Of a stretch of 64,000 bases of DNA, positions 1 through 64,000 are shown piece by piece (within the stretch, counting starts at the first letter, position 1; each line of letters starts with the position of its first letter). Position numbers and translations under genes: made by a program. Under the pieces are notes generated by a model, which was given only the letters and a program-made list of their open reading frames with translations, was not told the origin of the DNA and did no database searches. The stretch lies in the NCBI RefSeq assembly GCF_026391055.1, contig NZ_JAPLET010000009.1, positions 248,001-312,000 of the forward strand, in the 5' to 3' direction. This stretch comes from Spirosoma sp. Its GTDB lineage: Bacteria > Bacteroidota > Bacteroidia > Cytophagales > Spirosomataceae.

Positions 1-1
1 C

Positions 2-550
2 TTTCAGCCGGAGCCCAATCAGACATATGTCTTTTGCGCCAATCATTTTTCGTATCTGGATATAGCCGTGATGGGGGTCATCGTGAAAAACTATTACGCC
101 TTTGTCGGAAAAAGTGACGTAAAAAATATTCCCTTGCTGGGGTATATGTTCGCCAAACTGCACGTACAGGTCGACCGGGATCGGCCCAACAGCAGGGCGT
201 ATTCACTGGCGAAGTCTATTCGGACGCTGGCATCAGGGCGTAGTATTATGATCTTCCCAGAAGGCGGTATCCGGGCACCGGAGCCTCCTCAGATGGTACC
301 GTTTAAAGATGGGGCGTTCACAATGGCGATTCAGCAGCAGGTGCCCATTGTACCGATTACGTTGTTAAACAATTACCTGATCCTGCCGGACCGGAGCCCC
401 ATCCGCTTCCACCGGCATCCATTACGCGCCATCGTTCACCCACCCATCGAAACCAAGGGCATGACGCAGGACGATGTGAAGCAGTTGAAAGAAAAAACTT
501 ATCGAATCATAAAAGCAGAGTTGATGAGCAAGAACAGAGTACCCGCTTAG
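2..550 (+). CDS. 1-acyl-sn-glycerol-3-phosphate acyltransferase (PlsC family), 5' truncated by window edge
   Basis: The frame is open from the first bases of the window, so the gene begins upstream and only its C-terminal part is here. It adds an acyl chain to lysophosphatidic acid (or a related lysophospholipid) at the inner membrane during phospholipid synthesis. The NHxxxxD catalytic motif (NHFSYLD) lies at the very start of the visible frame, before the first in-frame ATG at 68, which rules that ATG out as the true start. The FPEGG block that binds the phosphate acceptor lies about 60 codons further on, and a late VPIVPI block follows. The distance to gatC is short and both genes are on the same strand, so they may be co-transcribed. 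The exact acyl acceptor cannot be told from sequence. Confidence 0.88.
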   Translation, partial: FQPEPNQTYVFCANHFSYLDIAVMGVIVKNYYAFVGKSDVKNIPLLGYMFAKLHVQVDRDRPNSRAYSLAKSIRTLASGRSIMIFPEGGIRAPEPPQMVPFKDGAFTMAIQQQVPIVPITLLNNYLILPDRSPIRFHRHPLRAIVHPPIETKGMTQDDVKQLKEKTYRIIKAELMSKNRVPA

Positions 551-584
551 TGCTTTTGCTCATTCACTCTTTCGCCTTTCGCTC

Positions 585-872
585 ATGAAAGTAGACCACG
601 AAACTTTGCATAAAATCGCCCATCTGGCCCGACTGGAGGTAAAGCCCGACGAAGAAGCCGCTCTACTGAGCAGCCTGAACGGCGTGCTGACCTGGATGGA
701 GCAACTCAACGAAGTCGATACGACCGGCGTTGAACCGCTGACGCATATGTCGGCTGAAACTAACGTTTTGCGAGAGGATGTAGCTGGTAATCACTTACCC
801 CGTGAACAGGCGCTGTCCAACGCCCCACAACACGACGAACAGTTTTTCGAAGTACCTAAAGTACTGGAATAG
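585..872 (+). CDS. gatC: Asp-tRNA(Asn)/Glu-tRNA(Gln) amidotransferase subunit C
   Basis: This 95-residue protein has the full length and pattern of GatC, the small subunit that stabilises the GatCAB complex. That complex converts misacylated Glu-tRNA(Gln) or Asp-tRNA(Asn) to the correct aminoacyl-tRNA in the cytoplasm. Visible signatures are the N-terminal HKIAHLARLEV helix, the central LTWMEQLNEVDTTGVEPL segment and the late LRED block. gatA and gatB are not next to it, which is common in Bacteroidota. A long inverted repeat begins directly after the stop codon and probably ends transcription. Confidence 0.95.
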   Translation: MKVDHETLHKIAHLARLEVKPDEEAALLSSLNGVLTWMEQLNEVDTTGVEPLTHMSAETNVLREDVAGNHLPREQALSNAPQHDEQFFEVPKVLE

Positions 873-958
873 TGTTTGGTGGAGTAAGTGGAGTGGGTGT
901 AATGAGTGAAGTAGTAGTCGCCTACTCAATCCACTCATTACACTTACTCCACCAAACA
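873..958. repeat. Long inverted repeat between convergent genes (family A)
   Basis: Positions 873-890 are the exact reverse complement of 941-958 (18 bp). Inside, 897-908 also pairs with the sequence around 932-943, leaving an extra 8 bases bulged on the left arm. The element fills the whole gap between gatC and the convergent SMR gene and has no T-tract. It shares its outer sequence (TTTGGTGRAGTAAGT) with the element at 60875-60971, so it is a family member and not a simple terminator. Confidence 0.8.
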
Positions 959-1351
959 TTAATCAACCGGGCCGACAACTTTTAGGCCGATGACGCCGAC
1001 GGTAATCAGCAGGACGAAGAACAACTCCCCCCACGACCAGCTGGTTTTTAACCAGAGTACATCTGTCGTTTTTAGAAAGACCAGAGATAATGCCATCCAG
1101 ACGGCGAAAGCCGTTGTTGTTGGTATGGTCCGCATAGCTATGGCCAGCAGGACAGTATTGACAATACCGAAGACAACATAGGCTACCCAGGGAAGCAAAA
1201 CGAGTAGTCCTGCGTCGGGTTTATAGAACGTATCCCAGCGAAGCGCTTTTAATTCGTCCAGCCGCATGTACTTAAGTGCATACAGCCACGCCATCTGGCA
1301 GGCGGCTGCACCAATGAGATACAGCCAGGACAGTATATTTCCAGTCATCAT
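959..1351 (-). CDS. SMR-like (EmrE/SugE-type) four-helix membrane protein lacking the key glutamate
   Basis: The protein has about 130 residues with four hydrophobic segments, the size and layout of the small multidrug resistance family in the inner membrane. Helix 1 (WLYLIGAAACQMAWLYALKY) aligns without gaps to SugE/EmrE helix 1, including the conserved LKY end. The membrane-embedded glutamate that carries the proton and substrate in the family is replaced by Gln19, so ordinary proton-driven drug export is doubtful. A longer frame starts at 1405, but a promoter-like pair of boxes (1374-1405) lies inside that extension. The double ATG at 1348-1351 is therefore the likelier start. The gene converges on gatC. 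The true substrate is unknown. Confidence 0.75.
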   Translation of the reverse strand: MMTGNILSWLYLIGAAACQMAWLYALKYMRLDELKALRWDTFYKPDAGLLVLLPWVAYVVFGIVNTVLLAIAMRTIPTTTAFAVWMALSLVFLKTTDVLWLKTSWSWGELFFVLLITVGVIGLKVVGPVD

Positions 1352-1373
1352 AACCCAGCAGTAATTATAGCCG

Positions 1374-1405
1374 CAAAGGAAACGGTTATTCGCCAGCCGA
1401 TGCAA
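1374..1405 (-). promoter_or_regulatory. Candidate Bacteroidota promoter for the SMR-like gene
   Basis: On the minus strand a TTG (1405-1403) is followed after 21 bases by TTCCTTTG (1381-1374). This is one mismatch from the TANNTTTG -7 box of the Bacteroidota primary sigma factor, at the right spacing. It lies about 20 bases upstream of the chosen ATG. The assignment rests on pattern match only. Confidence 0.45.
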
Positions 1406-1477
1406 CCTTCAACTGTAACAAGATGATTAAGAAATTGTTACACCCACTTTTGTCAAAATCAACTTCCTTTGACTTGC

Positions 1478-2980
1478 TTATGACAGAATTGGCTTGACAA
1501 CCTTTCCGGCCACATCGGTTAGCCGGAACGGACGGCCTTGAAACTGATAAGTAAGCTTGGTATGGTCGAAGCCAAGCAGATGCAGAATAGTGGCTTGCAG
1601 GTCGTGAATATGCACTTTGTCTTTGACGCCATAATAGCCAATATCGTCGGTTTCGCCGAACGAGAAGCCTTTTTTCACCCCGCCCCCGGCCATCCAGACG
1701 GTAAATGCTTCGAGGTGATGGTCGCGACCCATAAACGGCAGCGTTTGTCCGTCGCGGTTTTCCTGCATGGGTGTCCGGCCAAACTCACCGCCCCAAACCA
1801 CCAGCGTATCGTCCAGCAAACCACGCTGTTTCAGATCGTTCAGCAAGGCTGCTACCGCCTGATCTGACTCCTGACACTTGGCTTTCAGCCCAATATCAAT
1901 AGAGCCGTCGGCACTGGTTCCGTGGGTATCCCAGCCCCAATCGAAGAGCTGCACGAACCGGACGCCCCGCTCCACTAACCGACGAGCCAGTAGGCAGTTT
2001 CGGGCAAAAGAGCCCTTATTTGGGTCGACACCATAGCTATCCAGCATGTATTGTGGTTCACTCTTGATGTCCATTGCATCCGGTACCGACATCTGCATTC
2101 GGAAAGCCAGTTCATACTGGGCAATGCGTGTCAGGATTTCGGGGTCTTTGACCTCGTCGTACTGCTGCTGGTTGATTTGGCTGATGGCGTCGATGGTTTG
2201 CTTCCGGATGTCGCGACTGATGCCCGACGGGTCGGAGGCATACAGCACCGGGTCGCCATCGGTACGGCACTGAACGCCCTGGTAAACCGTTGGCAGGAAC
2301 CCGCTCCCCCAAACTGACTTACCTGCATCGGGTTGCTTACCACCGGACGCCAGCACGATATAACCGGGTAGGTTGTCGTTTTCGGTACCCAGGCCGTAGG
2401 TCACCCACGACCCCAGGCTGGGCCGTCCCAATCGGGCGCTGCCGGTGTGCATGAGTAGCTGCGCCGGAGCATGGTTGAACTGGTCCGTGTGCATGGCTTT
2501 CAGGAAGGTAATATCATCCACTACGCCCTGCAAATGGGGCATATAGTCGGACACCCACGCTCCGGATTGCCCGCGCTGGGCAAATTTCCCCTGCGGCCCC
2601 AGCATTTTGGGAGTGCCCCGGATAAAGGCGAACTTCTTGCCTTCGAGCAGGGCCTGCGGACAGTCTTTTCCGTTGTATTTCGCCAGTTCGGGTTTGTAAT
2701 CGAACAACTCCAGCTGACTTGGCGAACCGGCCATGTGTATATAAATGATCCGCTTGGCTTTGGGAATGTACTGCGAGGGGTGTGGGGCAGTCGGCTCACC
2801 GGAGAGTGAGGCAGCGCCAACGGCATTGGCCTGCGGGCTCTCTTTCCCGAAAAAGCCGCAGCTTCCCAGAACGGAACTTAGGGCCATAGCGCCCAGCCCC
2901 GTAGAGCAGGTATGCAGAAAATGACGCCGGGTTTCACGTTCGGCGGCAGCGTGCCGGAGTTCCTGAATAAGTTTGTTCAT
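1478..2980 (-). CDS. DUF1501 domain protein with twin-arginine-like signal
   Basis: This 500-residue protein belongs to the DUF1501 family, a sulfatase/alkaline-phosphatase-like fold found next to Planctomycete-type cytochrome proteins. The N-terminus has a twin-arginine-like motif (TRRHFLH, residues about 17-23), a hydrophobic stretch and then a Cys in LGSCGFFG, so it could be exported folded and perhaps lipidated. Family blocks visible are IYIHMAGSPSQLELFDYKP early, FNHAPAQLLMHTG in the middle and VVWGGEFGRTP with GRDHH late; the His and Asp residues resemble metal-binding positions of the alkaline-phosphatase fold. It lies 15 bases downstream of the DUF1549/DUF1553 gene on the same strand, so the two form an operon. 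Its substrate is not known. Confidence 0.88.
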   Translation of the reverse strand: MNKLIQELRHAAAERETRRHFLHTCSTGLGAMALSSVLGSCGFFGKESPQANAVGAASLSGEPTAPHPSQYIPKAKRIIYIHMAGSPSQLELFDYKPELAKYNGKDCPQALLEGKKFAFIRGTPKMLGPQGKFAQRGQSGAWVSDYMPHLQGVVDDITFLKAMHTDQFNHAPAQLLMHTGSARLGRPSLGSWVTYGLGTENDNLPGYIVLASGGKQPDAGKSVWGSGFLPTVYQGVQCRTDGDPVLYASDPSGISRDIRKQTIDAISQINQQQYDEVKDPEILTRIAQYELAFRMQMSVPDAMDIKSEPQYMLDSYGVDPNKGSFARNCLLARRLVERGVRFVQLFDWGWDTHGTSADGSIDIGLKAKCQESDQAVAALLNDLKQRGLLDDTLVVWGGEFGRTPMQENRDGQTLPFMGRDHHLEAFTVWMAGGGVKKGFSFGETDDIGYYGVKDKVHIHDLQATILHLLGFDHTKLTYQFQGRPFRLTDVAGKVVKPILS

Positions 2981-2995
2981 GGTATGTCGATAAAT

Positions 2996-5770
2996 TTACT
3001 CCTTCGTGATTACCTCATCCAGATTCAGCATTGTATTGGCCGTCACGGTCAGCGCGGCTAGCTGGGGCGAAACGGCGGAGCAATCGGCACCGGGGCGGTC
3101 CAGTAGTTTGTCTACGTCACCGGGTTTCTGCCGGTAATACTGTTCGGTGGTTCGATAAAGCCGGACGAGCACGGCTAGCTTCTTGGCGGGTAAGTCGCGC
3201 AGCATGACCTGCCGAAAACCAGCCTGAATCTGCTGCTCCGGCGTTCGTCCCTGTGAGCGCATGTAATTGGCCAGATGCTCGGCAGCTTCTACATAAACCG
3301 GGTCGTTGAGCGTTACCAATGCCTGTAAGGGTGTGTTGGTGCGTAATCGCCGAAGCTGGCAGAACTCCCGGCTCGGGCTGTCGAAGGTAACCATCGACGG
3401 ATAGGGTGCGGTGCGTTTCCAATAGGTGTACAGCGCGCGCCGGTGCAGATCCTCGCCCGTGCTTTGTTTCCAGGATTCACCGTCGTAGGGCGATTGCCAG
3501 ATACCGTCGGGCTGAACGGGCATCACGCTGGGGCCGTACATTTTCTGGCTCAAGAGCTTACTTACGGCCAGCGCCTGGTCGTGAACAGCCTCGGCCGATA
3601 GCCGAACGCGCGGCCCACGTGCCATGAGTTTGTTGAAGGGATCTTTCGCCAGCATCTCGGGCGTGGCGCTAGATTGCTGTTGGTATGTGGCCGACATCAC
3701 CATTTTCTTCAAAAGCTTCTTAACGCTCCACTGGTCAGCTTCCATAAAATCAGCGGCCAGATAGTCCAGCAACTCCCGGTGTGTTGGCTGAATACCCTGG
3801 GTACCCATATCCTCCACCGTTTCGACAATACCCGTACCGAAAAGCTGTTCCCAGAAGCGGTTCACCGCCACGCGGGCCGTTAACGGATGCTCCCGGCTTA
3901 CCATCCAGCGGGCGAGGCCCAGCCGGTTTTTAGGCAGTTTAGGGTCCATAGCCGGAAACGACTTCGGCACATCAGGCGATACGCGCTTGCCCTTCACCAG
4001 CCAGTTACCCCGTTCAAAAACATGCGTTTCGCGAGTCAGATCGCCCGAACCGTCGAGCATGATGGGCGTCTGTTCGGCATCGGCATTAAGCAGCTCCAGC
4101 AACAGCTTGTCCTTCTCGCCAACAGCATTCTGGGGCTGGCCCGGTAGAACGGGCGTAAAAGCTACCCATTTGATCTGCACCCAATCTTTTGGTTTTTCCG
4201 GGCTATTCAGCGACAGGTACAGGTTATGCCGCCCCTGAACAGCGGGCAGCGCAATCATCTGAACTGTGTCTTTTCCCGGCTTTGGCGTTGGTATCTGAGC
4301 CAGGATCGGACCGTCCGGTTTGTCCTGACGCAGCGTAACCAGCGCGTTCGTCGCTTTAGTCCCCCACTTGATCAGCAAACGGGGTCGACCGGTGAGGGTT
4401 ACGTTCTTGATCCGGCAGGCACCCTTATCCTGAAAACCGAAATACTTGGCGTCGAGCAGTGATGCATTTACGTACTGGTCGAAGTCGTGCGAGTTAATTT
4501 TTGGTTCGACAGTTCGCAACAAATGCGTCACCTGCGCGATGGTAGCCTGTGCCTGTTTTTGCTCGGGTACGGCCGAGGCAATGTACCGCTGGAGGTCAAG
4601 AACCTTGAGCGAATCGGCGGGTTTGTAGAACCGAAGCGTTGGTGTGTCGCTCGTTACATCTTCGTCGCGGGTGTTGTTGAAGAACGCGAGGTACTTGTAA
4701 TATTCGTCGTGCGTGAAGGGGTCGTAAGGGTGGCTGTGGCACTGAATACAGGCGAAGGTCGTTCCCTGAAACACATCCCAGGTGGTATTGACCCGGTCGA
4801 TGACAGCCGCCGTTCTGAACTCTTCGTCTTGCGTGCCGCCCTCATCATTAGTCATGGTATTGCGGTGGAAACCCGTGGCCACAAGCTGATCGTCGGTGGG
4901 GTTTGGCAGCAGGTCGCCAGCCAATTGCTCCACCGTGAACTGATCGAAGGGTTTATCCTGATTGAATGCCTTGATGAGCCAGTCGCGGTAGCGCCAGATT
5001 TTACGACCGGGGTCGCGTTCGTAGCCTTTTGTATCAGCATAGCGGGCCAGATCGAGCCACATCCCCGTCCAGCGTTCGCCGTAAGCGGGTGATTTCAGCA
5101 GCCGGTCAACGACTTTTTCGTACGCATCGGCTGATTTGTCGGCCACGAAGTCGGCGGCTTCTTTTTCGGTTGGTGGCAGACCCGTCAGATCGAGCGACAC
5201 GCGTCGAATTAGTGTAGCACGGTCGGCTTCGGGCGAAGGCTTGAGGCCATCCTGTTTGAGTTTATCCAGGATGAAATGGTCGATTTCATTTTTAGCCCAG
5301 TTCGTTTCATCGTTTTCGACAACCCCCAGCCGACTCAGGAACGTCCCAAGCGTAGGCACATCGGGTTTCTGCACAGGCAGATACGCCCAATGGTCGCCCC
5401 ATTCGGCACCCTGATCGATCCAGTTACGGAGGAGTTCTATTTCATCGGCTTTCAGGGCCGGGTGGTCCAGCGGCATCCGCTCGTCGGGGTCCGACAGCGT
5501 CAGGCGACGAATCATTTCGCTGGCGTCGGCATCGCCGGGAACAATGGCTGGTTTGCCCGACTTGGCCGGTGCCAGTGCTTCGTGTTTGAAGAGGAGGGAG
5601 AAGTCAGACGCTTTTTTTACCCCGCCATGACAAACAATACAGTTCTTGTTGAGGAGTGGTTTGACCTGGGTGTTATAATCCACCCGTTTCTCAAAAAAGC
5701 CGAGAAATGAAGAGAGCAGCACTGTAGCGCCAACGCTCAATGCGCCAAAAAGAACCCAGCTGGTTTTCAT
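2996..5770 (-). CDS. Planctomycete-type cytochrome c / DUF1549 / DUF1553 protein
   Basis: The 924-residue protein has an N-terminal membrane or signal helix (residues about 5-25). A Planctomycete-type cytochrome c domain follows, with the haem motif CIVCHGG (Cys44, Cys47, His48), then a DUF1549 region starting around residue 160. A second CxxCH (CIQCHSHPYDP) sits near residue 341, and a C-terminal DUF1553 domain contains ARWMVSREHPLTARVAVNRFWEQ-type sequence. A carbohydrate-binding-like segment lies between the two DUF domains. The family is secreted or periplasmic and is thought to oxidise complex carbohydrates, but no member's reaction can be assigned here. It is the first gene of an operon with the DUF1501 protein. 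Confidence 0.9.
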   Translation of the reverse strand: MKTSWVLFGALSVGATVLLSSFLGFFEKRVDYNTQVKPLLNKNCIVCHGGVKKASDFSLLFKHEALAPAKSGKPAIVPGDADASEMIRRLTLSDPDERMPLDHPALKADEIELLRNWIDQGAEWGDHWAYLPVQKPDVPTLGTFLSRLGVVENDETNWAKNEIDHFILDKLKQDGLKPSPEADRATLIRRVSLDLTGLPPTEKEAADFVADKSADAYEKVVDRLLKSPAYGERWTGMWLDLARYADTKGYERDPGRKIWRYRDWLIKAFNQDKPFDQFTVEQLAGDLLPNPTDDQLVATGFHRNTMTNDEGGTQDEEFRTAAVIDRVNTTWDVFQGTTFACIQCHSHPYDPFTHDEYYKYLAFFNNTRDEDVTSDTPTLRFYKPADSLKVLDLQRYIASAVPEQKQAQATIAQVTHLLRTVEPKINSHDFDQYVNASLLDAKYFGFQDKGACRIKNVTLTGRPRLLIKWGTKATNALVTLRQDKPDGPILAQIPTPKPGKDTVQMIALPAVQGRHNLYLSLNSPEKPKDWVQIKWVAFTPVLPGQPQNAVGEKDKLLLELLNADAEQTPIMLDGSGDLTRETHVFERGNWLVKGKRVSPDVPKSFPAMDPKLPKNRLGLARWMVSREHPLTARVAVNRFWEQLFGTGIVETVEDMGTQGIQPTHRELLDYLAADFMEADQWSVKKLLKKMVMSATYQQQSSATPEMLAKDPFNKLMARGPRVRLSAEAVHDQALAVSKLLSQKMYGPSVMPVQPDGIWQSPYDGESWKQSTGEDLHRRALYTYWKRTAPYPSMVTFDSPSREFCQLRRLRTNTPLQALVTLNDPVYVEAAEHLANYMRSQGRTPEQQIQAGFRQVMLRDLPAKKLAVLVRLYRTTEQYYRQKPGDVDKLLDRPGADCSAVSPQLAALTVTANTMLNLDEVITKE

Positions 5771-5909
5771 ACCATTTAGACATATAGCGAGTTGCTGTTA
5801 CTAAAAGCACGAAGGCAGGCATTTGTAACTATCCAAATGACGGCGAACTGCAAGTTTAACGAATCTTCGCTATAAAGTATTCTGTATGAACCCGTAACGT
5901 TTTCTGAAA

Positions 5910-8288
5910 TCACCGCACGCGCACATCGACCTGGGCGGTATCGTCTTCGCCGTTGGTCACGCCATTGCCGGGTATGGAGTCAGGATCAGGCACGCTGGCC
6001 GTCACTACCTGTGCCGTACAAACGCCCCGTCCGGCCACGGTAACCCGAGCCCGGAAATAAAGCGACCGGCTACTTCCCATTGTTAAACTGCTCACGCCAA
6101 CAACCGGACTTCCGCCAGACAGAATGAAATCATCACCCGGAACAAATATTTGACCGGTGGGTAAATAGGCCGATATACTAATTCCGGTTGCCGTCAACCC
6201 GCCCTGATTCGTTACGGTTAATGTATACGAAATGACATCGCCTACAGCAGGCGTCCGGTTATTGACAGAAAGGGCAATACTGACATCGGCCTTGGCAGGA
6301 TCGGGAGTGGGTTGACTACTGCTGACGGCGGGCAAAGGCACCTGGTTCGGGTTAGGCGATGTAAAAACGGCTGAACTGTTCTGACGAGTCCGAAAATCCA
6401 GTTGAGCGGCATCATCCTGGCCATCGCCGGTACCGGAGTCAGGCTGACTGTCGGGGTCGACGCTGGCAGTTTGTGCAATCTCGGCCGCATTCTGAAACAT
6501 CCCGGCCATCGTGGGCTTTGCTGTAAAGCTCAGCGTTCGGGTGGCACCGGGCAAAACGTCGATGCCCGAACCGGTAAGGATAGCACCGGTAAGCGTAAAG
6601 TCACTCGACGAGACAAATGTCAGGTTAGCGGGAAGCCGGTTGCGTACAACAACATTTCGGGCCAGACCCGGCCCATCGTTTCGGACGGCCAGATTTATAA
6701 TCACCGGCTTATTCACATCCGGCGTTCGCTGGTTGATTCCCATTGCCAGACTCACATCGGCCTTGTTTGTCAGCAGGAAAAGGTTTGAAGGTACGGCGGG
6801 CATGGCGGGCGAGGAAGCCACCACCCGAATCTGGAACCGGCCGCTCGGCAACGAATTGGGTAACGTTACACTAATCGGACTCACTGTACCTATACCCAGC
6901 ACGCTAATGTACTGCCCCAGAGAATCCAGCAACTGCACCTCCCATTGATTCCCCGCATTGAAGGTACCCAGCGTAGAAAACGATACCGGAATCGTTGCGC
7001 CGGGCGGTACATAAGCCGCTACGTTACCCGTTACGGCGAATTGCGTCGGGGTAATGGGCTGTGCGTTCTGAAAAAATGAATTGCTAAGGCTGTTGTTCCA
7101 GTTACGGGCAAACCTCGACAGGCCCATATCGGTCGGGATGGGTTTGTTCAGGTAGTACTGCGGATGGGGCGACAGACGCGACACATTGCGAAAGTGTCCA
7201 TCAACTGTGCCTGCAGCCCGGTTTTGAATGGTATCGTTGAGCGGACCTTGAAACACATTGAAACCGGGAGTGTCGATCACAGCCTGCTGTTGAGCCACGA
7301 CATCCGGGTAAGTAATGCGACCGTTAAACGACACCCTGGCCACCATCCAGGGCAGGCTCCACCCGTTAAAATCGGCCCTCGTCTTAGTAATAACGGCCTT
7401 AAGCAGATTGGCATAATTCGGAATACTCGACGCAGAAATATCTCCTTCGGCCTCGCCCTGATGCCACAATACGGCCCGTACACCGGCCACCGCCCCGTAA
7501 TAGCGAAGCACATTTTTTAGGTTCGTGTACGGTTGCAGGTTGGGCCAGTCGCCACCAACGCAGTAATAGGCGTTACAGGCTGCAATGCCATTCGCCGTTT
7601 TGTACCAGTTATCGATGGTCGATGCATCCCAGCCAGCTACGTAAAACGCAACGGGCACGTTGAACCGGTTGACAATATAATCACCTAATTCACCCCAGCC
7701 CCAGGAGCTTTCGGCCATTGGAAAGATTCGCCTTGCGGCTGTCAGGGCTTTATACCGTGGCACCGGCATAGGATCGCCAGATGAGACCAGGGCTGGCAAG
7801 GATGGCGGCTGGGGGTAGTAGTGATTGATGGAGTCGATGGCATTGACCCGGTCGGTATTGGTGCCAAGGTCATTATCGCCAATGCCCAGCCCCCGCGAAT
7901 TCGATTGCCCTGCCGTAATAAATACTTCACCAATGCCCACGGGCTGTACACTGGCCTGCTCTACTACCGTGCTGCCCACGAGCGTACGCACGGTGAGTAC
8001 ATACCAGCCTCCGGCGGCCGTAACATAACCCAGAAAGAGATTGTTGGTGGGCGACGTCTGTACCGTTTGCCAGGCCGTAGCTACCCCCTGACCCGCCACG
8101 GCGGGCGTTAATTGAGCCTCAACCTTGTCTACTGTCCCGGTAAAACGCCCTGACAGATAAAGCCGACCGCTACCATCGGTTCCACGCTGCACGACAAGCC
8201 GCGCCATCGGGTGAGAAATCTGAAGCTGAGCCGAGACAGCTAACGGCCAGATAATGAGCAAAACAGCCCATTTAACAAACTTGAACAT
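5910..8288 (-). CDS. Secreted SGNH/sialate O-acetylesterase-like protein with two DUF11 repeats
   Basis: The start is placed at the ATG followed by a clear signal peptide (MFKFVKWAVLLIIWPLAVSA); a frame starting 16 codons upstream lacks such a start. The mature protein has a short beta domain, then an SGNH hydrolase with the nucleophile block TAGQSNSRG near residue 130 and the VLWHQGEAEGD block, as in sialate O-acetylesterases and acetylxylan esterases. After it come two DUF11 (conserved repeat) domains, each opening with ADVSxA and ending in a DPDS..G.GDGQDD-like acidic loop. The likely role is de-O-acetylation of glycans outside the cell or at its surface. No T9SS domain is visible at the C-terminus, which ends in the second DUF11 repeat. 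Confidence 0.85.
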   Translation of the reverse strand: MFKFVKWAVLLIIWPLAVSAQLQISHPMARLVVQRGTDGSGRLYLSGRFTGTVDKVEAQLTPAVAGQGVATAWQTVQTSPTNNLFLGYVTAAGGWYVLTVRTLVGSTVVEQASVQPVGIGEVFITAGQSNSRGLGIGDNDLGTNTDRVNAIDSINHYYPQPPSLPALVSSGDPMPVPRYKALTAARRIFPMAESSWGWGELGDYIVNRFNVPVAFYVAGWDASTIDNWYKTANGIAACNAYYCVGGDWPNLQPYTNLKNVLRYYGAVAGVRAVLWHQGEAEGDISASSIPNYANLLKAVITKTRADFNGWSLPWMVARVSFNGRITYPDVVAQQQAVIDTPGFNVFQGPLNDTIQNRAAGTVDGHFRNVSRLSPHPQYYLNKPIPTDMGLSRFARNWNNSLSNSFFQNAQPITPTQFAVTGNVAAYVPPGATIPVSFSTLGTFNAGNQWEVQLLDSLGQYISVLGIGTVSPISVTLPNSLPSGRFQIRVVASSPAMPAVPSNLFLLTNKADVSLAMGINQRTPDVNKPVIINLAVRNDGPGLARNVVVRNRLPANLTFVSSSDFTLTGAILTGSGIDVLPGATRTLSFTAKPTMAGMFQNAAEIAQTASVDPDSQPDSGTGDGQDDAAQLDFRTRQNSSAVFTSPNPNQVPLPAVSSSQPTPDPAKADVSIALSVNNRTPAVGDVISYTLTVTNQGGLTATGISISAYLPTGQIFVPGDDFILSGGSPVVGVSSLTMGSSRSLYFRARVTVAGRGVCTAQVVTASVPDPDSIPGNGVTNGEDDTAQVDVRVR

Positions 8289-8500
8289 GAACGGTGGGTA
8301 AATACATTGGCACAAAAATACATGAAAGCAACTCAATATATATACTCATTTTACGAGTGACCTTCTCACTATTTTAGCTCAATTAATCTATTTTCGTTAA
8401 GCCCTGCACACAGTACTTTACCCTTCAATACCAGACCGTATCCAGCCGGTAAGATGGATATAGCAGAAAAATCAATAAGGTGATAACCACATTCAGGAAA

Positions 8501-8740
8501 CTACCATTGCCATTCGGTTTGGTCGGATGCCCTGAACATTCCCTCGAACAGGTCATCATCCGGTATATGACCCGCTTCGGTAGCTTTCGCGAAGTACTCC
8601 TCCCAGCCATCTCGGGGATGTTGCTCAACCGGCTTTAGACTAATGATCCACCCAATACCTCTATATCTACCTCTTTGTCAATACTAACTTACTGAAGCAT
8701 AGAACATGACCAAACCAATCCGTCTGATTTGCAAATGCAT
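8501..8740 (-). pseudogene. Frameshifted AbrB/MazE-type antitoxin remnant
   Basis: Reading the minus strand from an ATG at 8740 gives MHLQIRRIG, typical of the first beta strand of a MazE/AbrB swapped-hairpin domain. The frame then breaks. In a second frame one finds SIDKEVDIEVLGGSLV, the second half of that domain, followed by a stop. One more frame change gives LKPVEQHPRDGWEEYF and the C-terminal tail ending DQTEWQW before TAG at 8501. The W-E-x-x-F and acidic T-E-W-x-W tail is characteristic of these antitoxins, where it binds the toxin. At least two frameshifts are needed to restore the protein, so the gene is dead. No MazF-like toxin frame follows it. The rest of the 8289-8833 gap holds only a hairpin. 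Confidence 0.7.
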
Positions 8741-8773
8741 CGCTTCCGACAAAGTGTTATATCATTGTTATAA

Positions 8774-8816
8774 CATAGCGAGCAGATAAGTGAATTCGCT
8801 TATCTGCTCGCTTATG
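8774..8816 (-). terminator. Hairpin downstream of uvrA
   Basis: Two arms, AGCGAGCAGATAAG and its reverse complement, flank a short loop centred on GAATTC, with outer CATA/TATG pairing and one bulge. It lies 18 bases past the uvrA stop, so it probably ends the uvrA transcript, although no long T-run follows. Confidence 0.55.
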
Positions 8817-8833
8817 TCTTTATACAGAATAGA

Positions 8834-11779
8834 CTACACTTTCCCCTTGAGGTAACGGGCGGTGTGATTGCCGTCGTCCAGCTTCACCATGTCTTCGGGT
8901 GTGCCGCTGAAAGTGATGTGACCACCGGTTTCGCCCCCTTCGGGACCAATGTCGATAATATGGTCGGCGTTTTTGATGACTTCCATGTTGTGCTCGATGA
9001 TAATTACCGAGTCGCCCTGATCAACCAGCGCGTTGATAGCCGCCAGCAACTTACGAATATCGTGGAAGTGCAGCCCTGTTGTCGGTTCATCGAAGATGAA
9101 CAGCGTGCTGCCTTTGTTGGGATTGCCTTTGCCGAGGAACGATGCCAGTTTTACCCGTTGGGCTTCGCCACCCGACAGCGTATTGGCAGACTGCCCCAGG
9201 CCGATGTAGCCTAACCCTACATCCTGCAGAGGCTGAAGCTTATCAGCCATTTTGTTATCTACCTTGCGGAAGAATACAATGGCTTCGTCGACCGTCATGT
9301 CGAGTATATCCGAAATGTTTTTATCATGCAGGGTTACCTCCAGCACTTCCTGCTTGAAACGTTTGCCGCCACAGCCTTCGCACTTGAGGTAAATATCGGC
9401 CATGAACTGCATCTCGATTTTCACCTCACCCTCGCCCTGGCATACTTCACAACGCCCGCCATCCACGTTGAACGAGAAATGGCTGGGCTTGTATCCACGC
9501 GATTTCGATACGGCTTGGTCGGCCATTACCTGTCGGAGGTAATCATAGGCTTTAATATAGGTAACCGGATTCGACCGGCTCGATTTGCCAATAGGGTTCT
9601 GATCAATCATTTCAACCGACGAGATCCGGTCGAGCGAACCACCCAGACTATCAAATCTACCAGCCTCTTCGGTGCCTTCGCCCCGTTGCCGCATCAGGGC
9701 CGGGTACAGCACTTTCCGAATCAGCGTACTCTTCCCCGAACCCGACACACCCGTTACAACGGTAAGCGTATTGAGCGGAAAACGCACGTCTACATCCTTA
9801 AGGTTATTCTCCCGAGCGCCCTTGAGTTCAATAAAGTTGGTCGCCTTCCGCCGGAACGTCGGCACCGGAACCGTTTCACGGCCCGTGAGAAAGTCGATGG
9901 TGTGCGAAGAGGAGTTAGGAGTTGCCGATGCCGGTCCGCCGATGCGGTCAGCAATTTCTAACTCCTTAGACGAAAGCTCCTTAATATCTCCCCATGTCCC
10001 CTGAAACATCAGATGTCCGCCCAGCGAACCGGCGTCGGGGCCGATGTCGATAAGCTGGTCGGCGGCACGCATCACCTCTTCTTCGTGCTCCACAACAATA
10101 ACCGTGTTGCCCATGTCGCGGAGAGCTTCCAGTACGCTCACCAGCCGCTGGGTATCGCGGGGATGCAGGCCAATACTCGGCTCGTCCAGAATATACATCG
10201 AACCAACCAGCGCCGAGCCAAGGGAAGTAGCCAGTTTGATACGCTGGTATTCGCCACCCGACAGCGTATTGGTCAGTCGGTTGAGGGTCAGGTAACCAAG
10301 TCCAACGCGCTCCATAAAATCCAGCCGATTGCGAATTTCGATTAGGATTCGGTTGGCCACCTGTTGCTGATGGGCGGGCAGTTCCAGGTCTTGGAAGAAC
10401 GTCGTGACGTGCGTCAGGGGCATGAGCACAAGGTCGGTAATGGATTTCCCGCCTACTTTTACGTAGCCCGCATCTTTCCGCAAGCGCGAGCCCCGGCACT
10501 CGGGACAAGTCGTTTTACCCCGGTAGCGCGACAGCATTACGCGGTACTGCACCTTAAAGGTCTGGCTTTCCACGAAGGCAAAGAACGCGTTGATCCCGTC
10601 GAAATACTTGTTGCCAGTCCAGAGTAGTTCCTGCTCGGCGGGTGTGAGGTCTTTGTACGGGCGATGAATCGGGAAATCGAATCGGATGCCGTTCTTGAGC
10701 AGGGGTTTCAAAAACTCCTCGCTCATTTTCTCGCTCCGCCAAGGTGCAATGGCTCCTTCAAAAACCGACAGATTTTTATCGGGGACAACCAGATCCGGGT
10801 CGATACCCAGTACCTTCCCGAAGCCATCGCACCGACGGCAGGCTCCGTAGGGATTGTTGAACGTGAACAGGTTTACACTCGGCTCTTCGAACACGATTCC
10901 GTCGAGTTCAAATTTATCGGAGAAAACCCGCGACTCTTTACCTACGACATCCACCCGACAAGTGCCTTCCCCTTCGCTGAACGCCGTTTGTACGGAGTCC
11001 GAAAAGCGGTACTGGTTATCTTCGTCCGGGTTACCGTTGGCATCGTACAGCACCGTTCCCCGGTCAACGAGAATCTCGAGAGAAGCGTGATCCGCAAAGA
11101 GGGAGGCATAGTTGCCTTCATTCTCTAAAATATCTTCGATTTGCAGCACCTGCCGAGCCAGTGATGCTGCATCATCCTGACCGCCATCCGCCACAATACG
11201 GGTGTAGCCTTTCTGCAGCAGGATATTGAGTTCATACGCCAGTGTCCGGCCTTCGCGGATGCGCAAAGGAGCCATGATCATGACCCGCTGACCGGCCTCA
11301 TATGCATACATAAAATTGACGACATCCGTAACGGTATCTTTCTTTACCTCATAGCCCGAAATAGGGGAATACGTAACCCCGGACCGGGCAAAAAGCAGCT
11401 TAAGGTAATCGTAGATCTCGGTTGAAGTCCCTACCGTTGAGCGCGGATTTCGGGTCGACACTTTTTGCTCGATGGCAATAGCGGGCGACACACCTTTGAT
11501 GTACTCCACCTCGGGCTTCTCCATCCGCCCCAGAAACTGCCGGGCGTAGCTGCTCAGGCTTTCGACGTACATCCGCTGGCCCTCGGCAAAGAGCGTATCG
11601 AAAGCCAGCGACGATTTGCCCGAACCAGACAGCCCCGTTAAGACAACTAATTTGTTGCGCGGAATGGCAACATCAATTCCTTTAAGATTATGTACTTTCG
11701 CCCCTTTAATGATAATGAACTGTTTGGGGTCGAGCTGGTCAACGGAACTAAAGCGTTCGGTTTCCGTGGTCTGAGTCAT
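8834..11779 (-). CDS. uvrA: Excinuclease ABC subunit A
   Basis: UvrA is the damage-sensing ATPase of nucleotide excision repair; with UvrB it scans DNA and loads UvrB at lesions. The 981-residue protein has both ABC ATPase halves. The first Walker A is GLSGSGKS (residues 49-56) and the second, GVSGSGKS, lies near residue 677. Both signature motifs ([12 protein letters not shown] and [12 protein letters not shown]) and the zinc-binding cysteine pairs ([26 protein letters not shown]) are present. The sequence after the first Walker A ([16 protein letters not shown], then [11 protein letters not shown]) is of the form common in Bacteroidota. It is transcribed alone, away from the MgtC gene, and ends at a hairpin. 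Confidence 0.97.
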
Positions 11780-11920
11780 TCTGAAGTAATGAGGGTAAAC
11801 TCTATCTAAATTTTAACGGTTTATTTGAGAATATGGTTTCTCCGGGCTGGTTAAAACGGGCTGGAGAAATCAATAATCCGCTACACTGCAACAGGATGCA
11901 GCAGATTACCGTATTGGCTG

Positions 11921-12559
11921 ATGATAGAAATGGATTTTGCACAGGAAGACCTTATTCGTTTGATGGTTGCGCTGGTCATCGGTGGAACAATAGGTGCCGA
12001 GCGGGAGTACAACGGTAAGTCGGCCGGGTTGCGAACGATGATTATGATTTGTGTGGGCTCCGCACTGTTCACCATGATTTCGGGTCGTATTGGTGGAACC
12101 GGCGATCGCATTGCGGCTAATATTGTGAATGGTATAGGCTTCCTGGGAGCAGGCATCATTTTCCGGGAAGATAACCGGGTCAAAGGGCTAACCACGGCCG
12201 CTACCGTTTGGGCGGTGTCGGCGTTGGGCATGTGTGTAGGGGCGGGCCATTACGATATTGCCATAATTGGGTTTATCTTTATTTTTGGGTCGCTGCTCCT
12301 GCTGCTCGGTTTATCAAGCCGTATCCAGAAAATGAACCAAACGCGTGATTATAAAATTGTAACAGCATTTCATAACAAGACGCTGAAGCAATACGAAGAC
12401 CTTTTCAGTGAGTTTAAATTAAAGTCGACCCGCAACCAGCAACAGCGCATTGGCACCGAAATTATTGGCAACTGGCGGGTTAGCGGTTCCGAGCAAAATC
12501 ATGAAAAGTGCATTAAACGTTTGTTGAGAGACCCTGAGGTAAAAGAATTTACCTTCTGA
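11921..12559 (+). CDS. MgtC/SapB family membrane protein
   Basis: The 212-residue protein has about four N-terminal transmembrane helices (to residue about 135). They carry the MgtC/SapB hallmarks GAEREYNGKSAGLRT, GGTGDRIAANIVNGIGFLGAG and LTTAATVWAVSALG. A soluble C-terminal ACT-like part follows. MgtC relatives act in the inner membrane and in pathogens affect magnesium limitation growth and ATP synthase activity; the role in this organism is not known. A second in-frame ATG at 11930 is also possible as the start. It diverges from uvrA. Confidence 0.9.
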   Translation: MIEMDFAQEDLIRLMVALVIGGTIGAEREYNGKSAGLRTMIMICVGSALFTMISGRIGGTGDRIAANIVNGIGFLGAGIIFREDNRVKGLTTAATVWAVSALGMCVGAGHYDIAIIGFIFIFGSLLLLLGLSSRIQKMNQTRDYKIVTAFHNKTLKQYEDLFSEFKLKSTRNQQQRIGTEIIGNWRVSGSEQNHEKCIKRLLRDPEVKEFTF

Positions 12560-12600
12560 TTACGTTACATACATAGAGTTATTATTTCGCATAAAACACC

Positions 12601-13239
12601 ATGAATCATATCCAAAAGTTACTTTTCATTACGGCTCTACTAACCAGTAGCATGGCCTTTGGTCAGCTAACCGAAGACCCGGACGACCGCCGGAGTCAGG
12701 GTAAAGATCCGCTTCGTACTCAAACGCCGGAGGGCCGACCTTTGCCTTTTGGTCAGCGGCTGCGGTTTGGTGGCGGCATCAACGGCTTTCGTTTTGGCAA
12801 TCCGTTCAGCCTGGGTGTTTCGCCCGTAATTGCCTATCAGGCTAGTGAGCATCTAATTGTCGGCGTTGGCGGTACTTACAACTATACCCGTTACAAGGCG
12901 TACACAAACACAAATACAACCGTTCCGTACCGGACACTTAATCAGTATGGTGGACGTGGATTTTTGATGTATGAGTTCATTCCATCCATTCTGCCGAATC
13001 TGTATTTGCACGGAGAGATAGAGAGCACTACGATAAACGACAAATTTGAGCAGCCCGGTTTACCAGCACCAGCTACGTACAGTCTGACATCTCCCTTGTT
13101 AGGGCTAACCTATTCTCAACCTATTTCCCGGCGGTTTGGTGTTAACTTAACCGCTCTCTATAACTTGAATTACAATAACAGTGTAGCGGCCAGCCTGATT
13201 TACAGCAGCCCGTTTGTACTGCGGTTATCGTTCTTTTGA
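12601..13239 (+). CDS. Putative outer-membrane beta-barrel protein
   Basis: The protein has 212 residues. It begins with a signal peptide (MNHIQKLLFITALLTSSMAFG) and ends in an aromatic residue (LRLSFF), as integral outer-membrane barrels do. Between them are alternating hydrophobic and polar strands with Gly-Gly and Tyr-rich turns (GVGGTYNYTRYKAY, YGGRGFLMYEF, GVNLTALYNLNYN). No family with known function is recognised. It follows the MgtC gene by about 40 bases on the same strand and is followed by a strong bidirectional hairpin. Confidence 0.75.
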   Translation: MNHIQKLLFITALLTSSMAFGQLTEDPDDRRSQGKDPLRTQTPEGRPLPFGQRLRFGGGINGFRFGNPFSLGVSPVIAYQASEHLIVGVGGTYNYTRYKAYTNTNTTVPYRTLNQYGGRGFLMYEFIPSILPNLYLHGEIESTTINDKFEQPGLPAPATYSLTSPLLGLTYSQPISRRFGVNLTALYNLNYNNSVAASLIYSSPFVLRLSFF

Positions 13240-13287
13240 GTCGGTACACGCACGCCCCTATTATAGGCAACTCAAGTTTTTCACCAC

Positions 13288-13329
13288 AAAGCGCACGGGG
13301 CAATTCGTATGAATTGCCCCGTGCGCTTT
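13288..13329. terminator. Bidirectional terminator hairpin
   Basis: A perfect 19-bp stem (AAAGCGCACGGGGCAATTC and its complement) with a 4-base loop sits between two convergent genes, with A/T runs on its flanks. It probably serves both strands. Confidence 0.75.
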
Positions 13330-13341
13330 ATGCTTATTTGA

Positions 13342-14358
13342 TTACTGAATCTTCTCCCAGATTAAATCGGCGATTCGCTGCATACCAGCATCGTTTGGAT
13401 GAGCGGCTACGCCGGGGTCCTTGTACTGACTGGCAAAGTAGGCCCGCTGCCCCACCAGTGGGCTCAGATCAACAAGTGCGTGTCCTTTTTCAAGAGTTAC
13501 CATCCGGACTATGGCATCGGACTGGGGTTTGTCCCAGACACTGGTCGTGCAGACAAGGCGCACCGGCTGGCCGTAGTTGGCCAGTAAGTCGAGGAGCTGT
13601 CGATACTGTTTTTCAAAATTACGCTGTGCGACCAGACTCTGGTCAATGTTTTCTCCGATCCGCAACACGATCAGATCGGGTTGGGTCCGTTTCAGTATCG
13701 GCGTAAATTCATCAAGGCTATATGCTGCCGTTCCAAAATCCCGTTCGAAACTCCCGCCCGACTCCAGATTGACGGTGATGGCCGGGTAAAGTGCCCGCAA
13801 CCGACCCGTTAACAGGTGAACAAAATCCTTTTCGGGCGCTGACGCAGCCATGCCGTTGAAATTAAACCAGCCCAGATCGGGCACAGGGCCGTGGCTCATG
13901 ATACTATTGCCAAGGATCAGCATCCGTTTATAATAGAGCGAAAACGAAGCCCCCCGGCTGATGGATCGTTTGTCTCCAGCCCGAATCCGCGAAAGTATCG
14001 TGCCACCAGAGAGGACGGTAAACTGATCGCCGGTGAGCCAGCTGCTACCGTTATCCAGCGAATACTCGATTACGGCTCCGGCAGGCAGGGTATCGGCGGT
14101 TAGTCGTACGGGGGTGCTTAGGTAAAAAGTACCGCCATCGGGCGAAAAACGAGGGGGCGGCACCTTGAGCGTATCGAAGGGAGGTGGAGGAGCAACCGGG
14201 CCAGCGGTTGACGACCCACTCCCCGGCGTAGTAGCCGCTGGTGGTGTAACGACCACAACTCTGGGGCCGTCCAGCGATGGATAGTCTCTGGTGCAACCGA
14301 CCAGTACGAGCAACGGAACCAGTATGACTAGTTTACGAATGAAAAAGTAATGCTTCAT
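13342..14358 (-). CDS. SGNH/GDSL hydrolase lipoprotein with chitobiase-like beta domain
   Basis: This 338-residue protein starts with a lipoprotein signal (LVPLLVLVGC, lipid Cys near residue 22). A proline-rich linker follows, then a chitobiase/beta-hexosaminidase C-terminal-like beta sandwich (SPDGGTFYLSTPVRLT to about residue 145). The C-terminal SGNH hydrolase has block I GNSIMSHGP, a GENIDQS block and the final catalytic pair in HPNDAG. Such enzymes remove acyl groups from polysaccharides or lipids outside the inner membrane. It is divergent from the MBOAT/AlgJ-like pair, which suggests, but does not prove, a shared role in O-acetylation turnover. Confidence 0.8.
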   Translation of the reverse strand: MKHYFFIRKLVILVPLLVLVGCTRDYPSLDGPRVVVVTPPAATTPGSGSSTAGPVAPPPPFDTLKVPPPRFSPDGGTFYLSTPVRLTADTLPAGAVIEYSLDNGSSWLTGDQFTVLSGGTILSRIRAGDKRSISRGASFSLYYKRMLILGNSIMSHGPVPDLGWFNFNGMAASAPEKDFVHLLTGRLRALYPAITVNLESGGSFERDFGTAAYSLDEFTPILKRTQPDLIVLRIGENIDQSLVAQRNFEKQYRQLLDLLANYGQPVRLVCTTSVWDKPQSDAIVRMVTLEKGHALVDLSPLVGQRAYFASQYKDPGVAAHPNDAGMQRIADLIWEKIQ

Positions 14359-14684
14359 TATGTACAGATGTCAACCTCTTTTTTACCCTACCACCCAATC
14401 AATCCAAAAGCGGTCTATTCTAGTAACCCATTGTATCATGCTGCTGTTTAACGTGGTGTCTGGTTATTGGCGCAGAGCAAAATTACATATACGTACTTTT
14501 GTGACACATTTACAGGTAAAGTTGCCCGGAGTAGTCAGAAGACTCGGAGCCGTGTATTTATAGTATATTTGCTACTTTGATGTTTTTGGCTTTGTGTGTC
14601 TGTAATTCTGTCACACCACCCAGGCAGTAGCTTTCGAGCATCGCAAAACATGTAATTTTACGCCCATCCCTATCCGTAACGCTT
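14359..14684. other. Divergent intergenic region, about 326 bases
   Basis: No credible gene lies here; the reading frames present lack family features. The region must hold the promoters of the SGNH lipoprotein (minus) and the MBOAT gene (plus). A TATATTTG box at 14564-14571 on the plus strand matches the Bacteroidota -7 consensus, but no TTG lies at the right distance upstream, so I do not call it a promoter. Confidence 0.5.
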
Positions 14685-16124
14685 ATGCTGTTTAGCTCAG
14701 CAATATTTCTGTTTCTGTATCTGCCTTCCTTCCTGATTATCTATTACCTGTTACCGAAGCGCTGGCATAATTCTTTTCTATTTTTTGCCAGCTTACTGTT
14801 TTATGCCTGGGGAGAAGGTCCGGTCGTTTTGGTACTCCTGCTCTCAGCCTTAATCAATTACATTGCGGGCCGCCTGATTGAACAAGGTCGTCGTCAAACG
14901 GGCTTATGGCTGTCGCTCATCGGTAGCCTGTCTCTGCTCTTCTATTACAAGTACGCTAATTTCTTTGTTGATTCCATTCGAGGTACTGCCGAAATCTTTG
15001 CCTTACCCATTGGCCAAAGCCTAACGCTCGGCCATATTGCCTTGCCAATTGGTATTAGCTTTTATACGTTTCAGGGTATTTCCTACACCCTCGACATTTA
15101 CTGGGGACGCATAAAAGCCAACCGGAGCTTTCTGGATTATGGCACCTACGTCGCCATGTTTCCGCACCAGATAGCCGGGCCCATTGTCCGCTACGCCGAT
15201 ATTGCCCCCGAACTGGCCGACAGGTCCACCACCATAGAGAAGTTCGGTGTCGGCGCGGAGCGGTTTATTCTGGGGCTGGCCAAGAAGGTGCTGCTGGCTA
15301 ACACCTTCGCCAGCCTGGCCGATACCATTTTCAATGCCCCGGCTACCAGTTACGGGACGGCAACCGCCTGGCTGGGTATCATCGGCTATTCGCTCCAGAT
15401 TTATTTCGACTTCTCGGGCTACTCCGACATGGCTATTGGACTTGGCAAAATGATTGGGTTCGACTTCAAAGAGAACTTCAATTACCCGTACGTTGCCCGT
15501 TCTATTCAGGACTTCTGGCGTCGGTGGCATATTTCATTGTCGAGCTGGTTTCGCGATTATGTATACATTCCACTGGGAGGTAATCGGGCCAGCAAACTGC
15601 GCACTTACCGCAACCTGCTGATCGTGTTTTTTGTGACCGGACTGTGGCACGGAGCAAGCTGGAATTTCATCATCTGGGGGCTATTTCACGGCCTGTTCCT
15701 GCTGGTGGAACGAGCGGGGCTCGGCAAACGGCTGGAGCGGGTATGGCCACCCGTCAGGCACGTCTACACGGTGCTGGTCGTGCTGGTTGGGTGGGTGTTT
15801 TTCCGGGTCGAGACATTGCCCGAAGCCATTCATTACCTACAGAAAATGATCGGGCTGGGCACCCAGCCAACGGGCATTATGGCTTATCCGCTCGCTTATT
15901 TTCTAAATGCCGAATTAATCGTTTCGCTATTGATCGGCATTATGCTGACAACGCCTGTTTACCCCTATTTTCAGCGGGGTGTGGAGCGGTTGGCAGCCCG
16001 GTTGGCCCCCGTTGGTGCCCTCATTAATTCGCTTTATGTAGCCGGTTTGTTCGGCTTGTTTGTGTTAGCCGTTATGTATCTGGCCGCCGACACGTATAAC
16101 CCATTTATTTATTTCCGATTTTAA
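14685..16124 (+). CDS. MBOAT family O-acyltransferase (AlgI-like)
   Basis: The 479-residue polytopic inner-membrane protein matches the MBOAT family, close to AlgI and PatA/DltB. It carries acyl groups across the membrane to modify extracytoplasmic polymers. Landmarks are HQIAGPIVRY near residue 163, the DFSGYSDMAIGLG block, RRWHISLSSWFRDYVYIPLG, and the catalytic histidine in GLWHGASW (His322). The next gene encodes an AlgX/AlgJ-like partner 29 bases downstream, the usual arrangement of a polysaccharide O-acetylation module. The polymer modified cannot be told from this window. Confidence 0.92.
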   Translation: MLFSSAIFLFLYLPSFLIIYYLLPKRWHNSFLFFASLLFYAWGEGPVVLVLLLSALINYIAGRLIEQGRRQTGLWLSLIGSLSLLFYYKYANFFVDSIRGTAEIFALPIGQSLTLGHIALPIGISFYTFQGISYTLDIYWGRIKANRSFLDYGTYVAMFPHQIAGPIVRYADIAPELADRSTTIEKFGVGAERFILGLAKKVLLANTFASLADTIFNAPATSYGTATAWLGIIGYSLQIYFDFSGYSDMAIGLGKMIGFDFKENFNYPYVARSIQDFWRRWHISLSSWFRDYVYIPLGGNRASKLRTYRNLLIVFFVTGLWHGASWNFIIWGLFHGLFLLVERAGLGKRLERVWPPVRHVYTVLVVLVGWVFFRVETLPEAIHYLQKMIGLGTQPTGIMAYPLAYFLNAELIVSLLIGIMLTTPVYPYFQRGVERLAARLAPVGALINSLYVAGLFGLFVLAVMYLAADTYNPFIYFRF

Positions 16125-16153
16125 GGGCAGTTAGTGCTACCTAAAGACAATCC

Positions 16154-17254
16154 ATGAATAGCAGCCGTACCCGTATCATCGCTGTCGTTTTTTTACTTTT
16201 CCTTGTTCTCCCAACGGTCGATCAGCTACTTGGCCTGTCGTCCCGATTCAGCAGTACCGAGAACCGGAAACTGAATAAGATGCCCGCGCTGAACTTTCCG
16301 CACCTTCGCAGCTTTGTCAAACAATTTGACCATTACTACAAGGAGAATTTTGGCTGGCGGAATGCGCTGTTTTATGTCTACAGCCGCTGGAAATTTAATA
16401 TTCTGGGAGAATCGCCCCTACCTGAAAAGGTAGTTATTGGTAAGAATGGCTGGCTGTATCTGGGCAATAGCTACAACAAAGTCATTGACCAGCACCGGGG
16501 TCTGCGGCCGCTTTCGCTGGATTCGGCGCATCGGATTGCCAGCCATTTGTTGCAGCGTCAGCAGGAACTGGCAAAACAAGGCGTCCAACTCTACATTCTG
16601 GTAGCTCCCGATTCACACACCATTTACCCCGAGTACCTTCCCGACCATATACAGCAAAGCACCGACCCATCGCGACTGGATATTCTCAAGCAGGCGATTG
16701 CGCAAACCAACCTTCGCTTTGTCGATATTCGGGATACGCTCCTAGCCGCAAAACGGGACCATGTTGTATATTACCAGACCGATACGCACTGGAACGAATA
16801 CGGAACCCTGATTGGCAGTGCAGCCCTGCTAAACCGGATTCGGAAGGAGCAACCTGCTATTCCTCCCGTTCGGCTGTCGGATTATCATATAGAAAAGCAA
16901 TCGGGCGGGGCCGGTGATCTGACCACCATGCTGACGCTTCAGGATGAGCAGCGGGATACGATCTATTATTACATAAAACCCATTCCCGGCCGGGCCGCAC
17001 GGCAAATTGCCCAGATACCAAACGAAGAGACGGGGTACCCATCCACCCGGTTTTCAGGGCCGGGCGTGGGTCGGCTGTTAGTTATCGGCGATTCATTCAG
17101 TCACGGCCTTATGAACTACCTGCCCGGCTATTTTCGTGAATCCTACTTTATCCGGGGCAGTTATCTGGACCCTGCGGTTATAAAAGCGGAGAAGCCCACC
17201 GTTGTCGTCATTGAAGTCGTAGAACGCAATATCAACCAGTTAACCACTTTTTAG
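16154..17254 (+). CDS. AlgX/AlgJ-like O-acetyltransferase, SGNH fold
   Basis: The 366-residue protein has an N-terminal membrane anchor (residues about 8-28) and an SGNH-like AlgX/AlgJ domain. The catalytic Asp-x-His is seen in QTDTHWNEYG (Asp210, His212) and the nucleophile in GDSFSHG near residue 314. The conserved NRKLNKMP and GKNGWLYLG segments are typical of the family. It most likely takes an acetyl group delivered by the MBOAT protein encoded just upstream and transfers it to an exopolysaccharide or cell-wall glycan in the periplasm. Confidence 0.85.
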   Translation: MNSSRTRIIAVVFLLFLVLPTVDQLLGLSSRFSSTENRKLNKMPALNFPHLRSFVKQFDHYYKENFGWRNALFYVYSRWKFNILGESPLPEKVVIGKNGWLYLGNSYNKVIDQHRGLRPLSLDSAHRIASHLLQRQQELAKQGVQLYILVAPDSHTIYPEYLPDHIQQSTDPSRLDILKQAIAQTNLRFVDIRDTLLAAKRDHVVYYQTDTHWNEYGTLIGSAALLNRIRKEQPAIPPVRLSDYHIEKQSGGAGDLTTMLTLQDEQRDTIYYYIKPIPGRAARQIAQIPNEETGYPSTRFSGPGVGRLLVIGDSFSHGLMNYLPGYFRESYFIRGSYLDPAVIKAEKPTVVVIEVVERNINQLTTF

Positions 17255-17274
17255 GGTTGGTTAGTGTACAATAT

Positions 17275-19914
17275 CTAATTCACCAACATGACTTTCTGCG
17301 TCAGGACGGCATCGCCGACAGCCAGTTGCCAAATGTACAGCCCCGACGCCATGTGGCTCAGGTCAAGTTGCTGACGCACTTTTCTACCAATGACCGGCAG
17401 TATCTGCTGACGCAATATATGGCCCGCGGGGCCGATCATTCGTAATTGAACGTCCGAAACGTTGGTTGTCAGGTCAACATTCAGTTGTACCATACCGTTG
17501 GTGACCGGATTCGGATAAACCTGAAATGACCCTACCGATGCGGGTTCTTCAGCCAGCACGAGCGGTGCGGGAGGTGCCTGAATGCGAAGATTATCGACTG
17601 CCCAACCCCAGCCATACGCCAGTTGGTCGGATACTAGCCGGAACCGAATTATAAGCTGATCGCCCGCCCGAAAAGGGCTTCCTGGCTTCAGGATCGGTAT
17701 ATCCCGATGGCGCAGAAGGGCTGGAACGCCCATTGTTTCGGAGTTCTGCTCGCCATCCAGCCCGGAAACCAGCCTTGCCTTGTAGGCAGTAAGCCAGTCG
17801 GTTTTATCGGCAGAACTGTAGGCATCTACCAATGGCGTCCAGGTTCGACCATTATCGGTAGAGCCTTCAACTATTACATAATCGTAGAAGGTAGCGTCGC
17901 CGGGTTTGCTTCCGGGGGTGCCGGGTTCCATCAGTACCACCTCATCGAATCGAATAACGGCACTATCCGGATTGGCTTTAATTCGGATGGGCGACAGCAA
18001 CATGTACTCGAAACTGCTTTGGCCCCGAAAATCAGCACCGTTCCGATACGGATGCTCGGAATGGATGGCTCCGCCCCCAAACCCTACCGGCGTCGACAGA
18101 CTGAACCCTGATCCCGCGAAATCACCGGCCGTGGCCACGTTATCGAATGTATTGATGTACTGATCGCGCACTGGCTGCTGAGCAACAACCCGCAATTCAT
18201 GAAAGCCGGTGGCGGGATTGATCCGCTGGTTCTTACTCCGCGACGAATCTCTGGCAACAATCCGATACGCAAGCCTGTCGCCGGCGTTTAACGAGTTGGC
18301 CGGAAAGTCAATTCGGGTGGAATAGACGCTATCGTAAATCGTATTATTGACCGTCCGGCGGCCGTACCGCAGTTGTCGACTGGGCTGGGCTACTCCATTG
18401 ATTTGGTATTCGACATAGGCGGCCCCAATACCACTTCGGTCGTCAGCAATACGGGCGTAGATGGGCAAACTATCCGCCACCGTCGTCGACAGAATACTAT
18501 ATTTTGATGGGCTGTACTGAATAACTGGCGGTGTGTTGTCGGGGCCAACCCGCATGTGGTGCCAGGTTTGCGACCCGGTTGTAAACTTACCCGGATTGGT
18601 AAACGTACGTTCCGATGCATCCCGCGCCTGGAAGTAATACCAGGTATCGCCCGAAGCCTGTAAGGCGGGCAGTATATATCGGTACTCGTCGGTACTGCCC
18701 ACCCGAACGGGCGACACGGCGGTAGCCACCGTATCCTTGGCGGTAGGCGCACTTTTTCGATAAAATAACCGAACAGAGCCGGGCGTAAGGGTAGTATCGC
18801 TGATGACACGTACACTGAACACAAAGTCCCGGTTCTCTTCAACATTCAGGACCGGTTCGTGCAAAACCGAAGTCGTTTTCCACTCTAAATCCGAGAAGAA
18901 TGCCAGTACCAGCGGGCCGGGCGTATGCATCGACTGGCCCTGCGCCAGCCGGGCGCTCATCAGCGAGTTGATGGTGCCGGTCGGGTAAGTATCTTCGTTT
19001 AAGTGGTAAACATTGGCCGCCCGATCAAATTGAGCCTGCGCATTCAGCTTTAGCCGGAGGCCACTTGTTTGGCGCAGCACCGTTCCGTTCAGGTACAGAT
19101 CGCCACCCGTCAGTTGCCGGTTCAGCGCAATCGAGTTGTTGGGGTAGTCGGCTTGTGACGTGACCAGCCGCTTTCTCAGCCCGTTTTCAATGAAACAATC
19201 ATAAACAGAAGGCAGATCGGCCAGGTATTGGCCATTCCCCTGATCTCCTTTGCCACTCTCGACGCTGAAGAACCCAATGAAACCAAGTCCGTGAGCCAGT
19301 TCGTGGAGCACCGCCGTTACCAAATCCGTTTGCCCTTTGGGCGTTTTACCATCCGTTCCGTAATACCAGTTATTGTTTCGGTTGAAATCTGCGATAATAT
19401 CGGGGTCGGCTGGATTATTCAATTCCCGTCGGGCTATTTTTTCGGCGAGTGCTACCGGGTAAAAAGCGCGTACTTTCTGACTACCGTCAAAGCTGTAGCG
19501 ATAGGACGCCGGACCCGCCGATCCCAACAGGTTGGGCTCCTGCGAAACCCAGTTTGCCTGAATTCGAATGGGCACCGGTGAGACAATCAGCGTCGACCAT
19601 ATATCGACGGCATACTGAAAAGCGCGTCTGGCTTCAGCGGTGAAATTGGTATAGTTAACAATAAACTGTGCCGTGGGTGCCAGCGGACGGGCATTGGGGC
19701 TGGTTTGCCGAAGAAAAGACGCCGGGGCCGCAATATACCCCGACCCGTTCTGACCAGTTGAATAATAGCTGATCTTATTCCCCTGAATTGACAGGCTGAC
19801 CGGCTTCGTGACCGGCCCGGCCAGCGTAGGAGAACCGTTCTTTTGAGCCAGACACAACTGTGCTCCCAACAGTCCGATTGCACTTATTAACCGGAACACA
19901 TTCCCACAATTCAT
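17275..19914 (-). CDS. T9SS-exported metalloprotease-like protein
   Basis: The start is taken at the ATG before a good signal peptide (NVFRLISAIGLLGAQLCLA); a frame nine codons longer has no such start. The N-terminal half contains the zinc-protease motif HELAHGLGFIGFF near residue 205, so this is probably a zinc-dependent peptidase. Several beta-sandwich segments follow. The last about 80 residues are a type A sorting domain of the type IX secretion system (opening FQVYPNPVTNGMVQL and closing with GLYIWQLAVGDAVLTQKVMLVN-like strands). The protein is therefore expected to be carried across the outer membrane and released or attached at the surface. Its targets are unknown. Confidence 0.82.
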   Translation of the reverse strand: MNCGNVFRLISAIGLLGAQLCLAQKNGSPTLAGPVTKPVSLSIQGNKISYYSTGQNGSGYIAAPASFLRQTSPNARPLAPTAQFIVNYTNFTAEARRAFQYAVDIWSTLIVSPVPIRIQANWVSQEPNLLGSAGPASYRYSFDGSQKVRAFYPVALAEKIARRELNNPADPDIIADFNRNNNWYYGTDGKTPKGQTDLVTAVLHELAHGLGFIGFFSVESGKGDQGNGQYLADLPSVYDCFIENGLRKRLVTSQADYPNNSIALNRQLTGGDLYLNGTVLRQTSGLRLKLNAQAQFDRAANVYHLNEDTYPTGTINSLMSARLAQGQSMHTPGPLVLAFFSDLEWKTTSVLHEPVLNVEENRDFVFSVRVISDTTLTPGSVRLFYRKSAPTAKDTVATAVSPVRVGSTDEYRYILPALQASGDTWYYFQARDASERTFTNPGKFTTGSQTWHHMRVGPDNTPPVIQYSPSKYSILSTTVADSLPIYARIADDRSGIGAAYVEYQINGVAQPSRQLRYGRRTVNNTIYDSVYSTRIDFPANSLNAGDRLAYRIVARDSSRSKNQRINPATGFHELRVVAQQPVRDQYINTFDNVATAGDFAGSGFSLSTPVGFGGGAIHSEHPYRNGADFRGQSSFEYMLLSPIRIKANPDSAVIRFDEVVLMEPGTPGSKPGDATFYDYVIVEGSTDNGRTWTPLVDAYSSADKTDWLTAYKARLVSGLDGEQNSETMGVPALLRHRDIPILKPGSPFRAGDQLIIRFRLVSDQLAYGWGWAVDNLRIQAPPAPLVLAEEPASVGSFQVYPNPVTNGMVQLNVDLTTNVSDVQLRMIGPAGHILRQQILPVIGRKVRQQLDLSHMASGLYIWQLAVGDAVLTQKVMLVN

Positions 19915-20070
19915 AGCGATGTAAATCTTTCGGTCACGCAAGTTCGTTTTGGTCGACGTGCGAATTTCGACATCAATCGCCCAATGGCAACAAAAAGACG
20001 CATATATGACCTAACGGCTCCTGAGCTATGAATTCTTCCTCTCAACAACTCGTCTGTACTACCAATGCGC

Positions 20071-20478
20071 TTATTCAGCGTCGGCGGCTCGCTTAAGTAC
20101 CAGCGATACTGAGTTTAGGCAGTAACGCAGGCCGCCCGGTGGAGGACCATCGTTGAACACATGCCCTAGGTGAGCATCGCAAATGTTGCATAATACTTCA
20201 ACCCGCGACATACCGTGGCTATAATCTTTTTCCAGACGAATACGCTCCTGTTCAATAGGTTCGGTAAAACTGGGCCAGCCCGTTCCCGACTCAAACTTGG
20301 TTGTCGATTCGAACAGTTCTGTACCACAGCATACGCAGGCATAGAGACCGGGGTCATGCGCTTCGCAGTACTCGCCCGAAAATGCCCGCTCGGTTCCCTT
20401 GCCGCGCGCTACCCGGTATTGTTCCGGTGTTAGTAGCTGCCGCCACTCTTCATCCGTCTTGATAACTTTTTGAATCAT
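20071..20478 (-). CDS. msrB: Peptide-methionine (R)-S-oxide reductase
   Basis: MsrB reduces the R form of methionine sulfoxide in proteins. The 135-residue sequence shows the two zinc CxxC pairs (Cys48/Cys51 and Cys97/Cys100), the ESGTGWPSF block and the catalytic cysteine in RYCLNS (Cys120). It has no signal peptide, so it is cytoplasmic. It is transcribed divergently from recQ and stands as a single gene. Confidence 0.96.
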   Translation of the reverse strand: MIQKVIKTDEEWRQLLTPEQYRVARGKGTERAFSGEYCEAHDPGLYACVCCGTELFESTTKFESGTGWPSFTEPIEQERIRLEKDYSHGMSRVEVLCNICDAHLGHVFNDGPPPGGLRYCLNSVSLVLKRAADAE

Positions 20479-20643
20479 TGCCCTATTCGTTACTGTTCAT
20501 GTCTTTGTTTATAAGCTAAACCCAATAGTCATCCAATTTGTCTTTTCCCCGCCGTAAATTTGCAGCATTGCCCGCATTATTTATAAAGACATCCTTAACC
20601 AGACCGACTACCCATCTGGCAGGTACCGTAAACTCGTAATACA

Positions 20644-22557
20644 TTGACCATCCGGCAGATTTTACAGCAATTTTGGGGATACACCAACTTCCGGCCCATG
20701 CAGGAAGATGTGGTCAATACCGTGCTGGCCCGGCAGGATTCGCTGGTACTGATGCCCACCGGCGGGGGTAAGTCGATTTGCTTTCAGGTGCCTACGCTGG
20801 CTATGAAAGGCGTTTGCATTGTTGTGACGCCCCTCATTGCCCTGATGAAAGACCAGGTGGAGCAACTTCGCCGACGGGGTATTCCGGCAGCGGCCATCTA
20901 CTCCGGCATGCATTATCGGGAAATAGATACCGCCCTCGACAACTGCATTTATGGCAATACCAAATTTCTCTACGTGTCGCCCGAACGGCTGCGTACCGAA
21001 CTGGTCATTGAGCGGGTTAAACAGATGACCGTTTGCCTGCTGGCCGTCGACGAGGCACACTGTATTTCGGCCTGGGGATACGATTTCCGGCCACCTTACC
21101 TGCAAATCGCCGAGTTTCGGGAGTTAATTCCCGATACGCCGGTTATTGCCCTCACCGCGTCGGCCACGCCAGATGTGCAAACGGATATCGTTGAAAAACT
21201 GGCCTTAAAAACCCCACAGGTATTCAGGCAATCGTTTGCACGGGCCAATCTGTCGTATTCGGCCGTGCTGGAAGAGAACAAAGAAGCCCGGCTGTTGCGG
21301 GTTCTGCAAAATGTACCGGGTTGCGCCATTGTCTACGTTCGCAGCCGGAAACAAACCCAGAACGTAGCCCAATGGCTCGTCAGGCAGGGCATTTCTGCCG
21401 ATTTCTACCATGCCGGGCTTACTACCCAGCAACGGGCCGAAAAACAGGACGCCTGGATTCAGAACCGCACGCGGGTGGTAGTTGCCACCAACGCCTTCGG
21501 GATGGGCATCGACAAACCCGACGTTCGGGTGGTGGTTCACCTCGACGTACCCGATTCGCTCGAAGCGTATTATCAGGAAGCGGGTCGGGCCGGGCGCGAT
21601 GGGCAAAAAGCCTACGCTGTGATGTTATACACCGCTGGCGACCTCGAAAACCTGACCTTCCGGACCGAGCAGCTTTATCAGCCCGTTGAGATGCTGCGCC
21701 GGGTATATCAGGCCATTGCCAATTATGCCGCCGTACCCGTTGGCGGGGGCGAATTTAACAGCTACGATTTCGACCTGAGTGCGTTTGCCAGTACGTTTAA
21801 ACTGCCCCCGCAGGAAACACACTATGCCCTTAAACAGCTTCAGCTCGAAGGATTCATTCAGCTGAACGAAAACTATTACCATCCCTCCCGGCTGACGATT
21901 GTGCTGGATAACCGGCAGTTGTACGAGTTTCAGGTGCTGCACCCTCGCTTCGATTCGTTCCTGAAATTGTTGCTGCGGATATACGGGGGCGAACTGTTCA
22001 CCGATTTCATCACCATCTCGGAGTCGACGCTGGCGCGGACGTTCCTCATCAATCAACCCGAAATCGAAGTCCTGCTTCAGCAACTGCACGAGCGAAATGT
22101 GGTTATTTATGAAAAGCAGAAAGACAAACCCCAACTCACCTTTCTGACACCCCGCTACGATGCGGCCTCGCTACCCATTAACTTTCAGGAGTTAGCCCGC
22201 CGGAAAGAGCTGGCGATGCGCAAGGTACAGGCTGCCATTCTGTACACCGAACACCCGACCCAGTGCCGCACCCGACTTCTGCAAGCTTACTTCGGCGAGA
22301 AACCGGGCGAGGCCTGCGGCATTTGCGACAACTGCATCAAAAAGAAGAAAAAGGCCGAAGCATCTTTGTCTGCGGTACGTGAACAGGTTCGCGATTACGT
22401 GGCGCTGGCGAATGGTCCCGGTGTATCGCCCAAACAACTGTCGCATTATTTTGCCCAGATGGACGCCGATACCCTCGCCAAAACAGTGAAACAAATGCTG
22501 GCCGAAGAAGAAATTCAGTACAACAAAAACGGCAACCTGACGCTGAATCTGGGCTAG
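20644..22557 (+). CDS. recQ: ATP-dependent DNA helicase RecQ
   Basis: RecQ unwinds branched and duplex DNA 3' to 5' in recombination and replication repair. The 637-residue protein has Walker A MPTGGGKS, the DEAH box in AVDEAHCISAWG, QEAGRAGRDG in helicase motif VI, the zinc cysteines around GEACGICDNC near residue 560, and a winged-helix RQC region. A clear HRDC domain is not seen at the C-terminus. The most upstream usable start is TTG at 20644, since an in-frame TAA lies a few codons before it and the next ATG would remove the first conserved helix. A TAAATTTG box at 20555-20562 may belong to its promoter. Confidence 0.94.
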   Translation: MTIRQILQQFWGYTNFRPMQEDVVNTVLARQDSLVLMPTGGGKSICFQVPTLAMKGVCIVVTPLIALMKDQVEQLRRRGIPAAAIYSGMHYREIDTALDNCIYGNTKFLYVSPERLRTELVIERVKQMTVCLLAVDEAHCISAWGYDFRPPYLQIAEFRELIPDTPVIALTASATPDVQTDIVEKLALKTPQVFRQSFARANLSYSAVLEENKEARLLRVLQNVPGCAIVYVRSRKQTQNVAQWLVRQGISADFYHAGLTTQQRAEKQDAWIQNRTRVVVATNAFGMGIDKPDVRVVVHLDVPDSLEAYYQEAGRAGRDGQKAYAVMLYTAGDLENLTFRTEQLYQPVEMLRRVYQAIANYAAVPVGGGEFNSYDFDLSAFASTFKLPPQETHYALKQLQLEGFIQLNENYYHPSRLTIVLDNRQLYEFQVLHPRFDSFLKLLLRIYGGELFTDFITISESTLARTFLINQPEIEVLLQQLHERNVVIYEKQKDKPQLTFLTPRYDAASLPINFQELARRKELAMRKVQAAILYTEHPTQCRTRLLQAYFGEKPGEACGICDNCIKKKKKAEASLSAVREQVRDYVALANGPGVSPKQLSHYFAQMDADTLAKTVKQMLAEEEIQYNKNGNLTLNLG

Positions 22558-22644
22558 ATTACGTTTTCCGCCGTCCCATGTTGTTGTCTATTCGTCCCAA
22601 AACTTGTCATTCATACCGCAATCGTGCTATTCGTCCCATTCGTT

Positions 22645-22674
22645 TTTGGCGGGTTAGATTGGTCCCTATGTTTG
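22645..22674 (+). promoter_or_regulatory. Bacteroidota-type promoter of the DUF2141 gene
   Basis: TTTG at 22645-22648 is followed after 18 bases by TATGTTTG at 22667-22674, a perfect match to the TTTG / TANNTTTG pair used by the Bacteroidota primary sigma factor. Transcription would start near 22680, about 40 bases before the ATG. Confidence 0.6.
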
Positions 22675-22721
22675 TGCTGTCAAACAAACGGCAACAGCCA
22701 TAAACGTTTCTACTGTCAATT

Positions 22722-23192
22722 ATGAAAACGATCATCACCAGCCTTTTCGCTCTCGCCTTATTCATTGGTAACATGACTAAACCTTGTCTGGCTCAGCAGA
22801 CAACACCTACCACGTCAACATCCGCAACAACGGCTACCTATAAACTCACGGTTGTAGTTTCGGGCATAGAAAACCGTTCAGGCAAGCTGTACGTGGGCCT
22901 GGCCAACAATGCCGAAACATTTAACGGGGAGTCGAAAGCAACCGCTGTAGCGGACGTATCTGCTTCGGGAGATATTACCGTAAATTTCGAAGGCATTCCA
23001 GCCGGCCGTTATGCTGTTCGGATTTATCAGGATCTGAACGACAACAAGAAAATGGACTTTTCGGGTCAGATGCCTGCCGAGCCATTCGGCTTCTCGAACG
23101 TAACCATGCTCATGGGGCCACCCACCTTCGACCAGTGCACCTTTAATCTGGACGGCAACAAAACCATTCAGGTTGGCATGATGAGTTTATAG
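22722..23192 (+). CDS. DUF2141 domain-containing secreted protein
   Basis: The 156-residue protein has a signal peptide ending near CLAQQ, a Thr/Ser-rich linker, and one DUF2141 domain. That domain is recognisable from SGKLYVGLANNAETF, the GRYAVRIYQDLNDNKKMD calcium-loop-like segment and the EPFGFSN block near the C-terminus. The function of the family is unknown; members are periplasmic or surface proteins. It has its own promoter and terminator. Confidence 0.88.
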   Translation: MKTIITSLFALALFIGNMTKPCLAQQTTPTTSTSATTATYKLTVVVSGIENRSGKLYVGLANNAETFNGESKATAVADVSASGDITVNFEGIPAGRYAVRIYQDLNDNKKMDFSGQMPAEPFGFSNVTMLMGPPTFDQCTFNLDGNKTIQVGMMSL

Positions 23193-23217
23193 AATAGCAT
23201 CAACCCAAAACAAACGG

Positions 23218-23247
23218 GAGCCTTCAATTAAGAAGGCTCTTTTTTTG
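23218..23247 (+). terminator. Rho-independent terminator
   Basis: GAGCCTTC and GAAGGCTC form an 8-bp stem around a 6-base loop, followed by a run of T. It lies 26 bases past the DUF2141 stop. Confidence 0.85.
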
Positions 23248-23287
23248 TGCCTCATAACAAAACCATTGAACGTCCGTTTATGTCAAC

Positions 23288-24205
23288 ATGCCTAATCAGG
23301 CCACTAACCTGATTGACAGCGTGACACTCGACGATCTTATGGAAACAACTGAATTTCGGCCGGACTCGACAGAGATCCCCGGCCAGCAACTACCCTATCC
23401 GGCCCGTCAGTCGGATATGAACCCGGCCCCAGACAGCGACCTTTCCAACTATAAACCCGCCGGTAAGCTTATCGACAAAGTAGCCATCATTACCGGAGCC
23501 GATTCGGGAATCGGGCGGGCGGTGGCCATTGCTTTTGCGATGGAAGGGGCCGACGTCGCCATCGTTTACAACGAAAACACCGACGATGCCAAGTACACGA
23601 AGCGCATGGTCGAAAGTAAAGGCCGCTCATGTCTGGTCATTCAGGCCGATGTTCGCAGTTCAGCCGCCTGTAAAGACGCCGTTCAGCAAACGGTCGATAA
23701 ATACGGCAAACTGAATATTCTGGTCAACAATGCGGCTTTTCAGATGGCGCAGGAGAAACTGGAAGACATTACCGAAGAGCAGCTCCGTCGCACCTTCGAT
23801 ACCAATATTCTGGCGTATTTCTTTATGGCGCAGGCCGCCCTGCCGCATCTGCACGAAGGCGACGCCATTGTGAACACCGGCAGTATCGTCGGCATTGTCG
23901 GCAACCCTATTCTGGTCGATTATACCGCTACGAAAGGAGCTATTCATGCATTCACCAAATCACTTGCGATTCAGTTAGGCAAGCGCAATATCCGTGTCAA
24001 CTGTGTAGCGCCCGGTCCCGTTTGGACGCCCAATATTCCCGCTACTATGCCCGAAGACGAAGTCAAAAACTTCGGTCATGAGGTAGCCCTCGCCCGTCCC
24101 GGTCAACCCGAAGAACTGGCCCCCGCCTACGTCCTGCTAGCCTCCAGCGAAGGCAGCTTCATGACCGGCAGCATTGTGGAAGTAACAGGTGGGAAATTGG
24201 GATAA
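23288..24205 (+). CDS. SDR family oxidoreductase
   Basis: The 305-residue enzyme is a classical short-chain dehydrogenase with an N-terminal extension of about 60 residues, like glucose/ribitol dehydrogenases of the YhdF/YghA type. The cofactor motif TGADSGIG lies near residue 75, the NNAA motif near 148, and the catalytic YTATK has Tyr212 and Lys216. It is the first gene of a run of sugar-related oxidoreductases, separated from the next by a palindromic repeat. The substrate is probably a sugar or polyol, but this is inference from the family and context. Confidence 0.88.
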   Translation: MPNQATNLIDSVTLDDLMETTEFRPDSTEIPGQQLPYPARQSDMNPAPDSDLSNYKPAGKLIDKVAIITGADSGIGRAVAIAFAMEGADVAIVYNENTDDAKYTKRMVESKGRSCLVIQADVRSSAACKDAVQQTVDKYGKLNILVNNAAFQMAQEKLEDITEEQLRRTFDTNILAYFFMAQAALPHLHEGDAIVNTGSIVGIVGNPILVDYTATKGAIHAFTKSLAIQLGKRNIRVNCVAPGPVWTPNIPATMPEDEVKNFGHEVALARPGQPEELAPAYVLLASSEGSFMTGSIVEVTGGKLG

Positions 24206-24274
24206 AACGTACCCACGGGCTTCAGCCCGTGTTTCATAAACTGAGAAACACGGGCTGAAGCCCGTGGGTACGTT
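24206..24274. repeat. REP/BIME-like palindrome, perfect 30-bp stem (family B)
   Basis: Positions 24206-24235 are the exact reverse complement of 24245-24274, with a 9-base loop. Each arm itself contains a near-palindrome, ACGGGCTTCAGCCCGT, whose centre (TC/GA) is asymmetric. The element is thus two inverted copies of a small REP-like unit. It starts directly after the SDR stop codon. The element at 30551-30628 is a sequence variant with compensating changes. Confidence 0.9.
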
Positions 24275-24385
24275 CATTTGCATTCGCTGACTGAAAAAAT
24301 ATACATGCCTCTGCGTCAGCGAATGCTGACTTCATAAAAAGGCACAGGTAAATACCTGCGCCAGCTTACTCCGTGCCAGCTTACT

Positions 24386-24973
24386 ATGACCCATTACCCG
24401 CCTAATACGGTGCGTGACCTGCTCAAAACTGATCAGGTTACGGATGCCACGCGTCAGGTTTTGACAGAGCGATTGGACGCTCCGTCGCACCCGCCAACGT
24501 TTTTTACGGTTCAGGAATGTGACCTTCTGCAGGCTATTTGCAGGCGACTTATTCCACAGGACGACCATACCGAATTGGTCGACATAGCAGGCAATATCGA
24601 CGAACGCCTGAGCCAGCAGAAATCTGACGGCTGGCGCTACGATGTTATGCCTGCTGACGGCGACGCCTATAAACTCGGACTCAAAGCTATCGACGAAAGT
24701 GCGCTGATACGATTTGGCCAGCCCTTTCGAAGCTTATCAACCGAACAGCAGGATATTCTTCTTGGAGCCGTTCAAAAGAATGAGGCACCGGGCCAGATCT
24801 GGCAACAACTTCCCGCCGACCGCTTTTTTGAGGAATTACTCACCGAAGCCGCTGAGAACTATTACAGCCACCCCCTCGCCCAGGAAGAGATCGGCTATGT
24901 CGGTATGGCCGATGTACCAGGCTGGCAACGTATTGGCCTGAACCAGTTGGAAGACCGCGAACCCACCCTATGA
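24386..24973 (+). CDS. Gluconate 2-dehydrogenase subunit 3 family protein
   Basis: The 195-residue protein resembles the small subunit family of membrane-bound gluconate 2-dehydrogenases (FFTVQECDLLQAICRRLIPQD early; ENYYSHPLAQEEIGYVGM late). In known systems this subunit works with a GMC flavoprotein and helps it to be exported and to pass electrons. The stop codon overlaps the start of the next gene, a GMC oxidoreductase, by 4 bases, so the two products very probably form one complex. No twin-arginine signal is evident at its N-terminus, unlike some family members. Confidence 0.85.
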   Translation: MTHYPPNTVRDLLKTDQVTDATRQVLTERLDAPSHPPTFFTVQECDLLQAICRRLIPQDDHTELVDIAGNIDERLSQQKSDGWRYDVMPADGDAYKLGLKAIDESALIRFGQPFRSLSTEQQDILLGAVQKNEAPGQIWQQLPADRFFEELLTEAAENYYSHPLAQEEIGYVGMADVPGWQRIGLNQLEDREPTL

Positions 24974-26535
24974 AAACGTACTCAACTACAGAAACCGTTG
25001 ACGCAGTCATTATTGGCACCGGAGCCGGTGGAGCCCCTCTCCTGGCCCGGCTCGCGAAAGCGGGATTAAGCGTCGTAGCCCTCGAAGCCGGTAAACACTG
25101 GAACCCGGCGCGCGATTTCGCTACCGACGAAAAAGCACAGGAAAAGCTGTTCTGGAACGACGAACGGCTCAGCGCCGGGAATGACCCTCTACCCTTCGGC
25201 AGCAATAACTCAGGAACCGGTGTTGGCGGCTCTACACTCCACTATACGGCCTACACCCCCCGCGCCCAACCCGATGATTTTCAACTTCATACCGATTTCG
25301 GCGTTGGCGTCGACTGGCCGATTGGTTTCGACCAGATCGAACCGTATTACGAAGAGGTCGAGCAGTTTCTGGGCGTTTCGGGGCCTTCCGCTTACCCTTG
25401 GGGACCATCCCGAAAACGTTCTTATGCGCTTGGCCCACTACCCGTCAATGGTGCCGGTCAGCTGATGGAACGAGGTTGTAAAGCCGTGGGCATCAAAACA
25501 TCTCCGGCGGCTAATGCGGCTTTGTCAGCGGGGTATTATCAGGAAGGCGTTGGTCACCGGCATGCCTGCACGAATCGGGGCTTTTGCCAGGCAGGGTGTA
25601 ACATAGGGGCTAAGGCCAGCATGGACGTTACCTATCTGCCGCTGGCCGTTCATTTTGGAGCCGAAATCCGGCCGGAATGCTTCGTCACGCAGTTGGTAAA
25701 ATCAGCGTCCGGCACCATCAGCGAAGTCGTTTATGTACATAACGGGCAGGAGGTGCGGCAGCGATGCCGATATGTGTTCCTTTGCGCGGGCACCATCGAA
25801 ACGGCTCGACTTCTGTTGCTGAACGGGCTGGCGAACAGCAGTGGTCAGGTTGGCCGAAACGTGATGGCCCACCCCGGCCTGCAAATCTGGGGCGAATTTG
25901 ACGAAGATGTTCGGCCCTACAAAGGCATCCCCGGCGCATTGATCTCGGAAGATACTCATCGGCCAAAACAAGCAGACTTTGCGGGTGGATACCTACTTCA
26001 GTCAATTGGTGTAATGCCTGTCACCTATATGACTCAAATGGCGAGGGGACGGGGTTTGTGGGGGCAGGAGCTGAAACGGGCGGCTCTGGCCTACAACCAT
26101 GTGGCGGGTATTAACATCCTTGGCGACTGCCTGCCCCACGACCATAATTACCTGGAATTATCGGACGAGAACGACATCCGTGGTTTACCCAAACCGCGTA
26201 TCTACTTCACCAACGGCGAAAACGAAAAACGAATGACCGCCCACGCCGACAAGATCATGCGCGACATTTGGACCGCTGCGGGCGCCAGAAACATATGGGC
26301 TTTTCAACGAAACGCCCACGTGATTGGCACCTGCCGCATGGGCAACGACCCCGAAACGGCCGTCGTCAACGCCAACGGCCAGTCGTTCGATATTCCGAAT
26401 TTATACATCAGTGACAATTCAACGTTTCCCAGCGCTTTGAGCGTGAATCCGGCCCTAACCATCATGGCGGTAGCGTTGCGAACGGCGGATAAGTTTTTAA
26501 GTAACGCGGGTAGAAACCCGCAATCAGCATTATAA
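24970..26535 (+). CDS. GMC family FAD-dependent oxidoreductase
   Basis: This 521-residue flavoprotein belongs to the glucose-methanol-choline family. The FAD-binding GTGAGG motif is at residues about 16-21, a GTGVGGSTLHYTA block near residue 85, and the C-terminal active-site region has AHVIGTCRMGNDP with its catalytic His. A Cys-rich segment (HACTNRGFCQAGCNIGAK) in the middle is typical of gluconate or 2-keto-gluconate dehydrogenase large subunits. It overlaps the subunit 3 gene and precedes a GH1 gene. It probably oxidises a sugar or sugar acid; the exact substrate is not determined. Confidence 0.9.
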   Translation: MKTYSTTETVDAVIIGTGAGGAPLLARLAKAGLSVVALEAGKHWNPARDFATDEKAQEKLFWNDERLSAGNDPLPFGSNNSGTGVGGSTLHYTAYTPRAQPDDFQLHTDFGVGVDWPIGFDQIEPYYEEVEQFLGVSGPSAYPWGPSRKRSYALGPLPVNGAGQLMERGCKAVGIKTSPAANAALSAGYYQEGVGHRHACTNRGFCQAGCNIGAKASMDVTYLPLAVHFGAEIRPECFVTQLVKSASGTISEVVYVHNGQEVRQRCRYVFLCAGTIETARLLLLNGLANSSGQVGRNVMAHPGLQIWGEFDEDVRPYKGIPGALISEDTHRPKQADFAGGYLLQSIGVMPVTYMTQMARGRGLWGQELKRAALAYNHVAGINILGDCLPHDHNYLELSDENDIRGLPKPRIYFTNGENEKRMTAHADKIMRDIWTAAGARNIWAFQRNAHVIGTCRMGNDPETAVVNANGQSFDIPNLYISDNSTFPSALSVNPALTIMAVALRTADKFLSNAGRNPQSAL

Positions 26536-26568
26536 AGCGGGCACTTATCATCAACGCCTGCAGAACAA

Positions 26569-27909
26569 ATGGCAAAAACAGGATTTCTCGACATCATAAA
26601 GAAAAAATACGGCGACGGCAATTACGACGGCGACCAGTTTGGCGGGGCCGGTGGCCACGACGGCAGCGGACCGCCCGAAGACAACCCGGCTAATTTTATG
26701 TTCGCGACGGGCATCGAATGTTCGTACCCAACTATTCAAAAGGGAAAAGTACGCCGGGATCAGTTGCGCGAGTGCGGGCACTACGACCGTTGGAAGGAAG
26801 ACCTGGGACTCGTTAAAGAACTGGGACTGAATGTACTCCGCTATGGTCTCCCCTATTACAGCATTCACCAGGCACCGGGCAAGTTCGACTGGAGCTTTGC
26901 CGATGATGTCATGCGCGAAATTAAGCGACTGAAAATTACGCCCATTCTGGACCTTATGCATTTTGGCGTCCCGGACTGGATCGAGAATTTCCAGAACCCG
27001 GAACTGCCCATTCACTTCGCCGATTATGCTGCAGCGGTGGCCGACCGCTACCCGTGGGTGCGCTTTTATACACCGGTGAATGAGATTTACGTGACCGCCC
27101 GAATCAGCGCGAAAGATGGCGTCTGGAATGAGCAGCTCAAAACGGATAAAGGGTTTGTTATGGCCCTTAAACACTGCGCTGCCGCCAGCATCATGGCCAA
27201 TCAGCAGATTGCAAAACGACGGAACGATTGCGTGATCGTGCAAAGTGAAAGTGCCGAATTTACGCACGAACTATACGCCAAGCCTTCACCTCAGGTAGCA
27301 CTGGAGAATGAGCTGCGCTTTTTGTCGCTGGATTTGCTTTATGCTAATCCCCCCTCGGCAACGGTAGGCATGTACCTGTTGGACAACGGTATGACCCGCG
27401 AAGAGTATGACTGGTTCATGGTTGGCAAGCCACCGGGCTATCAGGTGATGGGGAACGACTACTATGGCCGTAATGAACGGATTCGGTTGGCCGATGGGTC
27501 TATTCGAACCTCAATGGATGTGCTTGGCTGGTACGAGATCACCAAAGACTACTACGAGCGCTACCGCATGCCCGTGATGCATACCGAAACCAATGTATTC
27601 GAGGCTGATCAGGCACCCATCTGGCTTTATAAACAATGGGTTGGGGTGATGAAAATGCGTCGGGATGGCGTACCTGTATTGGGTTTTACCTGGTACAGCC
27701 TCATCGACCAGATCGACTGGGATTCGCAGTTGGGCGAGTTGAACAACCACGTCAACGAGTGCGGCCTGTACGACCTCGACCGAAAACCGCGCCCGGTAGC
27801 CGAGGCCTATAAGAACTTGCTTAGTGAGTTTGGGCAAATCACCGTCGTGCCCTATGGCGAGGTACTTGAATTAACCGACCGGCCTGCCCGGCTTAAAGTT
27901 CAGGTCTGA
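26569..27909 (+). CDS. Glycoside hydrolase family 1-like protein
   Basis: The 446-residue protein has the GH1 beta-glycosidase layout. It shows RYGLPYYSIHQAPGKFDW early and an acid/base region TPVNE (Glu about 172) where GH1 enzymes usually have T-x-NEP. The nucleophile region is MHTETN (Glu340) in place of the common TENG. A Gly/Asp-rich N-terminal segment of about 35 residues precedes the barrel and looks disordered. No signal peptide is visible. Both catalytic glutamates are kept but the blocks are divergent, so it may act on an unusual glycoside. It lies in the oxidoreductase run and abuts the next gene. Confidence 0.8.
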   Translation: MAKTGFLDIIKKKYGDGNYDGDQFGGAGGHDGSGPPEDNPANFMFATGIECSYPTIQKGKVRRDQLRECGHYDRWKEDLGLVKELGLNVLRYGLPYYSIHQAPGKFDWSFADDVMREIKRLKITPILDLMHFGVPDWIENFQNPELPIHFADYAAAVADRYPWVRFYTPVNEIYVTARISAKDGVWNEQLKTDKGFVMALKHCAAASIMANQQIAKRRNDCVIVQSESAEFTHELYAKPSPQVALENELRFLSLDLLYANPPSATVGMYLLDNGMTREEYDWFMVGKPPGYQVMGNDYYGRNERIRLADGSIRTSMDVLGWYEITKDYYERYRMPVMHTETNVFEADQAPIWLYKQWVGVMKMRRDGVPVLGFTWYSLIDQIDWDSQLGELNNHVNECGLYDLDRKPRPVAEAYKNLLSEFGQITVVPYGEVLELTDRPARLKVQV

Positions 27910-28676
27910 TGAAACATGCTATTAACGGCGTTCTCCTGAATGTGCTGGAGCAGGGCAGCGGCTCATTAACCTTAGTCTTTTTGCACTATTTCGGTGGTTC
28001 GGCGCTGGAATGGGAGTCGGTGATGAGCCAGCTTTCGGAGCAATACCGATGTCTGGCCGTCGACCTGCGCGGGCATGGCGACTCGGATGCTCCGGCAACG
28101 GGCTATTCGGTCGATACGATGACTGACGATATTTCGGCGTTGATCGATTCGCTTCATGTACAGGAATTTGTGCTGGTTGGGCATTCGATGAGCGGCAAGG
28201 TAGCACTGGCGTTAGCCGCCCGCCAACCCGCCGGACTTCGGTCGTTGGTGCTGGTGTCGCCCTCGCCCCCCGTACCGGAACCCATCCCCGACGATGAGCG
28301 TGAAAAGCTGCTAACAGGTCATGGAAAACGGTCATCGGCCGAAAAAACCCTCAAGAACATCACTGAAGCTCCGGTTCCAGCAGCCGTTCGGGAGCAGATC
28401 ATTGCGGATGACTTACGAACCGCCAAACCCGCCTGGGATGCGTGGTTGCTGGAAGGCAGTAAAGAAGATATTTCGGAGCGAATGTCAGCCATTGACATTC
28501 CAGTTCATATCATCGTTGGCCAAGAGGATCGGGCCTTACCACCTGATGTGCAGGATAAAATGGTTTTGCCTTATCTGAAAAATGCCTCATTCAATACGAT
28601 AGAACACGCCGGGCACCTGCTCCCGTGGGAGGTACCGGATAAGCTGGCAACTTTTATTCAGAAAAAAATAGGCTAG
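27909..28676 (+). CDS. Alpha/beta hydrolase
   Basis: The 255-residue enzyme has the alpha/beta hydrolase fold. It shows an oxyanion segment FLHYFGG, the nucleophile elbow GHSMSG (Ser93), and a late catalytic His in EHAGHLLPWE. The start codon shares one base with the stop of the GH1-like gene (TGATG), so translation is probably coupled. There is no export signal. The family covers esterases, lactonases and others; given the sugar-oxidising neighbours, a lactonase-like role is possible but not shown. Confidence 0.85.
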   Translation: MKHAINGVLLNVLEQGSGSLTLVFLHYFGGSALEWESVMSQLSEQYRCLAVDLRGHGDSDAPATGYSVDTMTDDISALIDSLHVQEFVLVGHSMSGKVALALAARQPAGLRSLVLVSPSPPVPEPIPDDEREKLLTGHGKRSSAEKTLKNITEAPVPAAVREQIIADDLRTAKPAWDAWLLEGSKEDISERMSAIDIPVHIIVGQEDRALPPDVQDKMVLPYLKNASFNTIEHAGHLLPWEVPDKLATFIQKKIG

Positions 28677-28678
28677 TC

Positions 28679-28710
28679 TTGTTCGGGACAAAACAAAGGT
28701 TTTATATTTG
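28679..28710 (+). promoter_or_regulatory. Bacteroidota-type promoter of tRNA-Pro
   Basis: TTG at 28679-28681 and TATATTTG at 28703-28710 are separated by 21 bases, fitting the TTTG / TANNTTTG pair. The -7 box ends 11 bases before the tRNA. Confidence 0.6.
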
Positions 28711-28721
28711 TGGCCGCAAGG

Positions 28722-28795
28722 CGGGGTGTAGCGCAGCCTGGTAGCGCGCTACGTTCGGGACGTAGAGGTCGTGGGTTCGAATCCCGCCACCCCGA
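28722..28795 (+). tRNA. tRNA-Pro (anticodon CGG)
   Basis: The cloverleaf is complete. The acceptor stem CGGGGTG pairs with CACCCCG, the D arm is GCGC...GCGC, and the anticodon stem CTACG/CGTAG surrounds the loop TTCGGGA with anticodon CGG. The T arm is GTGGG/CCCGC around TTCGAAT. The discriminator base is A at 28795 and CCA is not encoded directly after it. Confidence 0.95.
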
Positions 28796-28810
28796 CACCA
28801 AAACAAAGAA

Positions 28811-28884
28811 GGTAGTGCGCTGGGATAGGGAAGTAGAGATCGTGGCCGGGTCGCCGGTTCGATTCGAATCCCGCGGGGCCGCCA
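28811..28884 (+). pseudogene. Degenerate tRNA-Pro-like remnant
   Basis: This stretch aligns to the second half of the adjacent tRNA-Pro: GGTAGTGCGCT matches GGTAGCGCGCT, AAGTAGAGATCGTGG matches the anticodon 3' arm and variable loop, and GATTCGAATCCCGC matches the T arm. About 10 extra bases interrupt the T arm and the acceptor stem cannot pair, so it is not a functional tRNA. Confidence 0.55.
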
Positions 28885-28955
28885 AGGCCACCTCGACACA
28901 AGTTTCAACTACCAGTTTACAGTCGAACGCTTAGGCAGACTATTTTACAAAAGAC

Positions 28956-29012
28956 ATGAATACTTCGGTTAACAACATGATTTGGTGGTGGCACTCTTCT
29001 CAACAGGGATGA
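28956..29012 (+). CDS. trpL: trp operon leader peptide
   Basis: An 18-codon frame encodes MNTSVNNMIWWWHSSQQG, with three consecutive Trp codons at codons 10-12. It ends 92 bases before the trpE ATG and about 35 bases before a rho-independent terminator. This is the arrangement of a transcription attenuator in which ribosomes stall at Trp codons when charged tRNA-Trp is scarce. The first ATG is used; a second ATG sits two codons before the Trp run. Three adjacent codons for the rarest amino acid, upstream of trpE, are very unlikely by chance. Confidence 0.85.
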   Translation: MNTSVNNMIWWWHSSQQG

Positions 29013-29084
29013 GGTTGCCACTATTGTTGTTTACCAACACATATACAAAGGCTCACCGTCATCCCGGTGAGCCTTATTTTTTTG
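28983..29084 (+). promoter_or_regulatory. trp attenuator: alternative RNA structures
   Basis: The Trp codon segment TGGTGGCA (28986-28993) can pair with TGCCACTA further down (starting near 29017), with one G-U pair. If a ribosome stalls on the Trp codons, that downstream strand is freed. Its GGTTGCC then can pair, with a small internal loop, with the 5' arm of the terminator (GGCTCACC), preventing termination. The pairing scheme is my own hand fold; the leader peptide and terminator are seen directly. Confidence 0.65.
29048..29084 (+). terminator. Attenuator terminator before trpE
   Basis: AAGGCTCACCG and CGGTGAGCCTT form an 11-bp stem with a 6-base loop, followed by ATTTTTTT. It lies 20 bases upstream of the trpE start and after the Trp-rich leader peptide. 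Confidence 0.9.
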
Positions 29085-29104
29085 CCTATAACCACAGAAA
29101 GCCA

Positions 29105-30541
29105 ATGCCAACCCTCACAGCCCCAACCACCTACCGCGTTGTCAGCCGCCACAAACGGATGCTGGCCGACATCATCACACCGGTAAGCATTTATTTGCGC
29201 ATCCGCGACCGGTTCCTGAACAGCATTCTGCTCGAAAGCTCGGATTACCACGGTAACGACAATAGCTTTTCGTACATCGCTTTCGACCCTGTTTCCAGCT
29301 TCTCGTATGACCTGGGCCAGTTGACGGTCCGGATGCCGGGCGAGGAGGAGCAGACGAGTTCGGTGGCCGTCCACGATGTGCTCGACGCGCTTCAGCAATT
29401 CAAAGACAGCTTCCAGCACGAAAAAGCGCCCTTTCCGTTCATCACCAATGGCCTGTTCGGCTACTTCGGTTACCCGGCGGTGCAGAGTTTTGAAGACATT
29501 TCCCTGCATGCGCCCGTTCCGACGGAGAACCAGATTCCGGCCGCCGTTTTCACGGTATACCGGTACGTATTGGCGATAAACCACTTCAAAGATGAGCTGT
29601 TTTTGTTTGAGCACAGCTACTTGCGCGAAGGCGAAACCGAAGCCGACAGCACGCTGGATTACATCAGCGACCTGATCACCGGCCGCAACTACCCAACTTA
29701 CTCATTTAACTCATCCGGGGCAGAAGAATCGAATTTTACGGACGATGAGTTCCGGGCGGTTATCCAGAAAGGGAAAGACCACTGCCAGCGGGGCGATGTG
29801 TTCCAGATCGTGTTGTCCCGCCGGTTCTCCACCCCGTTCCTCGGCGACGAGTTCAACGTATACCGAGCCCTCCGCTCGCTGAACCCCTCCCCTTATTTGT
29901 TTTATTTCGATTACGGCAACTACAAACTATTCGGCTCCTCGCCCGAATCGCAGATTGTCGTTAAAGACCGGAAAGCGACCATCTACCCCATTGCTGGAAC
30001 GTTCCGGCGCACCGGCGACGATATTCACGATGCCGAGTTAGCTCAGAAACTCTACGACGACCCGAAAGAATCGGCCGAGCACGTGATGCTGGTCGACCTG
30101 GCTCGCAACGACCTGAGTCGTAACTGCGATGTGGTGAAAGTCGAGACCTTCAAGGAAGTGCAGTATTATTCGCACGTCATTCACCTTGTTTCGAAAGTCG
30201 TTGGCGACCTGACCGAAACCGCCGACCCGCTCCAGATCGTGGCCGAAACCTTCCCGGCCGGAACGCTCTCGGGTGCCCCCAAGCACAACGCCATGCAGTT
30301 GATCGACCGATACGAGAACATCAGCCGTAGCTTCTACGCAGGCAGCATCGGCTACATGGGTTTCGATGGTGAGTTTAATCACTGCATCATGATCCGGACG
30401 TTTATGAGTAAAGACAATACGCTTTATTACCAGGCCGGTGCCGGTGTGGTCGCCAAGTCGGTGGTCGAAAGCGAACTACAGGAAGTACACAACAAACTGG
30501 CCGCCTTACGGACAGCCATTGAGCAAGCGAAACTGATATAG
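29105..30541 (+). CDS. trpE: Anthranilate synthase component I
   Basis: TrpE makes anthranilate from chorismate using ammonia supplied by TrpG, the first committed step to tryptophan. The chosen ATG gives a 478-residue protein of normal length; the longer frame from 28982 runs through the leader and terminator and is not real. Visible motifs are LLES near residue 42 (part of the tryptophan feedback site), PIAGTFRRTGDD, the VDLARNDL block and the GTLSGAPK active-site block. It is first in a trpE-G-D-C-F-B-A operon controlled by the upstream attenuator. Confidence 0.97.
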   Translation: MPTLTAPTTYRVVSRHKRMLADIITPVSIYLRIRDRFLNSILLESSDYHGNDNSFSYIAFDPVSSFSYDLGQLTVRMPGEEEQTSSVAVHDVLDALQQFKDSFQHEKAPFPFITNGLFGYFGYPAVQSFEDISLHAPVPTENQIPAAVFTVYRYVLAINHFKDELFLFEHSYLREGETEADSTLDYISDLITGRNYPTYSFNSSGAEESNFTDDEFRAVIQKGKDHCQRGDVFQIVLSRRFSTPFLGDEFNVYRALRSLNPSPYLFYFDYGNYKLFGSSPESQIVVKDRKATIYPIAGTFRRTGDDIHDAELAQKLYDDPKESAEHVMLVDLARNDLSRNCDVVKVETFKEVQYYSHVIHLVSKVVGDLTETADPLQIVAETFPAGTLSGAPKHNAMQLIDRYENISRSFYAGSIGYMGFDGEFNHCIMIRTFMSKDNTLYYQAGAGVVAKSVVESELQEVHNKLAALRTAIEQAKLI

Positions 30542-30550
30542 TATCAGGAG

Positions 30551-30628
30551 TAAGATTGTACCTACGGACTTCAGTCCGTAAATCATGCAACTGCCATGTA
30601 CGGACTGAAGTCCGTAGGTACAATCTTA
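30551..30628. repeat. REP/BIME-like palindrome, 30-bp stem (family B)
   Basis: Positions 30551-30580 are the reverse complement of 30599-30628, with an 18-base loop that can add a CATG/CATG pairing. Each arm contains ACGGACTTCAGTCCGT, which differs from the unit at 24206-24274 by a G-C to A-T pair exchange, and both are preceded by GTACC. It lies between trpE and trpG. Confidence 0.9.
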
Positions 30629-30648
30629 ACTCCCAACTCCTTAAAAAA

Positions 30649-31215
30649 ATGAAACTCCTGGTATTAGATAACTACGATTCATTCACCTACAACCTCGTGT
30701 ATATTCTGCGGGAGTTGGGGCATCGGCCCGATGTGATCCGGAATGATAAAATTGCCCTCGACGCGGTGGGGCAGTACGACAAAATCATGCTGTCGCCGGG
30801 GCCGGGTATCCCGTCCGAAGCGGGTATTATGCAGGACTTGGTAGCCGAATACGGCCCGACGAAAAGCATTCTGGGTATTTGCCTCGGGCATCAGGGGATC
30901 GGCGAAGTGTATGGCGCGTCGCTGGAAAATCTGGGCGATGTGCTGCATGGCGTCGGCCACAAAGCGACCGTTACGGACCGCTCGGAACGGCTCTTCGCGG
31001 GCATCCCTGAGGAGCTGACCGTGGGCCGGTATCACTCCTGGACCGTTGTTCCAGACTCGATGCCCGCCGATCTCCGCACCACCGCCGTCGACGAGCAAGG
31101 CCGGGTAATGGGTTTATCGCATGTACGTTTCGACGTCAAAGGCCTGCAATTCCACCCCGAATCGGTATTGACCGAGAATGGCGTGAAGATGCTGGAGAAC
31201 TGGTTAGCCATTTGA
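30649..31215 (+). CDS. trpG: Anthranilate synthase component II (glutamine amidotransferase)
   Basis: TrpG releases ammonia from glutamine for TrpE. The ATG at 30649 gives a 188-residue protein starting MKLLVLDNYDSFTYN, the conserved N-terminus; the longer upstream frame is made of palindrome sequence. The oxyanion segment SPGPGIP, the nucleophile in GICLGHQ (Cys78) and the catalytic His-Glu in FHPES are all present. No fused PabA or TrpD domain is seen. It sits between two palindromic repeats within the operon. Confidence 0.96.
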   Translation: MKLLVLDNYDSFTYNLVYILRELGHRPDVIRNDKIALDAVGQYDKIMLSPGPGIPSEAGIMQDLVAEYGPTKSILGICLGHQGIGEVYGASLENLGDVLHGVGHKATVTDRSERLFAGIPEELTVGRYHSWTVVPDSMPADLRTTAVDEQGRVMGLSHVRFDVKGLQFHPESVLTENGVKMLENWLAI

Positions 31216-31216
31216 T

Positions 31217-31288
31217 GTCTGGGCCAAGCTCCAGCTTGGCCTGTGTAAAATTTCCCATTCAGTGGCCAAGCTGGAGCTTGGCCCAGAC
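31217..31288. repeat. Perfect 25-bp inverted repeat between trpG and trpD
   Basis: Positions 31217-31241 are the exact reverse complement of 31264-31288, with a 22-base loop. Each arm holds the near-palindrome GGCCAAGCTCCAGCTTGGCC, with an asymmetric CC/GG centre, so it has the same two-unit design as the family B elements but a different sequence. Confidence 0.9.
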
Positions 31289-31296
31289 GGAATCTT

Positions 31297-32283
31297 ATGA
31301 AAGCCATTCTAAACCACTTATTTGAATACAAACACCTCGCCAAGGACCAGGCGCGGGAGGTGTTGCTGGGCATTGGCCGGGGCGAGTACAACCCCGCACA
31401 GATTGCCTCGTTCCTGACCGTGTACATGATGCGGAGTTTGCGGCTAGAGGAGCTGGAAGGGTTCCGCGATGCCATGCTGGAACTCTGCCTGCCGGTCGAC
31501 CTCGACGCCTACGACCCCATGGACCTGTGCGGCACCGGGGGCGACGGCAAAGACACGTTCAACATCTCAACCCTGTCGTCGTTTGTAGTGGCTGGGGCGG
31601 GCCAGTGTGTAGCCAAGCACGGGAACCACGGCGTGTCGTCGCTGGTGGGTTCGTCGACGGTGATGGAGAAACTTGGGTATCAGTTTACCAACGATGCGGG
31701 CGAGTTACAGCGCAAAATGGAAACGGCGGGAATTTGCTTTTTGCACGCTCCATTGTTTCACCCGGCTATGAAGAATGTAGCGCCCATCCGTCGGGATCTG
31801 GGCGTCAAAACATTCTTCAACGTGCTGGGGCCGATGATCAACCCGGCAAAGCCTGCAAAACAGCTCGTTGGCGTGTTTAATCTTGAATTGGCGCGATTAT
31901 ATGCGTACCTTTATCAACAAACTGATAAGCAGTTTATGATTCTGCACGCCCTCGACGGGTACGATGAAATTTCGCTGACGGGTTCTTTCAAGGTCATCAG
32001 CAACAAGACCGAGCAAGTGCTTGAGCCAGAGGACCTAGGACTGGACAGACAAACCTCCGAATCGCTGGCTGGCGGGCATACATTGGACGAGTCGGCGCAG
32101 ATATTTTTGAACGTACTGAACAACGAATCCACGTCGGCCCAAAAGCAGGCCGTGTTAGCCAACTCCGCGATGGCGTTACTGGCTGCCGGTAAGGCCGACA
32201 CCCGCGAAGACGCCGTTGCCATGGCCCGCGAGTCGCTGGAAAGTAAACGGGCGTTGGCGTGTTTTAAGAAGTTAATAGCATGA
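31297..32283 (+). CDS. trpD: Anthranilate phosphoribosyltransferase
   Basis: TrpD joins anthranilate to PRPP. The 328-residue protein has the glycine-rich PRPP-binding block CGTGGDGKDTFNIST near residue 74, the KHGNHGVSS block near 107 and the DxxTG-like GYDEISLTG segment. Its length is normal for the stand-alone enzyme. Its last bases overlap trpC by 4, so translation of the two is probably coupled. Confidence 0.97.
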   Translation: MKAILNHLFEYKHLAKDQAREVLLGIGRGEYNPAQIASFLTVYMMRSLRLEELEGFRDAMLELCLPVDLDAYDPMDLCGTGGDGKDTFNISTLSSFVVAGAGQCVAKHGNHGVSSLVGSSTVMEKLGYQFTNDAGELQRKMETAGICFLHAPLFHPAMKNVAPIRRDLGVKTFFNVLGPMINPAKPAKQLVGVFNLELARLYAYLYQQTDKQFMILHALDGYDEISLTGSFKVISNKTEQVLEPEDLGLDRQTSESLAGGHTLDESAQIFLNVLNNESTSAQKQAVLANSAMALLAAGKADTREDAVAMARESLESKRALACFKKLIA

Positions 32284-33089
32284 CCATTCTTGACCAGATA
32301 ATTGCCCAGAAGCGCATCGAAGTAGCCGAGCGCAAAGCCGCCACCACCATTCAGGCGCTGGAACTAATGCCCGACTTCCGACGGGAAACCCTGTCGGCAC
32401 GGGATGCCATTCAGGATTTACACTCGACGGGCATCATTGCTGAGTTCAAACGGAAGTCGCCCTCCAAAGGAATCATCAACGACCGGGCCGACGTAGCTAC
32501 TACCACACAGGGCTACGTAACATCAGGAGCCGCCGTGCTGTCTGTTCTAACCGACGAGCCGTTTTTTGGCGGTACTCTCGCCGATTTACAGGCCGCCCGA
32601 TTGGCCAATCCCGGAACGCCGATTCTTCGGAAAGACTTTATCGTTGACCGATACCAATTGATCGAAGCCAAAGCCTGGGGAGCCGATGTGGTATTGCTCA
32701 TTGCTGCCTGCCTGACACCCGAAGAAGTCACTGAACTCAGCATGCAGGCCCACGACCTGAGCCTGCAGGTGCTACTCGAAGTACACGACGAGGAAGAACT
32801 CGACCGCTCGCTGAACTACAACATTGACTTAGTGGGCGTTAACAACCGCGACCTCAAAACGTTTACAACCTCCATCGAAACCTCGCTGCGATTGATTGAT
32901 AAGATTCCGGACACCTTCGCTAAGATCACCGAAAGCGGGCTGCACGATGCGGATACCATGCTGACGCTGTTCCGGGCGGGCTTCGACGGATTTCTGATCG
33001 GTGAAGCATTCATGAAAACGGACGATCCGGCCAAAGCCCTCGCTGATTTAGTTACGCAATACTCCATCAATAATACGCTATCAATTTAA
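32280..33089 (+). CDS. trpC: Indole-3-glycerol phosphate synthase
   Basis: TrpC closes the indole ring to give indole-3-glycerol phosphate. The 269-residue (beta/alpha)8 barrel shows the signature AEFKRKSPSKG near residue 55, with the catalytic lysines and glutamate. LRKDFIVDRYQ, LLEVHDEEEL, GVNNRDLKTF and SGLHDADT are the later phosphate and active-site strands. It is not fused to TrpF, which is encoded next. Confidence 0.97.
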   Translation: MTILDQIIAQKRIEVAERKAATTIQALELMPDFRRETLSARDAIQDLHSTGIIAEFKRKSPSKGIINDRADVATTTQGYVTSGAAVLSVLTDEPFFGGTLADLQAARLANPGTPILRKDFIVDRYQLIEAKAWGADVVLLIAACLTPEEVTELSMQAHDLSLQVLLEVHDEEELDRSLNYNIDLVGVNNRDLKTFTTSIETSLRLIDKIPDTFAKITESGLHDADTMLTLFRAGFDGFLIGEAFMKTDDPAKALADLVTQYSINNTLSI

Positions 33090-33100
33090 CTTGTACAGCC

Positions 33101-33742
33101 ATGAAAATCAAAGTGTGCGGTCTGCGCGATGCCGACAACCTGAAAGAGATTGCCGCCCTTGGCCCTGACTTTGTAGGATTCATCTTCTACGACCAGTCCC
33201 CACGCTTTGTTGGCGAAGAGTTAGATGCTGAACTAGTTAAGTCGCTGCCCCGCTCGATTCGAAAGGTGGGCGTGTTCGTGAATGCCAGCCCGGATTTGAT
33301 TCTGCGATCGGTAAAGAAATACGACTTTCAGTATGTACAATTACACGGCAACGAAACGCCTGACTATTGTCGGAGCCTTCGCAACCGGGGCATCAACATC
33401 ATCAAAGCGTTCCGGGTCGATGAGTCGTTCAACTTCTCCATGCTGAACAACTACAAAGCTCAGTGCGACTTTTTCCTGTTCGACGCCAAAGGCGATCAAC
33501 CCGGCGGCAACGGACACACCTTCGACTGGGGCATTTTAAGCCGTTACGACAACGAGAAGCCGTTTTTCATCAGTGGCGGCATCGGCCTTGACAACCTCGA
33601 CCAGCTGGCCGCGCTGAAAGGCATGAAGCTCTACGGCGTCGACGTAAACAGCCAGGTCGAAACATCGCCGGGGGTGAAGGACGTAGAGAAAGTAAAGGAA
33701 CTCATCAACCGGCTGCGGCCTATTGAGGAAGAGGTGGAGTAA
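33101..33742 (+). CDS. trpF: Phosphoribosylanthranilate isomerase
   Basis: TrpF converts phosphoribosylanthranilate to its ribulose form. The 213-residue barrel opens with KVCGLRDADNL containing the catalytic Cys. It has LHGNETP near residue 84, the catalytic Asp in FFLFDAKGDQPGGNG, and the phosphate loop ISGGIGLDN. In the pathway it acts before TrpC although its gene lies after. An A+T-rich pair of genes follows and separates it from trpB. Confidence 0.96.
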   Translation: MKIKVCGLRDADNLKEIAALGPDFVGFIFYDQSPRFVGEELDAELVKSLPRSIRKVGVFVNASPDLILRSVKKYDFQYVQLHGNETPDYCRSLRNRGINIIKAFRVDESFNFSMLNNYKAQCDFFLFDAKGDQPGGNGHTFDWGILSRYDNEKPFFISGGIGLDNLDQLAALKGMKLYGVDVNSQVETSPGVKDVEKVKELINRLRPIEEEVE

Positions 33743-33764
33743 ATAAACCTATTTTATTCATAAG

Positions 33765-33772
33765 TATATTTG
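33765..33772 (+). promoter_or_regulatory. Possible -7 promoter box before the inserted cassette
   Basis: TATATTTG matches the Bacteroidota -7 consensus exactly and lies 5 bases before the ATG of the next gene. No TTG is seen at the expected upstream distance, so this is a weak call. Confidence 0.25.
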
Positions 33773-33777
33773 AGCTT

Positions 33778-34236
33778 ATGAATGAGCCCGCCTATACATT
33801 ACAGATAAGTAGTGATGTTTTATCTTTTACATTCGACAGTGTTAGTTCTCAGAACGTAATTCATAAAGCTATTGAGTTTAGTCCTTTTCCAGCAAATGCT
33901 ATCTTTTATAATCTAGCCTTGCTTGATGTTGATGAAGATGGTACAACCAATGACTTAGCTATCAGCAATAATCAGGATATGAACCGAGTTATTGCTACTG
34001 TTTTTAAGGCTATGCGGGCATTTTTCGAGAAACACCCAAACAAGCTGGTTTACTTTAAAGGCAGTGACGAAACAGGCATACGTACCCGGTTATACAGAGC
34101 ACTTATTTCAAGAGAACTGGAACAGGCTAGCGAAATGTTTGCCATTTACGGCCAACTTACCGAAGATACGTACGAGGAATTTGCGCCTAACAGACCTTAT
34201 ATAGCCTTCATATTTCAACTAAAGCATTCACGATGA
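33778..34236 (+). CDS. Uncharacterised 152-residue protein inserted in the trp operon (possibly DUF6934 family)
   Basis: I do not recognise a function. The sequence is soluble and has no signal peptide or membrane segment. The middle contains FYNLALLDVDEDGTTNDLAISNNQDMNRVIATV, then KLVYFKGSD and a helix TRLYRALISRELEQASEMFAIYG. The general pattern recalls the roughly 150-residue DUF6934 proteins of Bacteroidota, but I cannot verify that. The DNA is visibly richer in A+T than the trp genes around it and codon use differs. The stop overlaps the start of a small gene by 4 bases. It is unrelated to tryptophan synthesis and probably arrived as a cassette. Confidence 0.7.
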   Translation: MNEPAYTLQISSDVLSFTFDSVSSQNVIHKAIEFSPFPANAIFYNLALLDVDEDGTTNDLAISNNQDMNRVIATVFKAMRAFFEKHPNKLVYFKGSDETGIRTRLYRALISRELEQASEMFAIYGQLTEDTYEEFAPNRPYIAFIFQLKHSR

Positions 34237-34415
34237 GCACGACTGAACGCAAAAAGCCAGTAGTCCGGTTTAAAACGAAAGATACGCCGGAAATGACTAA
34301 AAAGGGTAAATATGAATCTGTTGAAGCTGCTTCCCGAGCCAAAATGGAGTCGGCTAAAGAGTTCGTTGCTAACCTCGATATGACGCTTTTCAGGAAAAAC
34401 GGGCATGTTGAATAA
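34233..34415 (+). CDS. Small basic 60-residue protein, partner of the preceding gene
   Basis: The frame starts inside the stop of the preceding gene (ATGA overlap), which supports translation as a pair. The protein is highly charged and Lys-rich at its N-terminus (ERKKPVVRFKTKDTPEMTKKGK), with a predicted helix in EAASRAKMESAKEFVANLD and no signal or membrane segment. No family is recognised. A two-gene, overlapping, A+T-rich unit of one mid-size and one small charged protein is reminiscent of toxin-antitoxin modules, but nothing in either sequence proves that. Confidence 0.65.
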   Translation: MSTTERKKPVVRFKTKDTPEMTKKGKYESVEAASRAKMESAKEFVANLDMTLFRKNGHVE

Positions 34416-34521
34416 CTAACTTTTCTGCCACATTACTTAACGACAGTGTCAATGGAAACGACAATGTCTTCAGACGATGACGTTCTTCCGATAAAATACG
34501 CTTACTAAAGCATTGAGTATC

Positions 34522-35721
34522 ATGCAAACCACTCTTGAACCACAAACCTCATTCGAGGTATCAAATAAAGGCTTTTATGGCCACTTCGGTGGAGCGTTCA
34601 TTCCTGAAATGCTCTACCCTAATGTCGAAGAGTTACGGCAGAATTACCTGAACATCATCGCCGACCCGGCGTTTCAGGCAGAGTTCTGGCAGTTGCTCGA
34701 AGAGTATGTTGGCCGGCCAACGCCGTTGTTTCTGGCCAAACGTCTGTCGGCGCATATCGGGGCTACCATCTACCTCAAACGCGAAGACCTTTGCCATACA
34801 GGCGCGCACAAAATCAACAACACCATCGGCCAGATTCTAGTCGCGCAACGGCTGGGCAAAAAGCGCATCGTGGCCGAAACGGGCGCCGGTCAGCATGGCG
34901 TGGCAACGGCCACCGTTTGCGCCCTGATGGGCCTGGAGTGCATTGTGTACATGGGCAGCATCGACATGGAGCGACAGAAGCCCAATGTCGACCGGATGCG
35001 GATGCTGGGGGCCAAAGTGGTACCGGCTACGTCGGGCAGCCAGACCCTCAAAGACGCTACTAATGAAGCCATGCGTCACTGGATCAACAACCCCGTCGAC
35101 ACGCACTATATCATCGGTTCGGTGGTGGGTCCTCACCCCTACCCGGATATGGTAGCCCGCTTCCAGTCGGTTATTTCCGAAGAAGTGAAGAAGCAGTTGT
35201 TAGCGAAAACAGGTAGCGAAAACCCCGATTACATGGTGGCCTGCGTAGGTGGAGGCAGTAATGCTGCCGGTGCCTTCTTCCACTACCTGAACGAGCCAAC
35301 GGTACGGCTGGTAGCGGCTGAAGCCGCTGGTCAGGGTATCAGTACGGGACATTCGGCCGCGACTACGGCGCTGGGTAAGCCCGGCGTGTTGCACGGAAGC
35401 CGTACGATTCTGATGCAAACGGAAGATGGTCAGGTAACGGAGCCATATTCGATTTCGGCGGGTCTGGATTATCCGGGCATTGGACCGCTCCACGCGCACC
35501 TGTTCGAATCGGGCCGGGGCGATTTTTATGCCATTACGGACGATGAAGCCCTGCAAGCCGGTTTCCAGCTCAGCAAACTCGAAGGTATTATTCCGGCACT
35601 GGAAACAGCCCACGCGCTGGCCGCACTAGAGAAAATGAACCTCAACGCCAATGATGTGGTAGTCGTATGCCTATCCGGCCGTGGCGATAAAGATTTAAGC
35701 ACGTACTCGAAGTTTTTGTAG
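34522..35721 (+). CDS. trpB: Tryptophan synthase beta chain
   Basis: TrpB condenses indole with serine using pyridoxal phosphate. The ATG at 34522 gives a protein of about 399 residues; a TTG three codons upstream is less likely. The cofactor lysine is in [13 protein letters not shown] (Lys97), followed by [13 protein letters not shown] and the phosphate-binding GGGSNA loop. The sequence ends in the family's [10 protein letters not shown] block. It continues the trp operon after the inserted cassette, 106 bases past its last gene. Confidence 0.97.
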
Positions 35722-35742
35722 TACTGTACCGACGACCCGGTT

Positions 35743-35796
35743 CGTTTAGCCGTCAGGTTTCTTGCACATCCTCAAAGTTAGCCTGACGGCTAAACG
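35743..35796. repeat. Inverted repeat between trpB and trpA
   Basis: CGTTTAGCCGTCAGG at 35743-35757 is the exact reverse complement of 35782-35796, separated by 24 bases. GTACT/AGTAC pairs can be added further out. There is no T-run, so it does not look like a terminator and trpA is expected to be transcribed through it. Confidence 0.8.
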
Positions 35797-35838
35797 GAGT
35801 ACCAGCGCACAGGCGGCCCTGTCCTTCTTACATAACCA

Positions 35839-36645
35839 ATGACCCAAGAACTTACTCAAAATCGCATCACTAGCCTGTTTGCGCAGAAAAGCGAACGGCT
35901 GCTGAACGTATATTTTACGGCCGGATACCCGAGCCTGAACGATACCACCACCATTCTGCGGGGCTTACAGGCTGCGGGGGTAGACATCGTTGAAATTGGT
36001 ATGCCCTACTCCGACCCTGTTGCCGATGGCGAAACCATTCAGCAAAGCAACGGTGTCGCCTTGGACAACGGTATGTCGATTAAAACGCTTTTTGCCCAAC
36101 TGGCCGATTGCCGGAACGCTACCCACGGCGAACCCATTACGGTGCCCATTCTGCTGATGGGCTATATCAATCCTGTACTACAATTTGGCGTCGAAAACTT
36201 CTGCCAGAAGTGTCAGGAAGTGGGTGTGGATGGTGTTATTCTTCCCGACCTTCCGCTGGATTTGTTTCTGGAAGAATACGCACCGATCTTCCGTCAATAC
36301 GGCATTCTGAACGTTCACCTCATTACGCCCCAAACCACCGAAGAACGCATTCGATTCATCGACGCCGAATCGGACGGATTCATTTATATGGTTTCGTCGG
36401 CAAGCATCACCGGCTCGGTGAAAGGGGTTAGTGATACGATGAAGACGTATTTTGAGCGGATTCAGGCCATGAACCTGCGTAACCCGCGTTTGATTGGCTT
36501 CGGTATCAACAACCATGAGACCTTCGACATGGCCAGTCAATTTGCGAACGGTGCCATTGTGGGTAGCGCGTTCATCCGGCACTTGTCCGAAAAAGGTACG
36601 TCGCCCGAGAGCATTCGCGCGTTTGTAGAAACGATTCGGTCGTAA
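35839..36645 (+). CDS. trpA: Tryptophan synthase alpha chain
   Basis: TrpA splits indole-3-glycerol phosphate and passes indole to TrpB through an internal channel. The 268-residue barrel has both catalytic acids in VDIVEIGMPYSDPVADG (Glu52, Asp63), the PDLP strand in the middle, and the phosphate loops GFGINN and GAIVGSAF late. It is the last trp gene of the operon; hisIE begins 16 bases after its stop. Confidence 0.97.
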   Translation: MTQELTQNRITSLFAQKSERLLNVYFTAGYPSLNDTTTILRGLQAAGVDIVEIGMPYSDPVADGETIQQSNGVALDNGMSIKTLFAQLADCRNATHGEPITVPILLMGYINPVLQFGVENFCQKCQEVGVDGVILPDLPLDLFLEEYAPIFRQYGILNVHLITPQTTEERIRFIDAESDGFIYMVSSASITGSVKGVSDTMKTYFERIQAMNLRNPRLIGFGINNHETFDMASQFANGAIVGSAFIRHLSEKGTSPESIRAFVETIRS

Positions 36646-36657
36646 CGACTACCTTTG
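36622..36657 (+). promoter_or_regulatory. Candidate promoter for hisIE, overlapping the end of trpA
   Basis: TTTG at 36622-36625 and TACCTTTG at 36650-36657 match the Bacteroidota promoter boxes, though the 24-base spacing is a little long. The -7 box ends 4 bases before the hisIE ATG, so a transcript from it would be leaderless or nearly so. A TACCTTTGCGGC string also precedes typA on the other strand. Confidence 0.4.
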
Positions 36658-36661
36658 CGGC

Positions 36662-37270
36662 ATGAATTCCGAGATTAACTTTGATAAGTCCCCCGACGGC
36701 CTCATTCCGGCGGTGATTCAGGATGCCGAAACCGGTAAGGTCCTGATGCTGGGGTATATGAACCGTGAGGCTTACGACAAAACCGTTGCCGAAAATGTCG
36801 TGACGTTTTTCAGCCGGAGCAAACAGCGGCTCTGGACCAAGGGCGAAACGTCCAATAACTTCCTGCACGTCCGGGAAATATTGATCGACTGCGATGGTGA
36901 TACCCTCCTGATCAAATCGGCCCCCGCCGGGCCAACCTGCCATACGGGTGCCGATACCTGCTTCGATGAAGTCAATAAGGGCAAGGGCCAGTTTTTGAAC
37001 TACCTGCAAAGCATTATCCACGACCGGAAGGTAAACCCATCCGACAAATCGTACACGGCCAGCCTATTCGGGCGGGGCGTCAACAAGATTGCCCAGAAAG
37101 TGGGTGAAGAAGCCGTCGAACTCGTTATCGAAGCCAAAGATGACAACGACGACCTCTTTAAAGGGGAAGCCGCCGACCTGTTATTTCATTTTCTGGTCCT
37201 GCTGGAACAGAAAAATATGAATTTAGACGATATTGTTGCCGTGTTGCAGTCGCGTCACGTCAAACAATAG
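36662..37270 (+). CDS. hisIE: Bifunctional phosphoribosyl-AMP cyclohydrolase / phosphoribosyl-ATP diphosphatase
   Basis: The 202-residue protein fuses two histidine-pathway enzymes. The N-terminal HisI part (to about residue 105) has MLGYMNREAY, FFSRSKQRLWTKGETS, the metal-binding DCDGDTLL and the zinc cysteines in GPTCHTGADTC. The C-terminal HisE part has SYTASLFGRGVNKIAQKVGEEAVE and the acidic EAADLLFH helix. No other his gene is in the window. It lies 16 bases after trpA, so it may be read through from the trp operon as well as from its own promoter. Both pathways draw on PRPP. Confidence 0.95.
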   Translation: MNSEINFDKSPDGLIPAVIQDAETGKVLMLGYMNREAYDKTVAENVVTFFSRSKQRLWTKGETSNNFLHVREILIDCDGDTLLIKSAPAGPTCHTGADTCFDEVNKGKGQFLNYLQSIIHDRKVNPSDKSYTASLFGRGVNKIAQKVGEEAVELVIEAKDDNDDLFKGEAADLLFHFLVLLEQKNMNLDDIVAVLQSRHVKQ

Positions 37271-37367
37271 AATCCGGTTTCATGTTCAAGATTCCGAGTT
37301 CCCTGTTTGCGGGCGCTGTTCTGCCACAGGTAACCGTACTTATTGATCATTTAACCTCCTATCATTC

Positions 37368-37703
37368 ATGGGTCTGATTATCCGTATTCTGATTAGCGCA
37401 GTGGCCGTTTGGGTGGCTGCATATTTCATCCCCGGCGTTTCTGTTACGGGTGGTGCTGGTACTTACCTGATCGTGGCTATCGTGCTGGGCTTTCTGAACG
37501 CTTTTATCAAGCCAATCCTGACGGTGTTGACCATTCCGATCACAATTGTCACGCTCGGCCTGTTTTTGCTGGTACTAAACGTGTTGATGGTGTATCTGAC
37601 AGCGTATTTAATACCAAATTTCCACGTCAATGGCTTCATTGCGGCACTGCTGTTCAGTTTTGTTGTTTCCATTGTGACATCGCTGATTGACGCAATTGTG
37701 TAA
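37368..37703 (+). CDS. Phage holin family (four-helix) membrane protein
   Basis: The 111-residue protein is almost wholly hydrophobic, with four transmembrane helices and the family pattern FLNAFIKPILTVLTIPITIVTLGLF in the middle. This matches the holin-4 superfamily proteins (YvlD-like) that are common chromosomal genes in Bacteroidota and Firmicutes. No lysis genes are near, so a phage role is unlikely. A terminator follows. Confidence 0.85.
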   Translation: MGLIIRILISAVAVWVAAYFIPGVSVTGGAGTYLIVAIVLGFLNAFIKPILTVLTIPITIVTLGLFLLVLNVLMVYLTAYLIPNFHVNGFIAALLFSFVVSIVTSLIDAIV

Positions 37704-37726
37704 CTGATTAATTTTAGCGTACTAAA

Positions 37727-37763
37727 ACAAACGCCATTTCTTGAAGAAATGGCGTTTGTCTTT
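37727..37763 (+). terminator. Rho-independent terminator
   Basis: ACAAACGCCATTTC and its complement form a 14-bp stem with a TTGAA loop, followed by a T-rich CTTTT. It closes the holin-like gene, or the trp-his run if that reads through. Confidence 0.85.
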
Positions 37764-37793
37764 TCTCGTTGGCCTTATTTGCCTTTACACACT

Positions 37794-38171
37794 ATGAACT
37801 TTATCCAAACCCCCAACGCTCCGGTTCCGGGCGGGCATTATTCACAGGCAGTTGTTCATAATGGACAGGTTTATGTGTCCGGCATTCTGCCCATTACCCC
37901 ATCCGGCGAGAAACTGGCCAATGCCACCATTGACGAGCAAACGGAACAGATTCTGGCCAACCTCGATGCAATTCTGCAAGCGGCCGGGAGTCAGCGTAAC
38001 AACGTGCTGAAAGTAACGGTCTTTATCGCCGACATTAATGCCTGGGGCACCATCAACCAGATTTACGCCCGGTTTTTCGGCGACCATCGCCCGGCTAGGT
38101 CCGTTGTTCCCTGCTCACCGCTGCATTACGGCTTTGGCATTGAGCTGGAAGCTATTGCGATACTGGAGTAA
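37794..38171 (+). CDS. RidA family enamine/imine deaminase
   Basis: The 125-residue protein is of RidA (YjgF/YER057c) type: trimeric cytoplasmic enzymes that hydrolyse reactive enamine or imine intermediates such as 2-aminoacrylate. Signatures are GGHYSQAVVHNGQVYVSG, TEQILANLDAIL and the active-site arginine region RPARSVVPCSPLHYG. The ATG at 37794 is chosen because the 15 codons before it lie in the terminator hairpin. A Cys in PCSPL and the Glu near the end (ELEAIAI) are the usual pocket residues. It converges on the alpha-2-macroglobulin gene with no room for a separate terminator. Confidence 0.9.
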   Translation: MNFIQTPNAPVPGGHYSQAVVHNGQVYVSGILPITPSGEKLANATIDEQTEQILANLDAILQAAGSQRNNVLKVTVFIADINAWGTINQIYARFFGDHRPARSVVPCSPLHYGFGIELEAIAILE

Positions 38172-38176
38172 CCAGT

Positions 38177-41100
38177 TTACTTCACTTTTACCCGCTCACC
38201 CGCCGAATGGGCGGAGAACTCGGGGGCGTAGAAGCATTGAACGGTAGCGACACCCGCTGAGAAATCGCCGGACTGGGCCACGCGCAGGTCGTACTCAAAC
38301 ACATGCGTACCCACAGGCAGATAGCTCATGAAGAAATCAGTGCTGCCGTCGCGGGGGGATTCGTAGTAGCCGAGTCCGTTCTGGTATTTGTAGCCCGACA
38401 AAGCCGCCACCGGCTCGAAACCCGACGCCCGACCGTCTTTCAGATGCACATATTCCATAGCCCGATCGGTTTTGAGAAGGAGCCGAACTTTGACCAGATC
38501 GCCCGGTTTGAGAGCCGACTGCGATGCTACTGCTGTGATAACCGGACCACCAGGCGAGTCGCGTTGCACGTAAAGCGTTTTCTGAACGGATAAGCCTGCA
38601 CTGCCCGGCATCACCTGATCGAGGGATTCGAAGTGCTGCCAGTATAAAGCGCCCCAGGCCGGACCATCGCTGGTTTTGGTGATCTGTACCGCGCCCATTT
38701 CCGGTTTGATCTCCGAAGCGGCATAGGTCACTTTCTCGTAGCCCGTAATGGCATCTGACTTCGACACGCGGCTCTCAATGGGGTTTCCACCCAGTGTAAC
38801 CTTTGTACTTACGCCCGTTCCAAGCCAATCGCTGCCCCGCAGCAACAGCGCGTAAACGGCCTCGGTTGTGGCTTTGGTGGACGACCACGATTGAGTCTGT
38901 TTCTGTCTCAACAACCATCGTTTCATATTATCGACCAACGTATGATCCTGCCGGATTTCATCGAACGCTTCGATCAGATACGCCTGCGTTTCGATAGGCG
39001 TTTGGTACCAGTTCAAGCCCGCTGTGTTGTCGGGCCAGTAGAGCCCCATTTCTTCCGATGTCTTAGACCGTTCGAGCAGGGATTGTAGGATACCAGCCGC
39101 CGTTTTGGTATCGCCGAAGCGGTTGAGCGCCATTGCGGACAGTGCTTGCCCCTGTAAACTTTGTGCAAGCCAGTTGGTAGCCGTATGGTGCTTCAGGTAA
39201 GCCAGTACCCCGCCATCAACCGGTTTGTCAAGGTAAAAACTACGGGCGTACAGGTACTGCGTGGCCGAGAAGTACCACCCGCCAACAACTTTACCTTTCT
39301 TCTGCTCGGCTATCTTTTTCTGTTCAGTAACCCATTGCTTCATTTCAGTATCGGCATACAGAATGGCGCGGGTTTGCATGTCGACCAGATCGGCTTTCAG
39401 GTCGGCCGGGAACTGAACGCCCAGCTTCTGCAAATGGCCCAGACCACTCAGAATATGCAGGGTCATGGACAAATTGGGCTCCATACCACCAAACCAACGA
39501 AACCCACCGCCCTCGGTTTGCAACTGCTTCAGTTTCTCGAATGCCTGCCTCTGCTCGCTCTCCATCCGATTGCCGTCCAGCAACTGGCCCAGTTTTGCCT
39601 GCCGTTCGGTTTCGGAGCGGGCGTCGGCCAGCCAGGGTGAGTTTTCGAGTGTCACGGCTTTCAATTCCTCGTTCGATTGAAGCGCGCTACGAGGGGGGGT
39701 CTTTTGCCATTCGGCAATCACTTGCTTAAAGGCCGGTTTGCTACCCACAATATGAGCGGCCAGACTATTGGCATACAAGCGGCTAAACAACTGCTCGGCG
39801 CATTCGTAACGGTATTCCATCAGGTACGGCAGCGATTGCAAGGCGTACCAACTCGGGTTGCTGGTCACCTCGACCGTGAGTCGCTCGTGCTGAACGGGCA
39901 GCTCTGGGTTCAGATTGGCCAACGGCTTCAGGGTAAATGACTTCGTTTCTTTGCCATTTACCCAGAACGGCTTCGTATCCGTAACGAGCATCCGGTTGGG
40001 CAACACGGGCACAGTAAACTCTTCGCCATCTGTGAAGCTCCCCGACTGGGCCGTCAGGCGGCAGGTTACTGCCTCCAGATTGGCCGGAACGATCAACGTC
40101 CAACCCACTGCCTGACCCTGTCCGGCGGCTACGGAAACGCTCGTCTGCTGATTGTTCAGTTTGAGTTTCTGATGAATCGGTTCGCCGGTGAGGGCGTCCA
40201 GCAAAGCCAGATTGGCCGTTACGGACAAACTCTTATCGCTTAGATTGTTGATACGGGCCGTTACGCGGATGGTGTCGCCTTCTCGGAAGAAGCGGGGTGC
40301 GTTGGCCGTAATCATCAGTTCTTTCTGCGTGATGATCTCGCGTTCGAGGGTGCCCGTCTTCATGTCTTTGGTATGCGCAAAGGCCAGCAGCCGCCAGCGG
40401 GTCAGGGCCTCGGGCATGGTGAATTTGAGCACGACCCGCCCGTCTTTATCCGTTTGCGCCTGCGGGATGAAGAAAGCCGTTTCGTTGAAATTTTTGCGGG
40501 GGTTTATGGACGGGACAATCGGTTGAGCCTCCGTTGGCATGACGCCTGGTACCTTCGATGCCAGCATTGCATCAGCGCTTATAAACTTATTCAAAGCACC
40601 CTCTGCTCTTGGAGCTGCCATGGCTACGGCTCCTGTTACATCCCTCCTTTTTTGTGTGCCATATCCAGTTACGACCACTTCATTCAGGGCCGTTGCATCA
40701 GGTATCAGTTGAATCGTTTTCGACTTATGCGCAAGCACGACTTCCTGCGCTTTATAGCCCACCCAGGAGAAAACAAGGGTTATTTCTTTAGCTTTAGGTG
40801 TTGTGTTGATCGAAAACTTGCCTTTGGCATCCGAAACAACCCCTTTATCGGTTCCTTTTATTAATATACTTATTCCCGGTGCCACCGACCCATCTTTATA
40901 CGTTGCTGTTCCGGTAATCGTTTTGCCCGTCCGGCTCACACTTATTCGAATGGCATCGTTCGACACCTTTAGCGGAGCCAGACCGAACGGACGACTGCCA
41001 TATATATTGAACCGATACCCCAGCCAGCCTAACTGGTCATACTGGCGCTCAGGAGCAGTCGGCTGCGGACGATACCGGTAAGATAGTGCCTGGCTACCCT

Positions 41101-44100
41101 GCACACCAAACGCCTGCGACTCCCAACTACCGAAAGCTGGTGAGTAAGGCTGGTAGAACGATGTTTGCCAGTCGAGCCGGTCGAATACATCCAGCGAGGC
41201 ATCGTATAGCGTGGCGACAAGTTCGGCTGGTTTTTTATCCAGGCCACTAATTTTCAGCGTCCACTCCTCGCGCTCACCGGGCTTGAGTTTGTTGCGAAAG
41301 GTCTGCGTTTCGATCTTCAGCTCTTTATTGGTAAATGGCACTGTAATGGTCTGCGATTTCTCATACAACCTGCCGTTCTGTACCATAGCGAAGTGTACGG
41401 CAAAGCCACCGCGCTGTTTTTCGGTAACGGATAAGGCAACACGACGGGGACGATCTTCTATCTTCAGCCACTCGTTCCGCACAATCTTCTGGTTTTCTTC
41501 AACGGTCATCAAAACCCAATTCAACTCACCGGGCCGACTATTGCCTACCCAGAAAACGACTTCCTCACCGGGCTGTGCCGTGGCTTTTCGTACCTGCACC
41601 CAATTCTCCGGCCGGGCCGATGCTGTTGGTTGTTTGTCATTGACAACGGCAAAAAAGGCCCGCTCTTTCGCGGTTTCACCATTGGCATCCGTCACCGTCA
41701 GTTCGGCTACGTATTCGCCGGGGGCATATCGGCTGAGGTCGGGTTTTACCAGCGAATCGGCCGGGCTTATGATGGCTTGTTGTTGTACGACATCTCCCTT
41801 TGGCCAAGTACGCAGGTCGTTTTCATTGGCATACAGGTCGTTGGGAAATAGCCGTTCAAATTCATTCCGGCTCAGAAACTGCCGATCGGGGCGGCTCCAC
41901 AGCCGGTTGCGCAAAGGACGGGCGGGCGGTTGCAGCCGGTAAACGACCAATTGGCCTTTGGCCGCTACTTTCTCGCCGGACTGGTTGGTGATGTTTACCG
42001 GAAAATTCGCTGCCGTATTGCTCTCTAACTGGGGCGGAATGTCCAGACTGATCTGTATGGACGAATAGCCAATCCGCAATGTTTTTGTGGTCGTCCGGGT
42101 TTCGCCGGCGCGGTCGGTCACGTCGATTGTCAGTTCGAAATCAAAGACGGGGTTCGTTTCGCGGGCCTGCTCCCGGTCGGGTGTTGCCGGGAAGGTGATA
42201 CGCACATTCCCCTGAGCGTCGGTTTGTGTTACGCCACTGGCAATTTTGGCCTGGCTGACTGGTCTGGGTCGATACCACCATTCCCAGCGTGGCCGCAGAC
42301 TCCGCACGACACGATACCGCACCTCGGCCCCATCGACCACGGCTCCCGAAAACGTTTTGGCCGAAGCAGAAAGCGTAACGGCCTGCTCCAGTTTGAACGA
42401 CTGTTTTATGGGGTCGACCTTCACCTCGAAGGTCGGGCGTTTGTATTCCTCGACCCGGATGCTGGTGCTGCCACCATCAGTGCTAATGGTCATAGCACCT
42501 GTTAATCGCCCAACGGGTGCGGTAAACGTAGCCTCGAACGTGCCAAACTCGTTTGTTTTAAGCGTTTTTTCGGCTATTCGCTCACCATTCTGGTCCAAAA
42601 ATTCGACGTCTACTTCTTCATTAGCCAGCACGGCGTACTGATTCGCTTTTCCGTCGTAGCGTAGCCCTTTCACATAAATTGGCTGGCCGGGTCGGTAGAT
42701 GGCCCGGTCGGTGAAGAGCCGGGTGTAGGTTTGCTCCTTTTCCGGCTCCGGTCTGTAGTTATAGTTATATAGTGTACCGGAAAGCAGGGTGTCGCGACCT
42801 GAAGCCATCAGGTATCCGAACCGCTGGGCCGTAGGTATTTCACTTTGGCCAAGGGCAATCTGCCCACTGTTATCGGTTATGAACGACTTTTTTTGGTTCG
42901 TTAGTTTAAAATTCTCAACATCAACCAGCGTTACCGACACGTTCGGTATGGGCGCACCCGTGGTCCGGTTCATGACCGATAACGTTTGTGGTTTATTGAT
43001 TTGGTTGTCCTGTCGGGCCAGATAACTAAGCGTCGATACTGTAAAGAGCGATAGCTGCGTATGTTCCGACGTTTCGTTAAAGGTATTTTCGGTTGTAACG
43101 GCAAGCACATACTGACCAACAGGTAAACTCGCAATCGGTATTTCCACCGAATGACCATTCAGGTCGCCGTCGTCAGGGAGCACCACCGATTTTTCAATAG
43201 CCGCCGACCGCTTCAGCCACTTGCCGAGTCGCTTGCGTCGCTGCTCCTCTCTATTATCATACTGGTCCAGCGGTTCTCGCACTTCAGCCATCGATAACCG
43301 AATAATCCGATAGGTAATCGTCGGGGTATTCTGGTAGTTGACCAGCGCCCGAAATGGCTTCTCCGGTGCATTTACGCTTTCAATTTGTATTGAGAAAGAA
43401 CTCGCCAGTAATTCGGTCAGCAACACATTGGCCTGTTCACGGGACAGCGTGTTGGGGAACCGCTTGATCAGATCCCGGCAAATGTCGGCGGCTCGTTTAC
43501 GATTCCAGCGAAACGGATCGGGTTTGGTCTCGTTAGCGTCATCGTTCTCGTCCAGCGGACGAACCGGCGCACCCCGACCGCTCAGAAACTGAGCTAGTTG
43601 GAACCCATAAACCGCTTCGGCGGGCTTGCCTTTGTCCGTGGCAATCTGCTTTTCCAGCGCCTGCTGATACAGCGTGTCTTTATCGGGCAGCACACTATGT
43701 CGATGTACAAACGCCAGCCGGAGGGCATCAACGTCCGCCAGCGCGTTGGAGTTTGCATCCGACAAATGGAAAGCCACCAGTTGCTGATAAAGTAAAAGTG
43801 CCTGATAACGCCCTGACAAGGAATCCTGACTCTGGATGGATAACCGGGCAAACTCCGCTGGTTCGGCAAAGAAGACGGGCTGGTTCAGCTCGAACTTGAA
43901 GACCGGCTTGAGTAAATCGGGCTCGGTATTCTGGAAGAAACCAATGGCGCGGTGCGCCAGCAGATCATACAGCGTTGGCCGAAGCGGACGGGCGTCAGCA
44001 TCACCTTTGTCGATCAGCACATCGTACTCCGCAATGGGCGTTTTCTGTAACAACGCCTTATCACGAACAGAAGCCAGATAAGCTGATGTGATTACCCCGA

Positions 44101-44605
44101 TCAGATGCGGAGCATCCCAGGTGGTAAAATCGGCATACGTTGAATCGGCTGGCGTTTCAGTGACTTTGTTCCCTTGGGAGGGCTTTCCAGAAGCAACTTT
44201 TCCGCCAGCAGATACCGTGGCGCGATTATAAAATTTGTAACGATTTTGCTGGAAGTACTGCCAATACACATCGGCCAGCACCGATTGCAGGACAGATTTG
44301 GCTGGTTCGGGCGTGTCCTTAATATCGCTTTGCAGCGAGTGTACTAATTCAACATGGGAATCTTCATCAGAAAAACTTCGGAAAACCTGCCGGGCCATAG
44401 CCGCTTTGGCTACCTGCGGATAGTTCTTCTGGACTTTGGCTTCTTTATAAATCCGATTGGCAATATCAAGGGCCGATTTAGGTAACCCTCTAGCCACCAG
44501 CGAATCGGCCCGTTTCCAGTCGCGTGCGTAAGTAGGTTGTGGACGATTTTGGGCAGATACAGCCATCGAAATCAGCAGAAGTGGGATAGAAAAATAAGCG
44601 TTCAT
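38177..44605 (-). CDS. Giant alpha-2-macroglobulin family protein with SusC-like insert
   Basis: The protein has about 2,142 residues from the ATG at 44605, which precedes a signal peptide (MNAYFSIPLLLISMAVSAQ). After a helical N-terminal region come macroglobulin beta domains (RLFTDRAIYRPGQPIYVKG). A carboxypeptidase-regulatory-like domain lies at about residues 1227-1300, followed by a SusC-type plug motif VVVTGYGTQKRRDVTGAV near 1310. The alpha-2-macroglobulin core then resumes with NETAFFIPQAQTDKDGR. The thioester motif CAEQ has its Cys at residue 1602. Bacterial members trap proteases in the periplasm through a bait region and the thioester. Here the insert takes the position of the bait. 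It lacks a lipobox, so it may be soluble. Confidence 0.9.
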   Translation of the reverse strand: MNAYFSIPLLLISMAVSAQNRPQPTYARDWKRADSLVARGLPKSALDIANRIYKEAKVQKNYPQVAKAAMARQVFRSFSDEDSHVELVHSLQSDIKDTPEPAKSVLQSVLADVYWQYFQQNRYKFYNRATVSAGGKVASGKPSQGNKVTETPADSTYADFTTWDAPHLIGVITSAYLASVRDKALLQKTPIAEYDVLIDKGDADARPLRPTLYDLLAHRAIGFFQNTEPDLLKPVFKFELNQPVFFAEPAEFARLSIQSQDSLSGRYQALLLYQQLVAFHLSDANSNALADVDALRLAFVHRHSVLPDKDTLYQQALEKQIATDKGKPAEAVYGFQLAQFLSGRGAPVRPLDENDDANETKPDPFRWNRKRAADICRDLIKRFPNTLSREQANVLLTELLASSFSIQIESVNAPEKPFRALVNYQNTPTITYRIIRLSMAEVREPLDQYDNREEQRRKRLGKWLKRSAAIEKSVVLPDDGDLNGHSVEIPIASLPVGQYVLAVTTENTFNETSEHTQLSLFTVSTLSYLARQDNQINKPQTLSVMNRTTGAPIPNVSVTLVDVENFKLTNQKKSFITDNSGQIALGQSEIPTAQRFGYLMASGRDTLLSGTLYNYNYRPEPEKEQTYTRLFTDRAIYRPGQPIYVKGLRYDGKANQYAVLANEEVDVEFLDQNGERIAEKTLKTNEFGTFEATFTAPVGRLTGAMTISTDGGSTSIRVEEYKRPTFEVKVDPIKQSFKLEQAVTLSASAKTFSGAVVDGAEVRYRVVRSLRPRWEWWYRPRPVSQAKIASGVTQTDAQGNVRITFPATPDREQARETNPVFDFELTIDVTDRAGETRTTTKTLRIGYSSIQISLDIPPQLESNTAANFPVNITNQSGEKVAAKGQLVVYRLQPPARPLRNRLWSRPDRQFLSRNEFERLFPNDLYANENDLRTWPKGDVVQQQAIISPADSLVKPDLSRYAPGEYVAELTVTDANGETAKERAFFAVVNDKQPTASARPENWVQVRKATAQPGEEVVFWVGNSRPGELNWVLMTVEENQKIVRNEWLKIEDRPRRVALSVTEKQRGGFAVHFAMVQNGRLYEKSQTITVPFTNKELKIETQTFRNKLKPGEREEWTLKISGLDKKPAELVATLYDASLDVFDRLDWQTSFYQPYSPAFGSWESQAFGVQGSQALSYRYRPQPTAPERQYDQLGWLGYRFNIYGSRPFGLAPLKVSNDAIRISVSRTGKTITGTATYKDGSVAPGISILIKGTDKGVVSDAKGKFSINTTPKAKEITLVFSWVGYKAQEVVLAHKSKTIQLIPDATALNEVVVTGYGTQKRRDVTGAVAMAAPRAEGALNKFISADAMLASKVPGVMPTEAQPIVPSINPRKNFNETAFFIPQAQTDKDGRVVLKFTMPEALTRWRLLAFAHTKDMKTGTLEREIITQKELMITANAPRFFREGDTIRVTARINNLSDKSLSVTANLALLDALTGEPIHQKLKLNNQQTSVSVAAGQGQAVGWTLIVPANLEAVTCRLTAQSGSFTDGEEFTVPVLPNRMLVTDTKPFWVNGKETKSFTLKPLANLNPELPVQHERLTVEVTSNPSWYALQSLPYLMEYRYECAEQLFSRLYANSLAAHIVGSKPAFKQVIAEWQKTPPRSALQSNEELKAVTLENSPWLADARSETERQAKLGQLLDGNRMESEQRQAFEKLKQLQTEGGGFRWFGGMEPNLSMTLHILSGLGHLQKLGVQFPADLKADLVDMQTRAILYADTEMKQWVTEQKKIAEQKKGKVVGGWYFSATQYLYARSFYLDKPVDGGVLAYLKHHTATNWLAQSLQGQALSAMALNRFGDTKTAAGILQSLLERSKTSEEMGLYWPDNTAGLNWYQTPIETQAYLIEAFDEIRQDHTLVDNMKRWLLRQKQTQSWSSTKATTEAVYALLLRGSDWLGTGVSTKVTLGGNPIESRVSKSDAITGYEKVTYAASEIKPEMGAVQITKTSDGPAWGALYWQHFESLDQVMPGSAGLSVQKTLYVQRDSPGGPVITAVASQSALKPGDLVKVRLLLKTDRAMEYVHLKDGRASGFEPVAALSGYKYQNGLGYYESPRDGSTDFFMSYLPVGTHVFEYDLRVAQSGDFSAGVATVQCFYAPEFSAHSAGERVKVK

Positions 44606-44968
44606 AGTTCGTAGCGATGGCAGATTGTTGGGATGGATGAATGTAAATCTATTTTTCCACACCCGTTGCCGGTATGATTCCGATTTAGGGACAAGGGTTT
44701 AACCTGCATTTGATTTAACCTTTTTACGCTGTCTGAAAATTATTATTGATCATAGAGGCTCAGCCAATTAAACCTATCAATCTTTTGCGTTCTATGTGCC
44801 GCAATGGCAGACCATTTTTACGTTCTATACACCTGTTGCTCAGATAAAATAGTTTGCTGTATAGAATTAGATAAGACCTGCCAGTAGGCTTTGTTAACAA
44901 ATGCGGTCGTCAACTCACATCTGTTGACCCCTGCGGTTCTCATCTGCCAAATCTATATTACTCCCAGT
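44606..44968. other. Divergent intergenic region, about 360 bases
   Basis: The region separates two divergent genes for exported proteins and is A+T-rich in its middle. I see no gene, clear terminator or strong promoter pair. A frame from 44891 joins the next gene in phase but lacks a signal-peptide-like start. Confidence 0.5.
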
Positions 44969-46654
44969 ATGCACCCGTCTCGCCACCCTTCGCTTGCAGC
45001 GCTTTGTCGGCTTATTATTTCTTCTGCATTTGTTATCCTGCACTGCGCGTCTTCAGTTGCGCAGAATGTGCGAAGTGGAGAAAAACTTTTCGACGCCAAT
45101 TGCGCCGGTTGCCATAATTTCAAGCAGGATGGCATTGGCCCTCAACTGGGTGGGCTGAAGAACGCTGTTGACCGAGCCTATTTGGTCGAGTTTATTAAAA
45201 GCCCCAAAGCTCAGATTGATGCACGAGTAGCGCGGGCACTGGATAAAGCCAAAAAATTCGGCACTGTCATGCCTGATTTCAAACACCTGACGTCTGCCGA
45301 ACTCGACGATCTGGTCGCCTATATTTTTGAAAAACCCGCTCCCGTCGTCCGGGCCTCTTCCGGAAAAGTGGCGCTGGAGAACCCGATCATCTCCTCAATA
45401 CCCCAGTCATCTTTTGCGCTGAACTTGCAAAAGGTCATGCAGTTTCCCTTTACAAACAAAACGCAACCTCGCACACGGATCAATAAGATGGGGTTCCACC
45501 CGATTACGAAGGAAACGATGGTGTCCGATTTACAGGGGAAAATCTATATCCTAACGACCAACAATCAGCCCGATGTGTTTTTTGATGCCGCGAAGCATTT
45601 TAAAAATTTCATCAATACGCCCGGTCTGGCGACGGGCCTGGGTAGTTTCGCATTTCATCCTGATTATGCCCGAAACGGACTCTTTTACACAACTCATACA
45701 GAACCAAAAAATTCCGCAACGGCTGATTTCAGTTATGCCGACAGTATTCCGATTCGATTGCAGTGGGTAGTCAACGAATGGACCGTTACAGACCCCCGTT
45801 CTCGTGTGCTGACCGGGAAACCCCGCGAACTGCTTCGGGTCAACGTGGTCGATCAGATTCACGGTATGCAGGAAATTGCTTTCAATCCGTACGCAACGCC
45901 TAAAAGTCTGGATTATGGGTTACTCTACATTGGCATAGGCGACGGCGGGGCCGTTGAGAAAGGCTATCCGTTTATTGCGCGGGATAAAAACCATATCTGG
46001 AGCAAAGTACTCCGCATAGACCCTACCGGTCGGACAAGTAAAAACGGACAGTACGGTATTCCCAAAACTAATCCGTTTGTGGGTAAAGATGGGCTGGACG
46101 AAGTATACGCAGCCGGTTTTCGCAACCCCAACCGGATTTCGTGGACAAAAGACGGAAAAATGCTGGTTTCCAACATCGGTCAGCGACAGATCGAATCCGT
46201 TTATCTGGTCAAACCGGGCAAAAACTACGGCTGGCCCGACCGCGAAGGCACTTTCCTGATCGACTCGACAGCCAATGTAAACAGCGTGTATCCTTTACCA
46301 AAAAATGACGCCCGCTATGGTTATTCGTATCCGGTGGCGCAGTTCGACCACGACGAGGGCAACGCGATCATGGGCGGCTTCGAATACACCGGCAGGCAGA
46401 TTCCGGCATTAGCAGGAAAATACGTATTTGGTGAGATCGTTCGGGGGCGAGTTTTCTACGTTAACCTCAACGAGATCAGGGAAGGCGCACAAGCGACCAT
46501 TCATGAGTTCCCGTTGAGGCTGGATGGTCAACAAACAACGCTGAAAGAGCTGAGCAAAGCTACTAAAGTCGATTTCCGAATTGGGCAGGATGCCGACGGC
46601 GAACTCTACCTGATGACCAAATCGGACGGCATGTTATATAAGGTAGTGAAGTAA
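44969..46654 (+). CDS. Cytochrome c fused to PQQ-dependent glucose/sorbosone dehydrogenase-like domain
   Basis: From the ATG at 44969 the protein has about 561 residues with a hydrophobic signal near residues 12-32. A small cytochrome c domain follows with the haem motif NCAGCH (Cys45, Cys48, His49) and an axial Met candidate in VMPDFKHL. From about residue 170 it is a six-bladed glucose/sorbosone dehydrogenase propeller (GLGSFAFHPDYARNGLFYT; DEVYAAGFRNPNRISW; KNYGWPDREG). Such proteins oxidise sugars in the periplasm with PQQ and pass electrons to the haem, here apparently on the same chain. A secreted cyclophilin gene follows at short distance. Confidence 0.87.
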   Translation: MHPSRHPSLAALCRLIISSAFVILHCASSVAQNVRSGEKLFDANCAGCHNFKQDGIGPQLGGLKNAVDRAYLVEFIKSPKAQIDARVARALDKAKKFGTVMPDFKHLTSAELDDLVAYIFEKPAPVVRASSGKVALENPIISSIPQSSFALNLQKVMQFPFTNKTQPRTRINKMGFHPITKETMVSDLQGKIYILTTNNQPDVFFDAAKHFKNFINTPGLATGLGSFAFHPDYARNGLFYTTHTEPKNSATADFSYADSIPIRLQWVVNEWTVTDPRSRVLTGKPRELLRVNVVDQIHGMQEIAFNPYATPKSLDYGLLYIGIGDGGAVEKGYPFIARDKNHIWSKVLRIDPTGRTSKNGQYGIPKTNPFVGKDGLDEVYAAGFRNPNRISWTKDGKMLVSNIGQRQIESVYLVKPGKNYGWPDREGTFLIDSTANVNSVYPLPKNDARYGYSYPVAQFDHDEGNAIMGGFEYTGRQIPALAGKYVFGEIVRGRVFYVNLNEIREGAQATIHEFPLRLDGQQTTLKELSKATKVDFRIGQDADGELYLMTKSDGMLYKVVK

Positions 46655-46696
46655 TCTCGTATATTATCGACTTGTTGAGTCGTTAACACAACCTGA

Positions 46697-47299
46697 ATGC
46701 TAATCCGTACTATCATGCCTACACTTCTTCTGTTACTAGCCTGTCTTGCTTCATTTTCTATTCCGCCTAAACCGGCTAAAACTTACCCCATTGGGCAAAT
46801 AAAAACCAGCAAAGGCGAGATACTTTTCTGGCTGTATGACGAAACACCAACCCATAAGGCCAGCTTCGTGAAGCTGGCCAAGGCAAATTACTGGGATACG
46901 CTGACGTTCAATCGGGTCATTAACAATTTTGTGGCGCAGGGTGGTTGTCCCGATACCCCGGCGGGTTTTTCGGATTCACCCTATTTGCTGAAACCGGAGT
47001 TTGTGCCCACCATACGGCACATTTATGGGGCGGTGGGTGCCGGGCGAGACAATAACCCCGAGATGCTCTCGGCGGGTTGCCAGTTCTACATCGTGCAGAA
47101 CAAAAAAGGACTGGCCCGCCTAGATGATAAGTTCACGGTGTTTGGGCAGGTTTTTAAGGGTATGGATGTGGTTGATGCTATCGTAGCCGTCAAGACAGAC
47201 AAAACAGACGCGCCCTTGGAGCCGATTAAGCTGGATGTGAATATCATTAACCTTACTGCCGCAGAGTTGAAGAAGGCCGGGTACACAGTAACAAACTAG
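46697..47299 (+). CDS. Secreted cyclophilin-type peptidyl-prolyl isomerase
   Basis: The 200-residue protein has an N-terminal signal (MPTLLLLLACLASF-like segment, from either ATG at 46697 or 46715). A compact cyclophilin domain follows: GEILFWLYDETPTHKASFVKL, FNRVINNFVAQGGCPD and the late FTVFGQVFKGMDVVDAI. The usual FHR of the active site is FNR here; the catalytic arginine and the QGG block are kept. It acts on proline bonds of exported proteins. A 41-bp perfect inverted repeat follows the stop. Confidence 0.9.
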   Translation: MLIRTIMPTLLLLLACLASFSIPPKPAKTYPIGQIKTSKGEILFWLYDETPTHKASFVKLAKANYWDTLTFNRVINNFVAQGGCPDTPAGFSDSPYLLKPEFVPTIRHIYGAVGAGRDNNPEMLSAGCQFYIVQNKKGLARLDDKFTVFGQVFKGMDVVDAIVAVKTDKTDAPLEPIKLDVNIINLTAAELKKAGYTVTN

Positions 47300-47311
47300 T
47301 TTCGAAGTTTA

Positions 47312-47416
47312 TAACCACAGAGAGGGTCCGCCGATGCGGCACAAAGAACACAAAGGAGATTAGCTTCTCAACCTCTGTGTTCTTTGTGCCGCATCGGCGG
47401 ACCCTCTCTGTGGTTA
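47312..47416. repeat. Perfect 41-bp inverted repeat between convergent genes
   Basis: Positions 47312-47352 are the exact reverse complement of 47376-47416, with a 23-base loop that can pair partly with itself (AGGAGA/TCTC). Each arm opens with TAACCACAGAGAGGG and contains a near-palindrome CCGCCGATGCGG. The element fills nearly the whole gap between the cyclophilin gene and the convergent PVC-type gene, and has no T-run. Confidence 0.92.
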
Positions 47417-47422
47417 AATACC

Positions 47423-50400
47423 TTACTGCTTCAGCAGAAATGCCGTTAAATCAGCGACTTGCTGGTTGCTGAGACCCATAGCCACGGGGTCTGGCATGAG
47501 ACTGGTTTTATACTGTCGCTTCGACGAAACCTGATCGGCGGGGATGGTGTATTTGGGTCCCTTAATACCCCTAACCACAACAGCCTGATCGTTGTCGCTT
47601 ACCAGAAACCCATAAAAGGTTTGGCCTTTCTTGGTCGTAATCAGCCAGGGCTCGTAACCGAATGCAATGCCCGCGCTGGGGTGCAGAATGGCATCTAACA
47701 GGCCGTTCTTATCAAATTTCTGGTGAATCTTTGTCAGCTCCGGGCCAACGTCGCTTCCCAACTGGCCGTGCTTGTGGCAAGTGGCGCAGTTGGCACTGAA
47801 TACCGTCTTACCTGTCCGCTCATTTCCAGATAGCATCGCAATTTGGTTCAGCACCGGGTCCGAACTACTGCTGGCCGTCACCATTGCCGGTTTGGAGGAA
47901 GCAGTTTCGGAAGTACTAGCCAGTTCAGGTTTAGTGGCTACTACTTCCGAATTTACTTCGGCCGAAGGGGTCTCCGGCTTTACGGAAAAGTATTCTTTAG
48001 CCATCGTCCGCACACTTTGATCCGGATTTTTAAGCAGGGTTGGCGTAACGGCTTTCATTAACTTATCCGACAGTTTCTTATCGGCGGCCAGGCCAACCAG
48101 GATTTTGCCGCCTTCAGGATCGCGGGCCATTTCCAGGGCCAGCCTCCGCTTTTCGGCATCCGACTTGTATTCATCCAGCAGAATTTGCCGATTTGCCAGC
48201 ATCTTTTGCTCTCCCGTCGACACCTTTGTTGGCATTACTTCCTCCCAGTTCAGGAATTTGGCCCAATCGTTACCACGCCGGAATCCCATCCAATACAAAG
48301 CCTGGTCGGCCACCTCCCTATCGGTCAGCTTCGATAACTCAACCATTGCCTGTGCGGCCTGTGGCGTTTTAATAAAGCCCAGCGCCACAATGGATTGCTT
48401 CCGCGCATCGGCAGCCAATGAAGGACTAGCCGCTCGTTTTTTCAGCATCGTTACCGCCGAGGGTGGGTGTAACTCCCAAACCAGGTTCGCCGTTCGCTGG
48501 TCCCACTCGATGGGATTTTTCGGCATTGTCTGCTGCAAATCAAAGAACAACGCTTCTTCTTTGCCATCGGCTGCCTTTCCGAGCGCATCCAGATACCAGG
48601 GGTCTTGCCCGTCATACCCCTTTATCAGATTTATCAGTAAGAACCGGCAGTCATCAAAGGGAACATCGCGCAGGGCAATGGCCACTTCCCGACGTACGGC
48701 AGCACTTTTGTCGACCGACAAGTTGCCCATAAGTGGTAATAAGGCCTTTTGCGACGCCGTAATGGCCGGAATCGACTTCGAGTTTTCGGGTGTTATACTG
48801 CGTAAAGCCCGGAAGGCCGTCATTCGCACCGGCGCATCGACTGCCTTGAGCAACCGCTCGACCTCAAACTGGCCTTCGGCACCTAATTGCGCCAGAAGGT
48901 AAATAGCGCGGGCACGGTGGAACGGATTCGATGACGACAGAATACCCATAACCGGCTCGACGGCTTTTTCTCCCTGCGCCACCAGTGCTTCAAAACCCAG
49001 CATCCGTACATTTACGGCCGGGTTCAGCAGAGCGGCAATCTGCCCCTGCGTTGTTCGAAGATCTATTTTGGGCGTTTTAAGCTTTTTGCCTTTAGGGGTA
49101 ATCCGATAAATACGGCCGTATCCTTTTGTATCTTTCATCTGATGTCCCCCTACCACAGGGTCGTACCAGTCGGCAATGTAGATGGCTCCATCGGGCCCAA
49201 CGGCTACGTCGCTGGGCCGAAACCATTTTCGGGTATCGTCGGTGGCGGCATCCCACTTATAATTGGGGTCCACTTCCGGGAAAGTGCTGATAAAATCCGT
49301 ACGGGGCATCCGGTAACCAGCCCCCATTGGTTCGGGTTTATAGCTAAAAATAACGTTGCGGCCGGCTTCGGCGCTGAGCAGCATCCCCCGGTACTGCGGC
49401 CCGAGTTCATCACCTTCGTACATGACCATGCCCGTTGGCGAACCGGCTCCACTGATGTCACCAGCAGGCATAACGCCCGGATCTTCCTGATGCCAGTGCG
49501 CGATTGGGATGGTCTGCCCCGGCCGTTGATCGCCCTGCCAATAGCGGGTGCCGTCGCTGCTGAAGTACCCGGCATTGGCCCCTTCCATCAAAAAGCTCGT
49601 GCGGCAGGCTACTACCTGATCGTCGTTGTCATTCTGCCACATGTTGCCGTACGAATCCAGGGCCGTTTCGTAGTTGTTCCGGAAGTTATGCGCCATTACT
49701 TTCAGGTTCGACCCATCCGGATTGATCCGTAGCGCCATACCGCCGGTCCAGACACGCCCATCGCTACTTACCTGATTGCCCTTATTGCTTTTGTTATAGG
49801 GCGTTCCACCCACGTACAAACTACCCGAGCGCAATGTCCATCCATCTTTGTCGCTTACGATGTGCGGACCGGCGTTTCCGGTGTTGAAGTAATATTTGCC
49901 GTCGGGTCCGGCTACCACCGCATGCAGGGAGTGGTCATGATCCAGTCCACCGAAACCTGTGAGCATTACTTCTTTTTTATCGGGTTTATCGTCGCCGTTT
50001 TCATCGGTATACACCACCAGATTTGGGGCGGCTGACACAATGACTTTGTTCCCGATAACGGCAATACCCAGGGGCGACACCAGATCCGGGTCGGTTACAA
50101 ACACTTTGCTGGCATCGGCTTTTCCATCCCCGTTGGTATCTTCCAGAATAACGATTCGCTCACCTTCGGGGTGGTCGAGTCGACTGTTGGCTTTGTTGTT
50201 GAATTTTCGATAGTTGACCGCTTCCGTAATCCATACCCGGCCTTTGGCGTCGATGTCCATATTGGTGGGGTTGTGGAACATGGGAGCTTCTGCCCATAGG
50301 GTAGCCTCCAGATCGCTGGGAAGGTAGAGCGTATTTGAATCGGCCCCAACAACCATACTGTGCTGTCTGGATGGTTCGGCTCCCGGAGTTGGGACGGCAA

Positions 50401-50500
50401 ATTGAGTAGCTGGCCGGAACGTCTGGCCAGCCAGGTATAAAAAACCAAGCGTTGTTAGAACGAATGGGACAGGATTCGAAGAAAAGGTTGTCTTCATCAT
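47423..50500 (-). CDS. PVC-type haem-binding CxxCH dehydrogenase-like protein
   Basis: The 1,025-residue protein has a signal or anchor segment (residues about 8-25). An N-terminal six-bladed propeller follows, like membrane-bound dehydrogenases of Planctomycetes and Verrucomicrobia (DIDAKGRVWITEAVNYRKF; GPDGKYYFNTGNAGPH). The centre (about 480-810) is made of HEAT-like helical repeats. After a Ser/Thr/Glu-rich linker, a C-terminal cytochrome c domain has the haem motif NCATCHKHG near residue 901. It probably oxidises a carbohydrate in the periplasm; the substrate is unknown. The isomerase-like gene at 50620 lies upstream on the same strand, separated by a palindrome. Confidence 0.88.
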   Translation of the reverse strand: MMKTTFSSNPVPFVLTTLGFLYLAGQTFRPATQFAVPTPGAEPSRQHSMVVGADSNTLYLPSDLEATLWAEAPMFHNPTNMDIDAKGRVWITEAVNYRKFNNKANSRLDHPEGERIVILEDTNGDGKADASKVFVTDPDLVSPLGIAVIGNKVIVSAAPNLVVYTDENGDDKPDKKEVMLTGFGGLDHDHSLHAVVAGPDGKYYFNTGNAGPHIVSDKDGWTLRSGSLYVGGTPYNKSNKGNQVSSDGRVWTGGMALRINPDGSNLKVMAHNFRNNYETALDSYGNMWQNDNDDQVVACRTSFLMEGANAGYFSSDGTRYWQGDQRPGQTIPIAHWHQEDPGVMPAGDISGAGSPTGMVMYEGDELGPQYRGMLLSAEAGRNVIFSYKPEPMGAGYRMPRTDFISTFPEVDPNYKWDAATDDTRKWFRPSDVAVGPDGAIYIADWYDPVVGGHQMKDTKGYGRIYRITPKGKKLKTPKIDLRTTQGQIAALLNPAVNVRMLGFEALVAQGEKAVEPVMGILSSSNPFHRARAIYLLAQLGAEGQFEVERLLKAVDAPVRMTAFRALRSITPENSKSIPAITASQKALLPLMGNLSVDKSAAVRREVAIALRDVPFDDCRFLLINLIKGYDGQDPWYLDALGKAADGKEEALFFDLQQTMPKNPIEWDQRTANLVWELHPPSAVTMLKKRAASPSLAADARKQSIVALGFIKTPQAAQAMVELSKLTDREVADQALYWMGFRRGNDWAKFLNWEEVMPTKVSTGEQKMLANRQILLDEYKSDAEKRRLALEMARDPEGGKILVGLAADKKLSDKLMKAVTPTLLKNPDQSVRTMAKEYFSVKPETPSAEVNSEVVATKPELASTSETASSKPAMVTASSSSDPVLNQIAMLSGNERTGKTVFSANCATCHKHGQLGSDVGPELTKIHQKFDKNGLLDAILHPSAGIAFGYEPWLITTKKGQTFYGFLVSDNDQAVVVRGIKGPKYTIPADQVSSKRQYKTSLMPDPVAMGLSNQQVADLTAFLLKQ

Positions 50501-50523
50501 TTAATTTAAACGTCAAATGCGTT

Positions 50524-50609
50524 CTGGCGCGGGCATTCGCCCATGCCCATCAATGTAGCGAGCCTATACTCGCGTTTATAGAACAGACACGGGCGAATGC
50601 CCGCGCCAG
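50524..50609. repeat. Palindromic element with nested hairpin
   Basis: CTGGCGCGGGCATTCGCCC at 50524-50542 is the exact reverse complement of 50591-50609. Each arm carries a near-palindrome GGGCATTCGCCC. Between them a second hairpin, GCGAG/CTCGC, can form, giving a cloverleaf-like fold. It lies between two same-strand genes. Confidence 0.85.
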
Positions 50610-50619
50610 TACAATTGAT

Positions 50620-51477
50620 TCAGGTGAATAGGGCTCGCACCGTTTTATTATTCTCAATATAACTTCCCAGCATCGGTTTCCCTTTAGGCACAGCCCCTTC
50701 AAGGTGTAACCAGCCGACATAGCCAATGTCGTCCAGAGCCTGTTTAACCTTAGGCAAATCGACTTTTCCTTGACCAATCAGGTATCCGTTTTCCTTCAGG
50801 TGAACTTCGCAGATTCGATCTTTACCCAACGACCGGATTTCGCTGAAGATGTCGTATCCCATCTCCGATGAATTGCAGACGTCGTAATACACTTTCACCG
50901 CCGGAGAGCCAACGGCTTCCAGAATAGCCAAATGTTCAGGAGCCGACAACCAGGACTCGATACCGAGCACTACGCCGGCTTTTTCGGCTTTTGGCGCAAC
51001 GGCCTTCAGGCGTTCGATAACGACTTTCGTGCCCTTCGGGTCGTTTTTCAAATCGTTGTTCGAGAAGAAGGCCAGAAGAATATTCTTTACTCCGAGTGCT
51101 TTAGCGACATCTACGCTGTCTTGTACCCAGGCTTCGGTACGCGGGTCTGATTTGTAGGGAATCTGGTTAAGCATACCGATGGCGAGTCCGCCAATCTGAA
51201 CGCCCGAATGTTGCGCAGCCTCCTTCACTAACCGCTGAAGCTCCGGCTTGCGCAGGTGTTCATGATCCGACGCTGTATTCAGGCTTATCTGTACCCCGTC
51301 CAGGCCAATTTGCTTCGCTACGGCAAACGACTTTATATCGCCCGCCGGGCCAATTGACCAATCACAGGCACCAATCCTGAATCGGTTGCTGTCGGCTCTT
51401 GTTTGAGCAAACGCACCGTAAGTCAGTGCAGAAATTCCCGCACCAAATGAGTAACGGAGTGCATCACGACGATTCAT
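50620..51477 (-). CDS. Sugar phosphate isomerase/epimerase family protein (TIM barrel), exported
   Basis: The 285-residue protein starts with a twin-arginine-like signal (NRRDALRYSFGAGISAL). A xylose-isomerase-like TIM barrel follows: AVAKQIGLDGVQISL, the metal-ligand glutamate in GVVLGIESWLSA, YYDVCNSSEMGYD, EVHLKENGYLIGQG and YVGWLHLEGAV. These are the ligands seen in sugar and inositol isomerases or epimerases of this superfamily. Its export signal and nearness to the PVC-type dehydrogenase suggest a joint role in periplasmic sugar metabolism. The precise substrate is unknown. Confidence 0.85.
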   Translation of the reverse strand: MNRRDALRYSFGAGISALTYGAFAQTRADSNRFRIGACDWSIGPAGDIKSFAVAKQIGLDGVQISLNTASDHEHLRKPELQRLVKEAAQHSGVQIGGLAIGMLNQIPYKSDPRTEAWVQDSVDVAKALGVKNILLAFFSNNDLKNDPKGTKVVIERLKAVAPKAEKAGVVLGIESWLSAPEHLAILEAVGSPAVKVYYDVCNSSEMGYDIFSEIRSLGKDRICEVHLKENGYLIGQGKVDLPKVKQALDDIGYVGWLHLEGAVPKGKPMLGSYIENNKTVRALFT

Positions 51478-51674
51478 CTATAGTTGCCGAAAAGGTTTCT
51501 CAAATATACATATCTATAAAATATTCAACATAATCTATCTTAAGACTATAATCTTTGTTATCAAGGAGCCGCGAATGGGCAGATTGAGCCGGTGATCGTG
51601 TAAAAGCAAAAAAAATTTAGATCGTTTCCAACCGTTTACCGCTATATAAGGTCTTTGTTACTGTCCACGTTGTT

Positions 51675-52244
51675 ATGCAGGATGAATACGAACTAGTTGA
51701 AGGGTGCCGTCGGCAAGACCGAATTGTGCAGCGACAGCTCTACGAGCGGTTTGCCGGGAAGCTCTTTGTCGTTTGTAAACGGTATATTCATGATCCAGAT
51801 GAAGCAGAAGACGTATTGCAGGATGCTTTTGTAAAGATATATCGGCATATTGATTCGTTTCGGTTCGAGTGCCCGCTGGAGGCCTGGTTAAAACGCATAG
51901 TGATCAACACCGCGCTGAAAGCAATACGCAAACAGAAACCGTGGGAACACACTGCCGACATACAGGAGCTGGCACCCGTATTACCTCAGGCCGACGAGAG
52001 TTTACCGTCGTTGAATTATAAATACCTGCTGCAATTAATTCAGGAGTTGCCCCCCGGTTGCCGGGCCGTCTTCAATCTATACGCTATTGAAGGCTACAAC
52101 CACCCTGAAATTGCGGAGATGCTCGACATTGCCGAAGGAACGTCTAAATCGCAATATGCCCGCGCCAGGGGGTTGTTACAACAAAAACTACAATCGGATA
52201 AACGGTTTGCGGACGGTTACCCTGCACAGGGCCGTTCCGAGTGA
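51675..52244 (+). CDS. ECF-type RNA polymerase sigma factor
   Basis: The 189-residue protein has region 2 (DPDEAEDVLQDAFVKIYRHIDSF, then LEAWLKRIVINTALKAIRK) and region 4 (ELPPGCRAVFNLYAIEGYNHPEIAEMLDIAEGTSKSQYARAR), and lacks regions 1 and 3, as in extracytoplasmic-function sigma factors. It would direct RNA polymerase to a set of envelope-response promoters. Its stop codon overlaps a GTG of the next gene, whose product looks like its membrane-bound inhibitor. Confidence 0.93.
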   Translation: MQDEYELVEGCRRQDRIVQRQLYERFAGKLFVVCKRYIHDPDEAEDVLQDAFVKIYRHIDSFRFECPLEAWLKRIVINTALKAIRKQKPWEHTADIQELAPVLPQADESLPSLNYKYLLQLIQELPPGCRAVFNLYAIEGYNHPEIAEMLDIAEGTSKSQYARARGLLQQKLQSDKRFADGYPAQGRSE

Positions 52245-53845
52245 ACAACGCTATAAAAATGGATGAGTTAGATAAGAATCTGCCGGACGATTTCTGGCGA
52301 AAGACATTTGACGAAGCCGCCGAAACGCCCCCACCCCGCGTTTGGGCGGCTATAGAGCGCAAGCTGGATGAATCTGATGGCCCAAAGGTTGTACCTATCT
52401 GGGGTTGGGGTCCGGCATCGTCGCGCTCACTTTTCTGGGGTTCTGGGCTGGCAGCAGCGGTGGCACTACTGCTCGTCGGCTGGTGGCTAGTCAACACGCC
52501 CTCCACGCCCCCCACACCCGTAGCTCATATACAGCGGGCAGTTCCGTCAGAAAATGTAGCTGCTTCAACGAAACGGACGGAATCATCAGATGCTTTATCT
52601 ACGGAAACCAGCCCGGCCGATGCATCGACAACAGCCGCCAACAAGGTGATAGCCTCGTCTGGTGTAACGTCGCGGCTAAAGGCGGAGCGTTCTCCGTATA
52701 ATGCATCAACCGAGCGGATAGCTGCTGTGAAAGATGCCAGTGAGACAATTGCCAGGAATGAGAAAGCGTTTGATTCGGGTTTTGCAGCGCTTCAACAGCA
52801 TATAGCGGCTATCGAAGCGTCGCAACGCACCCAATCGGTAGCCTCCAGGATGCAGGCTGTTGCTTACTCAGCCAGCCAGCATGCAGAATCAGGCGTTCAG
52901 GCATTTGGTTCAGCCCATGAAGCGGCTTTTGATAAACTGTCGGGTAAACCCATGCGGTTGCGCACAATCGGTGCCATTCAGCGTATCGTCTGGGCTCGAC
53001 CAGTGGAGGTTGACATGGAACCGGCGATGATAAAATCGAAGCAGAAGTCGCGGGAGTTATGGGCATCGGTAAGCATGATGCCGGGGTCGTTCAACCCAAC
53101 GGTATCGCTTAAGACGGCTCAACCTTCATTTTCCAACACAATGATTGCTTCTTCAACGGTATCGAACCAATCGGCCGTTAGCAGCCGGGCTAGTTTTTCG
53201 GTAGCTTACCAGGCGGGGGCGGGCGTTCAGTTGAACGACCACTGGTCGGTTGAGTCGGGAGTGGGTTATCTGTCGGGTAGGTCAACGGTGGAGACACCGG
53301 CTCAGCAGTATCTGGCTTCGGTGCAGATGGATGCCCTGACCAATCGGAATACGGGGTTAAACAATTTGTACACCGATGCCCTACGGAGCAGTGTACGCAG
53401 CAATGATCTGGCAAATGCGCCCCAGGCTAATTATTCGGGTCTGGCGGCAAATGGCTTCAAGTCAGCTGCGCCTTACGACAGCCGAAGCATACAGGCAGTA
53501 ACGAATGACTATCAGTTTGTACAGGTTCCGGTTCAGGTAGGGTACCAGTTTCGGCCGCGCAAAAAGCTGAGTATGGCCGTGTTGGGCGGGTTACTTACAA
53601 ATATTTTTGTTAAAAACACCGTTGGCGAAGCCTTAGTTGTAACCAGCAAAGATGGGGTTTATCGCCCGGTATCGCTGGCGGCTACCATGGGAGCCCGAGT
53701 ACGCTACCGGCCTTCGCGGCAATGGTCGGCCTCCGTAGCCGGTGTTTATCAACCCTCTCTCGAAGCGGGCACAACAGCTGACTCTCAAGTACAAACCCGT
53801 CCAACGTCGGCCGGTATGAGTTTCGGTGTCGATTATCATTTTTAA
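52241..53845 (+). CDS. Putative dual-membrane-spanning anti-sigma factor with outer-membrane barrel
   Basis: This 534-residue protein (from GTG at 52241, or 528 from ATG at 52259) begins with an acidic cytoplasmic segment (LDKNLPDDFWRKTFDEAAE, then PPRVWAAIERKLD). One inner-membrane helix lies at about residues 64-84 (LFWGSGLAAAVALLLVGWWL). A Ser/Thr/Ala-rich linker of about 190 residues follows, and then a C-terminal domain with beta-barrel strands (AGAGVQLNDHWSVESGVGYL; QVPVQVGYQFRPRKK) ending in SFGVDYHF with a terminal Phe. The 4-base overlap with the ECF sigma gene points to an anti-sigma function. The design resembles the dual-membrane-spanning anti-sigma factors (Dma) described in Bacteroides. 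Confidence 0.75.
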   Translation: MNNAIKMDELDKNLPDDFWRKTFDEAAETPPPRVWAAIERKLDESDGPKVVPIWGWGPASSRSLFWGSGLAAAVALLLVGWWLVNTPSTPPTPVAHIQRAVPSENVAASTKRTESSDALSTETSPADASTTAANKVIASSGVTSRLKAERSPYNASTERIAAVKDASETIARNEKAFDSGFAALQQHIAAIEASQRTQSVASRMQAVAYSASQHAESGVQAFGSAHEAAFDKLSGKPMRLRTIGAIQRIVWARPVEVDMEPAMIKSKQKSRELWASVSMMPGSFNPTVSLKTAQPSFSNTMIASSTVSNQSAVSSRASFSVAYQAGAGVQLNDHWSVESGVGYLSGRSTVETPAQQYLASVQMDALTNRNTGLNNLYTDALRSSVRSNDLANAPQANYSGLAANGFKSAAPYDSRSIQAVTNDYQFVQVPVQVGYQFRPRKKLSMAVLGGLLTNIFVKNTVGEALVVTSKDGVYRPVSLAATMGARVRYRPSRQWSASVAGVYQPSLEAGTTADSQVQTRPTSAGMSFGVDYHF

Positions 53846-53857
53846 TTGCGTTCAATC

Positions 53858-54337
53858 ATGAAACTTCTGGGGATCTGCCTTTTGTTTCTAAGCCTTTTGG
53901 GCCGTTGCTCGCCGGATAAATCGGTCTTGGCAGAGCCTTTAGCAACGGATGGATTGATTATTCGTACCGGTACATCTTTCGGTATGTGTGTTGGCTATTG
54001 TAAACACGACTATGTAATTAGTGGTACTACCCTGATGCTCACACAAACCAGTCAGGCAAGAACACAGAACCAAAACCCAGCGAAGACTTGCCAGACGACG
54101 ATACCCCAGGCTGTCTGGGATACACTCAGAGCAGCGGCTAACCCAACATTATTTATTCAGAAACCGGAGCAGTTGGGCTGCCCTGATTGTGCCGACGGCG
54201 GTGCCGAGTACATAGAAATGGAGGCCAATGGCCAGAAACACCGGGTTACCTTTGAGTATGGCGCTACAATTCCGGGTTTCGAACCACTGGTAACGGCCCT
54301 GCGTGCTCAACGCGAGGCTTTCAAAGAGTGTAAGTAA
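53858..54337 (+). CDS. Uncharacterised lipoprotein, cysteine-rich
   Basis: The ATG at 53858 gives a protein of about 159 residues with a lipoprotein signal (MKLLGICLLFLSLLGRCS, lipid Cys near residue 17). The mature part has paired cysteines (GMCVGYCKHDY near the start; LGCPDCADGG later) that may form disulfides or bind metal. No family is recognised. It follows the barrel protein by 12 bases, so it is probably co-transcribed with the sigma factor pair. Confidence 0.7.
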   Translation: MKLLGICLLFLSLLGRCSPDKSVLAEPLATDGLIIRTGTSFGMCVGYCKHDYVISGTTLMLTQTSQARTQNQNPAKTCQTTIPQAVWDTLRAAANPTLFIQKPEQLGCPDCADGGAEYIEMEANGQKHRVTFEYGATIPGFEPLVTALRAQREAFKECK

Positions 54338-54397
54338 GGCCTGCTTTCAGCGTCTCGCAAACGTTCAAACCAGTATGTTCTTAAGTCAACTACGCCC

Positions 54398-55636
54398 ATG
54401 AAAACAACCCTCTTTTCAACCGTTTCCGCAGCTGTAACCGGTATTCTGCTCACGGCTGTCAGCTGTAATACATCCACAGTTACCCCAACGACCGGTACAA
54501 CCGGTGAACTTCGGCTTTCGGCTCCATTTACCGCACAAACAACCCAGTTTGCCTTCGATCTTGCCAAACAGGTAAACGCTCAGGATGGACCGGCCAAAAA
54601 CGTGTTTATTTCTCCTCTAAGCCTTCATATGGCGTTAGGCATGATAATGAATGGAGCTAACGGCCAAACAGCTCAGGAGATCCAGAAAACGCTCAAACTA
54701 GACGCACAAACGCTGGCCGACGCTAATGCAACGTATCAAAACCTGATGGCCAATCTGCCGGGAGTCGACCCGAAGGTTACGCTGAGGCTGGCAAATTCGG
54801 TTTGGTACCGGAATACGTTTACCGTTGAAACGGCTTTTCAGGATTTGCTGAAACAAACATTTAGCGCAGAAATATCGGCGCAGGATTTTAACAACCCGGC
54901 CACCGTTGGTACGATCAACAGCTGGGCCAGTCAGAAGACCAATGGCAAAATCCCGAAGGTAATCGATCAGATACAACCCGACAATGTTCTATTTCTGATG
55001 AACGCGCTGTATTTCAAAGGAGACTGGACGACTCGCTTCGATGCCGCCAAAACTACCGATTGGCCTTTTACGTTGGTTTCCGACGCTCAGACAACCGTCC
55101 GGATGATGCGACTGAACACCCAGTTGAACCACGCATCGCGGCCAGGCTATACGGCCTTCGAACTTCCGTACGGTGCGGGTAATTATGTGATGACGGTGCT
55201 GCTGCCCACCGGCAATTCAACAGCCGATGTACTGATTAACAACCTGAACAGTGATGAGTGGGCACTGCTTCAAAAAAACATGACCAAGAGTTTATTTGAC
55301 ATTGGCCTGCCCAAATTCACCGTAAATTACGAAGCCAAGCTAAACAATGTGCTGAGCACACTGGGTATGCCAACGGCATTTACTGATCGGGCTGACTTTA
55401 CCAAAATAAACGCACAGGGCGGCTTACTGCTGAGCTTTGTGAAGCAGAATACGTTTGTAGCAGTCGACGAAGCAGGGACCGAAGCGGCTGCCGTAACGAC
55501 TGGCGGTATTTCAACCACATCGGTGCAAATGCCAACCCTCTGCGACCGGCCTTTTGTGTTCGTTATCCACGAGAAAACATCGGGTGCTGTGCTGTTTGTC
55601 GGCAAGATCGCCGATCCGACTAAAACCAACACCTAA
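54398..55636 (+). CDS. Serpin family protease inhibitor, lipoprotein
   Basis: The 412-residue protein has a lipoprotein-like signal ending in TAVSC (Cys about 23) and a complete serpin fold: NVFISPLSLHMALGMIMNGANG, NSWASQKTNGKIPKVI, NALYFKGDW and the C-terminal DRPFVFVIHEKTSGAVLFVGKI. The reactive loop hinge GTEAAAVTT has the small residues needed for loop insertion, so it should be inhibitory. Counting from the hinge, P1-P1' falls at Thr-Ser in ISTTSV, which would suit an elastase- or subtilisin-like target. It lies just after the sigma factor group on the same strand. Confidence 0.93.
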   Translation: MKTTLFSTVSAAVTGILLTAVSCNTSTVTPTTGTTGELRLSAPFTAQTTQFAFDLAKQVNAQDGPAKNVFISPLSLHMALGMIMNGANGQTAQEIQKTLKLDAQTLADANATYQNLMANLPGVDPKVTLRLANSVWYRNTFTVETAFQDLLKQTFSAEISAQDFNNPATVGTINSWASQKTNGKIPKVIDQIQPDNVLFLMNALYFKGDWTTRFDAAKTTDWPFTLVSDAQTTVRMMRLNTQLNHASRPGYTAFELPYGAGNYVMTVLLPTGNSTADVLINNLNSDEWALLQKNMTKSLFDIGLPKFTVNYEAKLNNVLSTLGMPTAFTDRADFTKINAQGGLLLSFVKQNTFVAVDEAGTEAAAVTTGGISTTSVQMPTLCDRPFVFVIHEKTSGAVLFVGKIADPTKTNT

Positions 55637-55692
55637 GAAAGTGGGCCAGTCATTACCTATTTCAGTCAATACTCTTTTTGTGTAAGATCAAC

Positions 55693-55731
55693 ATTCCCCG
55701 GCCGTAATCAGGACAGCCGGGGAATTTTTTT
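55693..55731 (+). terminator. Rho-independent terminator after the serpin gene
   Basis: ATTCCCCGGC and GCCGGGGAAT form a 10-bp stem with a 13-base loop, followed by a run of seven T. Confidence 0.88.
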
Positions 55732-55793
55732 GATGATTTACAACGATTTGTCCGTTCGCAGAATCCTGATAACAAACCCTAATGATCCTGTAT

Positions 55794-57080
55794 ATGAAAT
55801 CGAATCGTCTACTCCTGTTTCTGTTGCCCTTACTTTCCTTAACGGGCTGCACGGATACCTGTAAGGAAACCCGCACCTTCCGCCGGTATTCGCCCGTTAC
55901 ATTTACGGCGGCTCAGGTGCGACAGGGCATTCAGACCGAGCCTCCACAGGCGTTGGTCAACCCCGGTAAGATTTACACCAAAGACCAGTTTCTTTTCATC
56001 AATGAGCTGAAGGAGGGAATTCACATCGTTGACAACCGCAACCCATCCGACCCCAAGCCGGTGGCGTTTCTTCGTATCCCCGGAAACGGCGATATGGCAA
56101 TTCGAAACAACATTCTGTACGCCGATAGCTACATGGATCTGATTGCATTCGACATCAGCAATCCAACGGCTGTTCAGACCGTAAAACGTGTCCCGAATGT
56201 ATTCCCGAATGGCTCGTTTGAAGGGGGATGGTGGAGTTTCGACCCAGCCAGCCAACTGCTCTACGACCAAAAAGTGAGCTACGTTACCGAAACCACAGAG
56301 ACCAATTGTGAAGAAGGTGTTGCACCAACGAACTGGTGGGGCGGAGTTTTCTTCAGCGCCCAAACCTCAGCGGCCGTTAACGACAAATCGGGCGGTTCCG
56401 TTACAAACGGAGTAGCGGGCTCTATGGCGCGGTTTGCCCTGTACGACAACTACCTGTATACCGTCAATCAGTCGGCCATGCAGTTGTTCGACATCAAAAA
56501 TCCGGCAGAGCCTCAACTAGGCAACCAGGTCCAGCTGGGCTGGGGTATTGAAACGATTTTTCCGTACAAAGACAAGCTGTTTATTGGCTCACAGTCGGGT
56601 ATGCATATCTATGACAACGCCAACCCGGAAAAGCCATCCCTCCTATCCGTCTTTCAACACGCCCGCGTTTGCGACCCAGTGGTTGTTCATGATAATCTGG
56701 CCTATGTTACCCTCCGTTCGGGTAACCAGTGCGGTGGGTTTACCAATCAGTTGGATGTAGTCGATGTGACGAACCTGACAAGTCCGAAACTGCTAAAAAG
56801 TTATCCCATGCGCAATCCGCACGGCCTGGGCATTTCTTTCCCTAATCTGTTTATCTGTGAGGGGGCTTATGGGCTAAAGTCATTCGATGTACGTGACGCA
56901 CTGAACATCGATCGTAACCTGTTGCAGCATATTGAAGGTATCAACGCGTTCGATGTTATCCCGCTGGAAAAGTCGCTGCTCATGATTGGTAAAGATGGCT
57001 TTTATCAGTTTGACATCAGCAACCCGCGCCAGTTGCGCCAGATTAGCCGTATTCCGATCAGTCGTCCATCGTATTACTAA
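55794..57080 (+). CDS. LVIVD repeat lipoprotein
   Basis: The protein, about 428 residues from the ATG at 55794, has a lipoprotein signal (LLPLLSLTGC). It then carries repeated LVIVD-type propeller strands: GIHIVDNRNPSDPKPVAFL, LIAFDISNPTAVQ, MQLFDIKNPAEPQ, MHIYDNANPEKPS, LDVVDVTNLTSPK and LKSFDVRDA. The fold is predicted to be a surface or periplasmic beta propeller. The function is unknown. The next gene starts 8 bases after it and is probably in the same operon. Confidence 0.88.
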   Translation: MKSNRLLLFLLPLLSLTGCTDTCKETRTFRRYSPVTFTAAQVRQGIQTEPPQALVNPGKIYTKDQFLFINELKEGIHIVDNRNPSDPKPVAFLRIPGNGDMAIRNNILYADSYMDLIAFDISNPTAVQTVKRVPNVFPNGSFEGGWWSFDPASQLLYDQKVSYVTETTETNCEEGVAPTNWWGGVFFSAQTSAAVNDKSGGSVTNGVAGSMARFALYDNYLYTVNQSAMQLFDIKNPAEPQLGNQVQLGWGIETIFPYKDKLFIGSQSGMHIYDNANPEKPSLLSVFQHARVCDPVVVHDNLAYVTLRSGNQCGGFTNQLDVVDVTNLTSPKLLKSYPMRNPHGLGISFPNLFICEGAYGLKSFDVRDALNIDRNLLQHIEGINAFDVIPLEKSLLMIGKDGFYQFDISNPRQLRQISRIPISRPSYY

Positions 57081-57088
57081 CGCACACC

Positions 57089-57667
57089 ATGAAACGACTT
57101 TTTCCGTATTTGCTGGTATTGATGGCCGGAACCGGTTATGCTCAGAGCCAGTTTACGCAGCCCCGGTACGTGAACTACACCGAGTTTGGCGGCCTGTTCG
57201 GCCGGGTCGCTTATGGGCCATCGATTGCGCAGACAGTCGAAAACCGACTAAGTTTTACAGCACAAACGTTTAATGGGGTGCAGGTAAGCCGCCAGTTGGC
57301 GATTGGTGGCCTGGTGAGCCTTGATTGGTACAAGACAGCCTTACTGACGCCCGTTGGTGCCGGACTACGGTTCGACCTGATACGCCATCCACAACAAAAT
57401 GTACGCTTACTGGCCATTGCCGATGCAGGCTATGGGTTTGCGTGGTTCAATAAAAATTCGACCGGTTACGAACTTAATGGCGGATGGATGGTCAATCCGG
57501 GCTTAGCTTTACGGATTGGTAAACCATCCTCTACGGCTTTTGTCATGTCACTATCGTACAAACGTCAGTCTGTAGATGTACAGAAACCGCTCAGTGGCGT
57601 TGATATTCAACGGGATGAACACCGTATTTACAACCGAATGTGCTTCCGGGTAGGCATATCATTTTGA
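57089..57667 (+). CDS. Putative outer-membrane protein
   Basis: The 192-residue protein starts with a signal peptide (MKRLFPYLLVLMAGTGYAQ) and has alternating beta strands ending in MCFRVGISF with a terminal Phe, as in small outer-membrane barrels. No family with known function is recognised. It lies 8 bases after the LVIVD lipoprotein, so the two may work together at the outer membrane. Confidence 0.75.
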   Translation: MKRLFPYLLVLMAGTGYAQSQFTQPRYVNYTEFGGLFGRVAYGPSIAQTVENRLSFTAQTFNGVQVSRQLAIGGLVSLDWYKTALLTPVGAGLRFDLIRHPQQNVRLLAIADAGYGFAWFNKNSTGYELNGGWMVNPGLALRIGKPSSTAFVMSLSYKRQSVDVQKPLSGVDIQRDEHRIYNRMCFRVGISF

Positions 57668-57740
57668 AACAATTCGTATCAAGTCCATGTTCACACTAAG
57701 ATTGATGCACCGTTCTTTAATTACTTACATCCATTCCACC

Positions 57741-57935
57741 ATGAAAAAAGTTGTTCTATCAGTTATTGGCGGCTCGCTGTTTATAGCTGGTTATTACCAT
57801 GTTCATCATCAGGTTGCTTATATAGATGCACAAACTACGCAAACCGGCTTTGTAGCACCGGCAACTGTACGTGCATCTCCTATGTCTTTATTCTCCCTTA
57901 GAACAATTCCTGCCTTTGCCTTCCAGTTTCATTAG
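57741..57935 (+). CDS. Small uncharacterised exported peptide
   Basis: From the ATG at 57741 this frame gives about 64 residues with a hydrophobic N-terminus (KKVVLSVIGGSLFIAGYYHV), which may be a signal or anchor, and a short Thr/Ala-rich tail. An in-frame start 18 codons upstream lacks a signal. The gene lies just before a long palindrome. It has no recognised relatives and could be spurious. Confidence 0.45.
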   Translation: MKKVVLSVIGGSLFIAGYYHVHHQVAYIDAQTTQTGFVAPATVRASPMSLFSLRTIPAFAFQFH

Positions 57936-57965
57936 GCAAGGAGCTATTCTAAGCTTATTTAGCTA

Positions 57966-58031
57966 TAATTTTGATCAATTAAAAAGCCCTTCCCGAACGT
58001 TCGGGAAGGGCTTTTTAATTGATCAAAATTA
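57966..58031. terminator. Perfect 66-bp palindrome, likely bidirectional terminator
   Basis: The sequence from 57966 to 58031 equals its own reverse complement with no spacer. Its centre is CCCGAACGTTCGGG, flanked by AAAAAGCCCTT and AAGGGCTTTTT. The T-runs on both sides make it a terminator for both strands; arms of 33 bp are much longer than needed for that. Confidence 0.85.
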
Positions 58032-58043
58032 CAGCGGATGACG

Positions 58044-58083
58044 TAAAAGCGGATTGATTAATAAACTAAACGATCCGCTTTTA
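58044..58083 (-). terminator. Terminator of typA
   Basis: TAAAAGCGGAT at 58044-58054 pairs with ATCCGCTTTTA at 58073-58083, leaving an 18-base loop. It begins 11 bases past the typA stop on the minus strand. Confidence 0.65.
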
Positions 58084-58094
58084 TAACTCGTCAA

Positions 58095-59909
58095 TTAAGC
58101 CATAGCAAATTTATTCTGATTCCGTTTCCGCTCGTTTTCGTCGAGGTATATTTTACGGATACGCATCGACTTCGGCGTTACCTCCAGGTATTCATCCTTC
58201 TGTATATACTCCATATTCTCTTCAAGTGAGAATGAGATTTTCGGAGCAATCTTCACGTTGTTATCAGAACCTGAAGCACGCATGTTAGTCAACTGCTTTG
58301 CGGTTATTACGTTGACAACAATATCGTTCTGACGGTTATGTTCGCCAATTACCTGGCCTGTGTATATTTCGTCACCGGGCTCTATAAAGAAAGATCCCCG
58401 ATCCTGAAGCTTATCAATTGAATAGGCCGTAGCGGCACCGCTGGTCATCGAAATCAATGAACCGTTGATCCGCTCGGGGATTGGTCCTTTGTATTCCTGG
58501 TACTCTTTGAAGCGGTGGCTCATAACTGCTTCACCGAAGGTAGCTGTGAGGACGTTGGAACGCAGACCAATCAGGCCACGCGATGGAATATCGAATTCCA
58601 GGTGTTGCAGATCGCCTTTCGGTTCCATGATCAGCAGCTCACCTTTACGCTGGGTTGCCAATTCGATAACCTTACCAGCTGTCTCCTCCGGAACGTCGAC
58701 CACGAGGGTTTCGATTGGCTCCAGTTTGTGGCCGTTCTCATCTTCTTTATACAACACCTGAGGCTGACCAACCTGCAATTCGTAGCCTTCACGACGCATA
58801 GTTTCGATCAGAACAGAAAGGTGAAGAATACCCCGACCATAGACCAGGAAGCGGTCTTCACTGTCCGTTGCCTCTACACGAAGAGCAAGGTTCTTTTCAA
58901 TCTCTTTGTACAGACGATCGCGCAGGTGGCGCGACGTTACGAACTTACCCTCTTTACCGAAGAAAGGCGAGTTGTTGATGGTGAACAACATGTTCATCGT
59001 TGGTTCATCCACCGAGATACGCTCGAGAGCTTCCGGGTTTTCAAGGTCGGTGAGAGTATCGCCGATTTCGAATTCTTCCAGACCCGTAACCGCGCAGATA
59101 TCACCGCATTGAACTTCGGCTACTTTCAGTTTGCCAAGCCCTTCGAACGTTTGCAGTTCTTTGATTTTTACCCGTTTCACCGTACCATCACCCTTGATAA
59201 GGCCCATAGTGGCACCTTCTTTCAGCGTACCGCGATGTACACGACCAATGGCGATCCGACCCACGAAGGCCGAATAATCCAGCGATGTGATCTGCATTTG
59301 AGGCAGACCTTCGTTTATTGGCGAAGCCGGGATATTCTCAACGATAGTATCGAGCAGATAGGTGATGTTGTCGGTTGGGGTTTTCCAATCCGGACCCATC
59401 CAGCCCTGCTTCGACGAACCATATACCGTTGGGAAATCAAGCTGATCTTCGGTAGCACCGAGGTTGAACATCAGGTCGAATACCTGCTCGTGTACTTCGT
59501 CGGGCCGGCAGTTTTCTTTGTCGACCTTATTTACAATTACGATTGGCTTCAAACCCAGTTGAAGGGCTTTGCCAAGTACAAAACGTGTTTGTGGCATGGC
59601 GCCTTCAAAGGCATCGACCAGCAGACACACACCGTCAGCCATTTTCAGAACGCGTTCAACTTCACCACCAAAGTCACTGTGGCCTGGTGTATCGATGATG
59701 TTGATTTTAACATCTTTGTAGCGTACCGATACGTTTTTAGAAACGATGGTAATGCCCCGCTCACGTTCGAGGTCATTGTTGTCCAGAATCAGGTCGCCAA
59801 ACTCCTGATTGTCCCGAAAGAGCTTCGATGCGTGGATGATCTTGTCAACCAGAGTCGTTTTGCCGTGGTCAACGTGGGCGATGATTGCTATATTGCGAAT
59901 TGATTGCAT
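58095..59909 (-). CDS. typA: Translational GTPase TypA/BipA
   Basis: TypA (BipA) is a ribosome-binding GTPase of the EF-G group, needed for 50S assembly and growth under cold or stress. The 604-residue protein has the P-loop AHVDHGKTT (residues about 11-19), the switch [31 protein letters not shown], and the TypA-specific C-terminal domain ([18 protein letters not shown]). Length is normal. It has a leader of about 145 bases with possible structure and ends at a hairpin. Confidence 0.97.
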
Positions 59910-60060
59910 ACAAATGTTGTCTGAACCCGGATTTACCTGATTCGTTTGACTTTCATGATTTGGTTGTATTTCTCTGAACCCGTTTATAAGCAGTCATGAA
60001 AACCATGAAAAATCAAATAAATTCTACCGGGTAACCCGACGGTTCAGCTATTTCAAGCCG

Positions 60061-60068
60061 CAAAGGTA
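60061..60068 (-). promoter_or_regulatory. Candidate -7 box of the typA promoter
   Basis: On the minus strand TACCTTTG, followed by CGGC, matches the TANNTTTG consensus exactly. A TGTG about 18 bases upstream is a poor match to the -33 TTTG. Transcription would start near 60054. Confidence 0.45.
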
Positions 60069-60112
60069 CGAAATTTTACGCTGAAACACAGATTTTTACA
60101 ACTAATTTAACG

Positions 60113-60134
60113 AAAAAAGGCCCATATAAGGGCC
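60113..60134 (-). terminator. Terminator of the small secreted protein gene
   Basis: On the minus strand GGCCC-TTATAT-GGGCC is followed by TTTTTT. It lies 36 bases past the stop of the gene at 60170. Confidence 0.75.
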
Positions 60135-60169
60135 AGGCTATGCTATAAGTACAATTTCTTAACAATTGC

Positions 60170-60370
60170 TTAATGATTCGGGCAGCCACAGCCGTTTTTC
60201 TTGCGAAAAAGACCGGTATTAAACAGACCTCCGCGCTTCGGTTTATAGCCCTTACGTTTACGGCCAATAGCCGTCGATTCAGTCGTATTTTTAGCCGCCA
60301 CTGTTTCCAATGGAGCGGTCGTTAAAACCAGTGAAGCAGCAATGAGCAGCAGAATTTTTGTCTTTTTCAT
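60170..60370 (-). CDS. Small secreted basic protein
   Basis: The 66-residue protein has a good signal peptide (MKKTKILLLIAASLVLTTAP). The mature part is short and basic (IGRKRKGYKPKRGG) and ends in NGCGCPNH, with two cysteines. It has its own terminator, which supports it as a real gene. No function is recognised. Confidence 0.65.
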   Translation of the reverse strand: MKKTKILLLIAASLVLTTAPLETVAAKNTTESTAIGRKRKGYKPKRGGLFNTGLFRKKNGCGCPNH

Positions 60371-60438
60371 GACCGGGCAATTTTCTATGTAACGTCAAAA
60401 AGCCTATTTTCGTCGCGCTGCTCTATTTTTTTTATTAG

Positions 60439-60870
60439 ATGACCCATAATCCTGACTTCCTGATCGTTTACGGAACCCTCCGCCCTCCCTTTGATAATAC
60501 GTTTTCGCAGTACCTCCGGCAACGTGGGCGTTATGTGGGTGAAGGCTCCTTTACAGGTCAGTCGTTCGATATGGGAAGCTACCCCGGTGCTGTTTATCAG
60601 TCAGGCAGTCAGAGTCTTGTGCATGGGTCTGTGTTCGACATCAGCAATCAGAAAGCTGCCATCCTTACCTACCTCGATTACTACGAAGGCGTTGGCGAAG
60701 GTTTCGAACAACCCACCGAATACATCCGGGCTGTCGTTCCCGTTCAGTTTAACAACCAAACCGCCGACTGCTGGATTTATCTCTACAACCTGTCAACAGA
60801 TGATAAGCCCCTGATCGAATCCGGCGATTATTCTCTGCACATCGGCAAGCCTTTTTCCTGGCCAGCGTAA
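60439..60870 (+). CDS. Gamma-glutamylcyclotransferase family protein
   Basis: The 143-residue protein has the GGCT/AIG2 fold with the YGTLRPP substrate loop near residue 11. The catalytic glutamate is in LDYYEGVGEG and a late WIYLYN strand follows. Family members release 5-oxoproline from gamma-glutamyl compounds or have related roles; the substrate here is unknown. It is cytoplasmic. It converges on a Gly/Tyr-rich lipoprotein gene, with a long inverted repeat in the gap. Confidence 0.88.
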   Translation: MTHNPDFLIVYGTLRPPFDNTFSQYLRQRGRYVGEGSFTGQSFDMGSYPGAVYQSGSQSLVHGSVFDISNQKAAILTYLDYYEGVGEGFEQPTEYIRAVVPVQFNNQTADCWIYLYNLSTDDKPLIESGDYSLHIGKPFSWPA

Positions 60871-60874
60871 TTGG

Positions 60875-60971
60875 TTTTTGGTGAAGTAAGTAAATAGTGA
60901 GTGGAGTGGTTCATCGGTAATTAAGTCACCAATGAACCACTCCACCCACTATTTACTTACTTCACCAAAAA
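60875..60971. repeat. Long inverted repeat, about 40-bp stem (family A)
   Basis: The left arm from 60875 and the right arm ending at 60971 are complementary over about 40 bases with one mismatch, around a loop of about 17 bases. The outer part TTTTTGGTGAAGTAAGT and inner GTGGAGTGG closely resemble the element at 873-958. It fills the gap between two convergent genes exactly. Confidence 0.9.
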
Positions 60972-61289
60972 TTACCTAGGTCCGCGCGAACGGTTGCCAC
61001 CACCGTAGGCACCTCCGCTGCGACCGCCGTTGTAACCACCGCGTGGGCTGCCGCCGTAATAGCGGGGCGAAGGTGAATAATAACGTGGGCGAACTACTAC
61101 CGGAGGACGAACCACTACCGGTGGGCGGTAATAACCGTAAGGGCTATAACCATATCCGTAATAAGGCCGCGCACCATAGTAACCGGGGCCATAGCCAGGA
61201 CCCGTACTTACGTAGGATGGCCCGCAACTGGTCATTAGAACAACTAATAAACCAGCCATCAGAAAGGGCAAGATTTTTATCGTTTTCAT
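60972..61289 (-). CDS. Gly/Tyr/Arg-rich low-complexity lipoprotein
   Basis: The 105-residue protein has a lipoprotein signal (LMAGLLVVLMTSC, lipid Cys near residue 22). The mature part is made almost only of Gly, Tyr, Pro, Ser and Arg, with YGYGYSPYGYY, repeated PPVVVRP and a Gly/Arg-rich tail. Such sequence is likely unstructured and surface or periplasmic. It resembles the protein encoded at 61361-61810, so they may be related. The function is unknown. Confidence 0.7.
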   Translation of the reverse strand: MKTIKILPFLMAGLLVVLMTSCGPSYVSTGPGYGPGYYGARPYYGYGYSPYGYYRPPVVVRPPVVVRPRYYSPSPRYYGGSPRGGYNGGRSGGAYGGGNRSRGPR

Positions 61290-61360
61290 GATCTTCTCTT
61301 TGATTATTAACGGATTGAATCAATCTATTGTTTGACCTGAACAGCCGTTCAGGCTACTCA

Positions 61361-61810
61361 TTACCAACGGCGACCGTAGCCGCCCCGGCCTCCTCGATGG
61401 CCGTAACCGTACCCTCCATAGCCACCATACGGCCGAACAATAACCGGTGGAGCATACACAACCCGTGGCGGTGGTGGCACAATAACTACCCTGGGTGGTA
61501 TAATCACAACGGGTGGCTGCATCGGATAAGGCCGACCATATTGATCATATAGCACATTACCATTTGGGTATGGCTGACCATACCCATTCGGATAAGGCTG
61601 GCCGTAGCCGTTGTTATAAGCGTTTGGGTAGGACTGGTTTGGATAATTCTGACCGTTGCCATAGCCGTTGGGGTAATTCGGATTGTATCCGTTTCCATTA
61701 GGATAGGCTTGACCGTAGCCACTGCCGGGTCCGTAAACCTGACCAAAACTAATACTGGCTACACCCAAAAGCAGACCAGCTACAACTCCACTCCACTTGA
61801 TCGTTTTCAT
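61361..61810 (-). CDS. Asn/Gly/Tyr/Pro-repeat exported protein
   Basis: The 149-residue protein has a signal peptide (WSGVVAGLLLGVASISFG). Then come about ten short repeats built on YPNGYG or YPNG, a linker with PPVVIIPPRVVIVPPPP, and a Gly/Tyr tail ending in GRGGYGRRW. The middle PPVV segment and the Gly/Tyr tail are shared with the downstream lipoprotein at 60972. It may form an extended, aggregation-prone or matrix protein. The function is unknown. Confidence 0.7.
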   Translation of the reverse strand: MKTIKWSGVVAGLLLGVASISFGQVYGPGSGYGQAYPNGNGYNPNYPNGYGNGQNYPNQSYPNAYNNGYGQPYPNGYGQPYPNGNVLYDQYGRPYPMQPPVVIIPPRVVIVPPPPRVVYAPPVIVRPYGGYGGYGYGHRGGRGGYGRRW

Positions 61811-61905
61811 CGCTGAGGCAGGTTTTCACCCGATTTGTCAGTTAGACAGATTACAGGCCCCAGCGTTTAATGAAAACGTAAAGATTCTTCTTAAAGTTTA
61901 ATTAA

Positions 61906-61937
61906 AAAGCCTGACCACTAGATAGTAGTCAGGCTTT
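61906..61937 (-). terminator. Terminator of the dienelactone hydrolase gene
   Basis: AAAGCCTGACCACTA and TAGTAGTCAGGCTTT form a 15-bp stem with one mismatch. On the minus strand it is followed by TTTTTAATT. Confidence 0.8.
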
Positions 61938-61964
61938 ACCAGTATCGTAAGATGTACCTTCCGT

Positions 61965-62843
61965 TTACGCTTTCAGTTTATCTTTCAGATAATTCAGCGC
62001 CAGCTTATACGCGTCGGCTGCGGCTTCTTTATTATAAACCGGGTTGCTCGGATTAGCAAAACCGTGACCAGCGTCGTACATTTTTACGGTCACTTTCTCA
62101 CCGGCCTTTGCCATGTTCTCTTCGAACATCTTCACTGACTCGGGCGTGATGCCTTTGTCCTGGCTACCGAAAATACCCAGTACATCGGTGTCGAGTGTTT
62201 TCAGCTTCTCCACATCCTGCTCCGGCCGACCGTAGTACATCACGCAGCCTTTGGCTTTTTTGCCTTCCAGCATAGCCGACTGCAACGACAGCATGCCACC
62301 AAAGCACCAGCCTACACTGGCAAATTCAGCTTTCGGACCCGCATATTCGATAGCCCCTTTCATGATGCTGGCCAGCCGATCTTTATTGGCGCCCTGCATC
62401 AGTTTACCTGCTTCCGATGGTTCGGTCGCCACTTTGCCGTCATACATATCAACGGCCAGTACGTTCACGTCTTTTAGATCGTTGTAAAACGTTTCGGCCT
62501 GTTGCTTGATGTTGTCATTCAGACCCCACCATTCCTGATAGACGAGCAGCCATTTGTTGGAGTTCTTTTTCGACTTCAACAAAAACCCATTTGCCGACTG
62601 ACCGTCGGGTGTCGAGAACTTGATCATCTCGCCCGCGCCAACGTAGGTGAAGGGTAGGGGGGCTTCGTGCAGTCGCTGGAAAGCCGGGTCAGCGGCCATT
62701 GCCGACATGTCGTTGCCTTCACCGTCAGTAGCGGGTGCGTGGCAAAGGGGGATCGCCGTTTCCTGCGGTTGTGCTGGCTTGATGTTCAGCAACGACAGCA
62801 GCGACATGAAGAACGAAAGTCCGGTAATGAATACGATTTTCAT
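61965..62843 (-). CDS. Dienelactone hydrolase family protein, exported
   Basis: The 292-residue protein has a signal-like N-terminus (ITGLSFFMSLLSLL) and an alpha/beta hydrolase domain of dienelactone hydrolase type. The nucleophile is Cys in GWCFGG near residue 180, followed by the Asp region GSQDKGITPE and the catalytic His in DAGHGFANP. The early GEMIKFSTPDGQSANGFLLK and VYQEWWGLN strands fit the family. It probably cleaves a lactone or ester in the periplasm. It ends at a clear terminator. Confidence 0.88.
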   Translation of the reverse strand: MKIVFITGLSFFMSLLSLLNIKPAQPQETAIPLCHAPATDGEGNDMSAMAADPAFQRLHEAPLPFTYVGAGEMIKFSTPDGQSANGFLLKSKKNSNKWLLVYQEWWGLNDNIKQQAETFYNDLKDVNVLAVDMYDGKVATEPSEAGKLMQGANKDRLASIMKGAIEYAGPKAEFASVGWCFGGMLSLQSAMLEGKKAKGCVMYYGRPEQDVEKLKTLDTDVLGIFGSQDKGITPESVKMFEENMAKAGEKVTVKMYDAGHGFANPSNPVYNKEAAADAYKLALNYLKDKLKA

Positions 62844-62975
62844 ATAGTATGTGATGGTTAATTGATAGGAGTAACTGAATGAGCAGGGAATAAGTTAACC
62901 GATATTCCGTAAGCTACGGCAATTTAACACAAGCTTTCAACTAATTCATGTTGATACATGTGATTGACAAATTTA

Positions 62976-64000
62976 TCACGCTTTCACCAGCTCAAAAATG
63001 GTGATCTCAGGAAGTATGCCCACACGACCAGGATAACCGATGTAGCCATATCCACGATTCACATACAGTCGCTGATCGCCGTCCTGATACAAGCCCGCCC
63101 ATTGTTTGTAGAAGTATTGCGCCGGACTCCAACGCACATCGCCCAGGTCGACGCCAAACTGAGCGCCGTGCGTGTGACCGCTGAACTGAACGTCGATGTC
63201 TGGGTACTTCGGCCGAACTTCGGCATCCCAGTGGGTCGGGTCGTGGGAGAGGAGCAGTTTGACGGGATAATCCTGGGTTCCTTCGTAAGCTTTGGCCAGA
63301 TTACCCGCCCGCAAGGCCGCCGGACCAAAGCCAAGATTCTGAACCCCAATGAGCGCAATCTTATCGCCGTTCTGTTCCAGGATCTTGTTCTCGTCCATCA
63401 TAATATTCCACCCCATCTGCTTATGTGCTGCCACCACATTCATCACGTTTTGCCGTTCGGCCTGAGCGCTCGGCCACTGGACGTACTTCCCGTAGTCGTG
63501 ATTGCCCAGCGTAGAGTAAACCCCCAGCGGGGCCTTCACCTTATTGAAGATATCGATGTAGCTATTCACTTCTTCAGCATGGCTGTTGACCAGATCGCCG
63601 GTGAAGAATACCATATCGGGCTTCTGGCCAAGGAGCATCTCAACACCTCCTTTTACGGCCGTTTTATTGAAAAAGCTACCGGAGTGAATATCTGAAATCT
63701 GCGCGATGGTCATGCCGTTAAATCCGGAGGGCAGGTTTTTCAGCGGGAGTTTGATCCGCCGAATTCGGTAATCATGTGCGCCCGAAACAATGCCCCACGT
63801 AAAACCAACCAAAGGCACAGCACCAACAACCAGCGCCGTTTTCATCAGGAAATCAGAGCGCGTAATAGTGTCTGTGGCAGGCATCGTCTGACGGGTCGAA
63901 TCCTCGACCGCTTCCCGAACTTCGGGCTTGTAAAAGAGCGAAACAATCCACCGGAAGAACCGGCCGATGTCGTCGATCAGAATAATCAGAACGGCAAAGA
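62976..64000 (-). CDS. Metallophosphoesterase, 5' end beyond the window
   Basis: The frame is open to the right edge, so the start is outside the window; the ATG at 63884 is internal. The part beyond it reads as a membrane segment (FAVLIILIDDIGRFFRW), followed by a second hydrophobic segment in KTALVVGAVPLVGF. This is the usual N-terminus of membrane-anchored calcineurin-like phosphoesterases. The metal ligands are complete: SDIHSG, GDLVNS, GNHDYG, SHDPTH and SGHTHGAQFG. The substrate is unknown; relatives act on lipid or nucleotide phosphoesters. Confidence 0.88.
   Translation of the reverse strand, partial: FAVLIILIDDIGRFFRWIVSLFYKPEVREAVEDSTRQTMPATDTITRSDFLMKTALVVGAVPLVGFTWGIVSGAHDYRIRRIKLPLKNLPSGFNGMTIAQISDIHSGSFFNKTAVKGGVEMLLGQKPDMVFFTGDLVNSHAEEVNSYIDIFNKVKAPLGVYSTLGNHDYGKYVQWPSAQAERQNVMNVVAAHKQMGWNIMMDENKILEQNGDKIALIGVQNLGFGPAALRAGNLAKAYEGTQDYPVKLLLSHDPTHWDAEVRPKYPDIDVQFSGHTHGAQFGVDLGDVRWSPAQYFYKQWAGLYQDGDQRLYVNRGYGYIGYPGRVGILPEITIFELVKA

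Follow-up and report, generated by a model that had tools for sequence, protein, structure and literature searches.

The question that this locus raises is whether a short reading frame with consecutive tryptophan codons and the hairpin that follows it, directly upstream of trpE in a Spirosoma genome, act together as a transcription attenuator of the trp operon. The window, by which we mean the whole 64-kb stretch of DNA that was analyzed, belongs to an 8 Mb genome (G000), in which trpE shares 96% identity with its Spirosoma fluviale counterpart. On the + strand, a tRNA-Pro(CGG) gene is followed by a 159-nt spacer, the leader ORF, a terminator, and trpE:

28722 to 28796, + strand: tRNA-Pro, anticodon CGG (Rfam match and tRNA calling)
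28956 to 29012, + strand: leader peptide ORF of 18 codons, MNTSVNNMIWWWHSSQQG and a stop codon (direct reading; homologous ORFs in relatives)
28983 to 28991, + strand: TGG-TGG-TGG, the proposed ribosome stall site, part of strand 1 (direct reading)
29048 to 29083, + strand: intrinsic terminator with an 11-bp stem, a 6-nt loop, and T7 (pattern scan and stem alignment)
29105 to 30541, + strand: trpE, the first structural gene, with its ATG at 29105 (Pfam Anth_synt_I_N and Chorismate_bind)
30649 to 36645, + strand: trpG, trpD, trpC, trpF, a DUF6934 gene, trpB, and trpA (Pfam; gene names derived from the families)

A sequence-only reading of this DNA had described an 18-codon frame with Trp-Trp-Trp, a terminator, and trpE in succession, and direct reading together with the Pfam assignments bears this out: the ORF starts at the ATG at 28956 and stops at the TGA at 29010-29012. 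The locus thus has a short ORF with tandem codons for the amino acid that the operon makes, as a leader-peptide attenuator should, and an intrinsic terminator between that leader and the first gene. According to Pfam, a hisIE-type gene lies 3' of trpA, and the DUF6934 gene (33778-34236) sits between trpF and trpB inside the trp operon.

The WWW short ORF is unique in the window on both strands, and no other WWW short ORF was found in 989,420 bases (both strands counted) of the named loci, which are the best 80 of 524 trpE-like loci from a public genome scan. A WWW ORF is present in 128 of 186 real upstream regions, compared with 3 of 18,600 dinucleotide-shuffled ones; for a WWW ORF with a terminator the counts are 118 of 186 and 0 of 18,600. 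Compared with dinucleotide shuffles, 28940-29105 folds with a z-score of -5.9, and none of 200 shuffles reaches this. The 17-base core pattern of the leader occurs once in the genome, and the leader had no match in the plasmid collection. Because a tRNA gene lies upstream on the same strand in the window, the hairpin might merely terminate the tRNA-Pro transcript, with trpE having its own promoter and the WWW ORF being accidental. We regard this as very improbable: the leader ORF and a T-run hairpin are kept in 47 of the 50 named loci (within the best 80 of 524) that have no called tRNA, the 21 nt from the end of the T-run at 29083 to trpE at 29105 are too few for a separate promoter, and the shuffle control argues against a chance origin of the Trp run.

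A pattern scan of 28640-29140 finds this terminator and no other. Its stem is formed by 29048-29058 and 29065-29075, and the T7 occupies 29077-29083. Upstream of it lies the element on which a switch would depend:

29006 to 29023, + strand: strand 2, which contains the leader stop codon (folding and clade-swap test)

Strand 2 can pair either with strand 1 (28983-29001) or with 29050-29065, forming an antiterminator. In the window the antiterminator is a 13-bp duplex, in which 29006-29012 pairs with 29059-29065, 29013-29015 with 29055-29057, and 29017-29019 with 29050-29052. The proposal that the Trp-codon segment pairs with a middle strand that can in turn pair with the 5' arm of the terminator therefore stands, with the correction that the antiterminator also takes in the terminator loop. 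In the window, strand 2 pairs with its own terminator arm at -21.7 kcal/mol, whereas 40 shuffles average -8.5. In stage-by-stage folding of the window, nascent RNA with a stalled ribosome formed the antiterminator, RNA with the ribosome at the stop codon formed the terminator, and RNA free of ribosomes formed the 1:2 stem together with the terminator. An antiterminator that excludes the terminator, freed by stalling and masked when the ribosome finishes the leader, is thus predicted from sequence and folding. With the 3' arm in place, the terminator becomes the more stable of the two folds even while the ribosome is stalled, and the predicted switch must therefore be kinetic. Kinetic switching is also seen in other attenuators. 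Across relatives, the antiterminator pairs form in the stalled nascent RNA of 155 of 155 loci, a count that lacks a shuffle control and carries no weight here.

Taken with the conservation described below, we consider it very likely that the leader and terminator before trpE constitute a ribosome-mediated transcription attenuator of the trp operon. When charged tRNA-Trp is sufficient, the ribosome would pass the three Trp codons and arrive at the stop codon inside strand 2; masking of strand 2 would then allow the terminator at 29048-29083 to form. When charged tRNA-Trp is scarce, the ribosome would stall at 28983-28991, covering strand 1, and strand 2 (29006-29019) would pair with the 5' arm and loop of the terminator (29050-29065), so that RNA polymerase would continue into trpE. 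Without translation, strand 1 would pair with strand 2 and the terminator would form. The ORF, the Trp run, the terminator, the alternative pairings and their conservation can be read directly from the sequences; stalling, ribosome-polymerase coupling, and a response to tryptophan are inferred from them.

To what extent is this arrangement shared? In 77 of the 80 named relatives (best 80 of 524), trpE is preceded by a short ORF that starts with ATG and contains WW or WWW. The tandem-Trp leader is missing in the other three named loci of those 80, L026, L073, and L079; L026 is the second trpE-like locus of a MAG that also gives L064, which has a leader, and L073 has just 95 nt of upstream sequence. 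The stricter combination of a WWW ORF and a terminator is missing in 16 of the 80 (again the best 80 of 524), one reason being that only two Trp codons are present in most Larkinella and some Dyadobacter. In the Larkinella loci L029-L036, the leader frame overruns the usual stop and ends further downstream (26-28 codons), and seven of the eight have two Trp codons instead of three; the pairing between strand 2 and the terminator arm is kept. L075 carries two attenuators in tandem, one about 375 nt and the other about 150 nt upstream of trpE; both have a WWW leader ORF, a hairpin, and a T-rich run of their own, those of the second as read by eye.

For a wider view, a phylum draw of 198 genomes gave 170 with a trpE match at E <= 1e-60, and a class draw of 168 genomes gave 52 with a match at E <= 1e-100. 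From a subset of these matches, 105 further upstream regions were taken (45 loci and 60 by position). With a looser pattern, an ORF containing WW or WxW was found in 83 of these 105 loci (67 of the 78 inside the class, 16 of the 27 outside it), and some of these ORFs are weak. No leader was found before trpE in 11 of the 78 loci inside the class or in 11 of the 27 outside it (L172, L174, and L180-L188). Counted as misses are L124, at a contig edge with almost no upstream sequence, and L126, with 130 nt upstream. Four genomes without a leader before trpE (G258, G284, G310, and G332) have an RF01692 element about 1.3 kb upstream of trpE; in G258 and G332 the sequence just before trpE reads by eye as trpB, and so trpB seems to come first there. 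The Trp run and the alternative stems, whose conservation in close relatives had been proposed as a test of the mechanism, are therefore conserved far beyond close relatives.

Covarying stems had been suggested as a further check, and the outcome differed between the stems. Alignment A1 comprises 28 of 77 sequences (27 distinct) from the Spirosoma group plus L083, the window included. In A1, every one of the 297 terminator cells is paired, and 4 of 11 pairs show compensatory changes on both sides. The 1:2 stem, with 90.6% of 459 cells paired, scores only a little higher than shuffles do (22 of 500 reach its score). For the antiterminator, 93.4% of 351 cells are paired, but its covariation in A1 does not exceed that of shuffles (score 0.050 versus 0.050; 207 of 500 shuffles as high), because there is hardly any variation there. 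Support for the antiterminator comes instead from comparison between clades. Over 155 loci, strand 2 pairs with its own arm at a mean of -16.6 kcal/mol, compared with -11.8 for foreign arms and -9.7 for shuffled ones; 82 of the 155 loci beat all 40 shuffles and 73 do not. At 113 of the 155 loci, this duplex shares bases with the leader stop codon. In a clade-swap test, one random locus was drawn per clade from 77 clades, ten times, with labels assigned by hand from titles and genus handles; these random draws replace a first version with 39 representatives that had been hand-picked after the energies were known. Own pairs averaged -15.8 to -16.0 kcal/mol and permuted pairs about -11.0 (SD about 0.34), and in each of the ten draws none of 2,000 permutations was as good. 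Typically, a clade's strand 2 still pairs equally well with about 6 or 7 of the 76 foreign arms. The automatic choice of leader and terminator was wrong in places, and these rows were left uncorrected: L092 (another ORF) and L075 (the first of two leaders). Strands matched to each other across clades are required of an antiterminator and not of a plain terminator. The ribosome-stalling switch that the sequence-only reading had inferred is thus well supported by the conserved Trp run, the terminator, and the alternative pairing.

At the gathering threshold, the only Rfam match in the window is to tRNA; both trp-leader families appear at a relaxed threshold alone. RF01692 (Bacteroid-trp) scores 31.5 bits (26.0 for a shorter stretch) against a gathering cut-off of 49, and RF00513 (Trp_leader) scores 31.3 bits over the full model against a cut-off of 41. 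Like RF01692, the window element belongs to the same phylum and occupies the same place before trp genes; in the alignment, the AUG and Trp codons of the model are in register with the leader start and Trp codons of the window, and the 1:2 stem follows. Unlike the window element, the model stops at the 5' arm of the terminator. With stricter filters, 7 of 168 genomes of this class score above the RF01692 cut-off, the window genome not among them, as does Bacteroides ihuae among 14 control genomes; among 54 directly scanned sources, the window included, three do so, all of family f7. By the Rfam rule the window element is not a member of RF01692, and its predicted workings are those of one. It resembles the E. 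coli type of trp leader (RF00513) in its tandem-Trp leader ORF, its mutually exclusive stems, and a terminator before trpE, and differs in lying outside the Proteobacteria. TRAP, TrpR, and T-box systems control trp genes in other organisms, and a protein or a tRNA-binding leader of one of these types could in principle act here with no leader peptide. We give this almost no credence: neither a T-box nor any other Rfam family apart from tRNA reaches its gathering score in the window, and the Trp codons are kept in frame across many clades.

The remark in the sequence-only reading that such control is less documented in this phylum calls for a qualification: RF01692 already describes the kind there, as a prediction. 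Vitreschak et al. 2004 reportedly include Bacteroidetes/Chlorobi among their predictions. Rfam names RF01692 the "Bacteroidete tryptophan peptide leader RNA"; the family is listed in Weinberg et al. 2010 (PMC2864571) and has been noted upstream of the Flavobacterium psychrophilum trp operon (PMC6414381). A transcriptome study of F. psychrophilum reports clues for leader-peptide attenuation before amino-acid operons and confirms the expression of five Rfam cis-elements (PMC9723704), among which RF01692 may be included. Our literature search, which took in few subscription journals and no supplements, turned up neither a direct test of a trp attenuator from the Bacteroidota nor a trp operon headed by a tRNA.

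Where does the transcript that carries the attenuator begin? The sequence-only reading had not mentioned the upstream tRNA-Pro or its probable promoter role. A similarity search found this to be the only CGG copy in the genome, the other match being tRNA-Pro(GGG). Two further features surround it:

28703 to 28710, + strand: TATATTTG, a perfect TAnnTTTG -7 box 11 nt before tRNA-Pro, the probable promoter of a tRNA-Pro/trp-leader transcript
28825 to 28902, + strand: decayed second tRNA-Pro copy in the spacer (shared TTCGAATCCCGC, spacing 87; bounds by eye)

TAnnTTTG is the -7 box of Bacteroidota promoters recognized by the housekeeping sigma factor, 4-5 nt before the transcription start (PMC6847099, PMC9723704). 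The tRNA search covered the 80 named loci (best 80 of 524) and the window, and only perfect TAnnTTTG boxes were counted. In the Spirosoma promoter group, defined as 36 loci with the window included and L026 and L083 left out, 31 loci have a tRNA-Pro upstream of the leader, and all 31 have a perfect box 3-13 nt before the tRNA. The remaining five (L005, L007, L010, L018, and L025) have no tRNA by ARAGORN, although tRNA remnants are visible in all of them. Remnants like those in the window were seen by eye at L008, L012, L016, L017, L019, L021, and L064, and the called tRNA-Pro of L015, L020, L023, L028, and L071 has 91-95 nt and carries an insertion in or close to its T arm, which would fit a decaying gene. 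Of 33 distinct loci that were scanned, 11 have a 5S rRNA gene ahead of the trp locus (L020, L024, L027, L028, L030, L032, L034, L036, L042, L043, and L063); the trp operon therefore follows an rRNA operon in several genera, which probably explains the contig breaks there. L024, recorded as Flavobacterium sp. SUN052, has a trpE 76% identical to that of the window and the order 5S, tRNA-Pro, leader, and is possibly misnamed.

The simplest reading of these sequences is that the trp operon of the Spirosoma group uses the tRNA promoter. Alternatively, most leader transcription could start at a separate promoter in the spacer that follows tRNA-Pro, the tRNA being a mere neighbor. The window spacer is long (159 nt) and has a weak box-like TATTTTAC shortly before the ATG, and a further perfect box lies between the tRNA start and the leader in 2 of the 31 tRNA-bearing loci, mismatched boxes being outside this count. 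Moreover, L083 (Arsenicibacter, trpE 80% identical) has the leader but no called tRNA, and no perfect box lies within 75 nt of that leader; there must therefore be imperfect promoters. Against this, 16 of the 31 loci leave 30 nt or less between the tRNA end and the leader start, with no perfect box between the tRNA start and the leader in any of these 16; all five loci without a called tRNA keep the box ahead of the tRNA remnants, 57-99 nt before the leader start. Overall, 90 of 156 loci have a perfect box in the 75 nt preceding the leader, as do 87 of 121 outside the Spirosoma group, compared with 4.4% of shuffles. We therefore think a separate leader promoter in this group unlikely; the long spacer of the window may hold a weak one.

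Transcription from the tRNA-Pro promoter, through the tRNA and into the leader, is what we infer as probable for Spirosoma, Fibrisoma, Fibrella, Rudanella-like bacteria, and Larkinella; the tRNA-Pro would then be cut out of the joint tRNA/leader transcript. More broadly, it seems reasonably likely that in the Spirosoma-Fibrella-Larkinella lineage the trp operon has come under a stable-RNA promoter, its transcript starting with tRNA-Pro(CGG), with tRNA 3' processing creating the 5' end of the attenuator and the promoter being kept after tRNA decay. In the same proposal, the leader ORF elsewhere in the phylum often begins 0-4 nt from the predicted transcription start, and the sensing ribosome would thus have to load on leaderless RNA. 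The box spacing of 4-8 nt at 38 of the 121 loci outside the group predicts 5' leaders of 0-4 nt. Leaderless mRNAs make up 5.5% in F. psychrophilum (PMC9723704), and about 3.7% of B. thetaiotaomicron 5' UTRs are shorter than 10 nt (PMC7366714). The thrU-tyrU-glyT-thrT-tufB unit of E. coli gives a joint transcript of tRNAs and an mRNA. There a tRNA promoter drives a downstream protein gene, as it would here; unlike in E. coli, the passenger here would be an amino-acid-sensing attenuator with a biosynthetic operon.

Leaders for other amino acids were sought by locating the HisG, PDT, Homoserine_dh, and ILVD_EDD_N families in the window's own genome and 13 relatives, giving 55 loci. A strict scan of these 55 for His, Phe, Thr/Ile, and Ile/Leu/Val leaders with a terminator returned one doubtful ORF (L241). 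A relaxed scan without the terminator recovered the Trp leader in 22 of 22 control loci, and its Phe matches looked scattered. A His-rich short ORF ending in FRHRRHH(H)GC or similar lies upstream of hisG in 9 of 13 hisG loci (L192, L193, L195-L199, L201, and L202; L199, at about 1133-1195, is from the own genome, and L198 was identified by eye). By eye, its ATG lies 4-5 nt after a TAnnTTTG or similar box, which may make it leaderless, and some synonymous changes keep His. A search for an intrinsic terminator at this ORF found none, and some 90 nt further downstream there is another box-like site (by eye). It is a possible his leader.

The kind of element and its presence in the phylum were already known, as a prediction, and the RF01692 model misses the copy in the window. 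As far as our searches reach, what looks new is the extent, the clade-wide match between the switch strands, and the tRNA-headed form. Leader-peptide trp attenuation appears to be spread over much of the Bacteroidota, well beyond the reach of the Rfam model, and annotation by that model therefore misses the element in most of the families sampled. Bacteroidota mRNAs are described as lacking Shine-Dalgarno sequences (PMC6847099), and the element offers a testable case of attenuation in such bacteria. If an amino-acid operon is joined to a tRNA promoter in the Spirosoma group, this could, speculatively, tie the operon to stable-RNA growth-rate control.
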